Both the position numbers and the translations under genes were made by a program. A model generated the notes under the pieces. The model did not search any database, was not told the origin of the DNA, and saw only the letters and a list, made by a program, of their open reading frames with translations. From Terriglobales bacterium (GTDB lineage: Bacteria > Acidobacteriota > Terriglobia > Terriglobales > Acidobacteriaceae), in contig JANWKU010000003.1 of NCBI GenBank assembly GCA_025451215.1, positions 1 to 64,000 of the forward strand: a DNA stretch of 64,000 bases. Direction: 5' to 3'. Positions 1 to 64,000 of this stretch are shown in pieces. Within the stretch, counting starts at the first letter, position 1. Each line of letters opens with the position of its first letter.

Positions 1-398
1 GAGACGCTATCACGGTGCAGAATTTATCTTTTGAGCAGCCTCCTATCGAAGCGCTTGCAAAACCAAGCGTTGCGGAAAAAGTGCGTGTTGGGTTGAACAA
101 TTGGTCGAGTATCGTCCGATATGCCGCGCTTTTAGGATTGTTCTTGCTGGCTTATGTCCTGCTCTTGCGGCCGATGAAAAAACAGCTTATGGCCACGTTA
201 AAAGAACTTCCGGCGAGAGTTACAAATGCGCAGAAATTGGAAGCGTCGCAGCGTGAGTCCTTCGGTGAGGTGGGCTCATTGCCTCCCGAACAGCAACGGA
301 GCATGGCCATCAAAAAACAACTGATTGAAAAAGCCAAAGGCGAGCCTATGGCGACAAGCAGGCTGATACAAGGCTGGATCCACGAAGGGGGAAAATAA
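1..398 (+). CDS. fliF: Flagellar MS-ring protein FliF, C-terminal end (partial)
   Basis: The window opens inside this gene, so only about 130 C-terminal residues are visible; the reading frame runs back to base 3 with no stop. FliF forms the inner-membrane MS ring on which the rotor and export apparatus are built. The visible part has one strong hydrophobic segment (AALLGLFLLAYVLLL) followed by RPMKKQL and a charged cytoplasmic tail, the layout of the FliF C terminus, whose tail binds FliG. Its stop codon overlaps the fliG start by one base (TAATG), so the two are translationally coupled. An in-frame ATG is absent in the visible part; the internal GTG at 15 is not taken as a start. Identification leans on context as much as on sequence. 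Confidence 0.88.
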   Translation, partial: DAITVQNLSFEQPPIEALAKPSVAEKVRVGLNNWSSIVRYAALLGLFLLAYVLLLRPMKKQLMATLKELPARVTNAQKLEASQRESFGEVGSLPPEQQRSMAIKKQLIEKAKGEPMATSRLIQGWIHEGGK

Positions 399-1420
399 TG
401 GCCCAGGCAGCCAAAAGCGTAGTTAGCGGCGCCCGCAAAGCGGCAGTTCTGATGGCGATCATGGGGGAAGAGGCCGCCTCCGCTGTGTATAAACATTTGC
501 CCGACGATGATGTACAGCTTGTGACAAAGGAGTTGGCGGAGATTGGCCGTATTCCAACCGAGATAGCCCATGGAATCCTGGAAGAGTACAGCGAGTTAGC
601 GCTCACGCAGGATTATCTGGCCCAGGGCGGGATCGATTTTGCCAAGCGACTTTTGATCAAGGCATTTGGAGATCAGGATGCCAAGAACCTGCTCGACCGT
701 GTGATTCGATTACAAGAACTTAGTGCGGGACAACTGGATTCTCTGCAAAAGGCCGATCCGCAGCAATTAGCAAAATTTCTGGAAGGAGAACACCCCCAAA
801 CGATTGCGTTAATTCTAGCTCACCTCGATGGGAAACAAGCTTCCGCTCTCTTGATGCGTCTTCCTGAGCAAGTCCGGGCTGAATCGGTAAAACGTCTGGC
901 GCAATTACGGCAGTTTTCTCCGGAGATGGCAGAAAAAGTTTCGGTGGTGCTCAACCGCAGGCTGCAATCGCTGGGTGAGCAGAGCCGCAAGACGTATGCC
1001 GGGTTTAAGAGCGTCGCGGACGTAATGAACCGTCTGGATTCCACTACTGCAAAAACCATTTTGGAAACAATCGAGCACGATGATGCCAAGCTGGCCGTCA
1101 ATATCCGGAATCTCATGTTTACGTTCGAAGATCTTGTAGGGGTCCCAGATACCTCGATTCGTGAATGGTTGGGAACAATGGACAAAAAACTTCTGGCGAC
1201 GGCTTTGAAAGGCGCAAGCACGGAACTGAAGACCCATATTTTCCGGGCAATGTCCTCTCGCGCCGTGGAAATGTTGAAAGAAGACATGGAAACGATGGGG
1301 CCGATCCGCGGAAAAGATGTTGTTCAGGCACAGCAGGAAGCGGTCACTCTTTTGCGCAAGCTGGAGGCGGATGGCAAAGTCATTCTGAAAAACGAGGGGG
1401 ATGATGAATTCGTCGTCTAG
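398..1420 (+). CDS. fliG: Flagellar motor switch protein FliG
   Basis: FliG is the rotor protein of the C-ring: it sits on FliF and meets the MotA stator to produce torque and switching. At 340 residues it has the usual length. The middle domain carries the signature EHPQTIALILAHL (near residue 130), and the C-terminal domain keeps the charged torque helix region (DLVGVPDTSIREWL, then LATALKGAS). The gene starts on the ATG overlapping the fliF stop and its 3' end overlaps fliH by 20 bases, so it lies inside a tight fliF-G-H-I-J operon. No anomalies seen. Confidence 0.98.
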   Translation: MAQAAKSVVSGARKAAVLMAIMGEEAASAVYKHLPDDDVQLVTKELAEIGRIPTEIAHGILEEYSELALTQDYLAQGGIDFAKRLLIKAFGDQDAKNLLDRVIRLQELSAGQLDSLQKADPQQLAKFLEGEHPQTIALILAHLDGKQASALLMRLPEQVRAESVKRLAQLRQFSPEMAEKVSVVLNRRLQSLGEQSRKTYAGFKSVADVMNRLDSTTAKTILETIEHDDAKLAVNIRNLMFTFEDLVGVPDTSIREWLGTMDKKLLATALKGASTELKTHIFRAMSSRAVEMLKEDMETMGPIRGKDVVQAQQEAVTLLRKLEADGKVILKNEGDDEFVV

Positions 1421-2081
1421 CAATTCGCAAAGTCTTAGCGCCGAGGATGTGGAATCGTTTCTTTACCAGGATGCGTCCGCTGAGCAGGCCTCGGGACAAC
1501 CGTCGGCAGTGAGAAGCGACGGGCCTACCCAAAAAGCAAAAAAGGCTGACGATACCCCGCGAATCAGCGATACGGAACTTTCCCGAATCGTTCTTGAAGC
1601 GCGCGCGGACGGCCTGCGCGAGGGTGAGAAAAACGCCCGGGCAAGCCTCGAAGCCGAAGCTGCCGAAGGGCGCAAGAAACTAGGACAGCTTCTTGCGGAC
1701 TTTCAGGGGGAGCGGGAGGAATATTACTCCAAGGTGGAGGCAGAGCTGGTTCGGCTTGCGCTCTCCATTGCGTCGAAAATCCTGCATCGTGAGGCCCAGG
1801 TCGATCCGATGCTCATTGCGGGAATCGTGAAGGTTGCCGTCGAGAAGCTACAGCAGAATACCAAGGTGTCGGTCCGTGTCAGCGGTGAAGATCTTCCTAA
1901 ATGGCAGCAATATTTCAACCAAACTCCCAACATCCAAATCATCCAGGACGCGTCGCTGAAGCCCATGGATTGTGTGCTGGAAACCGAGAGCGGTTCTGCG
2001 GTGATGAGCGTAGATGCGCAATTAAAAGAAATTGAGAAAGGCTTTTTTGATCTGCTGGCCCAGCGGCCCACCACAAAATGA
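1401..2081 (+). CDS. fliH: Flagellar export ATPase regulator FliH
   Basis: FliH is the peripheral stalk-like partner that holds and restrains the FliI ATPase at the flagellar export gate. The protein has 226 residues: a polar, low-complexity first third, a charged helical stretch rich in Glu/Ala/Arg around residues 60-110, and a C-terminal domain typical of FliH/YscL/V-type ATPase E subunits (VRLALSIASKILHREAQVDP). It starts inside the end of fliG and ends overlapping the fliI start by four bases (ATGA), which supports its assignment by position as well as by sequence. A neighbouring ATG at 1404 could also serve as the start. Confidence 0.93.
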   Translation: MMNSSSSNSQSLSAEDVESFLYQDASAEQASGQPSAVRSDGPTQKAKKADDTPRISDTELSRIVLEARADGLREGEKNARASLEAEAAEGRKKLGQLLADFQGEREEYYSKVEAELVRLALSIASKILHREAQVDPMLIAGIVKVAVEKLQQNTKVSVRVSGEDLPKWQQYFNQTPNIQIIQDASLKPMDCVLETESGSAVMSVDAQLKEIEKGFFDLLAQRPTTK

Positions 2082-3385
2082 AAACGGTTCCACTAGATTC
2101 GTACCACGATTGGCTGGATGGAAATTCCAGTGTTCGCTGGCAAGGCCAGGTCACGCAGGTCCTGGGCAACCTGATTGAGTCTGCGGGGCCTTTCTGTTCA
2201 GTGGGAGAGACTTGCGAAATCGTAAGTTCAAGCGGGGCGATCTATGCCGGAGAAATCGTGGGCTTCCGTGGTTCCACGGTTCTCTCCATGACTCTGGAGA
2301 AACCGCGGGGAATCCGATTCGGCGACCGGATTGTAACGTGGGGTGCCAAGCCTTCGATTCGAGTAGGCCCCAGCCTTCTTGGAAGAGTCATTGATGCGAC
2401 TGGAAAGCCGCTTGATTCACGCCTGGAACACCAAAGTAAAAAATCGATTCCCGTAGATGGCTCCGCTCCATTGCCCTTGAGCAGTAAACTCATCAATGAG
2501 CCCCTTGCGTGTGGAATTCGTGCGATTGACGGATTCGTAACCTGTGGACGTGGGCAGCGCGTGGGCATTTTCGGAGGCAGTGGTGTAGGGAAAAGCACAT
2601 TGATTGGCATGATGACCAGAGGAACGGAAGCGGACCTCACGGTTCTTGCATTGGTAGGTGAGCGCGGCAGGGAAGTTGGAGAATTTCTGGAAGCGCTTGG
2701 CCCTGAAGGACGGCGAAAATCCGTGGTGGTGGTTTCTACTTCCGACCAATCTCCGCTGTTGAAAATTCGTGCTGCTCTCACCGCGACCGCAGTCGCCGAA
2801 TATTTTTCAGCACAAGGGAAAAATGTACTTTTGGTTGTAGACTCGTTGACGCGATTCGCCATGGCTCAGCGAGAAATTGGCCTGGCAGCGGGTGAGCCCC
2901 CTACAGCAAAGGGCTATACGCCCTCCGTGCTTTCCATGCTAGCGCGCCTGGTCGAACGGGCCGGGCGGTTTTCCGAGGGAAGCATCACTGCTTTTTATAC
3001 TGTGCTCATGGAGGGTGACGATCAACAGGATCCCATTGTGGACACAGTGCGATCGCTCCTTGATGGGCATGTGATCCTGGACCGTAATTTGAGCTTGCGC
3101 AATCACTATCCGCCAATTTCCATTGTGGACAGCCTAAGCCGATTGATGCCGAACGTGTGTACGCGTGAGCATCTAGATAAGGCATCGGCAGCTCGCATGC
3201 TGCTGTCTGCCTATGCAAGGGCTGCAGATTTAGTTCGTATTGGCGCTTACCAAAAAGGAACGGATCCGGTCCTTGATAAAGCAATCCAGGCCTTACCTGA
3301 AATCACCAAGTTTCTGCGACAAGGACCGCAGGAAGCAGTCGCACACTCTGAAACACTGCGACAAGTATTGTCCTTACCTCTCTAG
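2078..3385 (+). CDS. fliI: Flagellum-specific ATPase FliI
   Basis: FliI is the hexameric ATPase that helps unfold and deliver export substrates at the base of the flagellum; it is related to the F1 beta subunit. The 435-residue protein has the Walker A motif GGSGVGKST (near residue 165), the Walker B region VLLVVDSLTRFAMAQREIGLA, and the family signature PSVLSMLARLVERAG. Length and domain order are those of a normal FliI. The start ATG overlaps the fliH stop, and fliJ follows after two bases. Confidence 0.98.
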   Translation: MKTVPLDSYHDWLDGNSSVRWQGQVTQVLGNLIESAGPFCSVGETCEIVSSSGAIYAGEIVGFRGSTVLSMTLEKPRGIRFGDRIVTWGAKPSIRVGPSLLGRVIDATGKPLDSRLEHQSKKSIPVDGSAPLPLSSKLINEPLACGIRAIDGFVTCGRGQRVGIFGGSGVGKSTLIGMMTRGTEADLTVLALVGERGREVGEFLEALGPEGRRKSVVVVSTSDQSPLLKIRAALTATAVAEYFSAQGKNVLLVVDSLTRFAMAQREIGLAAGEPPTAKGYTPSVLSMLARLVERAGRFSEGSITAFYTVLMEGDDQQDPIVDTVRSLLDGHVILDRNLSLRNHYPPISIVDSLSRLMPNVCTREHLDKASAARMLLSAYARAADLVRIGAYQKGTDPVLDKAIQALPEITKFLRQGPQEAVAHSETLRQVLSLPL

Positions 3386-3387
3386 CC

Positions 3388-3825
3388 ATGGCATTTCGCT
3401 TCTCGCTTGCGGCGGTGTTGAATCTGCGAAAGGCCGTTGAGCGGCAAGAATATCTCAACTTGGAAAGAATCAACCAGGAAATCGCGAGAATCAAAAATGA
3501 GCTCGATGCGGCGGGTTTGCAAAGATCTGATCTTGAAAACTCGCGAAATTCTCAGCTGACCGAAGGCATGCCGTCGGTCCTATTACAGAGTCTGTATGAG
3601 CAAGTGTTTGCGATTGAAAGACACATGGACTCATTGAAGGCATTATCGTTGGAGCTGACGGCCAAGAAAGATCAACAGCTAAAAATTTATTCCCTGGCGC
3701 GGCAAAAGCGAGAAGTATTGGATAGCCTTCGCGAGAAGCAATATTCTGCCTACCTGCAAGAAGCAACCAAACGGCAACAAACCTTGACGGACGATCTATT
3801 TTTGGCGCGACTCAAGCGCAAGTAG
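3388..3825 (+). CDS. fliJ: Flagellar export chaperone/stalk protein FliJ
   Basis: FliJ is a small coiled-coil protein that sits in the centre of the FliI hexamer and links it to FlhA. This 145-residue product is almost wholly alpha-helical and charged, with two long heptad-like stretches, and opens with FRFSLAAVLNLRKAVERQEY, the usual FliJ N-terminal pattern. It follows fliI after two bases and is the last gene of the fliF-J operon. FliJ proteins diverge strongly, so position contributes to the call. Confidence 0.9.
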   Translation: MAFRFSLAAVLNLRKAVERQEYLNLERINQEIARIKNELDAAGLQRSDLENSRNSQLTEGMPSVLLQSLYEQVFAIERHMDSLKALSLELTAKKDQQLKIYSLARQKREVLDSLREKQYSAYLQEATKRQQTLTDDLFLARLKRK

Positions 3826-3829
3826 GCAT

Positions 3830-3857
3830 ACTTTGCCTAGTACCGTTCGGGCAAAGT
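3830..3857 (+). terminator. Hairpin behind fliJ, possible terminator of the fliF-J operon
   Basis: ACTTTGCC (3830-3837) is the exact reverse complement of GGCAAAGT (3850-3857), with a 12-base loop, five bases after the fliJ stop. It is followed by TT and then a second copy of TTTGCCTAGT (3857-3866), so there is also a 25-bp-spaced direct repeat of that decamer. The U-tract is poor, so termination is only suggested; the repeat could instead be a binding site for a regulator of the next operon. Confidence 0.4.
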
Positions 3858-3919
3858 TTGCCTAGTGACACCATTTCTCGACAATCGTCGTTCCTTTCTA
3901 ATCGGTACATACCTTAAAA

Positions 3920-3938
3920 CTCTTTAATTCTTAAAGAG
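3920..3938. promoter_or_regulatory. Perfect 8-3-8 palindrome upstream of the fliK sigma-54 promoter
   Basis: CTCTTTAA (3920-3927), TTC, TTAAAGAG (3931-3938) is a perfect inverted repeat. It ends about 38 bases upstream of the -24 element at 3977. A dyad at this distance could be an activator site, since sigma-54 promoters need an enhancer-binding protein and two NtrC-type proteins are encoded at 39,231 and 40,570. The link is inference; the dyad itself is seen directly. Confidence 0.4.
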
Positions 3939-3976
3939 CTAATGCGATTCCGGGAGCGATCTCTAATTTGGGAATT

Positions 3977-3993
3977 TTGGCTAGTGGCTTGCA
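3977..3993 (+). promoter_or_regulatory. Sigma-54 promoter for fliK-flgD-flgE
   Basis: TTGGCTAGTGGCTTGCA matches the sigma-54 (RpoN) pattern TTGGCAC-N5-TTGCA in both boxes, with the invariant GG and GC separated by exactly 10 bases. The expected start of transcription falls near 4003-4005, just upstream of an AAGGA ribosome site (4009-4013) and a GTG codon at 4019. Rod and hook genes are RpoN-dependent in many flagellated bacteria. Confidence 0.7.
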
Positions 3994-4018
3994 ATTGCAC
4001 TGGTATCGAAGGACGAGT

Positions 4019-5716
4019 GTGATTTCTGCTATCCCACAAATCGGGCCGAATACACCGAAGCCGCCAGCAGGCGCGCCGAGTGGTGGTGCGGACATTTTTC
4101 TGAGTTTGCTCACGCAGGAGTTTCAAACCTCAAATGGTTTGATCGATCCTTCTTTGTCAAGCCTGAATGCCACGCAGCCCGGAACAAATACAAACGCCCT
4201 CGATAAAGCCGATGCCGGCAACGCAGACCCCACCGTTGCTGATGGCAGTGCGTCCAATACCGGCAATTCTGTTGTGGCAGCCAAAAAGGGCGCGGACAAA
4301 GAAAAAGATCAGGCTGCGAAAACTGCTGAATCAGCTACACCTATGCCGACGGTTCTTGTGCTCCCTACCCCGGTTGCAGCGGTCCCAGTCCCAGTTCCAG
4401 TGCCATCGGACACAACTTCCGGCCAAGCGCCTTCACCAGACAATGCTGACGTCGATAAAAACGGCGAGAAAACCTCGCCTAGCGCAATATTCCTGAACGG
4501 CGGGAATGGCCCACTGGATCGCCTACAAAGCGTATTCGCAAATATAAATTCTGCGGCAGATGCGCTTGAGAACAATACCTCAGGCCAAAACTCAAGCCTA
4601 GCAACACACACACAAGATGAAGATGACGCCGCAGGCGACAATTTAGAAGCGTTGTCTTCGCTGAACAACCAGCAATCTCCGGCTAGCACTTCGAAGAATG
4701 CAAAATCCGTGCTCAGTGAACTCGGAAAATCTGTGAGCGAAAATGCCATCACTCTACCGAAGCATGTCGAAGGAACCCCGGGCAAAGCAACAGAAGAGCC
4801 TCAGGTCGCCGATTCATCGCCAACGCTTTCCGCGCCCGCTGCGAGCCCCGCAGCAGGGGGCACTGATCCACTAGCGCTGGCAGCCAATCCTGTGGTGGGG
4901 GTGCCAAATCAGGATGCTAGCCAAGCAAATATACCGAATAATAAGTTTTCGGATTCCGCACGGCCTGGTGAAAAGGGAAGCAACATTACAACGCAGATTT
5001 CCGGCGACCCAACCAAGAGCTCCAAAGACAATGATTCTAGTGCAGCCATCAAAGCAGCTTTTCGTAAAGATGAAGGGCAACTCAATCAACAGGATGGCCA
5101 GCAAGCTCCTTCCCCAAACGATCCTGCGATCTCGATTGGGAATACAGCATTTCATGCTGTCGTTGCGCAACAACTTCACGTAGCGACGGTAGCTAGCGGT
5201 TCCGCCTTGCATCCTCCAATCCAAACGAAGCCTGCCGTTGCCGGCAACAATCTGCAAGCGGCTTTACAGCAGAATACAGAAATACACAATTCAGATTTAC
5301 CAGTTACTCCTGGATTGCTGCAATCAGCAAAATTGGTGGAACGGTTAGGTCAAGCTGAGTTGCGCGTTGGCATGCAGGTGGGGGACATGGGGGGCATCGA
5401 TATTCGTACATCCATGGCGCACAACCAGCTTACCGCCGAAATTTCCGTTGAACATAATGAGCTCGTACATATGCTCGCGGCGAACTTACCGAGTCTGCAA
5501 GATCGCCTTTCAGAACATCAATTGTCAACGGCAAACATTCTATTGCAGAGCCAGACGGACGGAGCTTTTGCCGGCTCTCAGCAAAGAAATGGGCAAGGCG
5601 ATTCGCAAACACCCGTGCAACGCATTCCGTACACGATGAGAGAAAGTTTTTCTAACATTGCGATTTCATCCAGCGAACCGCTGGATGCGAACGCAGGGCT
5701 TGATATTCACATTTGA
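4019..5716 (+). CDS. fliK: Flagellar hook-length control protein FliK
   Basis: FliK measures hook length during export and switches substrate specificity by contacting FlhB. The product has about 565 residues: a long, low-complexity Ala/Pro/Ser/Asn-rich region, including a PVAAVPVPVPVPS stretch, followed by the compact C-terminal hook domain (LGQAELRVGMQVGDMGGIDI ... AEISVEHNELVHMLAANLPSLQDRLSEHQL). I place the start at GTG 4019 because AAGGA lies 5 bases upstream and a sigma-54 promoter would start transcription at about 4003. A longer reading from TTG 3968 would begin inside the promoter. flgD and flgE follow. Confidence 0.85.
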   Translation: MISAIPQIGPNTPKPPAGAPSGGADIFLSLLTQEFQTSNGLIDPSLSSLNATQPGTNTNALDKADAGNADPTVADGSASNTGNSVVAAKKGADKEKDQAAKTAESATPMPTVLVLPTPVAAVPVPVPVPSDTTSGQAPSPDNADVDKNGEKTSPSAIFLNGGNGPLDRLQSVFANINSAADALENNTSGQNSSLATHTQDEDDAAGDNLEALSSLNNQQSPASTSKNAKSVLSELGKSVSENAITLPKHVEGTPGKATEEPQVADSSPTLSAPAASPAAGGTDPLALAANPVVGVPNQDASQANIPNNKFSDSARPGEKGSNITTQISGDPTKSSKDNDSSAAIKAAFRKDEGQLNQQDGQQAPSPNDPAISIGNTAFHAVVAQQLHVATVASGSALHPPIQTKPAVAGNNLQAALQQNTEIHNSDLPVTPGLLQSAKLVERLGQAELRVGMQVGDMGGIDIRTSMAHNQLTAEISVEHNELVHMLAANLPSLQDRLSEHQLSTANILLQSQTDGAFAGSQQRNGQGDSQTPVQRIPYTMRESFSNIAISSSEPLDANAGLDIHI

Positions 5717-5760
5717 TTTTCGCAGTACCAGGAAAATGAGTTAGGTAAGGAGAGAAGTCA

Positions 5761-6060
5761 ATGAGCAGCATAAGCGCAATCGCACCAAATCCGGCGGCAG
5801 CCACTTCAACGCAGCCGCAAACACCTCCGACGAGTTCCGGCAGCAGCGCGCTGGATTCGCAGGATACGTTTTTAAGCCTGTTGGTCACCGAATTGAAATC
5901 ACAGGACCCCACATCCCCGATGGATCCTATGCAAATGGTAGGACAGATGTTGTCCATGAATCAGCTTGATCAGTTAATCCAAATCAATCAAACACTGCAA
6001 ACCGCAGCGGGCGCCGGTTCGACTACCGGAACTACAACCCAGCCGACGGGAGGAAACTAA
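5761..6060 (+). CDS. flgD: Minimal flagellar hook-capping protein FlgD (N-terminal domain only)
   Basis: FlgD forms the scaffold cap under which hook subunits assemble. Only the conserved N-terminal part is present: residues 30-80 contain the signature DTFLSLLVTELKSQDPTSPM and DPMQMVGQMLSMNQLDQL. At 99 residues it lacks the C-terminal fibronectin/tudor-like domains found in the roughly 230-residue enterobacterial protein. It has a strong ribosome site (AAGGAGAG upstream of ATG 5761) and its stop overlaps the flgE start by one base, so it is probably intact and naturally short rather than broken. Confidence 0.9.
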   Translation: MSSISAIAPNPAAATSTQPQTPPTSSGSSALDSQDTFLSLLVTELKSQDPTSPMDPMQMVGQMLSMNQLDQLIQINQTLQTAAGAGSTTGTTTQPTGGN

Positions 6061-7346
6061 TGCCTTTATTTTCGATTCCACTTTCCGGCCTTACCGCCAG
6101 CTCGAATGCGCTCTCGGTAATCTCGAATAACCTGGCCAATCTGAACACGGTTGGCTACAAAGACGAGCAGGCAAATTTCAAGGACCTCTTTTATCAAACA
6201 ATGGGCACAACCGGTTCCGGTGATCCGATGCAGATTGGCGCTGGAGCGGCTGTAGGTTCCATCACGGCAAACTTCACTAACGGCAACGTTAACAATACAG
6301 GGGTTCCCACCGACGTGGCGGTTACAGGCAACGGATTTTTTGTGACGCAGCAGAATGGTGGCGGACTGCAATTTACGCGCGATGGCGGTTTCGGCGTGGA
6401 TCCCACCGGCAAGCTGGTGGCGCCGGACGGATCGTCAGTTTTGGGATACCCGGCAGTGAACGGTGTCATCAACACTGGAGCCGGCCTGGGGTCCATTTTC
6501 CTCGGACAGGGGAAAATCAGCCCACCGAATCCAACGGGCAATGTCGCGATGGGAACCAACCTCGATGCCACCGCGGCTGTGGGAAGCACACCGTTTTCAA
6601 CTCCGGTCACGGTCTACGATTCGCTTGGCAATTCGCACGTTCTAACATTCCAGTTTACAAAGACCGCTGCAAACGCCTGGGATTACAACGTTACGATACC
6701 GCAAGCGGACGTGGCTGGCGCCACCGGTCCGGTTGTGGTGAATAGTGGATCACTGACGTTTGATGGCAATGGCCAATTGCTATCCACATCCACCGGCGCG
6801 GGGGGAACGGGCACGACTACGACGCCTCCTGCCGACATTACTGGAATCAACGTTGCTAATTTGGCGGATGGAGCAAGCTCTCTTACGTTCTCGTGGAACC
6901 TGCTCGACCCGAATGGCACGCCAACTCTTACCCAGGTCGCTTCGCCCAGTACCACTTCCACCACCAATCAGGATGGCTATGGCAGTGGTACTCTGCAGAG
7001 TTTCACCATTGACTCGGATGGGATTGTTCAAGGCTCGTTCAGCAATGGGCAGACTCAAGCGATCGCGCAGCTGGGTCTTGCGAACTTCGCGAACAATCAA
7101 GGGCTCCAGCGAACGGGAAACAATGACTACATGGCGACCTTGGCTTCGGGTTCTCCTGTAATCGGTACCGCTAACACTGGCGGCCGGGGTTCAATTTCCG
7201 GCGGCGCGTTGGAACTTTCCAACGTGGATATTTCGCAGGAATTTACGCAATTGATCGTCACACAGCGTGGGTTTGAGGCGAATGCCCGCGTAGTGACGAC
7301 ATTTGACCAGATCACACAGGACACCATCAACCTGAAGCCAAGTTAG
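6060..7346 (+). CDS. flgE: Flagellar hook protein FlgE
   Basis: FlgE polymerises into the hook, the universal joint outside the cell. The 428-residue protein begins with the rod/hook signature (SGLTASSNALSVISNNLANL, then NTVGYK) and ends with the matching C-terminal helix (LELSNVDISQEFTQLIVTQR and GFEANARVVTTFDQITQ). In between are the FlgE-type domains, including a short flexible T/S/G-rich linker near residue 250. The start ATG overlaps the flgD stop. It closes the fliK operon and is followed by a strong hairpin. Confidence 0.96.
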   Translation: MPLFSIPLSGLTASSNALSVISNNLANLNTVGYKDEQANFKDLFYQTMGTTGSGDPMQIGAGAAVGSITANFTNGNVNNTGVPTDVAVTGNGFFVTQQNGGGLQFTRDGGFGVDPTGKLVAPDGSSVLGYPAVNGVINTGAGLGSIFLGQGKISPPNPTGNVAMGTNLDATAAVGSTPFSTPVTVYDSLGNSHVLTFQFTKTAANAWDYNVTIPQADVAGATGPVVVNSGSLTFDGNGQLLSTSTGAGGTGTTTTPPADITGINVANLADGASSLTFSWNLLDPNGTPTLTQVASPSTTSTTNQDGYGSGTLQSFTIDSDGIVQGSFSNGQTQAIAQLGLANFANNQGLQRTGNNDYMATLASGSPVIGTANTGGRGSISGGALELSNVDISQEFTQLIVTQRGFEANARVVTTFDQITQDTINLKPS

Positions 7347-7378
7347 TGGCTGGCTCGCCGCAACTTAACATCTGATGA

Positions 7379-7440
7379 GAGGGTCGCACGCATTCGTGGA
7401 CAATCACGAGGCGTGCGCCCTCGCATTCTATTTTCCTTCT
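7379..7440 (+). terminator. Rho-independent-type terminator after flgE
   Basis: GAGGGTCGCACGC (7379-7391) pairs with GCGTGCGCCCTC (7411-7422) with one bulged T, and the loop itself contains a further CGTG/CACG pair. The stem is followed by a U-rich tail (ATTCTATTTTCCTTCT). It lies 33 bases behind the flgE stop and fits the end of the fliK-flgD-flgE unit. The remaining gap to fliN (7441-7591) holds a pyrimidine-rich tract near 7520-7545 but no clear gene. Confidence 0.75.
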
Positions 7441-7591
7441 AATCACGCGCGCACTATGCGGACATGTACGGGCGTAATCACCCGCCCGTAAATTGTTGTT
7501 TCTAAACGCCACTTCACCGCTTTTTCCCTTTTTCTTTTTTCTCAGCGTCAGGTATTGGAATTGCACTTCTGCATCGTGAGAAGAACTCCAT

Positions 7592-7900
7592 ATGGATGCA
7601 GCAGTACAACGCGCTAAAGAACAATCCACTGGTGAGGGTGACAAACCCATTGCTCAACCGATTTCTGCCCCCGCGATGGTAGAGAGGTTCGGATGGCTAA
7701 CCTGTCAGCTTTCTCTCGAAATCTCAATTGAAAATTTTAAGGTGGGTGAACTTTTGCAATTGAACAAGGGAGCGGTTGTGGAAACAACTTGCCACTTCAC
7801 GAGTGATATTCCGTTGCGCGCAAATGGACTTTTAATTGGATGGACCGAGTTTGAAGTGATTGGAAGCCGCCTGGCAGTGCGGATTACGGAGCTGGCATGA
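7592..7900 (+). CDS. fliN: Flagellar motor switch protein FliN (SpoA domain)
   Basis: FliN/FliM-type SpoA domains form the lower C-ring, which binds CheY-P and the export ATPase complex. Residues 35-102 form one SpoA domain: LSLEISIENFKVGELLQLNKG and a C-terminal IGWTEFEVIGSRLAVRITEL, the usual FliN end. At 102 residues it is a compact FliN. The preceding 30 residues are polar. fliM, normally its neighbour, is not in this window. fliO overlaps its stop by four bases (ATGA). No strong ribosome site is visible before ATG 7592. Confidence 0.85.
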   Translation: MDAAVQRAKEQSTGEGDKPIAQPISAPAMVERFGWLTCQLSLEISIENFKVGELLQLNKGAVVETTCHFTSDIPLRANGLLIGWTEFEVIGSRLAVRITELA

Positions 7901-8289
7901 ACACTGTTTCGACAAGTTCTGGATTCTGGAGTGGGAAGAAAATAGAGCACCCTCCAAGCTCTGCAGCGATCAGAATTCTTCCGGCGGAAGAGGCTGAAAA
8001 ACCAAAAACATTGAATTCCCTCGTGCAAAACGGGATTGAAGACGTCGCGGAGTTCTTTCGCTGGGCTCGCAGGAACGTAAAAATCCAGCCCGCCAAGAAG
8101 CGTTTGCGGGTTTGCGAAAGCGTATCTCTTGGAGAGAAGCGCTTCATCGCGGTGGTTCAGTTGGACGGGCGGGAGTTTTTGCTTGGCGGATCTCCAAATT
8201 CGCTTTCCTTGTTGGCCAGCGTCGGCAACAACACCGCCGCGACATTTGCCAATGTTCTGAACGAGAGCTATGAACAGGACCGGAAATAG
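7897..8289 (+). CDS. fliO: FliO-like flagellar biosynthesis protein without a clear membrane segment
   Basis: The C-terminal half (residues 75-115: RLRVCESVSLGEKRFIAVVQ followed by LDGREFLLGGSPNSLSLLAS) matches the soluble FliO domain, and the gene sits exactly between fliN and fliP where fliO belongs. FliO normally anchors in the inner membrane by an N-terminal helix and assists assembly of the FliP ring. Here the first 70 residues show no obvious transmembrane stretch; they are polar and charged (EFFRWARRNVKIQPAKKRLR). So either the anchor is lost or the start is misjudged, though the upstream overlap with fliN leaves little room. Confidence 0.7.
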   Translation: MNTVSTSSGFWSGKKIEHPPSSAAIRILPAEEAEKPKTLNSLVQNGIEDVAEFFRWARRNVKIQPAKKRLRVCESVSLGEKRFIAVVQLDGREFLLGGSPNSLSLLASVGNNTAATFANVLNESYEQDRK

Positions 8290-8291
8290 GG

Positions 8292-9119
8292 ATGAAAATC
8301 GGGAATCGCATTGGCAGACTGGCCCTGCTCTCGCTGGTCCTACTCGGGAGCACGGGCACGTTCGCTGCGGGTGTGTCCGGATATTCTGCCTCTCCCACCG
8401 CTTCTGCCGGGTCGAGTTCGCAAGAGGGTACTCCAGCGCAATTTTCGTCCACGCCTTCGGATCCCAGCGAAATCAAAATTTCAGGCGTAGGCAAGGGATC
8501 GGTGCCGTGGACCATCGTGGTCCTGCTGACCTTTCTTACGCTGATTCCGTCACTGCTTTTGTGCATGACGCCATTTGCCCGGCTGCTTATTGTCTTCCAC
8601 TTTCTTCGCCAGGCGTTGGGTCTGCAAACTACTCCCACCAATCAGACTTTAATCGGTCTGGCGCTGGTCCTCACATTTTTTCTGATGCAGCCAGTTGGCG
8701 CTTCCGTTTACGCAACTTCCATCGAGCCGCTGCAGGCGGGACGGATTACCGCCATGCAGGCGATCGAAAGAGGCGAGGAACCCGTGCGGCACTTCATGTT
8801 GCATTACGTCCGCGACAAAGACGTTGCCTTGTTCGTGGACCTGGCAAAAGAGCCCAGGCCACGTACTCCCGAGGACGTTTCCCTGAGGGTGCTGCTACCC
8901 GCTTACATCCTGTCCGAGTTGAAAGTCGGGTTCCAGATCGGCGCTGTTTTGTTTTTGCCTTTTCTTGTCATCGACATGATCGTCGCTTCCGTCTCAACAT
9001 CCGTTGGCATGCTGCAACTGCCACCTGTGGTGATTTCAACGCCTTTAAAGCTGTTGTTGTTCGTGATGGTGGATGGATGGCATTTGCTGATCGGTTCTTT
9101 AATGAGGAGTTTTAACTGA
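8292..9119 (+). CDS. fliP: Flagellar export gate protein FliP
   Basis: FliP is the core of the export gate (FliP5-Q4-R1). The 275-residue protein has a cleavable-type signal segment (LALLSLVLLGSTGTFAAG), a Ser-rich stretch to about residue 60, and then the four hydrophobic segments of FliP. Signatures include LLLCMTPFARLLIVFHFLRQ, QTTPTNQTLIGLALVLTFFL and PAYILSELKVGFQIGAVLFLP. Length is somewhat above the common 245 because of the Ser-rich stretch. It begins two bases after the fliO stop, and fliQ follows after one base. Confidence 0.96.
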   Translation: MKIGNRIGRLALLSLVLLGSTGTFAAGVSGYSASPTASAGSSSQEGTPAQFSSTPSDPSEIKISGVGKGSVPWTIVVLLTFLTLIPSLLLCMTPFARLLIVFHFLRQALGLQTTPTNQTLIGLALVLTFFLMQPVGASVYATSIEPLQAGRITAMQAIERGEEPVRHFMLHYVRDKDVALFVDLAKEPRPRTPEDVSLRVLLPAYILSELKVGFQIGAVLFLPFLVIDMIVASVSTSVGMLQLPPVVISTPLKLLLFVMVDGWHLLIGSLMRSFN

Positions 9120-9120
9120 T

Positions 9121-9390
9121 ATGCCAGTTGAGCAAGTAGTGGATTTGGGCCGCATGACGATGAAAGAGGTCTTCCTGGTGGGAAGCCCCATTCTGGCGCT
9201 GGCTGTTGTTGTGAGCTTGCTGGTGAACATCGTGCAAGTGCTTACTTCGCTACAAGAAGCCACACTTTCCACCGTACCAAGATTGCTGGCGGTTGCGACA
9301 GGAACATTTTTTCTAATGCCGTGGATGTGGCGCCAACTGTGTCAGTTCACGGTGCAATTGCTTTCAGATGTTCACCCGTACATGCGTTGA
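9121..9390 (+). CDS. fliQ: Flagellar export gate protein FliQ
   Basis: FliQ is the small two-helix subunit that packs around FliP/FliR in the export gate. The 89-residue product has two hydrophobic segments (VFLVGSPILALAVVVSLLVN and LLAVATGTFFLMPWM) joined by the conserved IVQVLTSLQEATLSTVPRL. Length matches the family. It lies in the fliP-Q-R-flhB-flhA series with almost no spacing. Confidence 0.95.
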   Translation: MPVEQVVDLGRMTMKEVFLVGSPILALAVVVSLLVNIVQVLTSLQEATLSTVPRLLAVATGTFFLMPWMWRQLCQFTVQLLSDVHPYMR

Positions 9391-9398
9391 AAATATAT

Positions 9399-10169
9399 AT
9401 GGAAATCTCTGTCATGCAGATCATTGCCCCGGTACTTGTGATCGGATTTCGGATCTCAGGGTTGATGATCTTCGCGCCGTTTTTCGGCAGTAATGTGATC
9501 CCCATGCAGATCAAAGCAGCGTTGACCATCGCGCTGACGGCTGTGCTGTATCCAATTTATTCAACCCACACGATGAATGTGTCGCTCCCTCATTGGCCGC
9601 TGCTTGTGGGAAGCGAGTTACTCATAGGGATTGCGATTGGGATAACGACGAACGTTGCTTTTGAAGCTGCGCAACTCGCGGGCCAGATTTTGAGTACGCA
9701 AATGGGATATTCGCTGGTCAACATTCTTGACCCGACCACGCAGGTTGAATCAACCGTAATGTCTGTATTTCATCAGACCCTCGCGATGTTGATCTTCCTT
9801 GAGTTGAATGTCCACCAATGGATTGTGCGTGCGATCGCCAACAGCTTTACCTATTTGCCTCCGGGCACAGCTGCAATCCATCCGATGTTTGCCCAGGCAT
9901 TGCTCCATGAAGGCAGCGCCATTCTCGAAACCGGTTTACAGCTTGCGGCACCTGTGTTGGGCGCGACAATGCTCGCGGATCTCGTCCTGGGGCTGTTGTC
10001 AAAAGCTTCGCCTCAACTACCGGTCATGTTGTTAGGCACTGCCCTCAAAAGCATGCTTGGAATCGCGATATTGCTGGCTTCACTCCACTACTGGCCCGGA
10101 TTGTTTGAACGGTACTTTCGGGAGTCAATTTCTTATACGGAACATGTGTTACACCTGGCGCGGTCATGA
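9399..10169 (+). CDS. fliR: Flagellar export gate protein FliR
   Basis: FliR closes the FliP/FliQ gate helix and contacts FlhB. Six hydrophobic segments are visible, with family signatures RISGLMIFAPFFGSNVIPMQ and GYSLVNILDPTTQVESTVMS. I choose ATG 9399 (MEISVMQII), eight bases behind the fliQ stop, giving 256 residues, which is the normal size. The open frame extends upstream to 9321, but those codons overlap fliQ and read as a shifted copy of it. ATG 9414 is a slightly shorter alternative. Confidence 0.94.
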   Translation: MEISVMQIIAPVLVIGFRISGLMIFAPFFGSNVIPMQIKAALTIALTAVLYPIYSTHTMNVSLPHWPLLVGSELLIGIAIGITTNVAFEAAQLAGQILSTQMGYSLVNILDPTTQVESTVMSVFHQTLAMLIFLELNVHQWIVRAIANSFTYLPPGTAAIHPMFAQALLHEGSAILETGLQLAAPVLGATMLADLVLGLLSKASPQLPVMLLGTALKSMLGIAILLASLHYWPGLFERYFRESISYTEHVLHLARS

Positions 10170-10172
10170 ACT

Positions 10173-11249
10173 ATGGCGGATTCAAACAAGACAGAAAAAC
10201 CTACAGCGCAGCGACGCAAGAAGGCGCGCGACCAGGGGCAAATCGCCCGTTCGCGGGAACTATCTACTGCGCTTGCGTGGGGCGGCGGAATGGCTGTGAT
10301 CGCCTTCCAGGTGCCGGAGGCCGTGCGCCAGTTCCATGGTCTTCTGCAAAGTTCGCTCGACGTTTCGATCACGGAACCTCTCTCGGCGGGCGGCCCGATC
10401 ATGTTCTGGAGCGCAGTTGCTGTTCTGCGTTGGTCAGTTCCGGTCCTGTTGACAGCGTGGGTGTGCTCATTGGCTGGAGGTCTGTTGCAGGGCGGGCTTA
10501 TTTTTTCACCGGAAGCGCTGACGCCGAAGATCGAAAAGATGAATCCCGTCGGCAAATTGGGGCAAATGTTTTCTTTGGCGGGTCTCAGCGGAATTTTGAA
10601 ATCGCTGATTCCGTTCTCGGTCATTTTGTGGATTGGCATTGCCACCATACAAAATCACTGGCAGAAGGTTGTCGAGTCAGCGAGTCTCAGTACGCAAGCC
10701 TTCGCGGGTTTTTTGACCAGCGCATTGTGGAGTCTCAGTTGGAAGTCCGGACTGGTTCTGGTTGCATGGGCCGGGGCGGATTATCTGCTCGTCTGGTGGA
10801 AACTCGAAGGCGACTTAAAGATGAGCAAACAGGAAGTGAAGGACGACTCGAAACAGAACGACGGCAATCCCGAAGTCAAGGGAAGAATTCGTCGCATGCA
10901 GCGGCAAATGAGACGTCGGCAAATGCTGCGGGACACCGAAAAAGCCAGCGTAGTGATTACGAATCCGACGCACTTTGCGGTGGCCCTGAAGTACGACCCG
11001 GAGATGGAAGCGCCTGTAGTCGTCGCCAAAGGCAGAGATTTGCTGGCGCAGGAGATCAAAGAGGTAGCGCGGTGGCACGAAATTCCGGTCATGGAGAACC
11101 CGCCATTGGCCCAGGCGTTATTTAAGACGGTGGATGTGGGAAGGCCGATACCGGCAAAGCTATACACGGCGGTCGCGGAAATTTTGGCGTTTGTCTTCCG
11201 CACACACGCCCAGGCGAAGCAATACAGAAGTGGGCTTCCGGCACGGTAG
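10173..11249 (+). CDS. flhB: Flagellar export switch protein FlhB
   Basis: FlhB controls substrate choice in the export apparatus through autocleavage in its cytoplasmic domain. The 358-residue protein has the Arg/Lys-rich N terminus (EKPTAQRRKKARDQGQIARS), four membrane segments between about residues 30 and 205, and a cytoplasmic domain carrying the cleavage motif N264-P265-T266-H267 intact. It therefore should respond to FliK. It follows fliR after three bases. Confidence 0.97.
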   Translation: MADSNKTEKPTAQRRKKARDQGQIARSRELSTALAWGGGMAVIAFQVPEAVRQFHGLLQSSLDVSITEPLSAGGPIMFWSAVAVLRWSVPVLLTAWVCSLAGGLLQGGLIFSPEALTPKIEKMNPVGKLGQMFSLAGLSGILKSLIPFSVILWIGIATIQNHWQKVVESASLSTQAFAGFLTSALWSLSWKSGLVLVAWAGADYLLVWWKLEGDLKMSKQEVKDDSKQNDGNPEVKGRIRRMQRQMRRRQMLRDTEKASVVITNPTHFAVALKYDPEMEAPVVVAKGRDLLAQEIKEVARWHEIPVMENPPLAQALFKTVDVGRPIPAKLYTAVAEILAFVFRTHAQAKQYRSGLPAR

Positions 11250-11272
11250 TTCGAGAAGAGTGAAAGGGAAAT

Positions 11273-13360
11273 ATGGCAGATAAACCAAAAGCTACGAATG
11301 CAGGAAGGAAGTCAGGCCTCGATTGGCTGCTCCCGGCGGGAGCCGTCTGCATGGTTTTTGTGATGCTTATTCCCCTGCCTGCGTTCATGGTTGATCTTCT
11401 TCTGGCATTCAGCATTACGGCGTCGGTTTTGGTTTTGCTGGTGGCAGTTCAAATTCTCCGCCCGGTTCAATTCTCGGTATTTCCCAGTCTGTTGTTATTG
11501 CTCACGTTGTTCAGACTTTCGCTCGACTTGGCAAGCAGCCGGCGAATCTTGCTGCATGGAAGCGAAGGCTCCGCCGCGGCGGGTAACGTCATTCAAGCTT
11601 TCGGCAAATTCGTGGTTGGCGGGAATTACGTTGTCGGTTTCGTCTTGTTCCTGGCTTTGATAGCCATTCAATACATGGTGGTAAGTCATGGCGCGGTTCG
11701 CACTGCTGAAGTCACAGCGCGATTCACACTGGATGCGATGCCCGGCAAACAGATGGCGATCGATGCCGATTTGAATGCTGGATTGATCGATGAGATCCAG
11801 GCGCGATCACGCCGCGAACAAATTAGCCGGGAAGCTGAATTTTATGGTGCGATGGATGGCGCGGCGCGCTTCAGCCAGCGCGATGCATTGGCAACAATAT
11901 TAATTACTGCGATCAACATCATCGCAGGATTCCTGATCGGCGTCTTCCAGCACGGCACGCCATTCATGGAAGCTCTTCAAAACTACACTGTGCTGACCGT
12001 CGGGGATGGCTTGGTTACCATGATTCCGTCGCTGCTTGTTTCCGTGGCAGGCGGCATCGTGGTCACAAGAGCCTCGTCCGAGAGCACCCTGGGCGCCGAT
12101 CTGGGCAAGCAATTGTTTGGCAAGCGCCGCGCCCTGTGGATTGCGGGCTGTGTAATGTTTGGTCTGGCGTTGATCCCTGGCCTGCCGAAACTTTCGTTCG
12201 GGCTCATGGCTGTCTTGATGGTTGTGCTTGCGCGTCGTCTACCAGTGGAAACAGATGAGCAGAGCCAACCTGCAGCAGTGAAGGGAACTGTTGCCAAATC
12301 CCAGGCGGGCGCTGGCACCGCGCCCGATCCGTTCGAAGCTGCGATTAAGCTCGATGAACTAATGCTTGAGGTCGGTGTCGGCCTCGTTCCGCTGGTGGAT
12401 GCCAAACAGGGTGGGCAACTACTCGGCAAAGTGCGCTCCCTGCGCAAACAGTTGGCTGGACAACTGGGCTTTCTGGTTCCCCCTATTCACATTACGGACA
12501 ACCTTGCGCTGAAAGAACGGGAATATGTGATTTACCTGCGCGGCGTGGAAATTGCCCGATGGGAGATGCGTCGAGACTGTCTGCTGGCCATTAGCTCCAA
12601 AGCTTCTCCCACGCCGATCCCCGGGCAAGAGACGCGAGAGCCGGCATTCAACGTTGCGGCGCGGTGGATTACCCCCGACCTGCAACCGCAGGCTCTTGCG
12701 GCCGGATACGTTGTTGTGGACCACACTTCGGCCTTGGCGACGCATTTAAGTGAAGTGGTGAAACAGAACGCTTACCAGTTATTGACGCGACAAGAAACCA
12801 AGCGGCTCATCGATCGCCTGGGAGAATCGCATCCGAAGCTGGTGGAAGAGCTAGTACCGAAATTGATGACGCTTGGTGAAGTCCAAAAAGTATTGCAGCA
12901 GTTGCTTCGTGAGAATGTTTCGATCCGCGATCTGGGAACGATCCTGGAAACACTCCTGGAAACAGCGCCGCTGAACAAGAACACCATCCTGCTCGTGGAA
13001 GCAGTTCGTCACGTACTAGGGCGCGCACTGGTTCGCCCCCTGCTCGATGAGCAAGGCGAATTGAAAATTGTGACGCTGGACCGCTCGATTGAAGAAGAAT
13101 GCGCTCGGATGATGAATCCTCAGGCGTCGGTTTCCAACCCTATGGCGTTGCAGCCGAATATTGGGCGGCGAATCCTTGATGGGCTGCGCGGGCTGTTTGG
13201 CGAACAGATCGCAAACTCCCCGCCCGTACTTTTGTGCTCGTCACCGAGCCGGTTCCATTTACGCAGGCTCTTGGAACCATTGATGCCGAAAATCGTTGTG
13301 CTTGCACCAACAGAAATTCCCCCTACGATTCCAGTACGTTCGCTCGGGGCTGTGCGATAG
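11273..13360 (+). CDS. flhA: Flagellar export gate protein FlhA
   Basis: FlhA forms the nonameric ring that energises export and docks chaperone-substrate complexes. The 695-residue protein has eight hydrophobic segments in the first 320 residues, with the conserved FHIPEP signature region (QFSVFPSLLLLLTLFRLSLD followed by LASSRRILL) and the stretch VKNAELTARF-like VRTAEVTARFTLDAMPGKQM. The cytoplasmic ring-forming domain follows. Size and order are typical. flhF and flhG, often next in the operon, are absent; fliA follows instead. Confidence 0.97.
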   Translation: MADKPKATNAGRKSGLDWLLPAGAVCMVFVMLIPLPAFMVDLLLAFSITASVLVLLVAVQILRPVQFSVFPSLLLLLTLFRLSLDLASSRRILLHGSEGSAAAGNVIQAFGKFVVGGNYVVGFVLFLALIAIQYMVVSHGAVRTAEVTARFTLDAMPGKQMAIDADLNAGLIDEIQARSRREQISREAEFYGAMDGAARFSQRDALATILITAINIIAGFLIGVFQHGTPFMEALQNYTVLTVGDGLVTMIPSLLVSVAGGIVVTRASSESTLGADLGKQLFGKRRALWIAGCVMFGLALIPGLPKLSFGLMAVLMVVLARRLPVETDEQSQPAAVKGTVAKSQAGAGTAPDPFEAAIKLDELMLEVGVGLVPLVDAKQGGQLLGKVRSLRKQLAGQLGFLVPPIHITDNLALKEREYVIYLRGVEIARWEMRRDCLLAISSKASPTPIPGQETREPAFNVAARWITPDLQPQALAAGYVVVDHTSALATHLSEVVKQNAYQLLTRQETKRLIDRLGESHPKLVEELVPKLMTLGEVQKVLQQLLRENVSIRDLGTILETLLETAPLNKNTILLVEAVRHVLGRALVRPLLDEQGELKIVTLDRSIEEECARMMNPQASVSNPMALQPNIGRRILDGLRGLFGEQIANSPPVLLCSSPSRFHLRRLLEPLMPKIVVLAPTEIPPTIPVRSLGAVR

Positions 13361-13385
13361 AAACCAAATTTTACTTGAGGGTTTT

Positions 13386-14147
13386 ATGAGACAGGCAGAG
13401 ATGGCTTACAAAGAGAAGTTGGAAGAAACAGAAGATCGAGACCAGCTCGTTCTGAAAGAATTGCCACAGGTGTACTATATCGCCCGGCGCGTGTATGAAC
13501 GTCTGCCCCAACACACACCGTTCGAAGATCTGGTGCATGCGGGTGTCATCGGTCTCATTGAATCCATTCGGACTTACGATGCAAGCAAATCGGTTCCGTT
13601 CAAGTCTTACGCCAAATTTCGTGTACGAGGCGCAATCTTAGATAGTCTCCGCGAACTAGACTGGGCGTCACGTCCGCTGCGACGCACTGGACGCCGCATT
13701 GAGGAAGTAATTTCAGCACTGTCGGTGAAGCTCGGACGCCAGCCGGGAGAAGAAGAGATTGCGGAAGAGATGGGCATCTCCCTCACTAAATTCCACGACA
13801 TTGCCCGGCAATTAGACGGTCTTACATTGGTAGGGCAACAAGTCAACGCCGTCTATGACCGGTCGGAAAAGCAAGATCTTATCGAATCGGCTCCAAGCAA
13901 GGAAGAGAACCCGTTTGATCTTTGCCTGCGCACGGAAGTCCGTGACCGACTTGCACAAGCGATCGGCAAATTGTCCGAAAAGGAACAAATGGTCCTGACT
14001 CTTTATTACAAAGAAGAACTGACGATGAAGGAAATTGCCGCAGTCATGCAAATTGTGGAATCGCGAGTATCGCAAATTCATGCTGTTGCAATCCCCAAGC
14101 TCCGCGCGGCGCTAAAAGATCAATCGTTTGATGAAAAGACAATTTGA
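13386..14147 (+). CDS. fliA: Flagellar sigma factor FliA (sigma-28)
   Basis: FliA directs RNA polymerase to late flagellar genes and is held inactive by FlgM until the hook is complete. The 253-residue protein shows region 2 (TPFEDLVHAGVIGLIESIRT ... FKSYAKFRVRGAILDSLREL), region 3, and region 4 with a helix-turn-helix (EELTMKEIAAVMQIVESRVS followed by QIHAVAIPKLR). ATG 13386 is preceded by GAGGG (13377-13381) at good spacing; an upstream extension to 13296 would overlap the end of flhA. Five sites in this window match the expected FliA promoter pattern with a 16-bp spacer. Confidence 0.95.
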   Translation: MRQAEMAYKEKLEETEDRDQLVLKELPQVYYIARRVYERLPQHTPFEDLVHAGVIGLIESIRTYDASKSVPFKSYAKFRVRGAILDSLRELDWASRPLRRTGRRIEEVISALSVKLGRQPGEEEIAEEMGISLTKFHDIARQLDGLTLVGQQVNAVYDRSEKQDLIESAPSKEENPFDLCLRTEVRDRLAQAIGKLSEKEQMVLTLYYKEELTMKEIAAVMQIVESRVSQIHAVAIPKLRAALKDQSFDEKTI

Positions 14148-14172
14148 AAATGAATTTAGAAAGTGACACGGA

Positions 14173-15024
14173 ATGAGAATTTCAGCGATTCACGAGGTTT
14201 CCCGAATTTCTTCGCGCGTTGCGCAGCTGATGCCAAGGTGCTCGAATTCTGATTGCAAGAAGAATACCTTCCATATTGCCGCCTGGCGGCAAAGAGGGTT
14301 TGATGTTGCCGGGCAATGGTTCTGTGGTCCCGAGTGCTTTGAACTCGGCGCAAAAGAATGCATCACGGCATTGCTCACGTCGCGTGGGAAAAATGATTCC
14401 GCCCGTGCGCCTCGCATGCCTTTGGCTTTACTGTTGTTCTCGCGAGAAATTCTGAGTGCCGACCAACTCAAACAAGTGCTCACCGAGCAACGCGAGACTG
14501 GCGAAAATGTTGGCAATATTGTGCAGTGCCTTGGATTTGCCACCGAAGAACAGGTGACATCTGCTCTTGCCGCGCAATGGGGCTGCCCGACATTTAATGT
14601 GGAAGTCCCTAAATTGCCTGCGGATATTCAAATGCCCAGGCGTCTGATGGAAAGCTATCGTGCTCTACCATTGCATTGTGTTGAGCGGGAACGCAAATTG
14701 CTATTGGGGTTTGTGGACGCTGTTCATCATCAACTGCTTTACACGATCGAAAGCGTAACGTCATTTTCAGTGAGCGCATGCTTTATCAAAGCGACTGCAT
14801 TTGAGAATGCACTGCGAGTCACGACGCGTACCTTCCGGCAAAACGAAGTGCTTTTTGATCGTAAAAATTCAATTGCCGAGATGGCAACGATAAGCCGGAA
14901 TTACCTTCTGCAATGTGGGGCGACAGGAGCGCGCTTCGGAATCTGTCAGGATTACATGTGGGCCCGTATTACCGGCGCAAAACAGAATCTGGACATCTTA
15001 TTCCGGTTACCTGACCACTACTAA
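14173..15024 (+). CDS. MshEN (GspE N-terminal) domain protein with a four-cysteine N-terminal motif
   Basis: A 283-residue protein of unknown precise function in the flagellar cluster. Residues 20-60 hold C23-x4-C28 and C51-x3-C55, a spacing that could bind zinc. Residues 80-145 match the MshEN/T2SSE N-terminal domain: LLLFSREILSADQLKQVLTE then LGFATEEQVTSALAAQWGCP. Domains of this kind bind cyclic di-GMP in MshE, so a c-di-GMP sensor role is a reasonable guess. No ATPase domain follows, so it is not a secretion ATPase. The last 90 residues are unassigned. ATG 14230 (MPRCSN) is an alternative start. It lies 25 bases after fliA and just before the HDOD gene. Confidence 0.75.
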   Translation: MRISAIHEVSRISSRVAQLMPRCSNSDCKKNTFHIAAWRQRGFDVAGQWFCGPECFELGAKECITALLTSRGKNDSARAPRMPLALLLFSREILSADQLKQVLTEQRETGENVGNIVQCLGFATEEQVTSALAAQWGCPTFNVEVPKLPADIQMPRRLMESYRALPLHCVERERKLLLGFVDAVHHQLLYTIESVTSFSVSACFIKATAFENALRVTTRTFRQNEVLFDRKNSIAEMATISRNYLLQCGATGARFGICQDYMWARITGAKQNLDILFRLPDHY

Positions 15025-15049
15025 AGACGAGAGAGCCTATGGCCGATGA
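15022..15049 (+). promoter_or_regulatory. Sigma-28 (FliA) type promoter before the HDOD gene
   Basis: TAAA at 15022-15025, a 16-base spacer, then GCCGATGA at 15042-15049 (seven of eight bases of GCCGATAA). The spacing is the same as at flgM and at the PAS-GGDEF gene. Transcription would start near 15057, 13 bases before ATG 15070. The site overlaps the very end of the MshEN gene. Confidence 0.55.
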
Positions 15050-15069
15050 ATTAGCCACGGGTAATCTCG

Positions 15070-15816
15070 ATGTCCGAAAATCAGAACTATCATCGCCGGC
15101 TGGCCCTCACGCAGTGCACAGAGTTCTCGTCTCCGCTGCGACGTCCGTCAGCGGGAAAAACCGATGGCACGGCGATTCCTGATGTGCCTGTGCTGCCCAC
15201 CACTTTGTTCCGGTTAGAAAAACTTCTTGCCGAAGATGCCGTGGACCTGAACGCCGTGGGCGTTGTGGTTCGCAGCGACCTTGGTTTAGTCGTTCATCTC
15301 TTGCGGTTGTCTGATGGCGAGGAATTCGAACCATTCGGCGTGCTGCCCTCCATCGAAGAAATTGTGGTCCAGCTCGGACTCGACCGGCTAAGAATGCTGA
15401 TCGCGAGTATTCCAGTGTTGTCTCAACACCCTTCGGGAGAAGTTGGAATCAATGTGTGCGCCAGATTCTGGATGCATTCGCATTTGATTGCTTTGATCGC
15501 GGAGGAGCTTGCGGTTAGTGAAGCTGAGGTCACTCCAGCGGATGCCTACCTGGCCGGGCTTCTTCATCAGATCGGCAGACTGCCCATTCTACTTGGATGG
15601 CGAATCCCAGAGTTTGAAGCTTCAAATCTGAAAGAGTTGGGATACGCGTTAGCGCGTGCGTGGAATCTTCCGTCCACTTTAGCAAGCGTTATTCGCGGCC
15701 ATGAAGAAGCGATAGAATCTCTGCCGTCCTACACTCTCTGGAAAATCGCTGGCTCTGCGACTGAGTGGGTTCAGCTCATGGAAATGATGCTTGCTGGCGG
15801 CCACGATATTAGTTAG
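15070..15816 (+). CDS. HDOD domain protein
   Basis: HDOD domains are non-catalytic relatives of HD phosphohydrolases, often found in signalling and motility proteins. The 248-residue product has a polar first 35 residues, then the domain: PVLPTTLFRLEKLLAEDAVD, the region VVVRSDLGLVVHLLRLSDGE, and ADAYLAGLLHQIGRLPILLG, which replaces the HD pair of true phosphodiesterases. ATG 15070 is the first start after an in-frame stop (15052); its ribosome site is weak, which fits a short leader from the promoter at 15022-15049. It is the only gene of the cluster with its own sigma-28 site apart from those for flgM, fliC and motAB. Confidence 0.85.
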   Translation: MSENQNYHRRLALTQCTEFSSPLRRPSAGKTDGTAIPDVPVLPTTLFRLEKLLAEDAVDLNAVGVVVRSDLGLVVHLLRLSDGEEFEPFGVLPSIEEIVVQLGLDRLRMLIASIPVLSQHPSGEVGINVCARFWMHSHLIALIAEELAVSEAEVTPADAYLAGLLHQIGRLPILLGWRIPEFEASNLKELGYALARAWNLPSTLASVIRGHEEAIESLPSYTLWKIAGSATEWVQLMEMMLAGGHDIS

Positions 15817-15951
15817 TAAGAAACTCATTTGCTGTTAATTTTCGAAGAGTGATTTTCCCGTACGATCCCCGCGGTCGTCCGCGAACCTAATTGCCCTCTC
15901 ATCCCCTGTACTACCGTCCGCGATTCTTCAATCACTTACAAAAAATTTTCC

Positions 15952-15967
15952 TGGCCATGTCCGTGCT
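15952..15967 (+). promoter_or_regulatory. Sigma-54-like promoter before flgF
   Basis: TGGCCATGTCCGTGCT has the invariant GG and GC pairs spaced by 10 bases, with TGGC in the -24 box and TGCT in the -12 box. Transcription would begin near 15978, just before the ribosome site GGAGG (15980-15984) and flgF at 15989. The match is weaker than the fliK site. The 170-base gap after the HDOD gene otherwise shows nothing. Confidence 0.5.
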
Positions 15968-15988
15968 TGTACTTATGCCGGAGGATCT

Positions 15989-16732
15989 ATGGACAGCGGA
16001 TTCTACGCGGCGTGTACAGCGCTCATGGCACGCACCCAGTCTTTGGATATGGTGGCGAATAACCTCGCCAACACCAGCACGCCTGGTTACCGCGCCCAAC
16101 ATGACGTTTTTAGTTCTCTTCTGGCGACGGCCTCCGGAGTTTCGGTCTCTCCGTTAAACAAGGCTATTAACAACTTTGGTGTTCTTGGGGGAACGAGCCT
16201 CGACCTTTCACAAGGCAATCTGGAACACACCGGCAACGATTTGGACTTGGCGATTCAGGGGTCAGGATTCTTCAGCGTGAAGACAGCCGCCGGCACGATG
16301 TACACGCGAAACGGTAACTTTCATATTTCTCCTAAGGGCCAATTAGTGACCTCAGAGGGCGATCCTGTGCTTGGCAGCCAGGGCCCTATAGCAATTGTCG
16401 GCGGTCCAGTTTCAATTAGCCCCGACGGCACGATTTCCGTGAACGGCGCAGTAGCGGGACAAATAAAGATGGTGGAGTTTCCGGCTGGGACGAATCTGGA
16501 GGGTATTGGCAAGACCTACTATTCTGCTCCGCCGAAGAGCGCGACTGCAGCGAAAACGTCGAGTATTCAGCAGGGAGCATTGGAATCTTCAAACGTGAAT
16601 CCAGTGGAAAGCGCGGTGCAATTGGTCACCGTCCAACGCTATGCCGAGCTTGTACAGCGGGCCTTGTCAATGTTCCACACCGACATGAATGAAATTGCGG
16701 CACAAGAACTTCCAAAAGTTACGAGTAGTTAA
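15989..16732 (+). CDS. flgF: Flagellar basal-body rod protein FlgF
   Basis: FlgF is a proximal rod subunit. The 247-residue protein starts with the rod signature (MDSGFYAACTALMARTQSLD followed by MVANNLANTSTPGYR) and ends with the matching helix (GALESSNVNPVESAVQLVTV). It has the short middle domain of FlgF/FlgG (LDLAIQGSGFFSVKTAAGTM). The ribosome site GGAGG is five bases upstream. It opens the flgF-G-A-H-I-J unit. Confidence 0.92.
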   Translation: MDSGFYAACTALMARTQSLDMVANNLANTSTPGYRAQHDVFSSLLATASGVSVSPLNKAINNFGVLGGTSLDLSQGNLEHTGNDLDLAIQGSGFFSVKTAAGTMYTRNGNFHISPKGQLVTSEGDPVLGSQGPIAIVGGPVSISPDGTISVNGAVAGQIKMVEFPAGTNLEGIGKTYYSAPPKSATAAKTSSIQQGALESSNVNPVESAVQLVTVQRYAELVQRALSMFHTDMNEIAAQELPKVTSS

Positions 16733-16743
16733 AGGGGGGAAAT

Positions 16744-17535
16744 ATGCTTCGCGCACTTTACACAGCAGCCAGCGGCATGACCGCACAGCAATTAAATTTG
16801 GACAACATCGCCAACAATCTGGCGAACTCAAGCACATCAGGCTTCCAGCGCCGCCGTGTGCAGTTTTCTGATCTTGTTTACCAAAACCTGATCATGCCCG
16901 GAGCTGCCGCAACGCAGCAGACGACGGTTGCCGCCGGTCTCCAGATCGGCTTGGGAACCAAGCCCGGCGCTACGGAAGTCGTACAGTCGCAGGGAGATAT
17001 GACCAACACCGGCAATCCTCTGGATATCGCGATTCAAGGCCAGGGATTTTTCCAGGTGACCATGCCCGACGGCACCCTCGCTTACACGCGCGCCGGTTCT
17101 TTCCATCTGGATGCGCAGGGAAACATTGTGACCGCTGATGGAAATGCATTACAGCCGAACATCACGATTCCTGCGGACGCGACCAACGTCACCATCGGCT
17201 CGGACGGTACGGTTTCCGTCACGCAGCCCGGACAAACACAAGCTTCTCAGGTCGGCAGCATTCAGTTGGCTTTGTTTCCCAACCCAGGCGGCCTGAACAG
17301 CGTAGGCAATAACTTACTTCTGCCAACCACCGCTTCTGGAGATCCTATCGTGGGCACGCCAGGTGGGTCGGAAGGCTTGGGCACTATCCAACAAGGAATG
17401 CTGGAACAGTCCAACGTCAACGTCGTGGACGAATTCATCCAGATGATCATTGCGCAGCGTTCGTACGAGTCAAACTCGCGTGTCGTTACAGCTGCCGATC
17501 AAATGTTTCAGGACCTTAACAGTCTAGGACGATAA
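16744..17535 (+). CDS. flgG: Flagellar distal rod protein FlgG
   Basis: FlgG forms the distal rod crossing the periplasm. The 263-residue protein has the N-terminal signature (MLRALYTAASGMTAQQLNLD followed by NIANNLANSSTSGFQRRR), the core DIAIQGQGFFQVTMPDGTLA, and the C-terminal helix (GMLEQSNVNVVDEFIQMIIA with QRSYESNSRVV). Its size is the usual 260-262. A run AAAGGGGGG just upstream of the ATG serves as ribosome site. Confidence 0.97.
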   Translation: MLRALYTAASGMTAQQLNLDNIANNLANSSTSGFQRRRVQFSDLVYQNLIMPGAAATQQTTVAAGLQIGLGTKPGATEVVQSQGDMTNTGNPLDIAIQGQGFFQVTMPDGTLAYTRAGSFHLDAQGNIVTADGNALQPNITIPADATNVTIGSDGTVSVTQPGQTQASQVGSIQLALFPNPGGLNSVGNNLLLPTTASGDPIVGTPGGSEGLGTIQQGMLEQSNVNVVDEFIQMIIAQRSYESNSRVVTAADQMFQDLNSLGR

Positions 17536-17545
17536 AGGCAGATAA

Positions 17546-18163
17546 GTGACTGAGATTAAGAAAACGAACGGCATTTTCGGATGGATGGCGCGGCTGCTAA
17601 TTTTCATCGCGGTGGGCGCCCCTCTTTCCGTCCACGCTTCAGCCGCGCCGACATCCGAGCGATTTGCCATTTCGCCGAACCGTGTTAGCCAGGCTCTTCA
17701 GCAAGCAGGCGTATCCGCCAAAAGCACCCAGGTGGAGTTTCTTTCTCCAGTAAGTTCGATCGGAGAGTATCCCCGGCTGGTTGTTGTGAATGTTGCACAA
17801 TGGAGAAACGGCAATCTTAAGGCGCTTCTTCGCTGCCAGAATCATCGCGAGTGCCTGCCTTTTTATGTTGTGCTGCGCGATCAGCAAATGGTGGAAGGAT
17901 CAAGAAATTTCCTGAATGCAGCACCAACAGATGCGCGTGTGGGACAAAAGACGAGGAATAAATCTACTGGAAAACTTCTTGTCCGCGGCGGCCAACCGGC
18001 GATGCTCATCCTCAGAAATCAAAATCTTAGGATCACGCTTCCTGTGATTTGTCTTGAAAATGGCGAGCGTGGCGAGATCATCCGGCTTTCCAGTCCTGAC
18101 CGCAAACAAAAGTACGCCGGGGAAGTGGTGCAGGCGGGCCTTTTGGAAGGAACATTCCGATGA
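17546..18163 (+). CDS. flgA: Flagellar P-ring assembly chaperone FlgA
   Basis: FlgA is a periplasmic chaperone for P-ring formation. The 205-residue protein has an N-terminal signal segment (ARLLIFIAVGAPLSVHASAA) and a C-terminal SAF-like domain (LVRGGQPAMLILRNQNLRIT, then GERGEIIRLSSPDRKQKYAG and a final VQAGLLEGT), which is the FlgA pattern. The start is GTG 17546, ten bases after flgG. It overlaps flgH by four bases. The N-terminal half is poorly conserved. Confidence 0.88.
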   Translation: MTEIKKTNGIFGWMARLLIFIAVGAPLSVHASAAPTSERFAISPNRVSQALQQAGVSAKSTQVEFLSPVSSIGEYPRLVVVNVAQWRNGNLKALLRCQNHRECLPFYVVLRDQQMVEGSRNFLNAAPTDARVGQKTRNKSTGKLLVRGGQPAMLILRNQNLRITLPVICLENGERGEIIRLSSPDRKQKYAGEVVQAGLLEGTFR

Positions 18164-18885
18164 TCGATACAAACCAAAACTCCATTCGTATTCGCCACTA
18201 TCTTGTCTGGCTCGCGGGAACGATTGTTCTGTTCCAGGGATCAATGGCACTTGCGAAGACGAAATTCAAAGATCGGCAACAAAGCCGCGCTGAATACCTT
18301 GAGAAGCTGCAAGAGCAAAATATTCCCGCGCCAGTGACCACTGTGGGAAGTTTATGGTCTCCAGGCAGCACTCTCACCGATATGTCCGCCGATTACAAGG
18401 CGCACCGCATCGGTGACATCATCATGCTTCAGGTGCTGGAACAGACAACCGCGCAGTCTGCGGGCGCCGTGGATTCCCAGCGCTCATTTCAGACCAATTC
18501 AGGCATCACGGCATTGCCCGGGAAATTGAAGGTTAGCGGAGTGAACCCGCTGTTCGGGGCGCAATCGTCCACGCAGCTCAAGGGGCAAGGAACCTCGTCC
18601 AATACTTCGAAACTTTTGACCACAGTTTCAGCGCAGGTAATTTCAGTTCTACCCAACGGCAATCTGGTGGTGGAGGCGCAGCGTGAAGTCTTCATGAATA
18701 ATCAGCACGAGACGCTGTTTGCGCGTGGAGTATTGCGTCCGGGCGATATCAACCCGGACAATACCGCCCCTTCAACCGCGTTGGCGAATCTTGAAATTGA
18801 ACTTAAAGGGAAGGGCGTAATTTCTGACTCCACGGCCCGGCCGAATCCGATCATGCGAGCAATTTTATGGTTCGTGGGCTTCTAA
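18160..18885 (+). CDS. flgH: Flagellar L-ring protein FlgH, lacking the usual lipidation cysteine
   Basis: FlgH forms the outer-membrane L ring. The 241-residue protein keeps the family core: GSLWSPGSTLTDMSADYKAH, RIGDIIMLQVLEQTTAQSAG, ISVLPNGNLVVEAQREVFMN and GVLRPGDINPDNTAPSTALA. The N terminus has a hydrophobic signal (YLVWLAGTIVLFQGSMALA), but unlike most FlgH it has no lipobox, and no cysteine occurs anywhere in the protein. So it is probably not a lipoprotein. Its 3' end overlaps flgI by 19 bases. Confidence 0.94.
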   Translation: MIDTNQNSIRIRHYLVWLAGTIVLFQGSMALAKTKFKDRQQSRAEYLEKLQEQNIPAPVTTVGSLWSPGSTLTDMSADYKAHRIGDIIMLQVLEQTTAQSAGAVDSQRSFQTNSGITALPGKLKVSGVNPLFGAQSSTQLKGQGTSSNTSKLLTTVSAQVISVLPNGNLVVEAQREVFMNNQHETLFARGVLRPGDINPDNTAPSTALANLEIELKGKGVISDSTARPNPIMRAILWFVGF

Positions 18886-20057
18886 AATACGTTCGAACAA
18901 CGAGGCTTCTAGTAGCTTACGCTTCGTTATTTTTATTTGTTGTTGGTGCTGTTTTCCCGTCCTCTATCCATGCCGACGCGACACCGAAAGCAGTTACGGT
19001 AGATAGTCAACAAAACAGCCGGGTACTGATTCGAGATATCGCCAACATCGAGGGAGTCCGCAGCAATCCTCTGGTTGGCTACGGTATTGTCATCGGATTA
19101 AAGGGAACCGGAGATCGCCAACAAACCGTTTTTACCACCCAAACATTGGCGAACGTTCTGCAACGCCTTGGATTACAAATTCCTGCAGGCTCGATACAGG
19201 TACGGAATGTGGCCTCAGTGATTGTGACGGCCTCGTTGCCTGCGTTCGCTCGTCCCGGAACCGCGCTCGATGTCACCGTATCGTCTGTCGGTGATGCCAA
19301 AAGTCTTGAAGGTGGAGTTCTCCTGCTCACAGCGTTACACAGCGATGACGGCCAGGTTTATGCCCAAGCTCAAGGCCCATTAACTCTCGGTGGCTACAGT
19401 GCAGGCTCGAATGGGAATACGAAAGAGGTAAACCATCCTACGGTAGCCCGGGTTCCGGAGGGCGGAATCGTCGAGCGCGACGCCTCGGTCGATCTTAGCC
19501 GTTTTACGACCTTGTCATTCATCCTGCGCAATCCAGACTTCACCGCTGCGCATGATGTTGCCGCAGTGATCAACTCTGAATTCAAAAAGCCCATTGCCAT
19601 TGCTCTTGATAGCCGCCGCATTGATGTGAACGTTGCGCAATCCGGCATTGCTTCCGTTCCCACCTTAATTTCTGAAGTGCAGAATCTGGCCATCTCCTTC
19701 CACCCCCCCGCAAAAGTCATTGTGAATGAGCGGACCGGCACTATCGTGATGGGCGGAGATGTAAAGCTTTCTCCCGTGGCAGTGATCCACGGCGACCTGA
19801 CAGTGGAAGTGATCAATAAATTTTCAGTTTCTCAGCCCTCGCCGTTCTCAAAGACCGGAGATACCAAAGTGATCAAGGACACGGACGTTACGGCGGAAGA
19901 AGCGCCAGCTAAGACTATCCAACTAAGCGAAGGCGCCAATGTCGAAGAATTGATCAATGGCTTGCACGCGATGGGCGCAACAGCTTCTGATGTCGTCGCG
20001 ATTTTACAAGCGATTAAATCCGACGGCGGGCTGCAGGCAGAATTGGAGATTCAATAG
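18867..20057 (+). CDS. flgI: Flagellar P-ring protein FlgI
   Basis: FlgI builds the P ring in the peptidoglycan layer as the rod bushing. The 396-residue protein has a hydrophobic export signal near residues 12-32, followed by the conserved RIRDIANIEGVRSNPLVGYG-type region (RDIANIEGVRSNPLVGYGIV), GLKGTGDRQQTVFTTQTLAN and VASVIVTASLPAFARPGTAL. The C-terminal part (LSEGANVEELINGLHAMGAT) is typical. It is translated in overlap with flgH and followed two bases later by flgJ. Confidence 0.97.
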   Translation: MVRGLLKYVRTTRLLVAYASLFLFVVGAVFPSSIHADATPKAVTVDSQQNSRVLIRDIANIEGVRSNPLVGYGIVIGLKGTGDRQQTVFTTQTLANVLQRLGLQIPAGSIQVRNVASVIVTASLPAFARPGTALDVTVSSVGDAKSLEGGVLLLTALHSDDGQVYAQAQGPLTLGGYSAGSNGNTKEVNHPTVARVPEGGIVERDASVDLSRFTTLSFILRNPDFTAAHDVAAVINSEFKKPIAIALDSRRIDVNVAQSGIASVPTLISEVQNLAISFHPPAKVIVNERTGTIVMGGDVKLSPVAVIHGDLTVEVINKFSVSQPSPFSKTGDTKVIKDTDVTAEEAPAKTIQLSEGANVEELINGLHAMGATASDVVAILQAIKSDGGLQAELEIQ

Positions 20058-20059
20058 TT

Positions 20060-20464
20060 ATGGCGGGAATTCCATTGACGACGCCTTCGGTTATGAGCTT
20101 AAGCCAGAGCGCGGGAACTCGAGCGATCCAGGGCTTGAAATCTGAGCCGAAAGGCGGAGACAAGGCAAAAATCGAAAAATCTGCGCGAGACTTTGAAAGC
20201 GTTTTGATTGGACAATGGCTGGAACAGGCAGAGAAATCCTTTGGCACTGTTCCGGGTGGCGATCCAGACAACCAGACCGATCCCGGACATGATCAGCTTC
20301 AAGGAATCGCAACGCAATCCCTGGCTCAGGCACTGACAAAAGACGGAGGATTGGGCATTGCCCATATGCTCAGCAAGGCTCTGGAAAAGACACAGCAAAA
20401 CAGCAATCAGCAGCCGATTGAGCCTGGAAGTATGACGACTGGAAATGTTGCAAAAGCTAAGTAA
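20060..20464 (+). CDS. flgJ: Rod-binding protein FlgJ, N-terminal domain only
   Basis: The 134-residue product has the rod-cap domain of FlgJ: KSARDFESVLIGQWLEQAEK near residues 40-60 and a helical second half (LQGIATQSLAQALTKDGGLG followed by IAHMLSKAL). It lacks the C-terminal muramidase domain of enterobacterial FlgJ, so peptidoglycan cutting must be done by another enzyme. Such single-domain FlgJ proteins are common outside gamma- and betaproteobacteria. It ends the flgF-J operon. Confidence 0.88.
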   Translation: MAGIPLTTPSVMSLSQSAGTRAIQGLKSEPKGGDKAKIEKSARDFESVLIGQWLEQAEKSFGTVPGGDPDNQTDPGHDQLQGIATQSLAQALTKDGGLGIAHMLSKALEKTQQNSNQQPIEPGSMTTGNVAKAK

Positions 20465-20509
20465 TAGATTCATAAGCACTTATAAACTTCATAAGTTGTA
20501 TTGGAAAAC

Positions 20510-20537
20510 TAAAGTTCCGCCAAGCGAGTGCCGATTA
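20510..20537 (+). promoter_or_regulatory. Sigma-28 (FliA) promoter before flgM
   Basis: TAAAGTT begins at 20510, and GCCGATTA lies at 20530-20537 after a 16-base spacer from TAAA. The -35 matches the FliA consensus TAAAGTT fully and the -10 in seven of eight bases. It lies 34 bases upstream of flgM and would drive flgM-flgN-flgK-flgL, a class of late genes under FliA in many bacteria. An ACTTAT/ATAAGT inverted repeat (about 20479-20497) lies just upstream, behind flgJ. Confidence 0.75.
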
Positions 20538-20571
20538 GGTACGTGCCACTACGGAATATGAGGTTTCTCTT

Positions 20572-20850
20572 ATGAGAATTGATCTGAATTCCCCCCTTCG
20601 GGGCGCCGAAACTGAAAAATCGGGCAAGTCCTCCTCCAGTGGAAGGGCTCGCAGAACCCCAGCAGACAGTAATAGCTCTGCGCTTTCGGAAGATTCCGTG
20701 ACTCTGGGTTCTTTGACGTCCAAAGCTCTGGAGTCTCCGGAAGTGCGGCAGGACAAAGTGGATAGCCTGCGTTCGGCTGTCCAGAGCGGGCAGTATTCGG
20801 TTGATCCGCAGCAAGTGGCGGAAGCGATGTTGAATGACGCGATTAAGTAG
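20572..20850 (+). CDS. flgM: Anti-sigma-28 factor FlgM
   Basis: FlgM binds FliA and is exported once the hook is finished, releasing late gene expression. The 92-residue protein has a Ser-rich disordered first half and the C-terminal FlgM signature: SPEVRQDKVDSLRSAVQSGQ, then YSVDPQQVAEAML. The length is typical. It is preceded by a FliA promoter, which gives the familiar feedback arrangement, and is followed by a FlgN-like gene. Confidence 0.92.
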   Translation: MRIDLNSPLRGAETEKSGKSSSSGRARRTPADSNSSALSEDSVTLGSLTSKALESPEVRQDKVDSLRSAVQSGQYSVDPQQVAEAMLNDAIK

Positions 20851-20887
20851 TCATCGCGATAAATGAGAATTTCTAATTTTGGATCGC

Positions 20888-21274
20888 ATGACGGAATCTG
20901 ATCGAACTCGCAAGCAAGTTCATGACGAGCATCTGGCTCGGGTACGCGCCTTGTCTAATGAAGTTCAGGGTGCTATTTGCGCGCTCGAAAAAAATGATTT
21001 TTCGCTGTTGGAAAAAAGCTTGGCGAGACAGGAAATGCTTTTTAGTGAGATCGTTTCGCTAAGAGCAAAATCTACTGAATCAAGTCTGCCGGATGTCAGC
21101 TCCGCCGCGGAGATTCGCCATGCCTATATGGCGCTCGCGCTAAAAAACCGGGTTTGCGCCGCACTTCTTAAACGCTCCGAACGGACCGTAGGTCTACTTT
21201 CTGGACTCTATCGTTGCTATGGAGCGGGGCTCGACAAAAAATCCATGGACCATACATGGTCGTGCGAGGTCTAA
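20888..21274 (+). CDS. flgN: FlgN-like flagellar export chaperone
   Basis: FlgN escorts the hook-filament junction proteins FlgK and FlgL to the export gate. This 128-residue, mostly helical protein is a weak sequence match, and the call rests chiefly on its place between flgM and flgK. The helical pattern (EVQGAICALEKNDFSLLEKS; then RHAYMALALKNRVCAALLKR) fits FlgN-type bundles. ATG 20888 is chosen over a TTG nine bases earlier. Its end lies five bases before flgK. Confidence 0.65.
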   Translation: MTESDRTRKQVHDEHLARVRALSNEVQGAICALEKNDFSLLEKSLARQEMLFSEIVSLRAKSTESSLPDVSSAAEIRHAYMALALKNRVCAALLKRSERTVGLLSGLYRCYGAGLDKKSMDHTWSCEV

Positions 21275-21278
21275 CCCC

Positions 21279-22646
21279 ATGCCCGGATTAACCTCCACAA
21301 TGCTGATGTCTGTGCAGTCGCTTCTGGCCGATCAGGCGGCTTTACAGGTCACCAGCAACAATATCGCGAACGCAAACACGCCCGGCTATACCCGTGAAGT
21401 GCCCGTCCTTACGGAGAACACTCCCACCGTGGAAAATGGAATTACCTATGGTGCCGGAGTTACTCTGGAAAAGGTCCAGAGCATTCGGGATCAACTGCTA
21501 GACCTGCGCATTTCAGAAGAAAACCAGCAGCAGAGCGGCGCACAGGCGCAATTGGCCGCCCTGAATCAGGTGCAGGGGCTATTTTCGGACTCCACCCAAG
21601 GGGTTGGCGCGGACATGACCGCGTTCTTCAACAGTCTGAGCCAGCTGTCTACGAATCCGACGAGCATTCCTCAACGCCAGGCTGTGCTGACAGATGCTCA
21701 GAACCTCGCAAATTCATTCAATCAAACTTCCACCAGCCTTTCGAATATCCAGACAAGTTTGAACTTGAATGTTTCTCAAGCCGTGGACCAGATCAACAGT
21801 CTCACGCAGCAAATTGCCAAGTTGAATGCGCAGGTCGCGCAGATGCAGCAACTGGGACAGGAGCCCGGCGTCATTCAGGACCAAGAGACGCAATTGGTAC
21901 AACAGTTGTCACAATTAACTGATGTTTCCATCATCCAGACCAAAGACGGGCAGACCATCACGACCGCCAATGGATCCGCGCTGGTAGTCGGCGGCCAAAG
22001 TTTCGCGTTGCAAGCCGCAGCCGATTCCACCGGCACCGAACATATCTTTTCCCAGGGGCAAGACATCACGAGTTCCATAAAAAATGGGAAGCTGGGCGGC
22101 ATATTGCAGGTGCGGGACCAGGTGTTGCCGGGCGTTCTCAATCAACTTGACACTTTAGCCAGCCAGTTTGCCACCGCTTTCAATACAGCTCATGAAGCCG
22201 GAACGGATTTAAATGGAAAGGCGGGTCAGGCATTTTTTTCCGCGGCCTCAGGCGCCGGAGCCGCAGCCAGCTTTTCTGTTGTGATTACGGACCCCAACGC
22301 TATTGCTGCGAGTTCCGACGGGTCTGCCGGCAGCAATGGCAACATCGTGCAAATGACCGCAGTGCAGAGCCAGGAATTACCTTCTGGGGCGAGCCCGACC
22401 GATAGCTTTGCCAACATCGTATTTAACGTGGGCAATCTGACGCAGCAGGCACAGGCTGAATCAGACGCTGGAACTGCCAGCTTGAACCAGTTGAACGATC
22501 AGTGGGGTTCAGTTTCTGCCGTTTCGATTGATGAGGAAAGCACAAATCTCATCACTTATCAGCGGGCCTTTGAAGCGGCTGCCCGTGTGATTTCGACGGT
22601 GGACCAATTGACCCAGACCGTAATTGGCATGGGAGCATCAGGATAA
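21279..22646 (+). CDS. flgK: Flagellar hook-associated protein FlgK
   Basis: FlgK is the first junction protein between hook and filament. The 455-residue product has the N-terminal rod-type signature (ALQVTSNNIANANTPGYTRE), the FlgK-specific long helical region (SQLSTNPTSIPQRQAVLTDA followed by QNLANSFNQ), and the C-terminal helix (VSIDEESTNLITYQRAFEAA with ARVISTVDQL). ATG 21279 follows GAGG and agrees with other FlgK starts; upstream codons to 21219 belong to the FlgN overlap. Confidence 0.95.
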   Translation: MPGLTSTMLMSVQSLLADQAALQVTSNNIANANTPGYTREVPVLTENTPTVENGITYGAGVTLEKVQSIRDQLLDLRISEENQQQSGAQAQLAALNQVQGLFSDSTQGVGADMTAFFNSLSQLSTNPTSIPQRQAVLTDAQNLANSFNQTSTSLSNIQTSLNLNVSQAVDQINSLTQQIAKLNAQVAQMQQLGQEPGVIQDQETQLVQQLSQLTDVSIIQTKDGQTITTANGSALVVGGQSFALQAAADSTGTEHIFSQGQDITSSIKNGKLGGILQVRDQVLPGVLNQLDTLASQFATAFNTAHEAGTDLNGKAGQAFFSAASGAGAAASFSVVITDPNAIAASSDGSAGSNGNIVQMTAVQSQELPSGASPTDSFANIVFNVGNLTQQAQAESDAGTASLNQLNDQWGSVSAVSIDEESTNLITYQRAFEAAARVISTVDQLTQTVIGMGASG

Positions 22647-22658
22647 AGGGGAACTACG

Positions 22659-23552
22659 ATGCGAGTGAATCCCAACATCACGCCGGACATTCTTACGGCA
22701 ATCTGGCAAACACAGGCGCAGGAAAATACCGCGCTGCAGCAGATATCAACCGGCCGCAGGGTCAACGTCCCTTCTGACGATCCCGCCGCCGCGGCTGCCT
22801 TGGTTGGAAATCTGAACAGCAGTGCACAGACAGACCAATACCTTCAGAATACGACGAGCATCGAAGGGCAGCTTCAGACGGCAGACTCAACGCTCAGTTC
22901 CGTGGTTAGCGTTCTGAATCAGGCAATTTCACTGGGGGTGCAGGGTGCCAATGGCACATTGTCAGCATCAGACCAGCAGGGAATTGCGCAGCAAGTCATT
23001 GGCATCCAATCGCAGGTCCTGCAACTCGCGAACACCTCGTATCAAGGCATCTATATTTTTGCTGGCACAGCCACAACCACCCCGCCCTTCGTTGCAGACA
23101 CGTCGCAGCCCTCGGGAGTTACCTACAACGGAAACTCCAATACCAATACAGTAGAGATCGGAACGGGCCGCAACATTACCGTGAATATGCCCGGCGATCA
23201 GATGTTCCAGGGTGCCGGCGGCGATGTTATGAATTCATTGCAGGGGCTCATCACGGCTTTGCAGAGCGGCGATACAACCGCCATTGGCAATGCCACAACC
23301 CAGCTTCGGACTGCTTACAATTACGTGACCCAACAGCGCGTGTTCTATGGCAACGCGGTTGATCAGCTCAATGCCAATCAGACCTTCCTGCAAACAGAAA
23401 AGGTCAATCTTTCGTCGCAGGAAAATACTCTGGTAGGAGCGGACCTGTCAAAGGCGGCCACAGATCTGTCACAAGCCGAAGTCACGCATCAGGCGGCGCT
23501 CGCGGCAGCAGCAAAGGTCTCGCAGAATACGCTGCTGGATTATCTTAAGTAA
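22659..23552 (+). CDS. flgL: Flagellar hook-associated protein FlgL
   Basis: FlgL is the second junction protein and resembles flagellin at both ends. The 297-residue protein has the flagellin-like N-terminal region (ALQQISTGRRVNVPSDDPAA) and the C-terminal D0 helices (DLSKAATDLSQAEVTHQAAL with AAAAKVSQNTLLDYLK). It ends the flgM-N-K-L operon. No clear rho-independent terminator is seen directly behind it. Confidence 0.94.
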   Translation: MRVNPNITPDILTAIWQTQAQENTALQQISTGRRVNVPSDDPAAAAALVGNLNSSAQTDQYLQNTTSIEGQLQTADSTLSSVVSVLNQAISLGVQGANGTLSASDQQGIAQQVIGIQSQVLQLANTSYQGIYIFAGTATTTPPFVADTSQPSGVTYNGNSNTNTVEIGTGRNITVNMPGDQMFQGAGGDVMNSLQGLITALQSGDTTAIGNATTQLRTAYNYVTQQRVFYGNAVDQLNANQTFLQTEKVNLSSQENTLVGADLSKAATDLSQAEVTHQAALAAAAKVSQNTLLDYLK

Positions 23553-23695
23553 ACATCAGGCGTCCGATTTATTCATTTTCCTGCCACCATGTTTGTGGAG
23601 TTTTCATTTGCCCATGAGTCGGCCAATATCATGGCGAAATGCGCCAATTCGGAAGAGGGGTAACCTGCCTCGCTGAGTGATGTTGAAGAGTAAAG

Positions 23696-23850
23696 CCCGT
23701 GATGATCGAGGGTCCTGGGGCCCCCTTCAGGCGTAAGATGCAAGCAAAAGGCTGGCAACGCCCCCCGTAGCTGTACGCACCTACAACTTACGCGCCATCG
23801 CCAGAGCACAAGATCCCTTCGCCTGAAGGTCCCGCAGGATACTGCACGGG
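23696..23850 (-). ncRNA. Candidate structured RNA, probably sigma-28 driven
   Basis: The gap between the convergent flgL and fliS genes holds a long nested structure. CCCGTG (23696-23701) pairs with CACGGG (23845-23850), TCCTG (23713-23717) with CAGGA (23835-23839), GGG (23718-23720) with CCC (23831-23833), and CCTTCAGGCG (23724-23733) with CGCCTGAAGG (23820-23829). Inside, GCGTAAG (23731-23737) also matches CTTACGC (23787-23793). CTGGC (23752-23756) could pair with GCCAG (23800-23804), which would make a pseudoknot or a switch. I read it on the minus strand because a perfect GCCGATAA ends five bases before it there. No long open frame explains it, and I do not recognise a known RNA family. 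Confidence 0.5.
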
Positions 23851-23854
23851 TAAC

Positions 23855-23882
23855 TTATCGGCGTGACTGTTTCAATTCTTCA
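23855..23882 (-). promoter_or_regulatory. Sigma-28 (FliA) type promoter for the candidate RNA
   Basis: Read on the minus strand: TGAA (23882-23879), a 16-base spacer, and a perfect GCCGATAA (23862-23855). The expected start of transcription, about seven bases on, falls near 23848, within the first strand of the closing stem at 23845-23850. It lies 84 bases beyond the fliS stop, so it is not the promoter of a recognised protein gene. Confidence 0.55.
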
Positions 23883-23965
23883 ACCAGTCGGAATTACGGG
23901 AGTTATCTTCTTGCTGGTTACGTCAGGTGGATGAAGTTGAATCCACCTGCTCAGGCCGCGGGTCG

Positions 23966-24442
23966 TTATGCGGACCAAGTACTGACAGCAGTCTCATGCG
24001 TATCGTTGTTCGAGACTACTTGTATGTCGCGCGCCGGATCTTCAGTCTCGTGCGCAGTACTTGGTTCGGCAACCGGAGTGTTCACCTTCTCCCATGCGCC
24101 GCGCACATCCACGATCAGATCGATCTGGCGTTGTAGCATAGGTGCGCTCGCTTTGATGTGGGCTTCTAATATCTTGGCCCGCGCGACGGAATAAAACTGA
24201 GAGAGATTGCGGGCAGCCTGCTCTCCCTTTTCCATGTCCAGAGAACCCTCGAGTTGCAGTAGGACCAGGAAGGCGTGCTTCAGTTCAGCGGAGCGCTTTT
24301 CAACGTCGCCAGCCTGCATAGCCTCAATGGCGCGACGCAGGTCGGCTGCAAGCATGTCATACATAATAATGACCAAGCCCACCGATGTAGCGTTTTGGAT
24401 GGAAGCTTTACGGTAAGAAAGTTCAGTCTCTTTCCAGTTCAT
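23966..24442 (-). CDS. fliS: Flagellin export chaperone FliS
   Basis: FliS binds the flagellin C terminus and prevents premature polymerisation. The 158-residue protein has the conserved start (ELSYRKASIQNATSVGLVII then MYDMLAADLRRAIEAMQAGD) and the helical bundle through ARNLSQFYSVARAKILEAHI. A polar tail of about 40 residues extends beyond the usual 130-residue core. Its start overlaps the fliD stop by one base. Confidence 0.93.
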   Translation of the reverse strand: MNWKETELSYRKASIQNATSVGLVIIMYDMLAADLRRAIEAMQAGDVEKRSAELKHAFLVLLQLEGSLDMEKGEQAARNLSQFYSVARAKILEAHIKASAPMLQRQIDLIVDVRGAWEKVNTPVAEPSTAHETEDPARDIQVVSNNDTHETAVSTWSA

Positions 24443-25806
24443 TAGCTATTCCCCGAGGTGTTCTGGCCAAGCTCGGCCGCGACTTGTTTCTCCAGAATCG
24501 GCAACTGTTGCAACGTAGCGTCAATCTGGTTGTATTCGGTGGTGAGCCTCGCCTGTTCACTGTTCAGATAAACCTGGAAATCATCAATCTGGCTTTGCAG
24601 ATCTGAATTTTCGCTGCTGATGCTTTGTAATTCGACGGTGAACGCGCCGCCAATGGGGTCAGTAAACGTACTCAATTGACTATTCAATGCAGCGGCAAAG
24701 CCGTTAGCGGCGGTTCCTTGGAAAAAACTCTGCACCGCGCTGAAGTTGTTCTGGACCGCGCTGTTCAACGCTGAATTGTCGAGGGTCAGTGTTCCATTGT
24801 TGTTCATGGTGATGCCTAGCTGGCCCAGTGTGGCAATTGCGCTGCCCGAGGATGAATAACTGCCCGAGCCCAGTAATGCGTCCTGCAACATCCGGACGGT
24901 GCTGTCGCCGGCCAAAGTCCCCGAGGTATTGCTGGTTTGGTCAAAAGCAAATTGCGAATTTACGTTCTGGATCACTGCATTGTAGGCAGAGACGAAACTG
25001 CTAACCGCCTGGGATATCTGGTCTGAGTCGGGCGCGACTGCAACGTTCACCTCAGTGCCCGCCGATCCACTTACTAGATTCAACGTCAAACCATTCACCG
25101 CCCCGGTCACGCTGTTACTGGCGCTGCTGATGGGAATTCCATCTACTGTGAGCGAAGCATCCTTACCCTGGACTGCTTGGGTAAAGCCCACGCTACTGTC
25201 GTTCGTTATAGTGAAATCGTTAGCGGTGCCGGAAGCAGTGCTCACAAGTGCGAGCCGGGAGCCAGTGGAGTCATTGATGACGCTCGCCGTGACTCCCAGA
25301 TTCTGGCCATTGATGGCCGAAACCAAGTCGCTCAATGTATTGACGCCGCTGCCCACCGTAATTGTTGTGGGAGTATTCGACCCAACCTGAATATCAAAGC
25401 TTCCCGCAGTCAACGCGGTAGTGCTGTTTGCCACCGGATCCGAGTACCATGCTCCGGTTGTCGCAACATTGTTTACGACCACTACGTGGTTCCCCGCAGC
25501 GGTGCCGGGAGCGGCCGTGGCACTTACAACTCCCGTGTTTGAAGATGTGGCGGACATCGAAGATGCCGTTCCCGCGGGGTCTCCTAGTCCTTGCAACGAG
25601 GTTTGGAGCGTTGAAACCAGGCCTTCGAGCGTATTAATGGCGCTGGTTTGGCCCTGTAGAGTCGCTTGCTGCGCCTGCCATTGTTGTTGAGGGATTGCTT
25701 CGGTTTGAAGAATCTGACTTACGGCTCCGCTGACATCAATACCGGTACCCGAATTACCAAGAGCAGACAACAAAGAGCCAAGATTGACAGAGGGTAATGT
25801 ACTCAT
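24442..25806 (-). CDS. fliD: Flagellar filament cap protein FliD
   Basis: FliD (hook-associated protein 2) caps the filament and guides flagellin insertion. The 454-residue protein has the N-terminal region SLLSALGNSGTGIDVSGAVS followed by QILQTEAIPQQQWQAQQATL, a Thr/Val/Ala-rich middle part, and a C-terminal coiled coil (SISSENSDLQSQIDDFQVYL, NSEQARLTTEYNQIDATLQQ). Length is normal. It is transcribed after fliC and before fliS. A GGAG ribosome site lies a little far (about 12 bases) upstream of ATG 25806. Confidence 0.94.
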   Translation of the reverse strand: MSTLPSVNLGSLLSALGNSGTGIDVSGAVSQILQTEAIPQQQWQAQQATLQGQTSAINTLEGLVSTLQTSLQGLGDPAGTASSMSATSSNTGVVSATAAPGTAAGNHVVVVNNVATTGAWYSDPVANSTTALTAGSFDIQVGSNTPTTITVGSGVNTLSDLVSAINGQNLGVTASVINDSTGSRLALVSTASGTANDFTITNDSSVGFTQAVQGKDASLTVDGIPISSASNSVTGAVNGLTLNLVSGSAGTEVNVAVAPDSDQISQAVSSFVSAYNAVIQNVNSQFAFDQTSNTSGTLAGDSTVRMLQDALLGSGSYSSSGSAIATLGQLGITMNNNGTLTLDNSALNSAVQNNFSAVQSFFQGTAANGFAAALNSQLSTFTDPIGGAFTVELQSISSENSDLQSQIDDFQVYLNSEQARLTTEYNQIDATLQQLPILEKQVAAELGQNTSGNS

Positions 25807-25860
25807 CGGCTGGTGGACTCCCTATTCTTAAGCGTTATTGCTCCACCGCATACTAGATTT

Positions 25861-25882
25861 GGTGGGGCCGGTTAGCCCCACC
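25861..25882 (-). terminator. Perfect hairpin between fliC and fliD
   Basis: GGTGGGGC (25861-25868) and GCCCCACC (25875-25882) form an 8-bp GC-rich stem with a 6-base loop. It lies 16 bases behind the fliC stop in the direction of transcription. No U-tract follows, so it may act as a partial terminator or as a 3' RNA-stabilising hairpin that keeps flagellin mRNA more abundant than the fliD-fliS part. Confidence 0.55.
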
Positions 25883-25897
25883 AATCCTAGGCCGGAA

Positions 25898-26728
25898 TTA
25901 TTGGAGCAGCTTCAAAACTGATTGCTGCATCTGGTTCGATTGCTGTAAGGCGGTGATACCAGTCTGTTGCAGAATGCTGAACTTCGACAGAGCAGCAGAT
26001 GTCTGAGCAATGTCCGCAGAACGGATCCCGTCTTCGGCACTGGTCAGGTTCTGGATCTGGTTGCTCATAACGCCGGAAGCAGCCTGGAGTTGGTTGGAGC
26101 TGGCTCCCAGCGTGCCACGCAGTGAAGCAACCGCTGCGATCGCGCTGTTGATGGTGCCCAGTGAGGTCTGCGCGTTTCCAGCGGTCGTCAAGTCGCCGCT
26201 CAAGCTGGTGGATCCCAGGTGAGTTGAATCTACCTGCCCGATGGTGACGGACACGCTCGAGGTGCCAGCGGAGCTGGAATCCGACATGTAAACCGTCAAG
26301 TTTGCCGCCGCGCCGAAGATCGCCTGGCCGTTATAAGTCGTCTTCTGGCCAATCGTGTCAATTTCGGTCTTGATGGAGGTGAATTCAGCGTCCAACGCAG
26401 TACGCTGGCTATCGCTCACGGTTCCCGTGGACGATTCAGTTGCCAGAGTGACTGCGCGGTTCAGAAGTGAAGTGATCTGGGACAGGGCGCCGTCAGCAAC
26501 CTGCAACATGCCGACACCGTCCGTGGCATTGCGGGTTGACTGGGTTAAGGCGGTGATGTTCGCGTTCAAACCATCGGCGATAGCGAGACCGGCGGCATCA
26601 TCCGCACCAGAGTTGATGCGCGAACCGGAAGACAGCTGTTGCAGGGTCTTGTTCAAAGACATCTGCGTAAGATTCAACTGGTTCTGCGCTGACAGAGACG
26701 AAATGTTGTTCAGAATGCTAAGTGACAT
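25898..26728 (-). CDS. fliC: Flagellin FliC (short form)
   Basis: The filament protein. At 276 residues it consists almost only of the conserved terminal domains: N-terminal D0/D1 (SLSILNNISSLSAQNQLNLT, QQLSSGSRINSGADDAAGLA) and C-terminal D1/D0 (RGTLGASSNQLQAASGVMSN and QTSAALSKFSILQQTGITAL). There is only a short Ser/Thr-rich middle loop (residues about 165-200), so the variable D2/D3 domains are absent. ATG 26728 follows AAGGAGA at good spacing; the open frame upstream to 26782 lies in the leader. A FliA promoter lies 100 bases upstream and the leader contains a TTGAGG/CCTCAA hairpin. Large glycosyltransferases are next door. Confidence 0.96.
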   Translation of the reverse strand: MSLSILNNISSLSAQNQLNLTQMSLNKTLQQLSSGSRINSGADDAAGLAIADGLNANITALTQSTRNATDGVGMLQVADGALSQITSLLNRAVTLATESSTGTVSDSQRTALDAEFTSIKTEIDTIGQKTTYNGQAIFGAAANLTVYMSDSSSAGTSSVSVTIGQVDSTHLGSTSLSGDLTTAGNAQTSLGTINSAIAAVASLRGTLGASSNQLQAASGVMSNQIQNLTSAEDGIRSADIAQTSAALSKFSILQQTGITALQQSNQMQQSVLKLLQ

Positions 26729-26828
26729 TGAAAATCTCCTTTTCGAATTCCGCCTGCGCTTGAGGCCCCGGCGTGACCTCAAAGTGCCGAGTACCGCTGT
26801 TTGGAGCAGGTCGTGTTGTGCCTGCTAT

Positions 26829-26856
26829 TTATCGGCAGTTCCAGTTTTTCCATACA
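26829..26856 (-). promoter_or_regulatory. Sigma-28 (FliA) promoter of fliC
   Basis: On the minus strand, a perfect GCCGATAA (26836-26829) with TGTA 16 bases further upstream (26856-26853). The -10 is ideal and the -35 matches TAAA in two of four bases. Transcription would start near 26822, giving a leader of about 94 bases. The stretch 26857-26992, up to the end of the neighbouring glycosyltransferase gene, shows nothing further. Confidence 0.75.
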
Positions 26857-26992
26857 CGCCCAATAGGTGACGACGGTAATCGGAATTCGTGTTACTTCGG
26901 CACTCTCCTGAAATGGAAGTTGCTAAAAACACGCCACTTAACTGAATTGCGAAATTTGTCCCTCTCTGGTCATCCCAAAAAGTAACCTTCAT

Positions 26993-29900
26993 TTAGTTTC
27001 CGGCTTTCGCGGCGCGGACTTTGCCTTCACCCCAGCTTTCCAGGAAGCTGGCGAAAAAGTGAGACCAATAGACCGCCGAAGCTGCTTCTTTCACGGCTTG
27101 CATCACGCTGCGAATTTTTTGTGCTCCTGCTGGTGTGTTCAAGTAGGGGCGCAAACTAGCGGAGTTCATCTTTTCCAATTCTTTTGTCTTTTGCAGTGTT
27201 TCGGCGCGGGTTTGCTTAAGCAGTTGCTTGATTTTTTTCATGGAAGCATCCTCGAGTTTTCCGAATGGGCCGGTGCCGTCCCCAACCAGCGAGGGATGAA
27301 TGCGGAACAATCGCGCCTGGGCCGTGCCGTAGCGGCGGGCCTTGTTGATGAACTCTTCTACCGAGGTGGAAAGATGATTGTGCTCAGATTTGATCGTGGC
27401 CAGTTTTTGCAGAAGGTACCCGGCATTGTGCATGCGGACACCAAGTTCAACGTCTGCGCCGATGTCAAGTGTTGGGTCAAAGGAGCCCAGAGACAACACA
27501 AGGTCTTTGGAAATGCTGAGATTTGAGGCCATGAAGTAAAAGCGCTTCGATTGGAGTTCAGGCGAAAGCAACGATTGAACGAAGAACAGTGGATTCTGAG
27601 CGATATACAAATTCAAGGCGTTTTCGGCAGCTTCCGACGGGTAGGCGCGGCTTCCGAGGATGGCGCCTTTTCTTTCTCCCAGTGCGCATTGCGCTTGAAG
27701 ATGATCGGCCAGCATGGAGGCGTGGGGAATGGTGTCATCTTTGATAAATAACAGGTAGGGACTTCGCGCCCGCTGAACGCCGACATGCAATGCCGCGCCG
27801 ATCCCAGTATGGCTTTGCCTGAGATATTCAAAACGACAGTAACTGGGGAACTCTTCGCACACTTGGGCCGTCCTGTCGGTTGATCCATCGTCCACAACGA
27901 TGATCTCCCAGTTGTCAGCCGGAAGTGATTGCGCCTCCAGGTTTGCCAGGCATACTTTGAGCTGCGCCGCGCGATTGTAGCTCGGAATAATTACGGAGAG
28001 TTTCGGACCCGATCCTTTTATCACGAGCGCCGGCGCTTGCGTTGGCAATGCGGATCTTTCGTGCTCCGCGTCTCTTCTAATGCATTCATATTCGCGAGCC
28101 TTGTCCTCATTCCCCAGTTCGTTGTAACAGCGCGCCATGAGGTTCAATACGTGATCGAATATCACATGCGCATGGTCGCCGTTGCGGGACGTGCTGAAGA
28201 TGTGACGAAGCTGTTCCAAAGCCTGCGAAGGACAACTGTGCGTTAAATGTTCTTCCGCGAGTTGCAAATATCCCGTAAGGCGCAGCCATTGACGATAGTG
28301 AACTGGGCGGCAGGTAAGAATATCCGGATTGAGTTTTTCGACTGCTAGGTAAGAAGGCTCATAGGGAGCATTCTTTGCAGGAAGGCTGGCGGAGGGAACC
28401 TGCTGGGCGAGATTGCGAATAGATTTCTGCAAACGCGCATAGCCGAATTCAATCGCCACGTGTTGCCGCCCTTCGCGTGATAGACGCTGCCACAATATGT
28501 TGTCCGTATAGGCCCGGACGATTGCGGCGGCAAATTCTTCGACGTTGTCGGCGATCAATGCGCTGTTTCCGTTGCGCAGATTCATCCCTTCGGCGCCTAT
28601 GGTCGTCGTGACCAGCGGCAGCCCGCTTCCAAGGGCGGAAAGGTTTTTGGTTTTGATCCCGGTTCCAAAGCGGATGGGACAGATGAACACTCGATGTTGC
28701 AGCAAAAAGGGCTTAATGTCTGGCACATGACCAATCGGCTGTACACCTTCTTGGGAGCCTAGTCCGGCCGGCAAGTTACTTCCAACCAAAGAAAGCGTTG
28801 CTTCTGGAACTTGTGCGCGGACCAGGGGCCAGACTTCCTTAAGCAACCATTCGACGCCGTCGCGATTGGCTGCATTGGTGAAATTGCCAAGAAAGAGAAC
28901 ACCCTTTCGGTCGGAGAGCTCCGGCCCCTCCGGTAAAAGTTCCGCAATCATGGGAAGCAAGCCGATATGCAACGACGAATCTCTCGAGAGCAACCCGCGC
29001 CGGTCATCTTCCGAGATGGACAGTAAGATGTCCGCGTTGCGATAGACTTCAATTTCGCGCGTGCCGTAGTTTTCAGCCCGTTCATAATCCGACCAAAGGC
29101 CCGTCAATTGCGCCATGCGCAGTTCGCGCAAGCCATGTTGGTCGTCCGTGAGGACCGCAATGCGGGTGCGTGGCGATTGTTGGCGAATCGTTCCCATGTA
29201 ATGTTCGGGGATCGAAGTGCTTGTCCAGAACCACATTAGAAGAATAGCGAGATCGAAATTGCCTTCCTGCAATATCTGCCCGAAATTCCAATCGATGGGA
29301 TCATCCACGCCTAAATAGTGCAGCCGCTCGCTATCATGCGCCCACACCTTGACGCCTAAATCCTCAAGGGCCGAGGTGTAATGCTCGCGGAGGTGGCCGT
29401 TGCGGGCGACATAAGTGACCTGATGCCCCTGCTCGCGAAGTTCTCGCACGATCTGCATGATCCGCACATCGGATCCATTACGGTCTGTCTGCGGAAGCAT
29501 CTCGTTGACGATGAGGACCCGCAGCGGACGGTCGCCGTTGGACTCTTCGGGTTCAGCGCTGCCGACCTGGTCGTCCCGCCGTACCGATTGTGTTCCTACG
29601 GTTAAATAAAACTCTTCCGGGTACCGTTCGATTGCGTTGTTTGTTTTCCGTGCAAGGCACAGCGTGTTGTCCCCTCGTCGTGCTATGGGAAGCCCGCGAG
29701 AGGCAAACAGCCGCAAGAGTGAGCGATCGCGGTTCCACCAACTGTCTTGCGTGATGATGCGTTCAATCTGAAAGCCGCCGAATGTCAGCAGTCTTTCAAC
29801 CTCATTTGTGGTGTATTCGCGATTGTGGTGGTCCGTGGGACGTCCGCCCGGTTCGTAGCGGCCGTATATGTAAGGGCTCTCGCCCTTCAATGCGTACTCC

Positions 29901-30748
29901 ACGCTCTTTGCGCTCGCCATGTTGGGAGTTGTCAGCAAGAGCAAACCAGAAGGTTTCAACACCCGGCTGATCTCGGCGACAACGCCCATAGGGTCCGAGA
30001 TCAAGTGCTCCAGCATCTCACAGCAGAGCACAACATCAAACGAAGAATTGGGATAGGGCCAGGGAAAGTGCTCGACATCAAAGTTATCAACGTCAACCTC
30101 GTGTGATTCAGTTCCGTCGATAGAGATGATTTGACGCACGGTCTTCGCGTCACCCTCCCAAATATCGCTGCAACGAACGTCGTATCCCTTCAGAGATTTT
30201 AGCGAAGGGGTAAGGTGATGGAACGCAGAGCCAAGTTCGAGCAGCGTCTGTCCTGAAGCAGCATTGGGCAATAACTCCAATGTTTTGACGTAACGGGCAA
30301 GATGAGTTTGCAGATAGGATTGCTCGTTGTCGTTTTTGCCCGCAAACTTCAGTAGATGAGGCGCAATGGCAGTTGATGGCAAACTGCATGCCGTGGCGAT
30401 GCGGCACTCCTCCCGCATCGCAATGACGGAGGAACGATCTGGTTCTGTAAGCCTGGGAACCGCTCGTTCCAACCATTCGATGGCCTCGCTGTTTCTTCCG
30501 GAATGCTTGAGCAAAACTCCAAGATTGAGGGCAGCTTCGGCGTTTTCACCGTCGAGCTCCAGCGCGCGACGATAGCCTTCCTCAGCTTCTTCGGATTTAC
30601 TTAATTGAAATTGCGCTGTGGCCCAATCGTTCCACAATTCGCTGGATTCTTCGTCGCCCAGGGCCTCGCCCAGCAGGTGCGCGGCCTCTTCCATGCGTCC
30701 CTCGTGGAACGCCTTCAGCGCATTTGCGTGGTCTTCATTGGTAGGCAT
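26993..30748 (-). CDS. Giant TPR / methyltransferase / GT4 / GT2 protein
   Basis: A 1,251-residue protein with at least four parts. Residues about 1-110 are TPR repeats (NDWATAQFQLSKSEEAEEGY and ALNLGVLLKHSG). Residues about 160-340 form a SAM-dependent methyltransferase-like domain (FDVVLCCEMLEHL; the glycine motif is changed to LLELGSAFHHL). From about 405 to 790 there is a GT4-type glycosyltransferase (RVLIVNEMLPQTDRNGSDVR; GVLFLGNFTNAANRDGVEWL). From about 940 to 1170 there is a GT2 domain (LSVIIPSYNRAAQLKVCLAN; IIVVDDGSTDRT). The C terminus is helical. Its position just upstream of fliC on the same strand suggests flagellin glycosylation, as in other flagellar glycosylation islands; that is inference. 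Confidence 0.8.
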   Translation of the reverse strand: MPTNEDHANALKAFHEGRMEEAAHLLGEALGDEESSELWNDWATAQFQLSKSEEAEEGYRRALELDGENAEAALNLGVLLKHSGRNSEAIEWLERAVPRLTEPDRSSVIAMREECRIATACSLPSTAIAPHLLKFAGKNDNEQSYLQTHLARYVKTLELLPNAASGQTLLELGSAFHHLTPSLKSLKGYDVRCSDIWEGDAKTVRQIISIDGTESHEVDVDNFDVEHFPWPYPNSSFDVVLCCEMLEHLISDPMGVVAEISRVLKPSGLLLLTTPNMASAKSVEYALKGESPYIYGRYEPGGRPTDHHNREYTTNEVERLLTFGGFQIERIITQDSWWNRDRSLLRLFASRGLPIARRGDNTLCLARKTNNAIERYPEEFYLTVGTQSVRRDDQVGSAEPEESNGDRPLRVLIVNEMLPQTDRNGSDVRIMQIVRELREQGHQVTYVARNGHLREHYTSALEDLGVKVWAHDSERLHYLGVDDPIDWNFGQILQEGNFDLAILLMWFWTSTSIPEHYMGTIRQQSPRTRIAVLTDDQHGLRELRMAQLTGLWSDYERAENYGTREIEVYRNADILLSISEDDRRGLLSRDSSLHIGLLPMIAELLPEGPELSDRKGVLFLGNFTNAANRDGVEWLLKEVWPLVRAQVPEATLSLVGSNLPAGLGSQEGVQPIGHVPDIKPFLLQHRVFICPIRFGTGIKTKNLSALGSGLPLVTTTIGAEGMNLRNGNSALIADNVEEFAAAIVRAYTDNILWQRLSREGRQHVAIEFGYARLQKSIRNLAQQVPSASLPAKNAPYEPSYLAVEKLNPDILTCRPVHYRQWLRLTGYLQLAEEHLTHSCPSQALEQLRHIFSTSRNGDHAHVIFDHVLNLMARCYNELGNEDKAREYECIRRDAEHERSALPTQAPALVIKGSGPKLSVIIPSYNRAAQLKVCLANLEAQSLPADNWEIIVVDDGSTDRTAQVCEEFPSYCRFEYLRQSHTGIGAALHVGVQRARSPYLLFIKDDTIPHASMLADHLQAQCALGERKGAILGSRAYPSEAAENALNLYIAQNPLFFVQSLLSPELQSKRFYFMASNLSISKDLVLSLGSFDPTLDIGADVELGVRMHNAGYLLQKLATIKSEHNHLSTSVEEFINKARRYGTAQARLFRIHPSLVGDGTGPFGKLEDASMKKIKQLLKQTRAETLQKTKELEKMNSASLRPYLNTPAGAQKIRSVMQAVKEAASAVYWSHFFASFLESWGEGKVRAAKAGN

Positions 30749-30954
30749 GCTCTAGCTCGCGCGAAATCGCAACATCTTAGTGTTTTTGTCCGGGCGGAAG
30801 TGTCCTCAAGATGGATAGCAATTAGCTTGCCTCATTTTGTGTTAATCGGACTGCGAACCTAGCCCGCGGAAGTTGGTTGAACGAGGTTAGAAACAGATGA
30901 GGAAGCGCAATTGCTTGTATGGTTCCGTGTTTATCTCAGCGGGAGTGTTTGCAC

Positions 30955-32592
30955 ATGACAGCAGATCACCAGTTAGCAGTCGAGTCTTATAGAAAGGGAG
31001 CATTGACCGAAGCCGATAAGTTGATGGCATCGGCACTCATTCAGGAAGAGAACTGTGAAACCTGGAATGACTGGGCCATGGTGCAACTCGCGCTCGGTCG
31101 TAAGCACGAGGCGGAAAAGGGTTTTCGGAAGGCCCTCCAACTTGACCAGAGCTATGACAAAGCGGCGGCGAATTTGGGAATTCTTTTATTCAGCGCTACT
31201 AAGTTCACAGAGTCTGCCCCGTACCTGCAGCAGGCGTGCGCCACTGCGGATGCGCAAGAGCGCGAAACACTCAAGCGAATGCTGACAAAATGCGAATCCA
31301 CTCGGGCAGGAAGCTTTGCGATGGTCTCGAATGCGAGCTTGTCCGCGGCCGCGGCGAAGCCTGCAAAGGCTACCCCAAATGCGACCCCTGAACTGTCTGA
31401 AGGGGAGCCGGCATTGCTCAAGATCTATCGCAAATTCGATACTGAACTTGCAAACCTGCGGGCCGAAGCCCAAAACTTTGCCGCAAAATATCCGGACAAT
31501 ACCGAAGGGCGTTTTTTCCTGGCTGATATTCTTCTGGCATCGGGGCGCGCGGATGAAGCCTTCCTCGAATATGAAAAAATAAAAGCAACAGCTTCGCCGA
31601 ATCAAGTCAGGCGGGCGCAGCAGGGTATGCAGCAGTGTCTTGCCGACCGCGACTACTTTCCACCTGCGTATGCCAATCGCCTGATATCGGGGGAATATTT
31701 TTCAGGAATCAATTCAGCCGTGTGGCGGAGTTACGCCAACCGTGAAATCCAGCGCGGCCGCGCCATTGCCCGGCAGGTGCGCAAGCACATCCCTCTTTCA
31801 GGCCGGCGCATGCTCGACGTGGGATGCGGCTACGGCGGGACGCTGATTTCTTTCGCAGAACAGGGATGCGATGTGACTGGAGTGGAGATTGATGCGGAAC
31901 GTGCGCGGGTAGGCCAAAAGCGGCTTGCCGACCTCGGAATCAAATCCGACTACCGTCTTGATGATATCTGCGCTCCAGGAATAAAAGAGCGCATTGGCAC
32001 CTTCGACATTATCGTCGTGCAGGATGTCCTCGAGCATGTTATGGATCCCGGCCTCACAATTGCGGCCCTGGCCCAGTTGCTGCGTCGCAACGGCGTGATC
32101 TACGTAGTGGTCGGAAACAAATACTCGCCGGACCAATTGATGGCGGACCATCACTACGCGCAAGCGGGCATGACGATTCTTTCTCGCCCGCAGGCAATTG
32201 AATACTTTAAGGTAGCGACCGGATCGGGAGCGGAATCTTATGGCGTCGGCTATTGGCGAACGGAGGCCTACTACCGGCGGATGTTCGCGCGCCACGGTGT
32301 GCAATTGGATCATCTAGGGAACTTCAGCAACGTACACCATGTGCTGTGGTACGCGAAGTGTGTGCTGGACGTCTGCAAGCGCGCGGAGAAGGAAATTCAT
32401 CCAAAGCTCCCCGCCGTTCTTCAGGAGCGCATACGTCGCCGCATGCTTACGGTGGCCCGGTATTTTGCGCATATTAGTGACATCATTGCGCAAACGGAAT
32501 CTGACTCAAAATTGCAAGCGACCATCTGTGACAGGTTGGTGAAGAAGATATGTCTTCCCACCTGGGCCTTTGTGGGCCGCAAGGAAAGCTGA
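30955..32592 (+). CDS. TPR-containing SAM-dependent methyltransferase
   Basis: A 545-residue protein. Residues 1-110 form TPR repeats closely similar to the N terminus of the divergent 1,251-residue neighbour (both have NDWA, EAE-G-R-AL-LD and A-NLG-LL), so the two probably arose by duplication. A second helical part follows to about residue 235. The class I methyltransferase domain starts near residue 280 (RRMLDVGCGYGGTLISFAEQ, CDVTGVEIDAERARV, FDIIVVQDVLEHVMDPG). ATG 30955 follows GGGAG. It may modify a sugar or the flagellin itself. Confidence 0.8.
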   Translation: MTADHQLAVESYRKGALTEADKLMASALIQEENCETWNDWAMVQLALGRKHEAEKGFRKALQLDQSYDKAAANLGILLFSATKFTESAPYLQQACATADAQERETLKRMLTKCESTRAGSFAMVSNASLSAAAAKPAKATPNATPELSEGEPALLKIYRKFDTELANLRAEAQNFAAKYPDNTEGRFFLADILLASGRADEAFLEYEKIKATASPNQVRRAQQGMQQCLADRDYFPPAYANRLISGEYFSGINSAVWRSYANREIQRGRAIARQVRKHIPLSGRRMLDVGCGYGGTLISFAEQGCDVTGVEIDAERARVGQKRLADLGIKSDYRLDDICAPGIKERIGTFDIIVVQDVLEHVMDPGLTIAALAQLLRRNGVIYVVVGNKYSPDQLMADHHYAQAGMTILSRPQAIEYFKVATGSGAESYGVGYWRTEAYYRRMFARHGVQLDHLGNFSNVHHVLWYAKCVLDVCKRAEKEIHPKLPAVLQERIRRRMLTVARYFAHISDIIAQTESDSKLQATICDRLVKKICLPTWAFVGRKES

Positions 32593-32625
32593 GCGAGGTA
32601 GTTTGGAGTTGTTTTCTGGAAAATA

Positions 32626-33993
32626 CTACGTGCTTGAACCTGCGCTCGCTGCCTGTGCATTTTGGGCTGGATTGGCGGTGGCGTATTTGGCGGATACTTC
32701 CTTTGCGGCCAATTGCAGTTCCGGGGATGCAGGAAACATCTGTAATCCAGAAGCGAGAATGTGTGCCGCCTGCTCCCACTGCTGCATCTGAGCCCGGATG
32801 CTGGCTGCTCGCATGAATAGCTTGGGATGCGCGATGTGAGACAAGAATTCTTCGGATGCCACAGCAGCCCGATTCAATTCCTTCACCAAGACGTAGGCTT
32901 TTACCAAACGATCGTGCACTTCAAGCAGGGCGGGCGCTGCTTTTGCTGCGCGCTCGAGTTTTGCGATGCCGGCCTTATGCTGACCAAGCTTTACTTCAAC
33001 GAATCCCAATTTACTCTCAAGAATTGGGTCGTGCTGTCTCAACTTAAGTGCCTCCCGATAGGCGGCGCGGGCCTCGGGCAATTGTTCAAGATAATGAAAA
33101 GCGTCTCCACGAAGCTGTTCCCGTAAAGCCGCACCCTTGCTGTCTTTTCTTGCGTTTCCAAGCGCCGTCAGCGCTTGCTGAGGCTGCCCAAGGTTCAGCA
33201 ATGCCATGCTCTTGAAAATCCACGCGTCGGAGGCTTGTGGCTGGAGAATGAGGGCCCGGTCCAGGCAGCGCAACGCTTCTTCCGCATTTCCCAGACATTC
33301 ATATTCCTGCAGGCCAAGTTGAATCCATGCAAGGGAGTCATTGGGCTGTTCTTCAGTTTTAAGCCTTAACAGATCGCGATAGAAGACAGCTTTGTCATCC
33401 TTTTGCTGCTGAGACGACATCTGGCCAAAATGATGGATGAAGAAAGGAGCCGGCAATAACTTCATTCCTAAAGCTTGGATCGGCCCTTCTACGGCCTCGT
33501 GCACGCGCCCCATGAAAAAAATCTCGGGATGACGACGGAAGAACCGGCAGTTTTCATGTACCACGTAGGCCGGTGCATCTTTCGCGCGCGCGTGACGGTT
33601 GTCGTTCGGAACCGCTATGCGATCCCATGCGCGAGTAAATTTGTTCGGAACATAGTTGCGAATTGGTGTGATGTAGCCGCCTACATTCGATGCCTTTAAG
33701 AGATCGGGAATTCGCTTCCGTGCCTCCTCGTCCAGTTCTTCGTCTGCGTCCAGAACCAGCACCCAATCGGCAGTCACCGGCTTAAGGGCCGCATTGCGAG
33801 CGTTGGCGAAGTGGTTCTCCCATGGAAATGAAACGAGTATGGCCCCGAATTCTCGCGCAATGTCGCAGGTTTGGTCGGCGCAGCCAGTATCGGCAATAAC
33901 GATTTGGTCCACAATGCCGCACACACTTTCAAGGCACGCACGAATAGTGCTGGCGCCGTTCTTCACGATCATGGAAAGGGCGATTGTAGGCAT
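32626..33993 (-). CDS. GT2 glycosyltransferase with TPR repeats
   Basis: About 455 residues. The first 230 form a GT-A fold family 2 glycosyltransferase (ALSMIVKNGASTIRACLESV; IVIADTGCADQTCDIAREFG; the DxD-type metal site in WVLVLDADEELDEEARKRIP). The remainder consists of TPR repeats (GLQEYECLGNAEEALRCLDR; LNLGQPQQALTALGNARKDS). I start at ATG 33993 because MPTIALSMIVKN is the normal opening of this family; a TTG 42 bases earlier is possible. It probably transfers sugars to a protein or lipid acceptor; its place in the flagellin glycosylation block is inference. Confidence 0.82.
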   Translation of the reverse strand: MPTIALSMIVKNGASTIRACLESVCGIVDQIVIADTGCADQTCDIAREFGAILVSFPWENHFANARNAALKPVTADWVLVLDADEELDEEARKRIPDLLKASNVGGYITPIRNYVPNKFTRAWDRIAVPNDNRHARAKDAPAYVVHENCRFFRRHPEIFFMGRVHEAVEGPIQALGMKLLPAPFFIHHFGQMSSQQQKDDKAVFYRDLLRLKTEEQPNDSLAWIQLGLQEYECLGNAEEALRCLDRALILQPQASDAWIFKSMALLNLGQPQQALTALGNARKDSKGAALREQLRGDAFHYLEQLPEARAAYREALKLRQHDPILESKLGFVEVKLGQHKAGIAKLERAAKAAPALLEVHDRLVKAYVLVKELNRAAVASEEFLSHIAHPKLFMRAASIRAQMQQWEQAAHILASGLQMFPASPELQLAAKEVSAKYATANPAQNAQAASAGSST

Positions 33994-34168
33994 TTTAATG
34001 AAGATTAAAGTTTGATTTGAGACTTGCAGCCTCAACCAATCCAGGGAGCACGCGCCATGCCAGTGGATGCGTCAGAGAGATCAGATTTGCCGCAACGCGA
34101 ATTAGGGTCAGATGAGGCATCGGGATTGCTGATGTGAGAGAGGAGAGTTGTGTCGAAAGGAAATCTTC

Positions 34169-35113
34169 TTGAAACTGGCATGCTTTCATCCCGCTTCCAT
34201 CTTTTGCGCCTGGGGCGTGGCCACTGGTTTGGTGGACACTCTAAACCGCATGGGACACCCGACCACTGGTTTTGCCGTGGATGTGACAAAAAGTGGAATT
34301 GATCCGCGGCAATATCCGAGCGCCGAGCAATTACGTGAGTTTGATGGGATTCTGGTTTCAGGACCGGAGCATGTGCGGGGACATTTGCTCAAGCTATATC
34401 CCCGTTGGCACAAGATCTCGGTTCCGAAAGTCTCGTGGATGCATGAGACGGTTGAACGAGAAGACTATGGCCGGATGCCACTGGAAGAGATACGCGAATT
34501 TGCCGATTTCACATTTTGTTCTGCGGTCCAGGACGAAAAATATGGGCTGAAATGGCTTCCTTTCGGCGTGGACACTGAAGTCTTTAAGCCGGACTGGAAC
34601 CAGCCTAAAGAGTATGACGCGGCATTCATTGGCCTCATCTATCCCAAACGAGCAGCATTTTTGGAGACTTTAAAGCCCTTTCTGAAGGGAATTACGTTGA
34701 AATTGGGTAATGTGCAGGTGCTTGATTTGAGCGGTGTGCGTATCCGGGAAAGCGCCGCACTGTATGCGGACAATTTACGGAAGATCAAAGTTTTTGTAAA
34801 TCTTCCTAGTCTTTCAGAACTGGTAGTTACAAAAGTATATGAAGCCTTGGCATGTGGAACGTTCTTGATTACTCCAACCATCCCTTCGCAAAAAAATTAC
34901 GACAACATCCTCGCCCACTATTACGACCCTGGTAAGCCGGGAGAACTGGCGGAGAGAATCCGTTTTTGTTTGGAAAATGAAGCTCAGCGGGTAGAGGCCA
35001 CGCGCGCATGTTGCGAGCAAGTGCATAGGCTCGACAGGCTGGAGTTGCGTTGCGAAGCGTTGCTGGAAGCATTTCAAGGCCGTACCCGCGCTCACTCAGC
35101 AGGGAAGAAATAG
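34169..35113 (+). CDS. CgeB-like glycosyltransferase family 1 protein
   Basis: About 314 residues. The C-terminal half resembles the CgeB/Glyco_trans_1_2 type: WLPFGVDTEVFKPDWNQPKE, YDAAFIGLIYPKRAAFLETL, and SELVVTKVYEALACGTFLIT, the nucleotide-sugar binding region with the conserved E-A-CG. I take TTG 34169 as start (MKLACFHPASIFCAWGV) because AAAGGA (34156-34161) lies 7 bases upstream; a TTG at 34148 would add seven residues. It closes the glycosylation block and precedes the PAS-GGDEF-motAB operon. Confidence 0.72.
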   Translation: MKLACFHPASIFCAWGVATGLVDTLNRMGHPTTGFAVDVTKSGIDPRQYPSAEQLREFDGILVSGPEHVRGHLLKLYPRWHKISVPKVSWMHETVEREDYGRMPLEEIREFADFTFCSAVQDEKYGLKWLPFGVDTEVFKPDWNQPKEYDAAFIGLIYPKRAAFLETLKPFLKGITLKLGNVQVLDLSGVRIRESAALYADNLRKIKVFVNLPSLSELVVTKVYEALACGTFLITPTIPSQKNYDNILAHYYDPGKPGELAERIRFCLENEAQRVEATRACCEQVHRLDRLELRCEALLEAFQGRTRAHSAGKK

Positions 35114-35184
35114 CTGTTTGGTTCGGAGCGATCCTCCCAGGCATGGAAACTCCTAACCAATCTCTCATCCAATAATCACCAACT

Positions 35185-35212
35185 TAAAGTCTAAAAACTC
35201 AAAGGCCGATAA
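35185..35212 (+). promoter_or_regulatory. Sigma-28 (FliA) promoter of the PAS-GGDEF-motA-motB operon
   Basis: TAAA at 35185-35188, a 16-base spacer, and a perfect GCCGATAA at 35205-35212. Transcription would begin near 35220, 25 bases before ATG 35245. It has the best combined match to the FliA consensus in the window and supports control of the stator genes by FliA, as is known for motAB in enterobacteria. Confidence 0.8.
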
Positions 35213-35244
35213 GAAGTTTTCCTTAAAAGAGTTACGGACAAGAT

Positions 35245-36165
35245 ATGCCAGACTTCAAAGACCCGGAGATATTTCGAACGGTGCTCAGTAGCCTCCAGAC
35301 GGGAGTCTATCTGATGGATCGTGATCGTAAGATACATTTTTGGAACGACGGCGCGGAAAGGCTCACAGGTTACTTGCAGCATGAAGTGCTGGGTCATTCA
35401 TGCCAGGAGAACCTTCTAAAAGAATGCGATGAGCTGGGATGCAGCTCCTGCCGAGGCCTGTGTCCAGTGCGTGACACTCTTCTCAACGGCAGGAAAAAAG
35501 TGTCGCAGATGTATTTCCATCACAAGGATGGACGGCGAATTCCCGTGCATGTATGGACCGTTCCCATCCGCGATGAGCATGGCTCAATCATTGGCGCCGC
35601 AGAGAGCTTCGAGAATCAGAGGTCATCGCTTGAAAAAAGGCGTGTACAAAATACGCTGGCTTCCTATGGGTGCCTCGATGAAACAACCGGAATTCCCAAT
35701 CTCGGATTCACTCAGTTCCATCTACGAGAGAATCTCACAGGCTTCGAAGAATATCGCGTTCCGTTTTCCATCTTATTGACTCGCATCGAGAATCTCGATT
35801 CTTTCAGGCTGAAGTATGGCCGCGAAGCGGGAGACACCATTCTTGGGTTAGTGGCGCGGAACCTCAAGAATACCCTTCGTCCGACTGATTTTCTCGGTCG
35901 TTGGGACGACGATAAATTTCTGGCCATTGCACCGAGTTGCGAAAATCAGGGAGTAAAAAGCCTGGTGGACCGTGTTCGAAGAGTTCTTCACTATGAGGGA
36001 ATTCAATGGTGGGGAGATGAATTACTGGCTACGACCTCGATTGGGTCCGCCACGGTCATGACCGGAGATACGACAGAAACTCTTATAGGGCGGGCTGAAG
36101 TTTCGCGTTCACAGAATCTTGCGAAAGCGGCGGCGGCCGGAGCGGGGAAGGACGGCAATACCTAG
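35245..36165 (+). CDS. PAS-GGDEF protein with degenerate GGDEF motif
   Basis: A 306-residue signalling protein. Residues about 8-130 form a PAS domain (GVYLMDRDRKIHFWNDGAER) with an inserted cysteine group (C53, C61, C66, C69, C73) that could bind metal or sense redox. Residues about 145-295 form a GGDEF domain, but the catalytic GG(D/E)EF has become RWDDDKF, so cyclase activity is unlikely; it may bind GTP or act as a partner protein. It has its own FliA promoter and is followed after four bases by motA, so it likely tunes the motor or stator. A role in c-di-GMP sensing is only inferred. Confidence 0.82.
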   Translation: MPDFKDPEIFRTVLSSLQTGVYLMDRDRKIHFWNDGAERLTGYLQHEVLGHSCQENLLKECDELGCSSCRGLCPVRDTLLNGRKKVSQMYFHHKDGRRIPVHVWTVPIRDEHGSIIGAAESFENQRSSLEKRRVQNTLASYGCLDETTGIPNLGFTQFHLRENLTGFEEYRVPFSILLTRIENLDSFRLKYGREAGDTILGLVARNLKNTLRPTDFLGRWDDDKFLAIAPSCENQGVKSLVDRVRRVLHYEGIQWWGDELLATTSIGSATVMTGDTTETLIGRAEVSRSQNLAKAAAAGAGKDGNT

Positions 36166-36169
36166 ATTT

Positions 36170-37060
36170 ATGTTCGCAATCATTGGAATCGTCGTTGTAT
36201 TTGGGGCCATCGTTGCCGGCTACAAGATGGAGCACGGAAATTTGAAGGTGCTCCTTCAGCCCGCCGAGCTTTTAATCATTGGCGGAGCTGCCGCGGGGAC
36301 GGTCTTGATTGCGAACCCGCTGCGGGTTTTGAAAGCCATTGTTGCAGGCATCATCGGCGTGTTTAGCGGGCCACCCTACACCAAGCAGCGTTATAACGAG
36401 ACCTTGAAAATGATGTATGAGCTTCTAAATAAAGCCCGCAAAGAGGGCTTAATGGGACTCGAAGGGGACGTGGAAGAGCCCGCGAAAAGCCCCATCTTCA
36501 CCAAATATCCAAAATTTCTAAAAGATCACCATGTCCGTGATTTTCTTTGTGACACACTCCGCATGGCAATTACGGGCGTGGAAGCTTTTGATTTGGATCA
36601 GCTGCTCGAGCTTGATATGGAAGTGCGTCACCACGAAGCTACCCAACCGGCTACCGCCATGGCCACAGTGGCAGATACATTGCCGGGCTTGGGAATTGTG
36701 GCTGCGGTGCTTGGCGTAGTTATCACCATGGGCTCTCTTGGCGGGCCTCCGGAGGAAATCGGGCGTAAAGTGGCTGCCGCGCTGGTGGGAACATTTCTTG
36801 GCATTTTACTTTGCTACGGCTTAATTTCGCCGCTTGCCGCCAGCATGACGAAGGTCGTTGACGAAGAACATGCTTATCTTTATGTGTTACGCGTTCTGAT
36901 GATCGCATTCCTGAAGGGAAGCGCTCCAATCCTGGCGGTCGAGGTTGGACGGCGTGCCATTCCTGGACATGTTCGTCCGTCATTTCAGGAAGTGGAAAAT
37001 GCTTGTCGTAATAAAGGTGGCGGAGAGACGGCAGCCGCCGCGGCAGCAGCCGGTAAATAA
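36170..37060 (+). CDS. motA: Flagellar stator protein MotA
   Basis: MotA forms the pentameric ring of the proton-driven stator around MotB. The 296-residue protein has four hydrophobic segments, with the conserved start (FAIIGIVVVFGAIVAGYKME, LQPAELLIIGGAAAGTVLIA) and the proline-containing segment PGLGIVAAVLGVVITMGSLG near residues 170-190. ATG 36170 lies four bases behind the PAS-GGDEF gene. The C terminus is a Gly/Ala-rich tail. motB follows. Confidence 0.96.
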   Translation: MFAIIGIVVVFGAIVAGYKMEHGNLKVLLQPAELLIIGGAAAGTVLIANPLRVLKAIVAGIIGVFSGPPYTKQRYNETLKMMYELLNKARKEGLMGLEGDVEEPAKSPIFTKYPKFLKDHHVRDFLCDTLRMAITGVEAFDLDQLLELDMEVRHHEATQPATAMATVADTLPGLGIVAAVLGVVITMGSLGGPPEEIGRKVAAALVGTFLGILLCYGLISPLAASMTKVVDEEHAYLYVLRVLMIAFLKGSAPILAVEVGRRAIPGHVRPSFQEVENACRNKGGGETAAAAAAAGK

Positions 37061-37069
37061 CCAATAACC

Positions 37070-37927
37070 ATGGATAAAGCGCGTCCCATCATCATTATCA
37101 AAAAGAAGGTCACCCACACGGCTCACCACGGCGGAGCCTGGAAAGTGGCTTATGCCGATTTTGTGACCGCGATGATGGCGCTTTTCATTGTGCTTTGGCT
37201 GATGAATACCAGCAAACAGATCCAGCAGGCAATTGGCGGATATTTCAAGGACCCTTCTGGCACCTCCAAAATGGTGGGCACGGATCAGGTTGGTTCTGGA
37301 GAAAATTTCTCCTTGTCCAAGAAGGACATGGAGAAGTTGAAGGAACAGCTGCAAAAAGCAATGCGCAGCATGCCTGATTTCGACAAACTGAAGGATCATA
37401 TCGAAATCACAATTACCGCGGAGGGCTTGCGCATTGAACTGCTGGAGTCCGCCACTGGGACATTTTTTAATCGGGGGAGCCCGGCGCTAAATACAGATGG
37501 GAAGGAACTGCTGGCCTTACTCGCAGGGGAGCTTGGAAAGTTGCCTAACAAACTCTCCATCGAAGGGCACACCGATTCCAAACCTTACGCAGGCACCGGT
37601 AGTTATGGAAACTGGGAGCTATCTGCCGACCGTGCCAATGCTGCTCGCCGGTGGATGCAGAAGGGAGGGGTTCGATCTGACCAAGTGGCCCAAGTGCGTG
37701 GGTTCGCCGACCAGATGCTCCGAAATCCCAAGGACCCTCTGGATCCTTCCAATCGCCGCATTTCGGTGATTGTTCATTACCTTGTTAAGAATTTGTCTCC
37801 CGGCGTTTCGTCCACTACAGAGGTAAACCCCAGGACGATTAGCCCGGGAAATATTGATCCGCAGAAAGATTTAGTTTCGCCTCAATCACAATCGGCTCAA
37901 GAACCAGCGAAGTCATCGGAGCACTAA
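37070..37927 (+). CDS. motB: Flagellar stator protein MotB
   Basis: MotB anchors the stator to peptidoglycan and carries the ion-binding aspartate. The 285-residue protein has one N-terminal membrane helix containing the conserved D30 (VAYADFVTAMMALFIVLWLM), a plug region and an OmpA-like peptidoglycan-binding domain (LSIEGHTDSKPYAGTGSYGN; ELSADRANAARRWMQ; ... NRRISVIVHYL). Both halves are intact. It ends the FliA-driven operon. The following 291 bases (37928-38218) contain a repeated TGACAGT (37968 and 37989 regions) but no gene that I can support. Confidence 0.95.
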   Translation: MDKARPIIIIKKKVTHTAHHGGAWKVAYADFVTAMMALFIVLWLMNTSKQIQQAIGGYFKDPSGTSKMVGTDQVGSGENFSLSKKDMEKLKEQLQKAMRSMPDFDKLKDHIEITITAEGLRIELLESATGTFFNRGSPALNTDGKELLALLAGELGKLPNKLSIEGHTDSKPYAGTGSYGNWELSADRANAARRWMQKGGVRSDQVAQVRGFADQMLRNPKDPLDPSNRRISVIVHYLVKNLSPGVSSTTEVNPRTISPGNIDPQKDLVSPQSQSAQEPAKSSEH

Positions 37928-38218
37928 GGTGAATCACCAACTGCGCTTCTAGTACACCGTTCGAATTCGTGACAGTGTGTCTTAATTGATGACAGTCAAT
38001 AAAATTCCGTCCTTCCTCATCCAAAACTAAAATCCCAAGAATTCATAGAGATAGGTTAACCAGGAATTAAGGCTCTCTAATTGCATTAAGAAAAATGCAT
38101 TTAGAACGGCCACAAACCCTCCCCCTGCTTCATCCGTGGCTCATTCGCAAAGAGCAGTGCATTAGAAATTAGAAAAAGGAACTCGTGCAAAGCCACGTCG
38201 GGTGGCAAGGAGGATTTT

Positions 38219-38938
38219 TTGCAAGAACAGAAAGTGGAAACTTCAGACGCGATTCATCCAGCAGCAAAACTTTTAGTGGCCGAAGATGACGCGCCGCTCG
38301 CACACTTCTTAAAACGTGGATTACAAAGCAATCGTTATGAGGTAGACGTCGTTCACGATGGGGAGATGGCACTCCAATCACTCCGCAGTACTCCTTACGA
38401 TTTATTGATCCTGGATCTTAACCTCCCAAAGCTTGATGGCCTCAAGCTGTTAGGTCAGCTCCGTCCCGTTATGCCCAATCTTCCCGTCCTGGTATTGACA
38501 GGCAGAGTAGCTCTGGAAGACCGGGTATTAGCGTTAGATACGGGCGCAGACGATTGCTTAGTTAAGCCATTTTCTTTTCATGAACTTGGAGCCAGAACGC
38601 GAGCCTTGCTACGCCGCAAAAACAACGGATGCGGCCGGGTGCTACAGGTTGGTGATTTGATACTAGACCGGGAGCAATTCAAAGTTGAACGGGCTGGCAA
38701 AAGAGTTGATTTAACCAATAAGGAATTTAGCCTTCTGGAATATCTCATGATGAATGCCAAGAAGCCTGTAACTCGCGCCATGATCATGGAAAACGTCTGG
38801 AAGGCGCCCTACGATAGCACCAGCAATCTTGTGGATGTTTATGTTAAGTACGTGCGGGATAAAGTCGATCCGCCCGAATCCTCCCCTAAACTCTTACGGA
38901 CCATACGCGGCATCGGGTATGTGATCGCCGAGAACTGA
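38219..38938 (+). CDS. OmpR-family response regulator
   Basis: A 239-residue two-component regulator. The receiver domain covers about residues 15-125, with phosphoacceptor D66 (YDLLILDLNLPKLDGLKLLG), the acidic pair in VAEDD and the switch lysine in DDCLVKPFS. A winged-helix DNA-binding domain follows (LTNKEFSLLEYLMMNAKKPV; VDVYVKYVRDKVDP ... RGIGYVI). The start is TTG 38219, supported by a strong GGAGG (38208-38212). The next gene is an isolated kinase dimerisation domain rather than a full sensor kinase, so the partner kinase is probably elsewhere. Confidence 0.9.
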   Translation: MQEQKVETSDAIHPAAKLLVAEDDAPLAHFLKRGLQSNRYEVDVVHDGEMALQSLRSTPYDLLILDLNLPKLDGLKLLGQLRPVMPNLPVLVLTGRVALEDRVLALDTGADDCLVKPFSFHELGARTRALLRRKNNGCGRVLQVGDLILDREQFKVERAGKRVDLTNKEFSLLEYLMMNAKKPVTRAMIMENVWKAPYDSTSNLVDVYVKYVRDKVDPPESSPKLLRTIRGIGYVIAEN

Positions 38939-38953
38939 AAGTGAAATAAAAAT

Positions 38954-39238
38954 ATGCATACCCAAGACTCAACTTTGAACACTTCGGGCACGGTGACGAA
39001 TGAAGCTAAGAATGTTTTACAGCTCCTCCATCAGGTAGCCCAGCCATTGACTGTGTTACAGGGCGCTCTCGAATTGGCTCTGATTAAAGCTGAAACAGTT
39101 CAGGAATATAGAGAATCCGTTGGGACGGCCCTCTGCCAAACTGCAAGAGTCATAGAGTGCCTCAATGAGATAAGAATCATAGCCGTCCGAGATTCATTCC
39201 AAAATCTAGAATTCAGAAAGGCCGCCGGGCATGTCTAG
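38954..39238 (+). CDS. Stand-alone histidine kinase dimerisation (HisKA-like) domain
   Basis: A 94-residue protein that looks like a kinase dimerisation/phosphotransfer domain on its own. LLHQVAQPLTVLQGALELAL resembles an H-box, with the histidine in place and the following PLT conserved. No ATP-binding (HATPase_c) domain follows: the frame stops eight bases into the next gene. It could act as a phosphotransfer adaptor between the flanking regulators, or be a worn remnant. The 8-base overlap with the sigma-54 activator gene argues that it is expressed as part of this operon. Confidence 0.6.
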   Translation: MHTQDSTLNTSGTVTNEAKNVLQLLHQVAQPLTVLQGALELALIKAETVQEYRESVGTALCQTARVIECLNEIRIIAVRDSFQNLEFRKAAGHV

Positions 39239-40406
39239 CGCAATTACAACTCAGGAGATTCCTTTACGTCCGATGATTCCATCCGACGTAGCAAGTTTGC
39301 TTATCATTAGTCCGAATCAGGAACTGCGGTCACACCTCTTGTCTCGTCTAAGTTCCGAGCGCTGGGAGATTTACGCGGTCAGTAGCGGGGCAGAGGCGTT
39401 GGAAAGGATGGATACCGAAGAAGTTTCTTTGGTGCTGTTAGATCCCTCTCTGCCTGATCTGAAGGTGGAAGAGTTTAAAGAAATCCTCCAATTCCAACAT
39501 CCCCACGTTGAGGTCATCCCAATTAACCCTCACACCGGGCAGGCTATCGTGGCCGCACCTTCCCCTGGTTCGCTGAGTTTTAGGGTGGTTCGCGAGATGG
39601 AGGCGGCAGGAATATTCAAAGGGAAGCAAAACGGCCTGAACCTCGATGAACGTGAGAGATCTGAGAATGGTCTGCCGGGCTTTGTCGGTAAAACCTCTTT
39701 GGTGCAGGAGCTGTGCGGAATGGTTCGACTGGTCGCGCAGCGCGATACAACGGTGCTGATCACAGGAGAAAGCGGTACCGGCAAGGACGTTGTCGCGCAA
39801 GCCCTGCATCAGCTAAGCGGACGACGGTTAAAGCCATTCGTCGTAATTAATTGCGCGGCAATACCAGAAGCTTTGCTGGAAGCAGAATTATTCGGGTTTG
39901 TGAAGGGAGCATTTACCGGTGCTGTGCAGTCGAGAATCGGACGCATCCACGCCGCCCAAGGGGGCACATTATTTCTGGATGAAATCGGAGATCTTCCTTT
40001 AGGACTCCAATCTAAATTGTTGAGGTTCCTGGAACAGGGAGAGGTGCAGAGGCTGGGGAGCACGGATACGTTTCGAGTTGACGTACGCGTGATCGCCGCA
40101 ACCAACGCCAACTTGAGGCGATTAGTCCAGGAGCATGGTTTTCGCGAGGATCTATACTACAGGCTTTCAGTTTTCCCCATCGAGTTGCCGCCGCTGCGGT
40201 TGCGTATGGATGACGTGCCTTCACTGGCTCAGAATTTTATTTCCAAGTTTTGTCCACACCATGTTGTGCTGACTCCTGAGGCGCTGTCGGTCTTGCAACA
40301 GCACACTTGGCCGGGGAACGTCCGCGAGGTACGAAACGTGATTGAGCGGGCAACAATTCTTGCAGGGTCCAATCGCGAAATAAAACCAGAACACATTGTT
40401 ATTTGA
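39231..40406 (+). CDS. Sigma-54 activator (AAA+) without DNA-binding domain
   Basis: A 391-residue NtrC-type protein. The receiver-like domain (residues about 22-130) keeps D71 (LVLLDPSLPD) but lacks the acidic pair that binds magnesium (ISPNQ instead), so it may not be phosphorylated. The AAA+ domain (about 150-391) is complete: Walker A GESGTGKD, the sigma-54 loop GAFTGA, LFLDEIGDLP, and the sensor region FREDLYYRLSVFPI. The protein stops directly after WPGNVREVRNVIERATIL and has no Fis-type helix-turn-helix. H. pylori FlgR, a flagellar activator, is a known case of this shape. A role at the fliK and flgF promoters is inference. Confidence 0.85.
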   Translation: MSSAITTQEIPLRPMIPSDVASLLIISPNQELRSHLLSRLSSERWEIYAVSSGAEALERMDTEEVSLVLLDPSLPDLKVEEFKEILQFQHPHVEVIPINPHTGQAIVAAPSPGSLSFRVVREMEAAGIFKGKQNGLNLDERERSENGLPGFVGKTSLVQELCGMVRLVAQRDTTVLITGESGTGKDVVAQALHQLSGRRLKPFVVINCAAIPEALLEAELFGFVKGAFTGAVQSRIGRIHAAQGGTLFLDEIGDLPLGLQSKLLRFLEQGEVQRLGSTDTFRVDVRVIAATNANLRRLVQEHGFREDLYYRLSVFPIELPPLRLRMDDVPSLAQNFISKFCPHHVVLTPEALSVLQQHTWPGNVREVRNVIERATILAGSNREIKPEHIVI

Positions 40407-40569
40407 ATCGGCAATTTTAAGGTTGCACGAGGTCAGGTGCGTTCTACTATCGTAACAACGCAAGATAAAAATCGTCGGGGTGGCGTGTTTTGGAGACACT
40501 TTAACTGTATGAAGTCTAGTTACCAGAACGACGCGCCGCTCTGGAATGACGCAATACTAAGGAAATCCT

Positions 40570-41982
40570 GTGGGGCTTGGGGCTGAGCAATCGCAATTAA
40601 GGATGTTGGTTGTTGATGACGAACCTGAAAATTTAGAGTTGATTGGTGAAGCGCTGGCCGGCGAACATGTCAACTTAGTTTTGGAGCGGAACGCTGAATC
40701 TGCTTTGGAACGGGTTGTGGAACTACGACCTCGCATTGTCCTTTCTGACTTGAAATTGCCAGGCATGAGCGGACTCGAATTTCTGGATCAAGTTCTCGCA
40801 TTGGATCCGGGCACGGATTTCATGCTCATGACGGGATTTTATTCTCCCGAGTCAGCTGTTGACGCCATCCGGCGCGGGGCTTGTGATTATTTCTCTAAAC
40901 CTCTTAATGTCAGACGGTTGCAAAGCCGCATCCACAGCCTCTTAGAAGAAGCTGGAACCCGCCAAAAAGCCTACCAATTGGACCAGGAACTGGTCGATGC
41001 ATATCAGTTTGAAGGCATGGTCGGACGAAGTCCGTTGATGCTTGATGTTTTTGCCAAGATTAGGCGGATTGCTCCCCACTTTCGCACCGTATTGGTGAGA
41101 GGAGCTACTGGCACCGGCAAGGAGTTAGTTGCTCACGCTCTACACCGTTTGGGCCCTGCAAGTTCTTCTGCATTTGCAATCTGTAATTGTGCCGCTTTAA
41201 CGGAGAGCTTGTTAGAGAGTGAGCTCTTTGGATACGTCCGCGGCGCGTTTACCGGGGCAATGCAGGACAAGCAGGGCATCTTTGAATATGCCAATGGGGG
41301 AACCGTTTTTCTTGATGAAATTGGAGAATTGACGTTACCCGCTCAGGCCAAGCTTCTACGCGTGTTACAAAATCAGGAAGTACAGCGCGTAGGTTCACCC
41401 GTAACACGGCGAGTAAACATCCGAGTTGTGGCCGCGACTCATCGTGATCTCCGGAAGATGGTAGACCGGGGAGAGTTTCGTGAAGATCTCTACTACCGCC
41501 TCTCGGTCGTAGAAATTGCAATTCCAAGGCTGAACCAACGGAAGGAAGACCTGCCGCTGCTTCAGCGTCATTTTGTAGAAAAATATGCGGGAATCTACGG
41601 GAGAGAAATCATTGGCATTACCCGCCGTGCCCAGGCTCGCTTAGCAAGCCACAGCTGGCCGGGGAACGTTCGTGAACTGGAAAACGTCATCAGCGGGAGT
41701 TGCATTATGACGACCAGTAGTGTGATTGATTTACATGATCTTCCCGAGCTTTGGGAACATGTGCAGGACATGCCCTCCCATGACGAGAGTGAACTGGTAA
41801 GCCTCGAAGAAGTGCAAAGGAAATATTTGCTACATGTTCTTAACCATGTTGGCGGCAATAAAGCGAAAGCGGCAGAAATACTAAGAGTCGGCAGAAACAC
41901 AATTTACCAGATGTTAACCCGCGCCCGCGATGAAGGAGACCATTCATCGTCTGAGGAAAGGTCCCGCAAATTAGGCTCCTAA
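40570..41982 (+). CDS. NtrC-family sigma-54-dependent response regulator
   Basis: A complete 470-residue enhancer-binding protein. The receiver domain has the acidic pair in VVDDEPEN and the phosphoacceptor in RIVLSDLKLPGMSGLEF. The AAA+ domain has GATGTGKE (Walker A), GAFTGA, FLDEIGELTLPAQAKLLRVL, and FREDLYYRLSVVEI. A Fis-type helix-turn-helix closes the protein (LNHVGGNKAKAAEILRVGRN). The start is GTG 40570 with AAGGA at 40559-40563. It is a likely activator for the sigma-54 promoters in the flagellar cluster, though direct evidence is lacking. Confidence 0.92.
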   Translation: MGLGAEQSQLRMLVVDDEPENLELIGEALAGEHVNLVLERNAESALERVVELRPRIVLSDLKLPGMSGLEFLDQVLALDPGTDFMLMTGFYSPESAVDAIRRGACDYFSKPLNVRRLQSRIHSLLEEAGTRQKAYQLDQELVDAYQFEGMVGRSPLMLDVFAKIRRIAPHFRTVLVRGATGTGKELVAHALHRLGPASSSAFAICNCAALTESLLESELFGYVRGAFTGAMQDKQGIFEYANGGTVFLDEIGELTLPAQAKLLRVLQNQEVQRVGSPVTRRVNIRVVAATHRDLRKMVDRGEFREDLYYRLSVVEIAIPRLNQRKEDLPLLQRHFVEKYAGIYGREIIGITRRAQARLASHSWPGNVRELENVISGSCIMTTSSVIDLHDLPELWEHVQDMPSHDESELVSLEEVQRKYLLHVLNHVGGNKAKAAEILRVGRNTIYQMLTRARDEGDHSSSEERSRKLGS

Positions 41983-42195
41983 CGAAGCACCCTTGAAATG
42001 CTTTTTGCTACTCGTTAGCGAGCGTGTTCAATATATCCGCAATCTTTATCATGAGTGCACATCAAGACTAAAATGGGCAGAAGCAGGCAACTTGCGAGCG
42101 TTGAATGAGTGCAGAATTAGAATGAACAGGGTAACTCGATCTGTAATTACCCCTGTGATCTATCGCAAATTGCTTTGCGCGACTAGCCTATTCCC

Positions 42196-42369
42196 GTGAG
42201 ACATACGAACGCCCACGGAGATATTTTTTGGAATCCGGGACTGCAACAGTGGTATTGCGTACGATGTGGCCGCTCATCGGATTGCAGCGAGGAAGAAGCT
42301 GCCAGAACGACGATCAATCTTTTTAGTTGTGAACTCCCGACGTCAATCTTTAACTCGACCACGCGGTAA
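42196..42369 (+). CDS. Small CxxC protein (possible zinc ribbon)
   Basis: A 57-residue open frame from GTG 42196 that carries FWNPGLQQWYCVRCGRSSDC, a CxxC pair set in an aromatic context, then a helical EEEAAR stretch and a further cysteine. This has the look of a small zinc-binding protein of unknown role. No strong ribosome site is visible. It is the only coding candidate in the 469-base stretch 41983-42451, the rest of which shows nothing clear. Confidence 0.4.
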   Translation: MRHTNAHGDIFWNPGLQQWYCVRCGRSSDCSEEEAARTTINLFSCELPTSIFNSTTR

Positions 42370-42451
42370 CCTGGTTCGTTTCTCACTCAACTGCTCAATT
42401 TGTTCTCATCCAAATGTTCGTTCAACATCGCCCATGGCGGGTGTATCCGCA

Positions 42452-42919
42452 CTATTGCGTTTCCTTTACTTTAATTATGATCGCGCTGAACGTCTCTCCG
42501 TGGAGCAGTAATTGGTGCGGAGTGCCCGCCGGGATGTGAACGACGTCTCCTTTGACAATAGTTTGCGAAGTCCCATCCTGGATTTTGGTTCCAGTTATTT
42601 CGCCGTCCGCTTTGGTTTTAGCATCCAGCACTGTCCCGCCGGTCACCAGAGTTGCTTGCCCTTGGGTGACGACAAAAATGTCATCGTAGTGGCCGTGAAC
42701 CTCTGCCCCTCCGCTCCCAGTGCGAACGGAAAGCTTGATGGCGTGCGATTTGTAATCGCCGAGGGTAGCGCCGCTGCTGCCAGAAGCTTTCGCTTTTTCC
42801 ACGAGGGCCGACAGTTGCGAGGCGACATCTTTGCTGGGAAAAACCTCTGCCTTGCTCCCCTGTAACGCATAACACGGAATGGCCAGCGCGGCCATCATCA
42901 CGAATGAAATCAGTTTCAT
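42452..42919 (-). CDS. Exported cupin-domain protein
   Basis: A 155-residue protein with a signal peptide (KLISFVMMAALAIPCYAL) and a single cupin fold: GGAEVHGHYDDIFVVTQGQA and GDVVHIPAGTPHQLLLHGET contain the two cupin motifs with metal-type histidines. Substrate unknown. ATG 42919 follows GGAGG. It lies 28 bases behind kduI on the same strand and may be cotranscribed with it, which would place it in uronate metabolism. Confidence 0.78.
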   Translation of the reverse strand: MKLISFVMMAALAIPCYALQGSKAEVFPSKDVASQLSALVEKAKASGSSGATLGDYKSHAIKLSVRTGSGGAEVHGHYDDIFVVTQGQATLVTGGTVLDAKTKADGEITGTKIQDGTSQTIVKGDVVHIPAGTPHQLLLHGETFSAIIIKVKETQ

Positions 42920-42947
42920 GGCGCCTCCCGAATTTTGTTCCGTCATT

Positions 42948-43778
42948 CTAGCGAAGTTTTGCCAGGGACACCGGGTCCATGTCTCCATAATCCTGATTTT
43001 CTCCACCCATGCCCCAGCAAAAAGTGTAAGCCTGTGTGCCAACCCCTGAGTGAATTGACCAGACAGGAGAAAGAACTACTTCGCGATTCTTGACGACAAT
43101 ATGGCGTGTTTCTTCCGCGGGACCCATCATGTGAAAGATGCGGGCTTCTTCAGCAAGATTGAAGTACATATAGATCTCCGAGCGGCGCAGATGCGTATGT
43201 GCAGGCATCGTATTCCATGCGCTTCCCGCACGAAGATGCGTCACTCCCATCACCAATTGGCAACTTTGTGCGCCGTCCTGATAGATGTACTTGCAAACCG
43301 TTCGGTGGTTGCAGTCTTTGGCGCTGCCCAATTCAGTCCGGCTGACTTGATCTTTGCGGACGAGTGTTGTGAGATAGCTGGAGTGCGCGGGATAGCTTAG
43401 AAGATAGAAAATGGCCGGCGCTTCAGGATTGCTTGATTCGAACGATACCTCGTGTGCGCCGCGTCCTATGTACAGGCAATCGAGATTTTCCAGCGAAAAG
43501 CTTTCATCGCCAACACGAACCAGTCCCTTGCCGCCGATGTTCAAGGCGCCTAACTCGCGGCGTTCGGTAAAAAACTTCGCGCGTAACGTCTCATCCGCGG
43601 TAAGCGCAATCGGTTTTCGTGTCGGAGCAGCCATGCCCACGACCGCGCGATCCATATCGGTATAAACCAAGTGAATTTCGCCCGGCGTATAAAGAGAATC
43701 AAGCAAAAATGTTCCCCGGAGTTGCGCGGTCGTCATGGAGGGATACCGTATTGAGTCGGAGATCGAGCGAGTTTTCAT
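42948..43778 (-). CDS. kduI: 5-dehydro-4-deoxy-D-glucuronate isomerase KduI
   Basis: KduI converts 5-keto-4-deoxyuronate, the product of pectin (or other polyuronide) lyases, to 3-deoxy-D-glycero-2,5-hexodiulosonate. The 276-residue protein spans the full family length, with conserved stretches GKGLVRVGDESFSLENLDCL, SAKDCNHRTVCKYIYQDGAQ and the metal-ligand rich region TMPAHTHLRRSEIYMYFNLA. The final part VWSIHSGVGTQAYTFCWGMG supports the call. kduD is not in the window. It is divergent from the MFS gene. Confidence 0.95.
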   Translation of the reverse strand: MKTRSISDSIRYPSMTTAQLRGTFLLDSLYTPGEIHLVYTDMDRAVVGMAAPTRKPIALTADETLRAKFFTERRELGALNIGGKGLVRVGDESFSLENLDCLYIGRGAHEVSFESSNPEAPAIFYLLSYPAHSSYLTTLVRKDQVSRTELGSAKDCNHRTVCKYIYQDGAQSCQLVMGVTHLRAGSAWNTMPAHTHLRRSEIYMYFNLAEEARIFHMMGPAEETRHIVVKNREVVLSPVWSIHSGVGTQAYTFCWGMGGENQDYGDMDPVSLAKLR

Positions 43779-43936
43779 ACGTTCAGCAGCTTCTGCCTTT
43801 CACAGCCATATTATGTTACGGGTCTCTCGGTTGGGAAATGTGATCAAAGCGGGTGGCTGCGTAATCCTGCGGAATTCATCGCATAAAAATTCTTCTTGCA
43901 TGGTTGATAGAGGTTTACAATGGCTCGCCTTCCGCT

Positions 43937-45247
43937 ATGGATATTTTTCGGGGCCGTGTCCGATGGATGTTGATTGCCTGGATGTTGGTGATCAGCGCCG
44001 TTTCCTATCTGGATCGCGTCAACATTTCAATTGCTGGCCCGTCTATTGAACGAGAATTTCATCTGGACCATATTCGGCTGGGTTGGGTTTTCAGCGCATG
44101 GGTATTGGGATACGCGCTGTTTCAAGCGCCGAGCGGACGGCTGGCCGATCGTTTTGGACCGAGAAGAGTTCTAACCTTGGGAGCCTTATGGTGGGCGCTT
44201 TTTACCGCTCTCACCGCGCTTACGCCTTCCAGCATCGCAGGCTCATTGGTCCTTCTTCTGATCGTGAGATTCTCTCTGGGTGTTGGCGAATCCATTGTTT
44301 ATCCCGCCAGCAACCGCTTGGTGGCCACTTGGATTCCATCGCAGGAACGCGGCCTTGCCAACGGATTAATTTTCGCGGGTGTGGGCACGGGCGCGGCGGT
44401 CACGCCTCCCGTGATCGCCTACGTGATTCTGCATCATGGATGGCGGGCATCCTTTTGGATATGCGCTCTTGTGGGACTCATTGTTGGCGGACTCTGGTAC
44501 GTAATGGCTCGCGACAATCCTGAGCAGCACCCGTGGGTCAGTCCTAAAGAAGATGCATATATCCTGGCTGGCTTGCCGCAGACCTCGAAAAATATTAAAA
44601 GCAATTCCTCACTGCCGTGGCGGGCCATTCTCACGAGCAAAAATGTGCTGGCCATCACCGCCAGCTATTTTGCTTTCGGATACGTGGTTTACATCTTCTT
44701 TACCTGGTTTTTTACTTACCTGACTACAGTGCGCGGATTGAATTTGAAGGCAAGCGCACAATACGCCATGCTTCCGTTCGCTGCCATGGCCGTAGGTTCC
44801 GCGCTCGGTGGTTGGGTGAGCGATGGTTTGGCAAAGCGTTATGGAAAACGCGTGGGGCGTTGCGTATTGGCGAGCGTGTGCACAATGCTCGCTGCGCTTT
44901 TTGTTGGCATCGGAACCTATGTGAAGGATGCAGGTCTGGCCAGCGTTGTACTCGCTGGAGGAGCAGGAGCGCTGTATCTTGCGCAGAGTTCGTTCTGGTC
45001 AGTGAGTTGTGACATTGGAGGTCTTTCGGCTGGGTCGGTGTCGGGCGTCATGAATATGGGCTGCCAGATTGGCGGCGCTGTCACAGCTTCTCTAACACCC
45101 TGGATTGCGGAAAAGTTCGGTTGGGGGATGTCATTCGCGGTCGCGGGTGTGCTTTGCTTCATGGGCGCAATTTCGTGGTTGATGGTGGATCCAGAGCAGC
45201 AGTTGACTGCGGCGCCAAATGGGATGGCTGTGCTCGGGGGGTCTTGA
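43937..45247 (+). CDS. MFS transporter, hexuronate/anion:cation symporter type
   Basis: A permease of about 436 residues with twelve hydrophobic segments. The family signatures include SYLDRVNISIAGPSIEREFH, the first loop GRLADRFGPRRVLTLGALWW and LGVGESIVYPASNRLVATWI, typical of the ACS family (ExuT, glucarate and galactonate transporters). The neighbours kduI and uxaC suggest uptake of hexuronates or related acids. I choose ATG 43937 (MDIFRGRVRWML); a TTG 33 bases earlier is an alternative and neither has a strong ribosome site. Confidence 0.88.
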   Translation: MDIFRGRVRWMLIAWMLVISAVSYLDRVNISIAGPSIEREFHLDHIRLGWVFSAWVLGYALFQAPSGRLADRFGPRRVLTLGALWWALFTALTALTPSSIAGSLVLLLIVRFSLGVGESIVYPASNRLVATWIPSQERGLANGLIFAGVGTGAAVTPPVIAYVILHHGWRASFWICALVGLIVGGLWYVMARDNPEQHPWVSPKEDAYILAGLPQTSKNIKSNSSLPWRAILTSKNVLAITASYFAFGYVVYIFFTWFFTYLTTVRGLNLKASAQYAMLPFAAMAVGSALGGWVSDGLAKRYGKRVGRCVLASVCTMLAALFVGIGTYVKDAGLASVVLAGGAGALYLAQSSFWSVSCDIGGLSAGSVSGVMNMGCQIGGAVTASLTPWIAEKFGWGMSFAVAGVLCFMGAISWLMVDPEQQLTAAPNGMAVLGGS

Positions 45248-45353
45248 AGACAGGAGCCTACCTAAAAATTCGAATCAATTGATAAAGCGGTCAACCAGGC
45301 GAGAAAGTTGGGAGCTTAGCATTCATAATTCAGCAGAATGGGAGAAATATTCA

Positions 45354-46619
45354 ATGGGTCAGTTCACACGCAGGACGATGCTAAAAAACGTTGCGTTGCC
45401 AATTGCCGGAACCTTTGCGCTTCCCGCTCTGGCGGCCGCAGTCCAGCAATCCAGCAGCCCCTTTCAACGCCCTAAACTGAAAATCACTGACATTCGAACG
45501 GCCCAGGTCCGCGTGCATGGCTGGCAAACGCACGTCCGCATTTATACCGACCAGGGTCTTTACGGACAGGGTGAATCCACCGATGCCGCGATTGGAACGG
45601 ACGCGCTTGTGCATCAGTTCCGCCGCTTTCTCGTCGGTCAGGACCCGCTGAATGTGGACGCGTTGTGGGAGAAGGTTCGCGTGTCGGGAATATTTGCTGG
45701 CGCACAGGGCGGTCAATATGTGACGGCCTTAACTGGCGTGGAAATTGCGCTGTGGGATTTGGCTGGCAAAGCGCTGGGCCTCCCGGTCTATCAGTTGTTG
45801 GGAGGAAAATTCCGCGACAAAATCCGAATTTATTGCGACTCGGACATGGAAGACCCGTTAGGCGCGGAGTCAGACCGGAAGTTGCCGTGGATTAAAGATC
45901 AGGGCTTTACCGCAATGAAAATTGATCTGGATGACGCCACTGATCCTCGCCGTTTCGACAAAGTGAACTGGACAGCCAGCAATGGCGAGATTGACCGCAT
46001 GGTGAGCTGGGTGAAGCATGTGCGCGAAACCATTCCCAAAGATATGGATCTTGCCTGCGACATGCACGGACGCTACGACGCGACCACGGGAAAGCGTGTG
46101 GCTGTGGCTTTGGAGCCTTATCGCCTGCTGTGGCTGGAAGAGCCGGTGCCGCCTGAGGACATTGACGCCATGGCAGACATCCGGCACTCAACCACAACGC
46201 CAATTTGCTGCGGCGAAAATTTGTATATGCGCTGGGGATACCGCGAACTTTTCGAAAAGCGCGCCGCTGACATCATCATGCCCGATATTCAGAAAGTCGG
46301 CGGCCTTTCTGAAGGACGTAAGATTGCCAACATGGCCCAGGCTTACTATGTGCCTTTTGCGCCGCACTGCGTCGTTTCGCCCATCGGAACGATGTCCACC
46401 GCGCACGTGTGTGCCTCCATTCCCAATTTTCTGGTTTGCGAATGGCATTGGATCAATCATTTGGATTTGTGGAAGAACTGGGTGAAGGAAGGCGAGATCA
46501 TTCAAAAAGGATATGTCACAGTCACAGACAAGCCTGGTCTCGGCGTTGAGATGGATGAGGAAGTTACCAGGAAAGCGCAAATCCCGGGAACGGGCTGGTT
46601 TGAGCCGAACAAATCATAA
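45354..46619 (+). CDS. Tat-exported enolase-superfamily (mandelate racemase type) dehydratase
   Basis: A 421-residue protein with a twin-arginine signal (FTRRTMLKNVALPIAGTFAL, then PALAAA), so it should act outside the cytoplasm. The mature part is a mandelate racemase/muconate lactonising enzyme: TGVEIALWDLAGKALGLPVY, metal ligands in DLACDMHGRYD, WLEEPVPPED and GEN, and a catalytic histidine in VPFAPHCVVSPIGT. This fits sugar acid dehydratases such as D-galactonate dehydratase, giving 2-keto-3-deoxy acids; the exact substrate is unknown. ATG 45354 has a GGAG upstream. An RraA-type gene follows directly. Confidence 0.88.
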   Translation: MGQFTRRTMLKNVALPIAGTFALPALAAAVQQSSSPFQRPKLKITDIRTAQVRVHGWQTHVRIYTDQGLYGQGESTDAAIGTDALVHQFRRFLVGQDPLNVDALWEKVRVSGIFAGAQGGQYVTALTGVEIALWDLAGKALGLPVYQLLGGKFRDKIRIYCDSDMEDPLGAESDRKLPWIKDQGFTAMKIDLDDATDPRRFDKVNWTASNGEIDRMVSWVKHVRETIPKDMDLACDMHGRYDATTGKRVAVALEPYRLLWLEEPVPPEDIDAMADIRHSTTTPICCGENLYMRWGYRELFEKRAADIIMPDIQKVGGLSEGRKIANMAQAYYVPFAPHCVVSPIGTMSTAHVCASIPNFLVCEWHWINHLDLWKNWVKEGEIIQKGYVTVTDKPGLGVEMDEEVTRKAQIPGTGWFEPNKS

Positions 46620-46640
46620 AAGGTGAATGGAGCGAAGAAC

Positions 46641-47618
46641 ATGAAAAAAAGAATATTGAAACGGATGTTTTTTGCCGTCCTTTGCCTGGTCGTTTCCGGA
46701 GCAACCGTTATCGGGGCTTGCGCACAGCAGGGATTTTTCACTCCTGAAGATGTGATCAAGTACACGCCCGATTGGCATGGCGAACGTTTTGCCGATGGTC
46801 GTCCCAAGGTACCGGACGATATTTTGGACCGCATGAAAACCGTGACTCTCGAAGAGGCCTGGGCCGTGCTCCAGCAGAATGGCTTTATGCACCAATATGA
46901 AGATGGCTGGCTTTCAATCCATCCCGGGCAAGTGTTGGTAGGACGCGCACTTACTGCTGCATGGATGCCCGGCCGGCCCGACGTCCAAAAGCTGTTGGAA
47001 GCCGAGGGAGCAAAAGATCACAGGGTTGGCGGAATGAACGCGTGGCCCGTGGACATGCTCCAGAAGCGTGATGTATATGTCTGCGATCACTTTGGACTCA
47101 AGGTTGACGGGCCTTCCATCGGCGACAACGTGGGCAACGCAATCTATGCGCGGTCGGGCAATGGAATTGTTTACGACGGTGCGGTGCGGGACATCAACGG
47201 CCTTGATGAGCTTCCGAACTTCGTCTCGTTCGTTCGCGCATATGACCCTTCTCACCATTTTGGTTCGCTTCGCTCCGGCAACCGCCTCAACTCGACGATG
47301 GTCAGCATCAACGCGCCCACCAGAATTGGCCACGCGATGGTTATGCCCGGCGATGTTGTACTAGGCCGAAACGGCGGCGTAATCTTCATTCCGCCCCAAC
47401 TTGCGGAGCGAGTAGTGAAGAGTTCAGAAGCTACTCATCTGCGCGATACTTTCGGCCACAAGCGGCTGGAAGAAGGGAAGTACACGGCCGGCGAGATAGA
47501 TGTGGCCCACTGGGCTGAGCCAATCGAACAAGATTATCGCCAGTGGTTGAAGGAGTATGAAGATCATTTGTCCGTGCCTAGAGCAAGGGTGGAAGAGATT
47601 TTGAAGGACCACGAATGA
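46641..47618 (+). CDS. RraA-family (HMG aldolase-like) putative lipoprotein
   Basis: A 325-residue protein. The N terminus is a lipoprotein-type signal (AVLCLVVSGATVIGAC) with C as the likely lipidated residue. The rest includes an RraA/4-hydroxy-4-methyl-2-oxoglutarate aldolase domain, with GDNVGNAIYARSGNGIVYDG followed by AVRDINGL (the conserved D and R), then GDVVLGRNGGVIFIPPQLAE. Aldolases of this type cleave oxo acids to pyruvate. It follows the exported dehydratase after 21 bases, so the pair could process a sugar acid in the periplasm. It is longer than plain RraA proteins (about 160-230). Confidence 0.78.
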   Translation: MKKRILKRMFFAVLCLVVSGATVIGACAQQGFFTPEDVIKYTPDWHGERFADGRPKVPDDILDRMKTVTLEEAWAVLQQNGFMHQYEDGWLSIHPGQVLVGRALTAAWMPGRPDVQKLLEAEGAKDHRVGGMNAWPVDMLQKRDVYVCDHFGLKVDGPSIGDNVGNAIYARSGNGIVYDGAVRDINGLDELPNFVSFVRAYDPSHHFGSLRSGNRLNSTMVSINAPTRIGHAMVMPGDVVLGRNGGVIFIPPQLAERVVKSSEATHLRDTFGHKRLEEGKYTAGEIDVAHWAEPIEQDYRQWLKEYEDHLSVPRARVEEILKDHE

Positions 47619-47681
47619 CTTGTGGTTTAAGCGAGCGCCGGGTGTATTGGCGGAAAGTTATACCTGCGTAGGAAGTCGGGA

Positions 47682-49127
47682 TCACTTTTGAACGAGTTGC
47701 GCCTCGCGAGTGCTAGGCGAGTGTCCGAGTTCCAGCCCTAAATAGTTTTTCGCATTATGGAAACAGATGTTGCGCACCATGCCGCCAATGAGCTTTTCGT
47801 CATTGGGCAGTTCGCCATTTTCCACATCTCGACCCAGCAGGTTGCAGAGGACGCGACGAAAATACTCATGCCGCGGGAAAGACATAAATGAGCGCGAGTC
47901 GGTCAACATGCCGATAAAGCGTGAGAGCAATCCGCCATTGGAAAGCGCGTTCAACTGCCACTCGATTGCCTCTTTCTGGTCAAGAAACCACCAGCCGCTG
48001 CCCAACTGAATTTTCCCCGGAATGCTTTCGTCTTGAAAGTTGCCGATGGCGGTGGCGAACGCATAATTATCGGCGGGGTTCACGTTGTACACGATCATTT
48101 TTGGAAGAGCATTCTCCTGTTCCAAACGATCCAGATAGGCTGAAAATTCAGACGCCTGTGGCCAGTCGCCGATGGAATCGAATCCAGTATCGGGGCCGAG
48201 TTTACGCAACCTTCCTGAGTTTGCGTTGCGCAGCGCGCCGAGGTGAAGCTGCTTAGTCCAGCCTTTTTGGGTGTCCAGTATCCCGAAGTAAAGCATCATG
48301 AATGACGCGAACTGCTCATGCTCTTCAGGCGAAGCCGCGTGTCCGGCACGGGCGCGGTCAAAGATCGCGGCGGCAATGCCTTCACTGCAAAATGAAGCAT
48401 GGCAGTGATTCAGGCCGTGATCGGAAAGTCTTCCACCGAGTTCATGAAAGTAATCATGGCGGCGCTTGATTGCATCCTGAAAATCACGAAATGTTGCGAT
48501 GTCGGTATTGCTGGCCTGCGCAAGGCGTCCGAGCCAGGCATTCCAAACCTCTGGATCATTCACCAGCAGCGCGCGGTCGGGCCGGAATGCGGGATAAACG
48601 CGAAATGAATGCTCAGATGCCGCGATGGACCGGTGATATGCGAGATCGTCGCATGGATCATCCGTGGTGCATAGCGCCTGAACATTGAACTTTTTGACGA
48701 TGGCGCGAGCGCTGAAATCCTTCCCAGCTAGAAGCGAACCTGCCTTGTCCCAAATATATTGACAACTGCTTTCATTCAGTAATTCATCTATGTCGAAATA
48801 ACGCTTCAGTTCTAAGTGCGTCCAGTGATAGAGAGGATTACGAAGGGTGAAGGGAACAGTTTTGGCCCACGCGGCAAATTTATCGTAAGGCGATGCACTG
48901 CCAGTGCAGTATTTTTCCGCGACGCCGTTAGAGCGCATCGCCCGCCATTTGTAGTGGTCGCCCTCCAGCCAGATTTCAAATAGGTTGCGGAAATTGCGGT
49001 CCTCGAAAATGTCTTTCGCCGGAAGATGGGAATGATAGTCGAGTATTGGCTCATGGGCGGCGTATCCGTGATAGAGCCGCCGTGCAGTCTCTGTCTGCAA
49101 CAGAAAATCCTCGTGAATAAAGGCCAA
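47682..49127 (-). CDS. uxaC: Uronate isomerase UxaC (glucuronate isomerase)
   Basis: UxaC interconverts D-glucuronate and D-fructuronate, or D-galacturonate and D-tagaturonate. The protein belongs to the amidohydrolase superfamily and has the typical opening FIHEDFLLQTETARRLYHGY and the metal motif YHSHLPAKDI, plus CTTDDPCDDLAYHRSI and SFMSFPRHEYFRRVLCNLLG. I place the start at TTG 49127, giving 481 residues near the usual 470, with GAGGA just upstream. The frame stays open to TTG 49220, so a longer form of 512 residues cannot be excluded. It is transcribed towards the RraA-type gene. Confidence 0.94.
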   Translation of the reverse strand: MAFIHEDFLLQTETARRLYHGYAAHEPILDYHSHLPAKDIFEDRNFRNLFEIWLEGDHYKWRAMRSNGVAEKYCTGSASPYDKFAAWAKTVPFTLRNPLYHWTHLELKRYFDIDELLNESSCQYIWDKAGSLLAGKDFSARAIVKKFNVQALCTTDDPCDDLAYHRSIAASEHSFRVYPAFRPDRALLVNDPEVWNAWLGRLAQASNTDIATFRDFQDAIKRRHDYFHELGGRLSDHGLNHCHASFCSEGIAAAIFDRARAGHAASPEEHEQFASFMMLYFGILDTQKGWTKQLHLGALRNANSGRLRKLGPDTGFDSIGDWPQASEFSAYLDRLEQENALPKMIVYNVNPADNYAFATAIGNFQDESIPGKIQLGSGWWFLDQKEAIEWQLNALSNGGLLSRFIGMLTDSRSFMSFPRHEYFRRVLCNLLGRDVENGELPNDEKLIGGMVRNICFHNAKNYLGLELGHSPSTREAQLVQK

Positions 49128-49224
49128 AGATCCTCGGTCTGACTGGATGTGAAAGTATTCCCTTAACAAATGTACATGATTTTTTGGAGGAGTCGTATAG
49201 AGAAGACGCGAGAATGGCAAAGAT

Positions 49225-50256
49225 TTAGGGGTTTGATGTCAGTACACGTTTTCCCGTGCGCGCCGCTTCATAAATTGCTTCCACCAAAGCCACACTGCGC
49301 CGCCCCTCCCGCCCATCGCACGCTGGGCTGGAGCCTGTCTCGATGGCGCGAATGAAATCCTCGATGACCGCTTTGTGCCCGCGGATATCGCTGATGAGCG
49401 GCGAAGAAGCACTAGGGCTCTTGTCCGCTTCTTCTGCGGTGAGCGGTTCAGAGAGCGGAGTCTTCAGATCGGCTTGGATCACACGGTCATTTTCCAGAAT
49501 GACTGTGCCTTCAGAGCCCGAAAGCTCCACGCGCCGCGGGTAACCGGGATACACCGAAGTTGTTGCGATAAATGTGCCCATTGTTCCGTTGGCGAATTCC
49601 AGCAATGCAGTCAGTGTGTCTTCAGACTCAATTTTGTGGAGCGCCGACTTCATTTGCGCTTGCACGGCGGTGATGCCGCCAAGCAGCCAAAGAAGAAGGT
49701 CCACAGTGTGGATGCCCTGGTTCATCAGCGCACCGCCGCCGTCTACTGCTCTAACTCCCCGCCATCGCGACTCGCTGTAGTATTCAGGCGGGCGATACCA
49801 CTTAACGCGCGCCTCCGCCAGAATGGGCGTTCCCAGTTTTCCCGATGTGTATAGCTCTTTCAGAAACTGAATTCCGGGTTTAAATCGGTCCTGGTAAATG
49901 ACGCCAAGCTTTAATCCGGCTTTGTCTGTTTCCCGAATCAGCTCGTCGGTCGAGCGCGTGCTTATATCAATCGGTTTTTCCGTGAGCACATGCAGCCCGC
50001 ATCTTGCGGCTTCAATTCCCTGGACGGCGTGGACTCCCGAAGGGCTTCCAATTACCACAAATGTCATGGGCCGATGGGAAAGAAAACGATCAAAATCCGT
50101 ATAAGGCTCCGCGCTGTATTCTTTGCCAAGGCGCTGCACTTTTTCGGCATTGTCGCCAAAAATTGCCGCGAGTTTCACGCCCGGTATCGCGAGCGCGGCG
50201 CGCGCATGCGTATCAGTGATATTGCCCGCGCCAATTAGACCAACGTACATTGTCAT
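49225..50256 (-). CDS. Gfo/Idh/MocA family oxidoreductase
   Basis: An NAD(P)-dependent sugar or inositol dehydrogenase type protein of about 343 residues. The N terminus has a Rossmann motif (VGLIGAGNITDTHARAALAI), then the family's EKP motif (HVLTEKPIDIS) and the catalytic region GGGALMNQGIHTVDLLLWLL. The substrate cannot be read from the sequence. It lies just upstream of uxaC on the same strand, about 100 bases away, and so may serve sugar catabolism. Starts at ATG 50256 or ATG 50250 are both possible. Confidence 0.88.
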   Translation of the reverse strand: MTMYVGLIGAGNITDTHARAALAIPGVKLAAIFGDNAEKVQRLGKEYSAEPYTDFDRFLSHRPMTFVVIGSPSGVHAVQGIEAARCGLHVLTEKPIDISTRSTDELIRETDKAGLKLGVIYQDRFKPGIQFLKELYTSGKLGTPILAEARVKWYRPPEYYSESRWRGVRAVDGGGALMNQGIHTVDLLLWLLGGITAVQAQMKSALHKIESEDTLTALLEFANGTMGTFIATTSVYPGYPRRVELSGSEGTVILENDRVIQADLKTPLSEPLTAEEADKSPSASSPLISDIRGHKAVIEDFIRAIETGSSPACDGREGRRSVALVEAIYEAARTGKRVLTSNP

Positions 50257-50358
50257 GTAATGCAGATCCAACAGAAGTTTCTAGATTCTAATGGAAAACA
50301 AAAGAAAAGCAGCATCCCGAACGATGCCGCCTCTCATAAGCCAAAATCCGGTTTGATT

Positions 50359-51699
50359 TTATTTGCCCACGTAAGTCACGCGCCAGATGGATTTTGATCC
50401 GTCATCGGAGACGTACAGTGAGCCGTCTTTGCCGACCGCCACGCCAACCGGCCTGCCCCAAACTTTTCCATCCGGTGTAACAAAGCCAGTAAGAAAATCT
50501 TCAAATGATCCTGTCGCGTCACCATCTTTCATCGGAACACGGATCACTTCGTATCCAGCCCGAGGTTCGCAGTTCCATGAGCCATGTTCCGCCGCGAACG
50601 CATCTCCTTTGTATCCGGAAGGGAATTGGCTTCCTTCGTAAAACCCCATCTCCAGTGAAGCGAAGTGGGGCTGCAATAACACATCGGGAACAATCGCTTT
50701 ATCTTTTAACTCCGGATGTTTGCCGGCGAGCCGCGGGTCCTGGTGTCCGCCGATGTACCACCACGGCCAACCGTAGAATCCGTCCTCCTGCACATGCGTA
50801 ATGTAGTCGGGAACCAGATTATTTCCCAGATCGTCGCGTTCGTTGGTCGAGCACCACAATTCCCCGGTCGTTGGATTCACCGCTTCGCCCACGCAGTTAC
50901 GAATGCCTGAGGCATAAACTTTCACGAACTCGCCTTCAGGTGTGAACTCAAGCACGTCCGCGCGATGAAATTCCCGAGGGTGAGTGTCCGGGTCGTCTAC
51001 ATTCGATCCTGATCCAACTGAAACGAACAGTTTCGTTCCATCACGGGAGAAGGCCAAATCGCGAGTCCAGTGGCCACCGCCTGCAAGCTGCGCATATCCG
51101 GGCAACTTGGCCACAATTGTTTGCGGCGCTCCTTGCGCCTTTAGATCTCCATTCTGGTAAGGAAATCGCACGACCGAGGTGGTGTTGGCAACGTATACCC
51201 ACTTGGGTTCCGGCCCGAGCGGATAAAAGGCGATACCAAATGGATGGTCGAGATCGGTAGCGTAAGTTTCAGTCTGCTGAGCCTTGCCATCTTTTCCAAC
51301 TCCGCGATAAACAAGAATCTTTCCTGCACGGCTGTCAGCGAGGAAAAGGTCGCCATTCGGTGCGGTGCGGATGAGACGCGGGTTTTTCATGCCCTTGGCG
51401 TACAGTTCCACCTTGAATCCGGCTGGAGCTTGCGGCCACGCATCTTTGGGGCGGCTTACCATGTGGGCGTGTTTATCTACGGCTCCAGCAGGGTCCGGTT
51501 GCGGCAAATCAGCTGCCGTAATTTTATGGACGGTGCCGGGATGCTGCATCGAATAATCAAAAAATGGAGGCGGACCGCCGGTCAAATCCGATTTGCTCTG
51601 AGCGAACAGAACCAATGGAACAAAAATCAACGTGACAAAAACCACGAGAATGGAAAAACGTTTTATCGAACGTCCGCTGTTGCCAACTTCCGCGTTCAT
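50359..51699 (-). CDS. Exported PQQ-type sugar dehydrogenase (sorbosone dehydrogenase-like)
   Basis: A 446-residue protein with a signal peptide or anchor (FSILVVFVTLIFVPLVLFAQ) and a six-bladed beta-propeller fold of the soluble glucose/L-sorbosone dehydrogenase type: MKNPRLIRTAPNGDLFLADS, TRDLAFSRDGTKLFVSVGSG, GEAVNPTTGELWCSTNERDD, AAEHGSWNCEPRAGYEVIRV and SLYVSDDGSKSIWRVTYVGK. Members use PQQ to oxidise aldoses in the periplasm. No cytochrome c motif (CxxCH) is present. ATG 51699 is preceded by GGAGAG; the frame extends to 51759. Confidence 0.87.
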   Translation of the reverse strand: MNAEVGNSGRSIKRFSILVVFVTLIFVPLVLFAQSKSDLTGGPPPFFDYSMQHPGTVHKITAADLPQPDPAGAVDKHAHMVSRPKDAWPQAPAGFKVELYAKGMKNPRLIRTAPNGDLFLADSRAGKILVYRGVGKDGKAQQTETYATDLDHPFGIAFYPLGPEPKWVYVANTTSVVRFPYQNGDLKAQGAPQTIVAKLPGYAQLAGGGHWTRDLAFSRDGTKLFVSVGSGSNVDDPDTHPREFHRADVLEFTPEGEFVKVYASGIRNCVGEAVNPTTGELWCSTNERDDLGNNLVPDYITHVQEDGFYGWPWWYIGGHQDPRLAGKHPELKDKAIVPDVLLQPHFASLEMGFYEGSQFPSGYKGDAFAAEHGSWNCEPRAGYEVIRVPMKDGDATGSFEDFLTGFVTPDGKVWGRPVGVAVGKDGSLYVSDDGSKSIWRVTYVGK

Positions 51700-51817
51700 A
51701 GGCTCTCCAGTTGAATCATTCAATATCTCTAGTAATGGAGATGACGTTAGACCGCTCACCGCTGCACCTCCGTATCGTTTTATTCTCTGGAATCAGCGCG
51801 ACGTAGGTGGAGAAATT

Positions 51818-52798
51818 TCATAAACAAAGGGCGGCACCGCCGGCAATTCCTGAATCCGCTCCGTAATGCGCGGGAAGCAGCGCGACTTCGCTGGCGCGCG
51901 GATTCACGCAAAAGCGCGGAAGCTGGGCGCTCATCATAGGAAAAAACGGCAAGAGGGCGGCCGTCGCCCCGCCGCCAAAGATGATGGCTTCGGGATCCAG
52001 CAAATCCACCATATTCCCCAGCCACAGCGTGAGCAAGTCCGCCGTTTCCCGGAGCGTCTCATGGGCAATGGGATCGCCCGCAGCGCTGGCTTGCCCAACC
52101 ATTTGTGTGGTAACGGCCTCAATGTCTCCGTTCGCTAATTGCAAAAGCATGGACTGGCGTGAACTCCCCGCATCAAGAAGTTTGCCGCGCGCGCGTTTCA
52201 CAATGGCGGGACCAGAGGCCAGAATTTCGATGCATCCCGGCTTGCCGCAAGCGCAAATAGGGCCGCGATAATCAACGCTTACGTGGCCGCCCTCGCCGGC
52301 TGCTCCCGTGCGGCCATGATAGATGCGCCCATCGAGAATAATTCCGGTGCCGATACCGGTCCCGACCGTGACATAAACGACATTTTTGTATCCACGGCCC
52401 GCGCCCCATTTGACTTCGGCCAGCGCCGCTGCGTTTGCGTCGTTGTCCACCCTTACCGGAAGGTGGCGCGCGGCAGCGACTTCAGCGGCAAGAGGAAAAT
52501 TTCGCCAGCAGGGAACATTCGGCGGATTGATGATCACGCCCGTCTGTGGGTCGAGCGGGCCAGGAGCGCAGATTCCAATCGCTCGTACTTCCTGATTGCT
52601 CCCTGGATCAGCCATAACAGAATCCATGGCGGCGAGAACGCTGCGCAGACCGGCAGCAGCGTCGGAGCTTGAAACCATCGGAGCGCGCTTCTGGATGACA
52701 ATCGCACCGGAGGCATCCACCAACCCGGCGGCAATCTTGGTGCCGCCGATGTCCACCCCCATGATGTAATCAATGTCCGATTGCGCTTGTTTGGTCAT
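51818..52798 (-). CDS. ROK family sugar kinase
   Basis: A 326-residue ROK-type kinase (glucokinase-like). It has the ATP site (IMGVDIGGTKIAAGLVDASG), VTVGTGIGTGIILDGRIYHG, and the ROK zinc motif: GHVSVDYRGPICACGKPGCI with the His and three Cys ligands, ending in E. The final region AIIFGGGATAALL is also typical. No N-terminal DNA-binding domain is present, so it is a kinase rather than a repressor. ATG 52798 (MTKQAQ) is chosen; the upstream extension to 52903 looks non-coding. Confidence 0.92.
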   Translation of the reverse strand: MTKQAQSDIDYIMGVDIGGTKIAAGLVDASGAIVIQKRAPMVSSSDAAAGLRSVLAAMDSVMADPGSNQEVRAIGICAPGPLDPQTGVIINPPNVPCWRNFPLAAEVAAARHLPVRVDNDANAAALAEVKWGAGRGYKNVVYVTVGTGIGTGIILDGRIYHGRTGAAGEGGHVSVDYRGPICACGKPGCIEILASGPAIVKRARGKLLDAGSSRQSMLLQLANGDIEAVTTQMVGQASAAGDPIAHETLRETADLLTLWLGNMVDLLDPEAIIFGGGATAALLPFFPMMSAQLPRFCVNPRASEVALLPAHYGADSGIAGGAALCL

Positions 52799-53050
52799 GA
52801 AGATTATTTCCGCGGCGTAGAAATCGGGTAAATACCATGCGAGGACACAGCATACATGATGCTTTCGGGTTCGTTGGGATTCGCCAGCCGAAAGCCCAGA
52901 CAAACTCTCCCCAATTCACGGCCTGTCAAGTATTATGGCTGCGCGATTTTTTCTGGATTGCGTCGTACGACAGGCAAACTCAGTCGAAATGTGTTGAACT
53001 ATTGTAGAAAATCGATATTATAGGTAAAGTCCGAACTCGAGGAGACCTCG

Positions 53051-55486
53051 TTGAAATACATAAATCGGTTCTTGGTGTTCATGGCAGTCCTGCTTCTCAC
53101 GCAGCTCCCCCTCACCGCTAGTGATCAGATTCCCAAAGCTGCGTGGCGAATCCCTATTGGACAAGCAGTCGCCAATCCCGGTGGAAACAAGCCCACGAAT
53201 GCCGCGAATATTGACGACGGTTTCTGGCAAGGCGCGCCCGTCGGAGGATTTGGCGCAGGCACCTTCTCACGCTCCTATCGCGGCAATTTTGAACGCTGGC
53301 ATATCAAGGCTGGAATTCATAAGTATCAGAATGTTCCCGCCAATCAGTTTGCCGTTTTCGCGCAACCGGAAGGCGGCGATCCTGTCAGTATGGTTCTTTC
53401 CACGGGCAAGCCGCAGGGCAGCGCACTCTCCAGTTGGAATTGGTCGTATCCGGCGGGCGATGGTGAATATGCGGCTGTTTATCCCAAATCGTGGTTTGCT
53501 TACCAAACCAGCCAGCTTCCGGTAAAGCTTACGCTTGAGCAATTCTCTCCAATCCTGCCGAACAATTACAAAGAGACAAGCTATCCAGTGGCCCTTTACA
53601 ACTGGTATGCGGAGAACCCTTCTGACAAGCCAGTCACCGTCTCCCTTCTTTTCTCGTGGACAAACATGGTGGGCTGGTTTCGCGATCAGGCGCGCGATTT
53701 CAGCGGCGCGCTGAACACGCAAAACAAAAATACCTTTCATGCTCAGCCGATCACCGGCGGAACGATGAGTGGAATTGTTTTTGATCGTCTTCGCAGCGGA
53801 CCGGTTACTGAGGAGTGGGATGGACAGTTCGCCATCGCTACCTTACCCGGATCGGGCGCAGAAGTCAGTTACATTAACGAATTCTTGCCCCAGGGTTCCG
53901 GCGCTGAAGTCTGGAAGCCATTCTCAACTGACGGCAAACTTCCTAACAAAGAGTGGGACCTCGCCAGCAGCGGAGATCAGTTTGCTGGCGCCATCGCGGT
54001 AAAGTTCACTCTCGCCCCTCATGAGAAAAAAATGGTCCCCATGGCGCTCGCATGGGACCTTCCCATTGTTCAATTCGGCAGCGGACGCAAGTGGGTGCGG
54101 CACTACACAAAATTCTTCGGCTCTTCAGGGACCAACGCTTGGAAGATTGCGCGCACCGCCCTGGAAAATGATAAAAGCTGGAGCGACCAGATTGACGCCT
54201 GGCAGAAGCCCTATCTTGAAGATGAGTCCCAGCCGGAGTGGTTCCGCAGCGAGCTTTTCAACGAGATGTACATTCTTGCCGACGGAGGCACGCTCTGGGC
54301 GCACGAAATGAATGGGCCCTCAAATCCGAACCACCCATCCGCCAAGATGGCCGACAGCTTTAGCTATCTCGAGTGCTTTGACTATCTCTATTACGGCACT
54401 TCGGATGTACGCTTCTATGGCTCGTTTCCGCTGATGAAATTCTGGCCGGAAATTGAAAAGCAGGAAATGCGCGAATATACCGACACGATTCCCGAGACGA
54501 ACTCGCAAAATTACGTCTGGTCATGGAAGCTGCAACACGATCACGAACTGGTTCCCATCCAACGCAAGGTGGCAGGAGCCGCGCCGCACGATTTGGGTTC
54601 CCCTACCGAAGATCCTTTCGTAAACGCAAACCAGTACAACTATCAGGATGTTTCCAACTGGCGCGACCTCAACAGCAAATATGTGCTTATGGTCTGGCGC
54701 GACTACGTTTTCAGCGGCGGCAAAGATACTGCCTTTCTGCAATACACGTGGAAGGCCGTGAAGCAGGCGATGGAACATCTCCGCCAGTACGATACCGATG
54801 GCGATGGCCTCATCAAAAACGGAGGCTTCCCCGATCAAACCTACGACAACTGGGTGGCGCGTGGCGAGAGCGCGTATAGCGGCGGTCTTTATCTTGGCGC
54901 TCTTCGCGCCACCGCTGAAATGGCTCGCAAGCTGAACGACCCCGCCATCGCCGCAAGCTATGACGCGCTTTTCAAAAAAGCTCAGGCTGCCTACATCAAA
55001 GATTTGTGGAACGGCACTTACTTCAACTATGACCAGGGCAGCACGTACCATGACAACATCATGGCCGAACAGCTTGCCGGCCAGTGGTATGCCACTCTCA
55101 CCGGATTGGGAGATTTAGTTCCCGAAGAAATGCGCCATTCCGCATTGCAACACGTCTTCGATTACAACGTGATGAAGTTCCAGAACGGCGAAATGGGTGC
55201 TGTCAACGGCATGGGCGCGGATGGAAAAGCCCTCGACGAAAACGAACAGACGCTTGAAGTGTGGACCGGCACAACCTTCGGCGTGGCCTCCGACATGATC
55301 GCGGAGGGCATGCGTGATCAGGGATTCAAAACGGCGAAGGGCGTGTACAACGTCGTATGGAGAGACCGCGGATACTTTTTCCGCACGCCAGAAGCGTACG
55401 ACGCCAGCGGATTGTTCCGCGCCTCCATGTATATGAGGCCGGGAGCAATCTGGTCGATGGAGATTGCACTGGAACCGAAAAAGTAG
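53051..55486 (+). CDS. Exported GH116 beta-glucosidase / glucosylceramidase-like protein
   Basis: An 811-residue secreted enzyme. TTG 53051 is the start: GAGGAGA lies six bases upstream and the first residues form a signal peptide (YINRFLVFMAVLLLTQLPLT). The N-terminal beta domain (GFWQGAPVGGFGAGTFSRSY; FERWHIKAGIHKYQNVPANQ) and a C-terminal (alpha/alpha)6 barrel match GH116 (GBA2 type). NEMYILADGG near residue 405 covers the expected nucleophile region and GLIKNGGFPDQTYDNW near residue 590 the acid/base aspartate. It should release glucose from beta-glucosides, feeding the ROK kinase or the PQQ dehydrogenase encoded nearby. Lipid substrates are possible. Confidence 0.9.
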   Translation: MKYINRFLVFMAVLLLTQLPLTASDQIPKAAWRIPIGQAVANPGGNKPTNAANIDDGFWQGAPVGGFGAGTFSRSYRGNFERWHIKAGIHKYQNVPANQFAVFAQPEGGDPVSMVLSTGKPQGSALSSWNWSYPAGDGEYAAVYPKSWFAYQTSQLPVKLTLEQFSPILPNNYKETSYPVALYNWYAENPSDKPVTVSLLFSWTNMVGWFRDQARDFSGALNTQNKNTFHAQPITGGTMSGIVFDRLRSGPVTEEWDGQFAIATLPGSGAEVSYINEFLPQGSGAEVWKPFSTDGKLPNKEWDLASSGDQFAGAIAVKFTLAPHEKKMVPMALAWDLPIVQFGSGRKWVRHYTKFFGSSGTNAWKIARTALENDKSWSDQIDAWQKPYLEDESQPEWFRSELFNEMYILADGGTLWAHEMNGPSNPNHPSAKMADSFSYLECFDYLYYGTSDVRFYGSFPLMKFWPEIEKQEMREYTDTIPETNSQNYVWSWKLQHDHELVPIQRKVAGAAPHDLGSPTEDPFVNANQYNYQDVSNWRDLNSKYVLMVWRDYVFSGGKDTAFLQYTWKAVKQAMEHLRQYDTDGDGLIKNGGFPDQTYDNWVARGESAYSGGLYLGALRATAEMARKLNDPAIAASYDALFKKAQAAYIKDLWNGTYFNYDQGSTYHDNIMAEQLAGQWYATLTGLGDLVPEEMRHSALQHVFDYNVMKFQNGEMGAVNGMGADGKALDENEQTLEVWTGTTFGVASDMIAEGMRDQGFKTAKGVYNVVWRDRGYFFRTPEAYDASGLFRASMYMRPGAIWSMEIALEPKK

Positions 55487-55511
55487 AGCGGCTTGATGAG
55501 TTCGTGGGATT

Positions 55512-56561
55512 TTACTTTTTGCTCCAGGTCCGGCCGCCGTCCGCGGTGGCCCAGACCTCTTGCTTGCTGGTAACGAATTTGCCTCGCTGCGCGGTGGCGA
55601 ACTCAATGCTGATTACGTCGTCTGAGAGAAGCTTGCCGCTCGTAGCTGGATTCACCTGCATCCAATGTCCGCCTTCATCGGCGGAGTGGTAAAGAGCGCC
55701 GCTCGCGCCGCCAACCCACACGTCCGCCCCCACGGTGGCAATCGAATGAAGCAACGCTGCATTGCCTGGAATTGAAATTTTTTGCCAGCTTGCGCCGGTG
55801 TCTAGCGAGCGGAGCAGAATTCCGTCGGAGTTCAAAGTCCAGCGCGGATAACGGTCGTCAATGTTGCTCGTGGGAACTGAGGTGTTAGGCACCGAGGGCG
55901 CAAACGATTCCCGCATGTCATTAGCAGAAGTTGTGGCATCGTCCCTCGAGGGAGTCCCAGCCTGTTTCGGAGAAGAAGTTGTCTCGGCCATCAGCTCCGG
56001 CGATGCTGGCTGCGTGAATTTATCTTTTTCCATTGCCCCGCTTTGCGGAGTTTTTGGGGCCGGTTGCCGCATGTCGTAAGCCATGACTTGGTGCTGAACA
56101 GCTTCGGCGGTCTTCTTTGAATTCGAACTCCGTCCAGTGCCGGCCTTTGCACTCGTCCCAACTTCCGAAGAGTCCGGCAGGGAAGCAGCCCGCGAATTCT
56201 GGGCGGCAGGTGACTGCTGCTGTATCGCCTCTGCAAGTTCCTTGTGCTGGTTCCGGCCTGAAAGAACGAAAGCCACGACGATCAACAGGCAAGCTGACAC
56301 CATGCTCCACGCAAGGACCGGACGCCATGAGCGTATGTTTCGTAGTTCGACCGCTGGCAATGAGACTGGCGCCTCGGCGAAGGCGGCCACCTGCCGGCAT
56401 TCGGAACATTGTGACAGATGCTCCAGCACCGCTGACCGTTCGGCACGCGGAAGGCTCAGTTCAACAAAGGCCGTGAGCTGATCGGCGTCCGGATGCGGCA
56501 AGGCGGAAACCGATAACGCCTTTTGAAATTGCCATTGCACGATTTTAGGAAGTGGCTTCAT
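55512..56561 (-). CDS. Anti-sigma factor with zinc-finger N terminus and YCF48-like C terminus
   Basis: A 349-residue membrane protein. The N terminus has a zf-HC2 anti-sigma motif (LEHLSQCSECRQVAAF), a single membrane helix is near residues 83-101 (VLAWSMVSACLLIVVAFVLS), and a polar linker follows. The periplasmic C-terminal part (about 235-349) has repeats of the YCF48/BNR kind: SDGILLRSLDTGASWQKISI, SGALYHSADEGGHWMQVNPA and EVWATADGGRTWSK. It follows the sigma factor gene on the same strand, so the two probably form a sensing pair. What the outer domain binds is unknown. Confidence 0.82.
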   Translation of the reverse strand: MKPLPKIVQWQFQKALSVSALPHPDADQLTAFVELSLPRAERSAVLEHLSQCSECRQVAAFAEAPVSLPAVELRNIRSWRPVLAWSMVSACLLIVVAFVLSGRNQHKELAEAIQQQSPAAQNSRAASLPDSSEVGTSAKAGTGRSSNSKKTAEAVQHQVMAYDMRQPAPKTPQSGAMEKDKFTQPASPELMAETTSSPKQAGTPSRDDATTSANDMRESFAPSVPNTSVPTSNIDDRYPRWTLNSDGILLRSLDTGASWQKISIPGNAALLHSIATVGADVWVGGASGALYHSADEGGHWMQVNPATSGKLLSDDVISIEFATAQRGKFVTSKQEVWATADGGRTWSKK

Positions 56562-56632
56562 TCGGTATTTCTCAGGAATCTTTCCTTGCCATGGCTCATT
56601 TCTTGTAATGCTATGTCGTCCCAGGATTCACC

Positions 56633-57547
56633 TTACGCGGGGCCTTCGCTGGTACGCGCTTTCACTTCCTGTTCTTGGAACGCTTGTCTTTCATTTTCTT
56701 GCACATGAGCAGGCGCCAAATGTTCACGAATATTCACGCTCAACTCGCGGACATCCACTTCCAGCGCCTCTTTGGCCTGCTGCCGGCTCATGCCGCGCCG
56801 CACCATTTCCACGACCATCTGCTTTCGCAGCGACTTCGCCAGTTTGTCCATCTTGCGGCTTATGGTGGACTCATGCACTCCGAGAGTGCGTGCGATCTCC
56901 GCGAGCGTGCGTTCATCCAGAAAATAGGAAGCAAGCACAAACCGGTCTTCCGCGGCCAAAGCCGTGAGCGCCGCGCCCACGGCGGCTTCCAGTCGGGGAT
57001 CAATGCCCAGCGAACGCTCCGATTCCACCGCCGCAAATTGAACGCCCTCTTCGTTTTCCTCGTCCAGGCTTACCAGCCGCCGCTGCTTCCGGTAACGGTT
57101 CACAAATTCCTGCGCCATCACGGTGCGAAGCCAGCCCTCAAGCGATCCGCGCCCCGCATAAGACGCCAGTTTGCAGACGCGCTCGCCGTCCCGCCGGCTC
57201 ATTCCGTAGAGGTCGGCATACACGCTGTCGGCCAGGTCGCGCGCGGCAGAGCTTTCTTTGGCGATGTGCAGCGCCATGTCGTAAAGTTTTTCGCGATAGC
57301 GCGATAGGAACGCATTCCAGGCGGCTTCATCTCCGGCGGCACAGGCGCGGGCCAGCGCCAACTCTTCAACGCGAAGGGTTTTATAGAAAGCGCAAACATC
57401 TGCGGTGCTTGAGCCGGCCGGCAAATACTTGGCGGCAACAGCTTCTAAGATGGTTTGGAATCGCTCATCGTCCAGCCCGAATTTCTCCCCGCCGCTTGCC
57501 GAGTGCAGTTCACGCACCAAGGCCTGCAAAGCATCCGGCGAATTCAT
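56633..57547 (-). CDS. Sigma-70 family (ECF-like) sigma factor
   Basis: A protein of about 304 residues. Region 2 (ALARACAAGDEAAWNAFLSR ... RDLADSVYADLYG; GRGSLEGWLRTVMAQEFVNR) and region 4 (LASYFLDERTLAEIARTLGV followed by HESTISRKMDKLAKSLRKQM) are clear. It is longer than simple ECF factors, with extra N- and C-terminal stretches. ATG 57547 is preferred over an upstream TTG at 57571. The anti-sigma gene lies 71 bases downstream. Confidence 0.85.
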   Translation of the reverse strand: MNSPDALQALVRELHSASGGEKFGLDDERFQTILEAVAAKYLPAGSSTADVCAFYKTLRVEELALARACAAGDEAAWNAFLSRYREKLYDMALHIAKESSAARDLADSVYADLYGMSRRDGERVCKLASYAGRGSLEGWLRTVMAQEFVNRYRKQRRLVSLDEENEEGVQFAAVESERSLGIDPRLEAAVGAALTALAAEDRFVLASYFLDERTLAEIARTLGVHESTISRKMDKLAKSLRKQMVVEMVRRGMSRQQAKEALEVDVRELSVNIREHLAPAHVQENERQAFQEQEVKARTSEGPA

Positions 57548-57680
57548 GGACGATGATTTTTTCACAATCAAACTCTAATCAAAATCCTACCAATTTTTGG
57601 AAGCCCCGAAGTTGGCTTTTTTCCCGGCCCCTGTACTACTCCGCACAATACCCCACTGCAAGCGCGCCGGAAAACGAAAT

Positions 57681-58046
57681 TCAGTTCTGTACCACGATCT
57701 CAAGGAACACATTCTTCTTGCTCCAAAAAGGCGAAATGCGCATCAGCCAGTACTTTTCCTTCAACGTCTTTCGCGCTTCGGGCCATGCCTCGGAGGGAAG
57801 TATGCGGCCCTGCGCCTCGAATTCTGGCCCGGTAACTTTTCCGCGGATCGTGCAGGGTGCAACCCGCACCCTGGAATTATTGCGGATGCGCTTGTATTTT
57901 CCCGAGTCATCGCGGCTCATCACGTATAGCTTCCCATCTTTTTCTCCAAACCACACCGGTGTCGGTACCGCAACCCCGGTTTTCCGGAAAGTTATTAGTG
58001 AAATATACTTTTGTCCAGAGATTGCCGAAGGAACAGAAGTCGTCAT
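57681..58046 (-). CDS. PPOX-class (pyridoxamine oxidase-like) flavin/F420 fold protein
   Basis: A 121-residue split-barrel protein. GQKYISLITFRKTGVAVPTP, VWFGEKDGKLYVMSRDDSGK and YKRIRNNSRVRVAPCTIRGK match the PPOX class F420-dependent oxidoreductase family. The size is typical. Cofactor (F420, FMN or heme) cannot be read from the sequence. It stands alone, divergent from the P-loop kinase gene. ATG 58046 is the start; a TTG 21 bases earlier is possible. Confidence 0.82.
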   Translation of the reverse strand: MTTSVPSAISGQKYISLITFRKTGVAVPTPVWFGEKDGKLYVMSRDDSGKYKRIRNNSRVRVAPCTIRGKVTGPEFEAQGRILPSEAWPEARKTLKEKYWLMRISPFWSKKNVFLEIVVQN

Positions 58047-58134
58047 AATGTTATTGTAGCTGTGCAAGATCGGGTGCCATTGAACAATAGGACCACGGTT
58101 CTAGTATCCATTCCGATATGTCATAAGGCTAATC

Positions 58135-58992
58135 ATGCGCAAATGGGTAAGTGATCGTCTAAAACGACGCAAGAAAAAAACCGAAGAAAAGCCGGAATCC
58201 GCCGAAGCTCCCTTGCAGCCCGCATACTTCGAAGAAGCTGCTCCGGAAGCGTCCTCCCCGGAAGCGTCCCGGCCAGCTGCGGTTTCGCAAGTTTCTCAAC
58301 CCGAAGCGGCCGAACATGCCGAAGCCCCAGCGCCAGCGGAACGGCCCCAATTCTCGCGTTCCACCGGCAACGCTCCCGTGCGCGGAAAGCGCCGACGAGG
58401 CCGCTCGAATCGTGGCCGTAGCCAATCGCGAAACGCCGTTCCACGTGAGGCCGTCGCTCAAAATTCCAGCGAGCCCGCTGCCGAACTGGAAGCCGCGAAA
58501 ACCGTCTCTGCCATGCCTCGACCTCCCAAGGGAGTGGTTGTGCTGGCCATCGGTTTACCGGGCTCAGGAAAAAGTTCCTGGTTCAAGCGGCATAACATCA
58601 CTCCGCTCTCCAGCGACATGCTGCGCGCGCTATTGTTCGACGATCCCACCGAGCAACGCTTCCAGGACCTGATTTTTTCCAATCTGCGCTCCATGCTCAA
58701 GGCTCGTTTAATCGCGCATCGTCCCATGAACTATGTGGACACAACCAATCTCACGCCGCACGACCGTCACAGCTGGATCAAACTGGCAAAAGATTTTGGA
58801 TTCGAAGTGCAGGCGGTCTTTTTTGAGGTGCCGCTAGAAGTTTGCCTGGAACGCAATCAGAAGCGCGAACGCGTTGTCCCGGAAGAAATCATGCGCCGCT
58901 TTGCTGAAAAGCTGAAACCGCCCAGCTTTGAAGAAGGATTCTCCAAGATCACTGTGGTCCGGGTGAAGCAGAAAGAAGCGTCGGCGTCCTAA
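58135..58992 (+). CDS. P-loop kinase (AAA_33 / polynucleotide kinase-like) with long disordered N terminus
   Basis: A 285-residue protein in two halves. Residues 1-135 are low-complexity, rich in Ala, Pro, Glu and Ser, with a basic patch (GKRRRGRSNRGRSQSRNAVP) that may bind nucleic acid. The C-terminal half is a P-loop kinase: Walker A GLPGSGKSSW near residue 143, then LSSDMLRALLFDDPTEQRFQ, DTTNLTPHDRHSWIKLAKDF and VPLEVCLERNQKRERVVPEE, the pattern of Zeta-toxin/PNKP-type small kinases. The actual substrate is unknown; RNA or a small molecule are both possible. Confidence 0.8.
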   Translation: MRKWVSDRLKRRKKKTEEKPESAEAPLQPAYFEEAAPEASSPEASRPAAVSQVSQPEAAEHAEAPAPAERPQFSRSTGNAPVRGKRRRGRSNRGRSQSRNAVPREAVAQNSSEPAAELEAAKTVSAMPRPPKGVVVLAIGLPGSGKSSWFKRHNITPLSSDMLRALLFDDPTEQRFQDLIFSNLRSMLKARLIAHRPMNYVDTTNLTPHDRHSWIKLAKDFGFEVQAVFFEVPLEVCLERNQKRERVVPEEIMRRFAEKLKPPSFEEGFSKITVVRVKQKEASAS

Positions 58993-59081
58993 CTTGCGAT
59001 AGTTGACCACCCGTGAGGGCGGCCCATAAAATCGAAGCGGCGGCTTAGTTTGCGCAAATCTTGGCCGTCCAACCACGTCAC

Positions 59082-59155
59082 TGCCCCCTCGTTCAACGGC
59101 AGGACACCTGCCTCTGGAGCAGGTTATCGGGGTTCGAATCCCTGGGGGGCAGCCA
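59082..59155 (+). tRNA. tRNA-Gln (anticodon CUG)
   Basis: A complete cloverleaf: acceptor TGCCCCC (59082-59088) pairs with GGGGGCA (59145-59151); a D arm follows; the anticodon arm CCTGC-CTCTGGA-GCAGG holds CTG, reading the glutamine codon CAG; and the T arm has the loop TTCGAAT. CCA (59153-59155) is encoded after the discriminator G59152. The gene lies between the P-loop kinase and the phosphatase gene. Confidence 0.95.
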
Positions 59156-59176
59156 ATTTCTCCATCGTCGGCGCCA

Positions 59177-60400
59177 ATGGCTACAACATCTCCACCAATC
59201 GTTCCGTCCACGCGGCCGCGGTTCAAGGAACAGATCAAAAGCTTCTGGCAGCGCGTCACTGAAGGCCGCGAACTCAGCCAATTGTGGCTGCAATTTCGCG
59301 CCGAAGCTCGCACCAGCTACCGTCTCTACCAGCGCGATTTTGACGCGCGTTCCCCGCGCGACACTCGAAAAGACAATTTTTTCCATACCGCACAGGAGTT
59401 TGCCTGGGCCTTGCTGGACAAGTTGACGCCCGCCCGGCGCGTGCTGCTTCTGCTGGGCATCGTCCTCGTGATTTTTCCCGTACTTCACTTCAGCTACCAC
59501 GATCATAGTGGCTTGAAAACAGTTGCTCTGGACATCCATTTTTATGGCGTCATCGCAATCTTCGTATTGCTTTTACTGGAGATTGCTGACCGCGTGGTCA
59601 TGAAGCGTGATCTCGAAATCGCGCGCGACATTCAAAGCTGGCTGCTGCCGCCTACTCCGCCCGAAATTCCCGGACTCCGCATCGCCTTCGCCACCCGTCC
59701 CGCGAACACCGTCGCCGGCGATTATTACGACATTTTTCCACGGCCCTCTTCTATTCAATCGTCCGCGCCATCATCCGAGGCCGCGTCCGGCTCCGAAGCC
59801 GCAGAAAGAAGCTTCCTCTTCGTAGTCGCCGACGTGGCAGGGAAGAGCATTCCCGCCGCGCTCCTCATGGCCACCATGCAAGCCAGCCTGCGGACTCTAT
59901 CGGCAACGTCCTCCACGTTGCGCGATCTCGCGCAGGGCTTGAACCACTACGCCTGCTCGAACAGTCAGGGAGGTCTTCGCTATACCACGGCGTTTCTCGC
60001 CGAATTCGATCCCGCCAGCCGGGCTTTCACCTACATCAATGCAGGACACAACAATCCAGTCCTGCGCCGCGCCTCGGGTGAAGTGGAACGCTTCATCGCC
60101 GGCGGTCTGCCGCTGGGTATTCGCGACGAAGCCGCATATGAGTCAGGCAGCGCAGTCCTGCAACCCGGCGATTGGCTGCTGATTTTTACCGACGGATTAG
60201 TGGAAGCAACCAACGATAGCGATCAGGAGTATGACGAAACTCGCATGCTGAATGTCTTAAACGCCGGAACCAATGCCACCCCAAACGAACTCCTGCATCG
60301 CATGATGGCTGACCTCGACATCTTCGTAGGAGCCACTCCACAACATGACGACGTGACCTGTATGCTCATCAAAGTTGAGGCGCACTGCGGGCGTGAGTGA
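59177..60400 (+). CDS. Membrane-bound PP2C-type (SpoIIE/RsbU-like) phosphatase
   Basis: A 407-residue protein. Two hydrophobic segments near residues 85-105 and 120-140 (RVLLLLGIVLVIFPVLHF; FYGVIAIFVLLLLEIADRVV) are followed by a linker helix and a PPM/SpoIIE domain: LEIARDIQSWLLPPTPPEIP, NTVAGDYYDIF (metal aspartates), FVVADVAGKSIPAALLMATM, YINAGHNNPVLRRASGE, DWLLIFTDGLVEATNDSDQE and QHDDVTCMLIKV. It should dephosphorylate a serine/threonine on a partner such as an anti-sigma antagonist. The partner is not encoded nearby. Confidence 0.9.
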   Translation: MATTSPPIVPSTRPRFKEQIKSFWQRVTEGRELSQLWLQFRAEARTSYRLYQRDFDARSPRDTRKDNFFHTAQEFAWALLDKLTPARRVLLLLGIVLVIFPVLHFSYHDHSGLKTVALDIHFYGVIAIFVLLLLEIADRVVMKRDLEIARDIQSWLLPPTPPEIPGLRIAFATRPANTVAGDYYDIFPRPSSIQSSAPSSEAASGSEAAERSFLFVVADVAGKSIPAALLMATMQASLRTLSATSSTLRDLAQGLNHYACSNSQGGLRYTTAFLAEFDPASRAFTYINAGHNNPVLRRASGEVERFIAGGLPLGIRDEAAYESGSAVLQPGDWLLIFTDGLVEATNDSDQEYDETRMLNVLNAGTNATPNELLHRMMADLDIFVGATPQHDDVTCMLIKVEAHCGRE

Positions 60401-60712
60401 ATCGGAAACGCGCAGTCAAAATCCTGAGCGCAGGTGAAGGATCTGAAAGCTGTTCTATGGTCCGAAAGTCAGCTTCATTCGCGCCAGCCGTACTGCTTTG
60501 AAATTGGCGACAAAGACCTATTCGCATTCGCCGGATTGTCGATACATGCGAAAACCACAAAGAAAAACGATTGAGAGTTGCACGATTCCGTACCATGCCG
60601 CCACACAGCTTTTTCCTCTAAGCTCAACGCGGCCTTGAATGTCCCCCCTGAGATATCTGACAGTTGCGCTTTAAATAAGCGAATGCGATTTTTCGGTTTA
60701 AGAAGGTGTCCT
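60401..60712. other. Intergenic stretch without supported gene
   Basis: The 312 bases between the phosphatase and the IPT/TIG lipoprotein gene hold open frames on both strands (including one over 150 codons on the minus strand covering 60475-60954) but none shows a recognisable domain or ribosome site. I see no RNA gene or repeat here. Confidence 0.5.
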
Positions 60713-61072
60713 ATGCGTTTCGCGTTCATCCTTGTGGTATTGGTTGTGGCCGGATGTGGCGCTGGCAATAACGCCCATCCCACCATGCTGACTGGTAGTG
60801 GCGTTTCCTCACCTGCTTTGACAACCCTCACACCCAACAATGCTCCGGTTGATAGTCCGACCTTCACTTTGACGATAAACGGGAGCAATTTTGGATTGGA
60901 TGCAACCGTCTTTTGGAATGGAGCCCCGGCGAAGACCATTCTTGTGACTTCCAACCAATTGATGGCTCAGATCACGGATACGGACATGCAAATGACGGGG
61001 ATGATCCCGGTTTTCGTCCGAACCGGCGGGCAGAATTCAAATACCGTCAGGTTCGACGTCTCGATTCAGTGA
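60713..61072 (+). CDS. IPT/TIG-domain lipoprotein
   Basis: A 119-residue protein with a lipoprotein signal (FAFILVVLVVAGCGAGNN, lipobox VAGC) and one IPT/TIG immunoglobulin-like domain (LTTLTPNNAPVDSPTFTLTI, NGSNFGLDATVFWNGAPAKT, MIPVFVRTGGQNSNTVRFDV). Such domains occur on surface proteins and bind partners or give spacing. ATG 60713 with AAGGTG upstream is chosen. Function unknown. Confidence 0.83.
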   Translation: MRFAFILVVLVVAGCGAGNNAHPTMLTGSGVSSPALTTLTPNNAPVDSPTFTLTINGSNFGLDATVFWNGAPAKTILVTSNQLMAQITDTDMQMTGMIPVFVRTGGQNSNTVRFDVSIQ

Positions 61073-61313
61073 CCTGCTTTGTTGGGGCGACAAATCACCT
61101 GCGAAGCCACGTTGCCGGAACCGCTTGATTATTGGTAGAAAGCTAAGAGTCATTTACTTCATCAGGCCACGGAAAACATTTGCACAGATGTTCAATATCT
61201 TGTAATTCAAGCAAACAGGACACCTGTTGCATGGTTTATGACGGATGGCGAAAGATTCCGGCCTTCGATTTTCGAACGAAGACAAATTCATTTTATATTT
61301 CATCTGCTTTGGG

Positions 61314-61550
61314 TCACAACTTGTCTTCCGCTGCATCGGCCCTGATCTGTTGGTAAACCTGTTTTCTCAAGAACTCCGAGACCACTTTGGCAAAGTCACG
61401 ATCATTCATATAACGCGCAAACATTTCTTGATTCTGATCCGAACGATCTATGAACTTGCCTTCGAGCGCTTTATCGAAGACATACTTGAAGTTCTCCAGT
61501 GAATTGACCATAGCCGCTTGTCCATAGCAATTTCCAGTCGTTATGTGCAC
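61314..61550 (-). pseudogene. C-terminal remnant of a type I restriction enzyme R subunit (HsdR)
   Basis: The minus-strand frame contains MVNSLENFKYVFDKALEGKF, then IDRSDQNQEMFARYMNDRDF and AKVVSEFLRKQVYQQIR, which resembles the last 60-70 residues of HsdR. No R-subunit motor or nuclease domain, and no hsdM or hsdS, lie nearby. Residues before MVNS look unrelated. So this is most likely the left-over tail of a deleted restriction locus. The call is from pattern memory and should be checked by a search. Confidence 0.55.
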
Positions 61551-62145
61551 CCTTCAGAGAATGCTGTCCAAAATGCCATGTCGCGAATGGGTGGGCACAT
61601 TGAGGGAAAAAGGGGATTAGTGAACAGTTGCGAGGCGGCAACTCGTTGAGCCTCAAGAAGAAAACTGGTGCGCCCTAGGAGACGATTTCAGAACTTTTCT
61701 GGGAGATTTGTGTCTGCCGCCTACGGAACATTCTGCCAGCTCCGCTCGAACTTGAGTAACCCAATAATCTGACCTTCGATCTATCCTAATGCAAACGGAA
61801 GACTTGCAAGAGTGGCCGTGATTCGGCGCACAATTGCGACGTTTAGGCGTGTGAAAGGTTGCTCGGAAGATTGCTCGGAATCGAACCAGCGACATGCCAT
61901 TTTTCCGTCTTAACGTAAAGCAAGACTTACAAGGCCCTGGTCGCTCCTGAAAGCCCTGTAAACTCCGGTGGAAGCGGTTATTGTTCCCATTCTGTTCCCA
62001 AAAATCGCGACGTGTTCCCAGATTTTAGTTGCGCGTGGCGAGTTCGTCGAGAACTTCGAATTGCCATGGCAGATATCTTCCGGGTTGCCCGTGATCCAGG
62101 AGTTAACCGCCATCAGACGGCAGCGGGATCAAATAGACTGAACAC
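61551..62145. other. Scarred intergenic region with possible integrase and tRNA remnants
   Basis: No intact gene is supported in these roughly 600 bases. On the minus strand, 61910-62040 encodes KIWEHVAIFGNRMGTITAST, similar to the extreme C terminus of some tyrosine integrases, and 61871-61898 (minus strand) contains GCTGGTTCGATTCC, like a tRNA T-arm whose stem no longer pairs well. An integrase end next to a tRNA 3' end is the usual layout of an attachment site. I treat this as a decayed element boundary with low certainty. Confidence 0.3.
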
Positions 62146-63338
62146 ATGCCCCTCGCCAACCGCAAATACGACATCGTCCTCTATGGAGCCTCGGGATTCA
62201 CCGGCAAGCAGACAGTCGAGTACTGCAGGCAGTTCGCTCCATCAGGATTGCGATGGGCCATCGCGGGACGGAATCGATCTAAGCTCGATACCGTGAATTC
62301 GGCCGGTGTGGACGTTCTCGTTGCCGACGGCGCGGATGATGATGCGCTCAATCGTCTGGCGGCGCAGACGCGGGTCGTGGCTACTACGGCCGGGCCGTTC
62401 AGCCTCTACGGTACGAAGTTGGTCGATGCCTGCGTTCACAATCGCACTCATTATTGCGACATCACCGGCGAGACGCCTTGGATCCGCCGCCTGATCGACC
62501 GCCATCACACGCAAGCTGCAGCGGATGGCACGCGGATCGTACCCTGCTGCGGATATGATTCGATTCCATCCGACTACGGGGCTTGGCTCATCTCGCGTCA
62601 TATCCGCGATGTGTTGCACTCTGACTGCGTAAACGTTTCGGCGTACTTCCGGATGGACGGGGGCGGGGGCATCAACGGAGGTACACTGGCGGCGGCGTTC
62701 AATTTGGCCGAAACGGATCAGATCGAAATGACCCGTGATCCGTTTCTGCTGGACCCTGATCCCGCGTCGCACACGGCGGGGGAACTCCTCCGCAATGCCG
62801 ACCCACCGGAGCCCACTACGACACCGATATTCAGGCTTGGGTGACTCCTTTTCTGATGGGGTCGATCAACACCCGCGTCGTGCGCCGAACCCAGGCTCTG
62901 CTTAGTCAGCGGTTCGATTATCAGGAGTATGCGCAGTTTGACAGTTCCTCAGTGGCGCGCATGGCCTTGTTCGGCGGCAACGTCTTCGGTTCCATTCTCG
63001 GGTCGGGATTTGCACGCCGGATCATCAAACCGCTATTACCGAAGCCAGGCGAGGGACCTTCGGAAAAGGCCATGAATGAGGGCTCCGTCGAATGCGAGTT
63101 CATAGGCACTGCGAAGAGCGGTGTGCGCGTCCGCGGAGTTCTCAAAGGGCAGGGCGACGCGGGAAACCGGTTCACGGTCAAATGCCTGTGCGAGTCGGCC
63201 TTCGTTCTGGCGCTGTCAGACACTGCCCAATCCGGCGCGAAGCCGGGCTTCGGCGGCGTGCTGACACCCGTGACCGGATTGGGAGACGAACTGACCGCCC
63301 GCCTGCGCACCGCCGGGATCAATTTCGAGATCGTTTAA
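62146..63338 (+). pseudogene. Saccharopine dehydrogenase-like / trans-acting enoyl reductase, frameshifted
   Basis: The gene reads as two overlapping frames. The first (62146-62844) has the NAD(P)-binding start DIVLYGASGFTGKQTVEYCR and AIAGRNRSKLD, then HYCDITGETPWIRRLIDRHH and RIVPCCGYDSIPSDYGAWLI. It falls out of frame near 62812-62816 and stops at 62844. The other frame continues from CAC 62814 with HYDTDIQAWVTPFLMGSINT and RVVRRTQALLSQRFDYQEYA to 63338. One missing base explains this. Family members reduce enoyl lipids or act as oxidoreductases. Whether the shift is real or a sequencing error cannot be told; without it the protein would have about 398 residues. Confidence 0.75.
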
Positions 63339-63573
63339 CACGGAGAGCATTACATCTTTTCTGATGCTCGGTAGTGGGTCAGTGACCAACTGCCCGAGAA
63401 TCGCCTTGATGTGGAGAGGCTCTTGACCTCGCCGCCGGGACAGGAATAAGCGAAAGCTATGAAGTCCCCGGACATTGCCGGCATGTTGGGACTCTTACTT
63501 GGCTGAAGCGAGAATTCCCAGCACCCGCCAGCGCAGAGTTAAGAAAATCTAAATAGATCTGAATTAAGAGTAA

Positions 63574-63596
63574 GAATGCAGAAATATTCTGCATTC
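63574..63596. promoter_or_regulatory. Perfect 10-3-10 palindrome, probable operator
   Basis: GAATGCAGAA (63574-63583), ATA, TTCTGCATTC (63587-63596) form an exact 23-bp dyad. It lies 45 bases before the GTG start of the haloacid dehalogenase gene in an AT-rich promoter-like stretch. Such a site would suit a dimeric repressor; the regulator is not in the window. The rest of the 302-base gap 63339-63640 shows nothing. Confidence 0.6.
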
Positions 63597-63640
63597 AATA
63601 ATCTGCTATGTTGATAGGAATTTCCTTTTAGGAGAGTCTT

Positions 63641-64000
63641 GTGTCTCCAAACCGCCGGGAATTTGTCGGCTTAACCGCCGGAAGTCTTGCAATGGCCATG
63701 TTGCCGTCGTCCATTGCTATTACCACGTGTGCTCTTGGCGCGACGGTTACCAGATTTAAAGTGCTTTTGTTCGATGCGTTTCCCATTCTCGATCCTCGCC
63801 CTGTTTTTGTGCTAGCCGAAGAGTTATTTCCGGGGAAGGGCTCGGACCTCAGCAACACTTGGCGCACACGGCAATTTGAGTACACGTGGCTGCGTTCTAT
63901 TTCCCAGAAGTATGAAGATTTTTGGAAAGTCACTGAAGACGCTTTAGTTTTTGCCGCAAGTGCGCAGAAGCTCGACCTCACCGCGGAGAACGAGATCGCC
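63641..64000 (+). CDS. Tat-exported type II haloacid dehalogenase (partial, runs off the window)
   Basis: The first 120 residues are visible. GTG 63641 follows AGGAGAG. The start SPNRREFVGLTAGSLAMAML is a twin-arginine-type signal. The mature part begins with FKVLLFDAFPILDPRPVFVL, where the aspartate of the haloacid dehalogenase motif I (FDAF) is the expected nucleophile, and continues with WRTRQFEYTWLRSISQKYED and FWKVTEDALVFAA, the type II 2-haloacid dehalogenase pattern. An exported version is unusual for these normally cytoplasmic enzymes. Confidence 0.8.
   Translation, partial: MSPNRREFVGLTAGSLAMAMLPSSIAITTCALGATVTRFKVLLFDAFPILDPRPVFVLAEELFPGKGSDLSNTWRTRQFEYTWLRSISQKYEDFWKVTEDALVFAASAQKLDLTAENEIA

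Follow-up and report, generated by a model that had tools for sequence, protein, structure and literature searches.

In E. coli, four sRNAs are known to depend on FliA, namely UhpU, MotR, FliX, and FlgO (PMC10578931). These sigma-28 sRNAs are UTR-derived and bind Hfq; FliX and FlgO are processed from sense mRNAs, and FlgO comes from the 3' UTR of flgL (PMC10578931). In Campylobacter jejuni, FlmR (CJnc170) is a FliA-dependent sRNA that is linked to flagellar regulation (PMC11187230), and CjNC paralogues are also known (PMC4626219). Our search of the literature on Acidobacteria and flagellar small RNAs found no study of a FliA-dependent sRNA.

The locus studied here lies in a window of 64,000 nucleotides from a Terriglobales bacterium of the family Acidobacteriaceae, whose genome was analysed as a draft (232 contigs, ~90% complete, 3.85 Mb). 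Two flagellar operons converge, as an earlier note on this DNA had claimed, with flgL on the plus strand and fliS on the minus strand, and leave a gap of 413 nt (Table 1). The gene names FliS, FliD, flagellin, FlgM, MotA, and FlgL were verified by profile. FliA is encoded on the contig of the window (C3, 13449-14117), FlgM likewise within the window, and an Hfq gene was found in the genome. Frame and profile checks of the gap gave no significant coding signal. We propose that a noncoding transcription unit specific to this lineage occupies the gap. It would belong to the late flagellar (sigma-28, FliA) class and might be a structured sRNA. This reading is tentative, and we put its probability at about 0.4.

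As evidence, the promoter site outweighs the fold. On the minus strand, the TGAA that had been claimed lies exactly 16 nt from a perfect GCCGATAA. The position of this site predicts a transcription start at ~23851-23848, which agrees with the claimed start at the edge of the closing stem. The site shows the features by which sigma-28 promoters were recognized here (TAAA-like -35, spacer of 15-16 nt, -10 GCCGATAA), with one mismatch in the -35 element. Its 16-nt spacing is common to the flgM site (TAAA-16-GCCGATTA) and the GGDEF-motAB site (TAAA-16-GCCGATAA). In the 3.85 Mb of the genome, TNAA-16-GCCGATAA occurs six times, compared with once for a control pattern. Four of these copies are within long genes; the sole two non-coding copies are the gap site and the GGDEF-motAB site, both in the flagellar window. 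By arithmetic from the genome frequency, such a site is expected in a 413-nt gap with a chance of ~0.0006. Near-matches do occur by chance, because a one-mismatch GCCGATGA with TAAG at 16 nt, probably a chance occurrence itself, overlaps the fliD start codon (window 25803-25810). With FliA encoded in the window, the spacing of the flgM and motAB sites, and one of the two exact non-coding matches, the claimed sigma-28 control is well supported, and we consider the promoter in the gap to be probably real. The GGDEF-motAB site (window 35185-35212) is a perfect sigma-28 promoter ahead of a PAS-GGDEF gene, behind which motA and motB lie, and may link c-di-GMP synthesis to late flagellar expression.

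The minus strand contains all four nested blocks (6, 5, 3, and 10 bp) that the earlier note had placed around ~155 bases; the blocks of 6, 5, and 10 bp have predicted pairing probabilities of 0.93-1.0. The alternative 7-bp helix proposed there exists in the sequence as well; it is disfavoured, as forcing it costs 8.4 kcal/mol. The energy of the minus-strand fold (about -69 kcal/mol) has a z of -1.81 and is equalled or bettered by 7 of 200 shuffles; with 1000 shuffles, P is 0.036. When transcripts are grown from the predicted start, z peaks at -2.36 at 156 nt and is -0.5 or weaker from 200 nt on. The minus strand hence folds with z of about -1.8 to -2.4, which is borderline, and the plus strand folds too: its fold of -56.8 kcal/mol has a z of -1.65, almost equal to the minus strand relative to shuffles, and z is -2.22 over 23676-23890. 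Given this small difference, the choice of strand comes from the promoter alone, not from energy.

The best 160-nt fold of the gap is equalled in 9% of shuffled gaps. The inverted repeats of the gap stand above shuffles at P of about 0.01-0.05; an exact inverted repeat of 10 bp is found in 3.5% of gaps after shuffling, and when the window is cut into tiles of 413 nt, 7.8% of them contain one. Rarer is the unbranched full-length shape, seen in 1.7% of shuffles. A fold that is both unbranched over the full length and at least as stable appears in 1 of 1000 shuffles (0.1%); this figure is the strongest argument for structure, although the boundaries were set post hoc when the fold was already known. 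Of the claimed structured RNA, the predicted helices stand and are suggestive; the statistics are borderline, no homologue was found, and the hairpin has no recognizable intrinsic terminator. Together with the way the predicted start fits the closing stem, these statistics make a discrete structured sRNA possible.

Table 1 Features of the flgL-fliS gap and its flanks (positions in the window)
Feature	Position	Strand	Remarks
flgL	22659..23552	+	left flank, convergent; profile-checked
Candidate structured RNA	23696..23850	-	single unbranched hairpin, 155 nt, ~55 pairs, -68.6 kcal/mol
Closing helix	CCCGTG 23850-23845 / CACGGG 23701-23696	-	predicted pairing probability 0.98-1.0
Second helix	TCCTG 23839-23835 / CAGGA 23717-23713	-	fold prediction
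GGG/CCC block	between TCCTG helix and 10-bp helix	-	present in sequence
10-bp helix	CCTTCAGGCG 23829-23820 / CGCCTGAAGG 23733-23724	-	fold prediction
Inner 9-bp helix	23804-23796 / 23760-23752	-	pairing probability 0.81-0.88; absent from the earlier note
Alternative 7-bp helix	GCGTAAG 23793-23787 / CTTACGC 23737-23731	-	disfavoured
Sigma-28 promoter (candidate)	23855..23882	-	-35 TGAA 23882-23879, 16-nt spacer, -10 GCCGATAA 23862-23855
Perfect 9-bp hairpin	23924..23949		directly after fliS, upstream of candidate promoter
fliS	23966..24442	-	right flank; profile-checked

In a scan of the 14-kb flagellar region, the minus-strand fold reaches a z of ~-2 for its GC content, and several other segments fold better. 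The strongest fold of the region (25821-26000, z about -4) lies at the fliC/fliD boundary, contains GGTGGGGC...GCCCCACC at ~25861-25882, and is probably a fliC 3' hairpin. A larger imperfect inverted duplication enclosing the hairpin, with concentric arms at 23660/23921 and 23682/23884, was unsupported (P 0.05-0.13).

The RNA had not been recognized from its sequence, and a search of Rfam agrees: neither gathering nor permissive thresholds gave a family, and the best subthreshold match (a snoRNA, E 4.1) is a chance hit. BLAST of the element against 40 relatives, phages, and plasmids returned the self-match alone. The same was true for a single-sequence covariance model run against 300 genomes of the family, and for this model with laxer filters on 12 selected close relatives, where E values up to 10 were allowed. 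A repeat element was rejected, as the genome has no second copy. The earlier note had held that a lack of conserved pairing in relatives would speak against the RNA; what is missing from the relatives is the entire sequence. Therefore, a lineage-specific RNA or chance remain.

The convergent order of flgL and fliS is common in the Acidobacteriaceae. A first contig scan based on FliS gave no confirmed relative. Among loci fetched with FlgL, a small gene of ~100-140 residues on the fliS strand is present in all 16 with a fliS-flgL gap of at least 400 nt, and four loci that lack the gene have 59-105 nt between fliS and flgL; another five loci showed no fliS within the stretch. The fliS-based set added one more gene-less locus (L008) with ~230 nt between homologous ends. 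No sigma-28 site was found in the flgL-fliS gap of any relative examined. The small proteins (L006, L003, L004, L010, L011, L015, and others), whose gene is conserved behind fliS across the Acidobacteriaceae, share the motif YRxNLE...LP...LLxERARL...AAxAWA. They are candidates for a FliT-type chaperone given their position, where FliT often sits; the label comes from position only, because no Pfam or NCBIfam family matches. In the one further genome that the genus has, the locus shows a 5-kb insertion and an intact small gene, and glycosyltransferase-like genes lie between fliS and flgL (L037:2856-7095). These are similar to large glycosyltransferase/methyltransferase-like genes with TPR-like repeats beside fliC in our window (26993-35113), which are probably a flagellin glycosylation island, all names being given by eye.

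The genome under study keeps a gap of 413 nt with neither the small gene nor a recognizable remnant. Besides the set in the window, it carries a second set of fliD, fliS, and small gene on contig C81 (L041, G000:C81:5000-11458); behind this second fliS lies its small gene, and no other copy scored convincingly. A profile scan of the gap in all frames found no small gene, and a frameshift-tolerant alignment scored 14.4 against a null of 13.6 ± 2.1 (P 0.28). The latter detects simulated decay up to ~20-30% substitutions, a power somewhat overstated as the test gene was in the model. A recent pseudogene is thus ruled out by these scans, in contrast to an old, decayed copy.

Starting from the site, the helices, and the FliA, FlgM, and Hfq genes, all present in the genome, we infer transcription, stability, target, and function as follows. 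On the minus strand, at a distance of 115 nt downstream of fliS, FliA polymerase would start at ~23851 and proceed toward the flgL 3' end. The first 155 nt of the transcript would fold back as a single long hairpin, and the RNA would be made alongside motAB after FlgM export. Its likeliest action would be post-transcriptional at the late stage, by base pairing via short exposed loops (CCUUU at 23751-23747 and, at the tip, GGUGCG), possibly aided by Hfq; alternatively, it might contact the 3' end of flgL mRNA as an antisense RNA. When the translation starts of flagellar genes were scanned for targets by duplex energy, with accessibility left aside, no flagellar gene stood out, and the best z (-1.83) belonged to a large glycosyltransferase-like gene. 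The actions that had been suggested on flagellar mRNAs, on proteins, or as a switch thus gained no evidence, the switch helix being the disfavoured one of Table 1.

If we accept the promoter, which is probably real, the simplest interpretation is a noncoding transcript that depends on FliA. We count in its favour that a separate hairpin, which probably marks where the fliD-fliS mRNA ends, closes the fliS side before the promoter, and that the gap is still 413 nt long compared with 59-105 nt in gene-less relatives. The gap is also as long as the slot that houses the small gene in relatives, and it could be this slot after long decay, its helices and promoter-like site being functionless. That no part of the gap is conserved and that near-matches such as GCCGATGA with TAAG arise fits this reading; the rarity of an exact sigma-28 site in such a gap and the missing trace of the small gene in the frameshift-tolerant scan speak against it. 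We hold chance to be unlikely, and it is the rival that we take most seriously. Next to it stands a real promoter with an incidental fold, whose unstructured or longer antisense transcript would run into the flgL 3' end, lowering expression or stopping convergent transcription. The lack of a terminator behind the hairpin, the flgL end just 144 nt past it, and the borderline energy statistics would suit such a transcript; that the predicted start coincides with the closing stem and that the full-length unbranched shape is rare would not, and we rate it as rather improbable.

Other explanations carry less weight. The fold statistics of the plus strand would allow a structured flgL 3' UTR, positioned like FlgO of E. 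coli, which derives from that UTR (PMC10578931), but the promoter at the edge of the fold is on the minus strand and the plus strand has no U-rich 3' end, which makes this very unlikely. The minus strand holds an open GTG frame of 78 aa downstream of the promoter (23809-23573); as it matches neither a Pfam or NCBIfam family nor the small gene of the relatives and shows no obvious ribosome-binding site, an undetected small protein is most improbable. The FliA-dependent noncoding transcript remains our preferred reading. Its fullest version, to which we give a small chance, is that a new flagellar sRNA of acidobacteria arose where a gene behind fliS had been lost, that it has a sigma-28 promoter of its own, and that it folds from the first base onward into a full-length hairpin resembling 6S RNA and acts at the late flagellar stage. 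If transcribed, the element would be a de novo sRNA at the place of a lost gene and a direct test of flagellar sRNA origins; if not, it is an example of how persuasive a hairpin with a promoter may seem to the eye when a gap is rich in GC.

6S RNA is one long unbranched hairpin of ~160-190 nt that begins at the transcription start. The candidate resembles it as a full-length unbranched hairpin from its predicted start, and differs in having no large central bubble and no Rfam match; the 6S covariance model (RF00013) did not match here, and a clear 6S RNA of the genome lies elsewhere (C39:3094-3280). With FlmR/CJnc170 of C. jejuni, the candidate would share FliA dependence and the flagellar link, without a sequence or structural relation found through Rfam. 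Unlike UhpU, MotR, FliX, and FlgO of E. coli, to which no sequence relation was found, it would have its own promoter, run antisense to flgL, and belong to another phylum; what it would share with them is FliA control and a noncoding RNA beside flagellar genes. The sigma-28 sRNAs of E. coli and Campylobacter are thus the closest known kinds, and it is the predicted promoter alone that would place the candidate among them.
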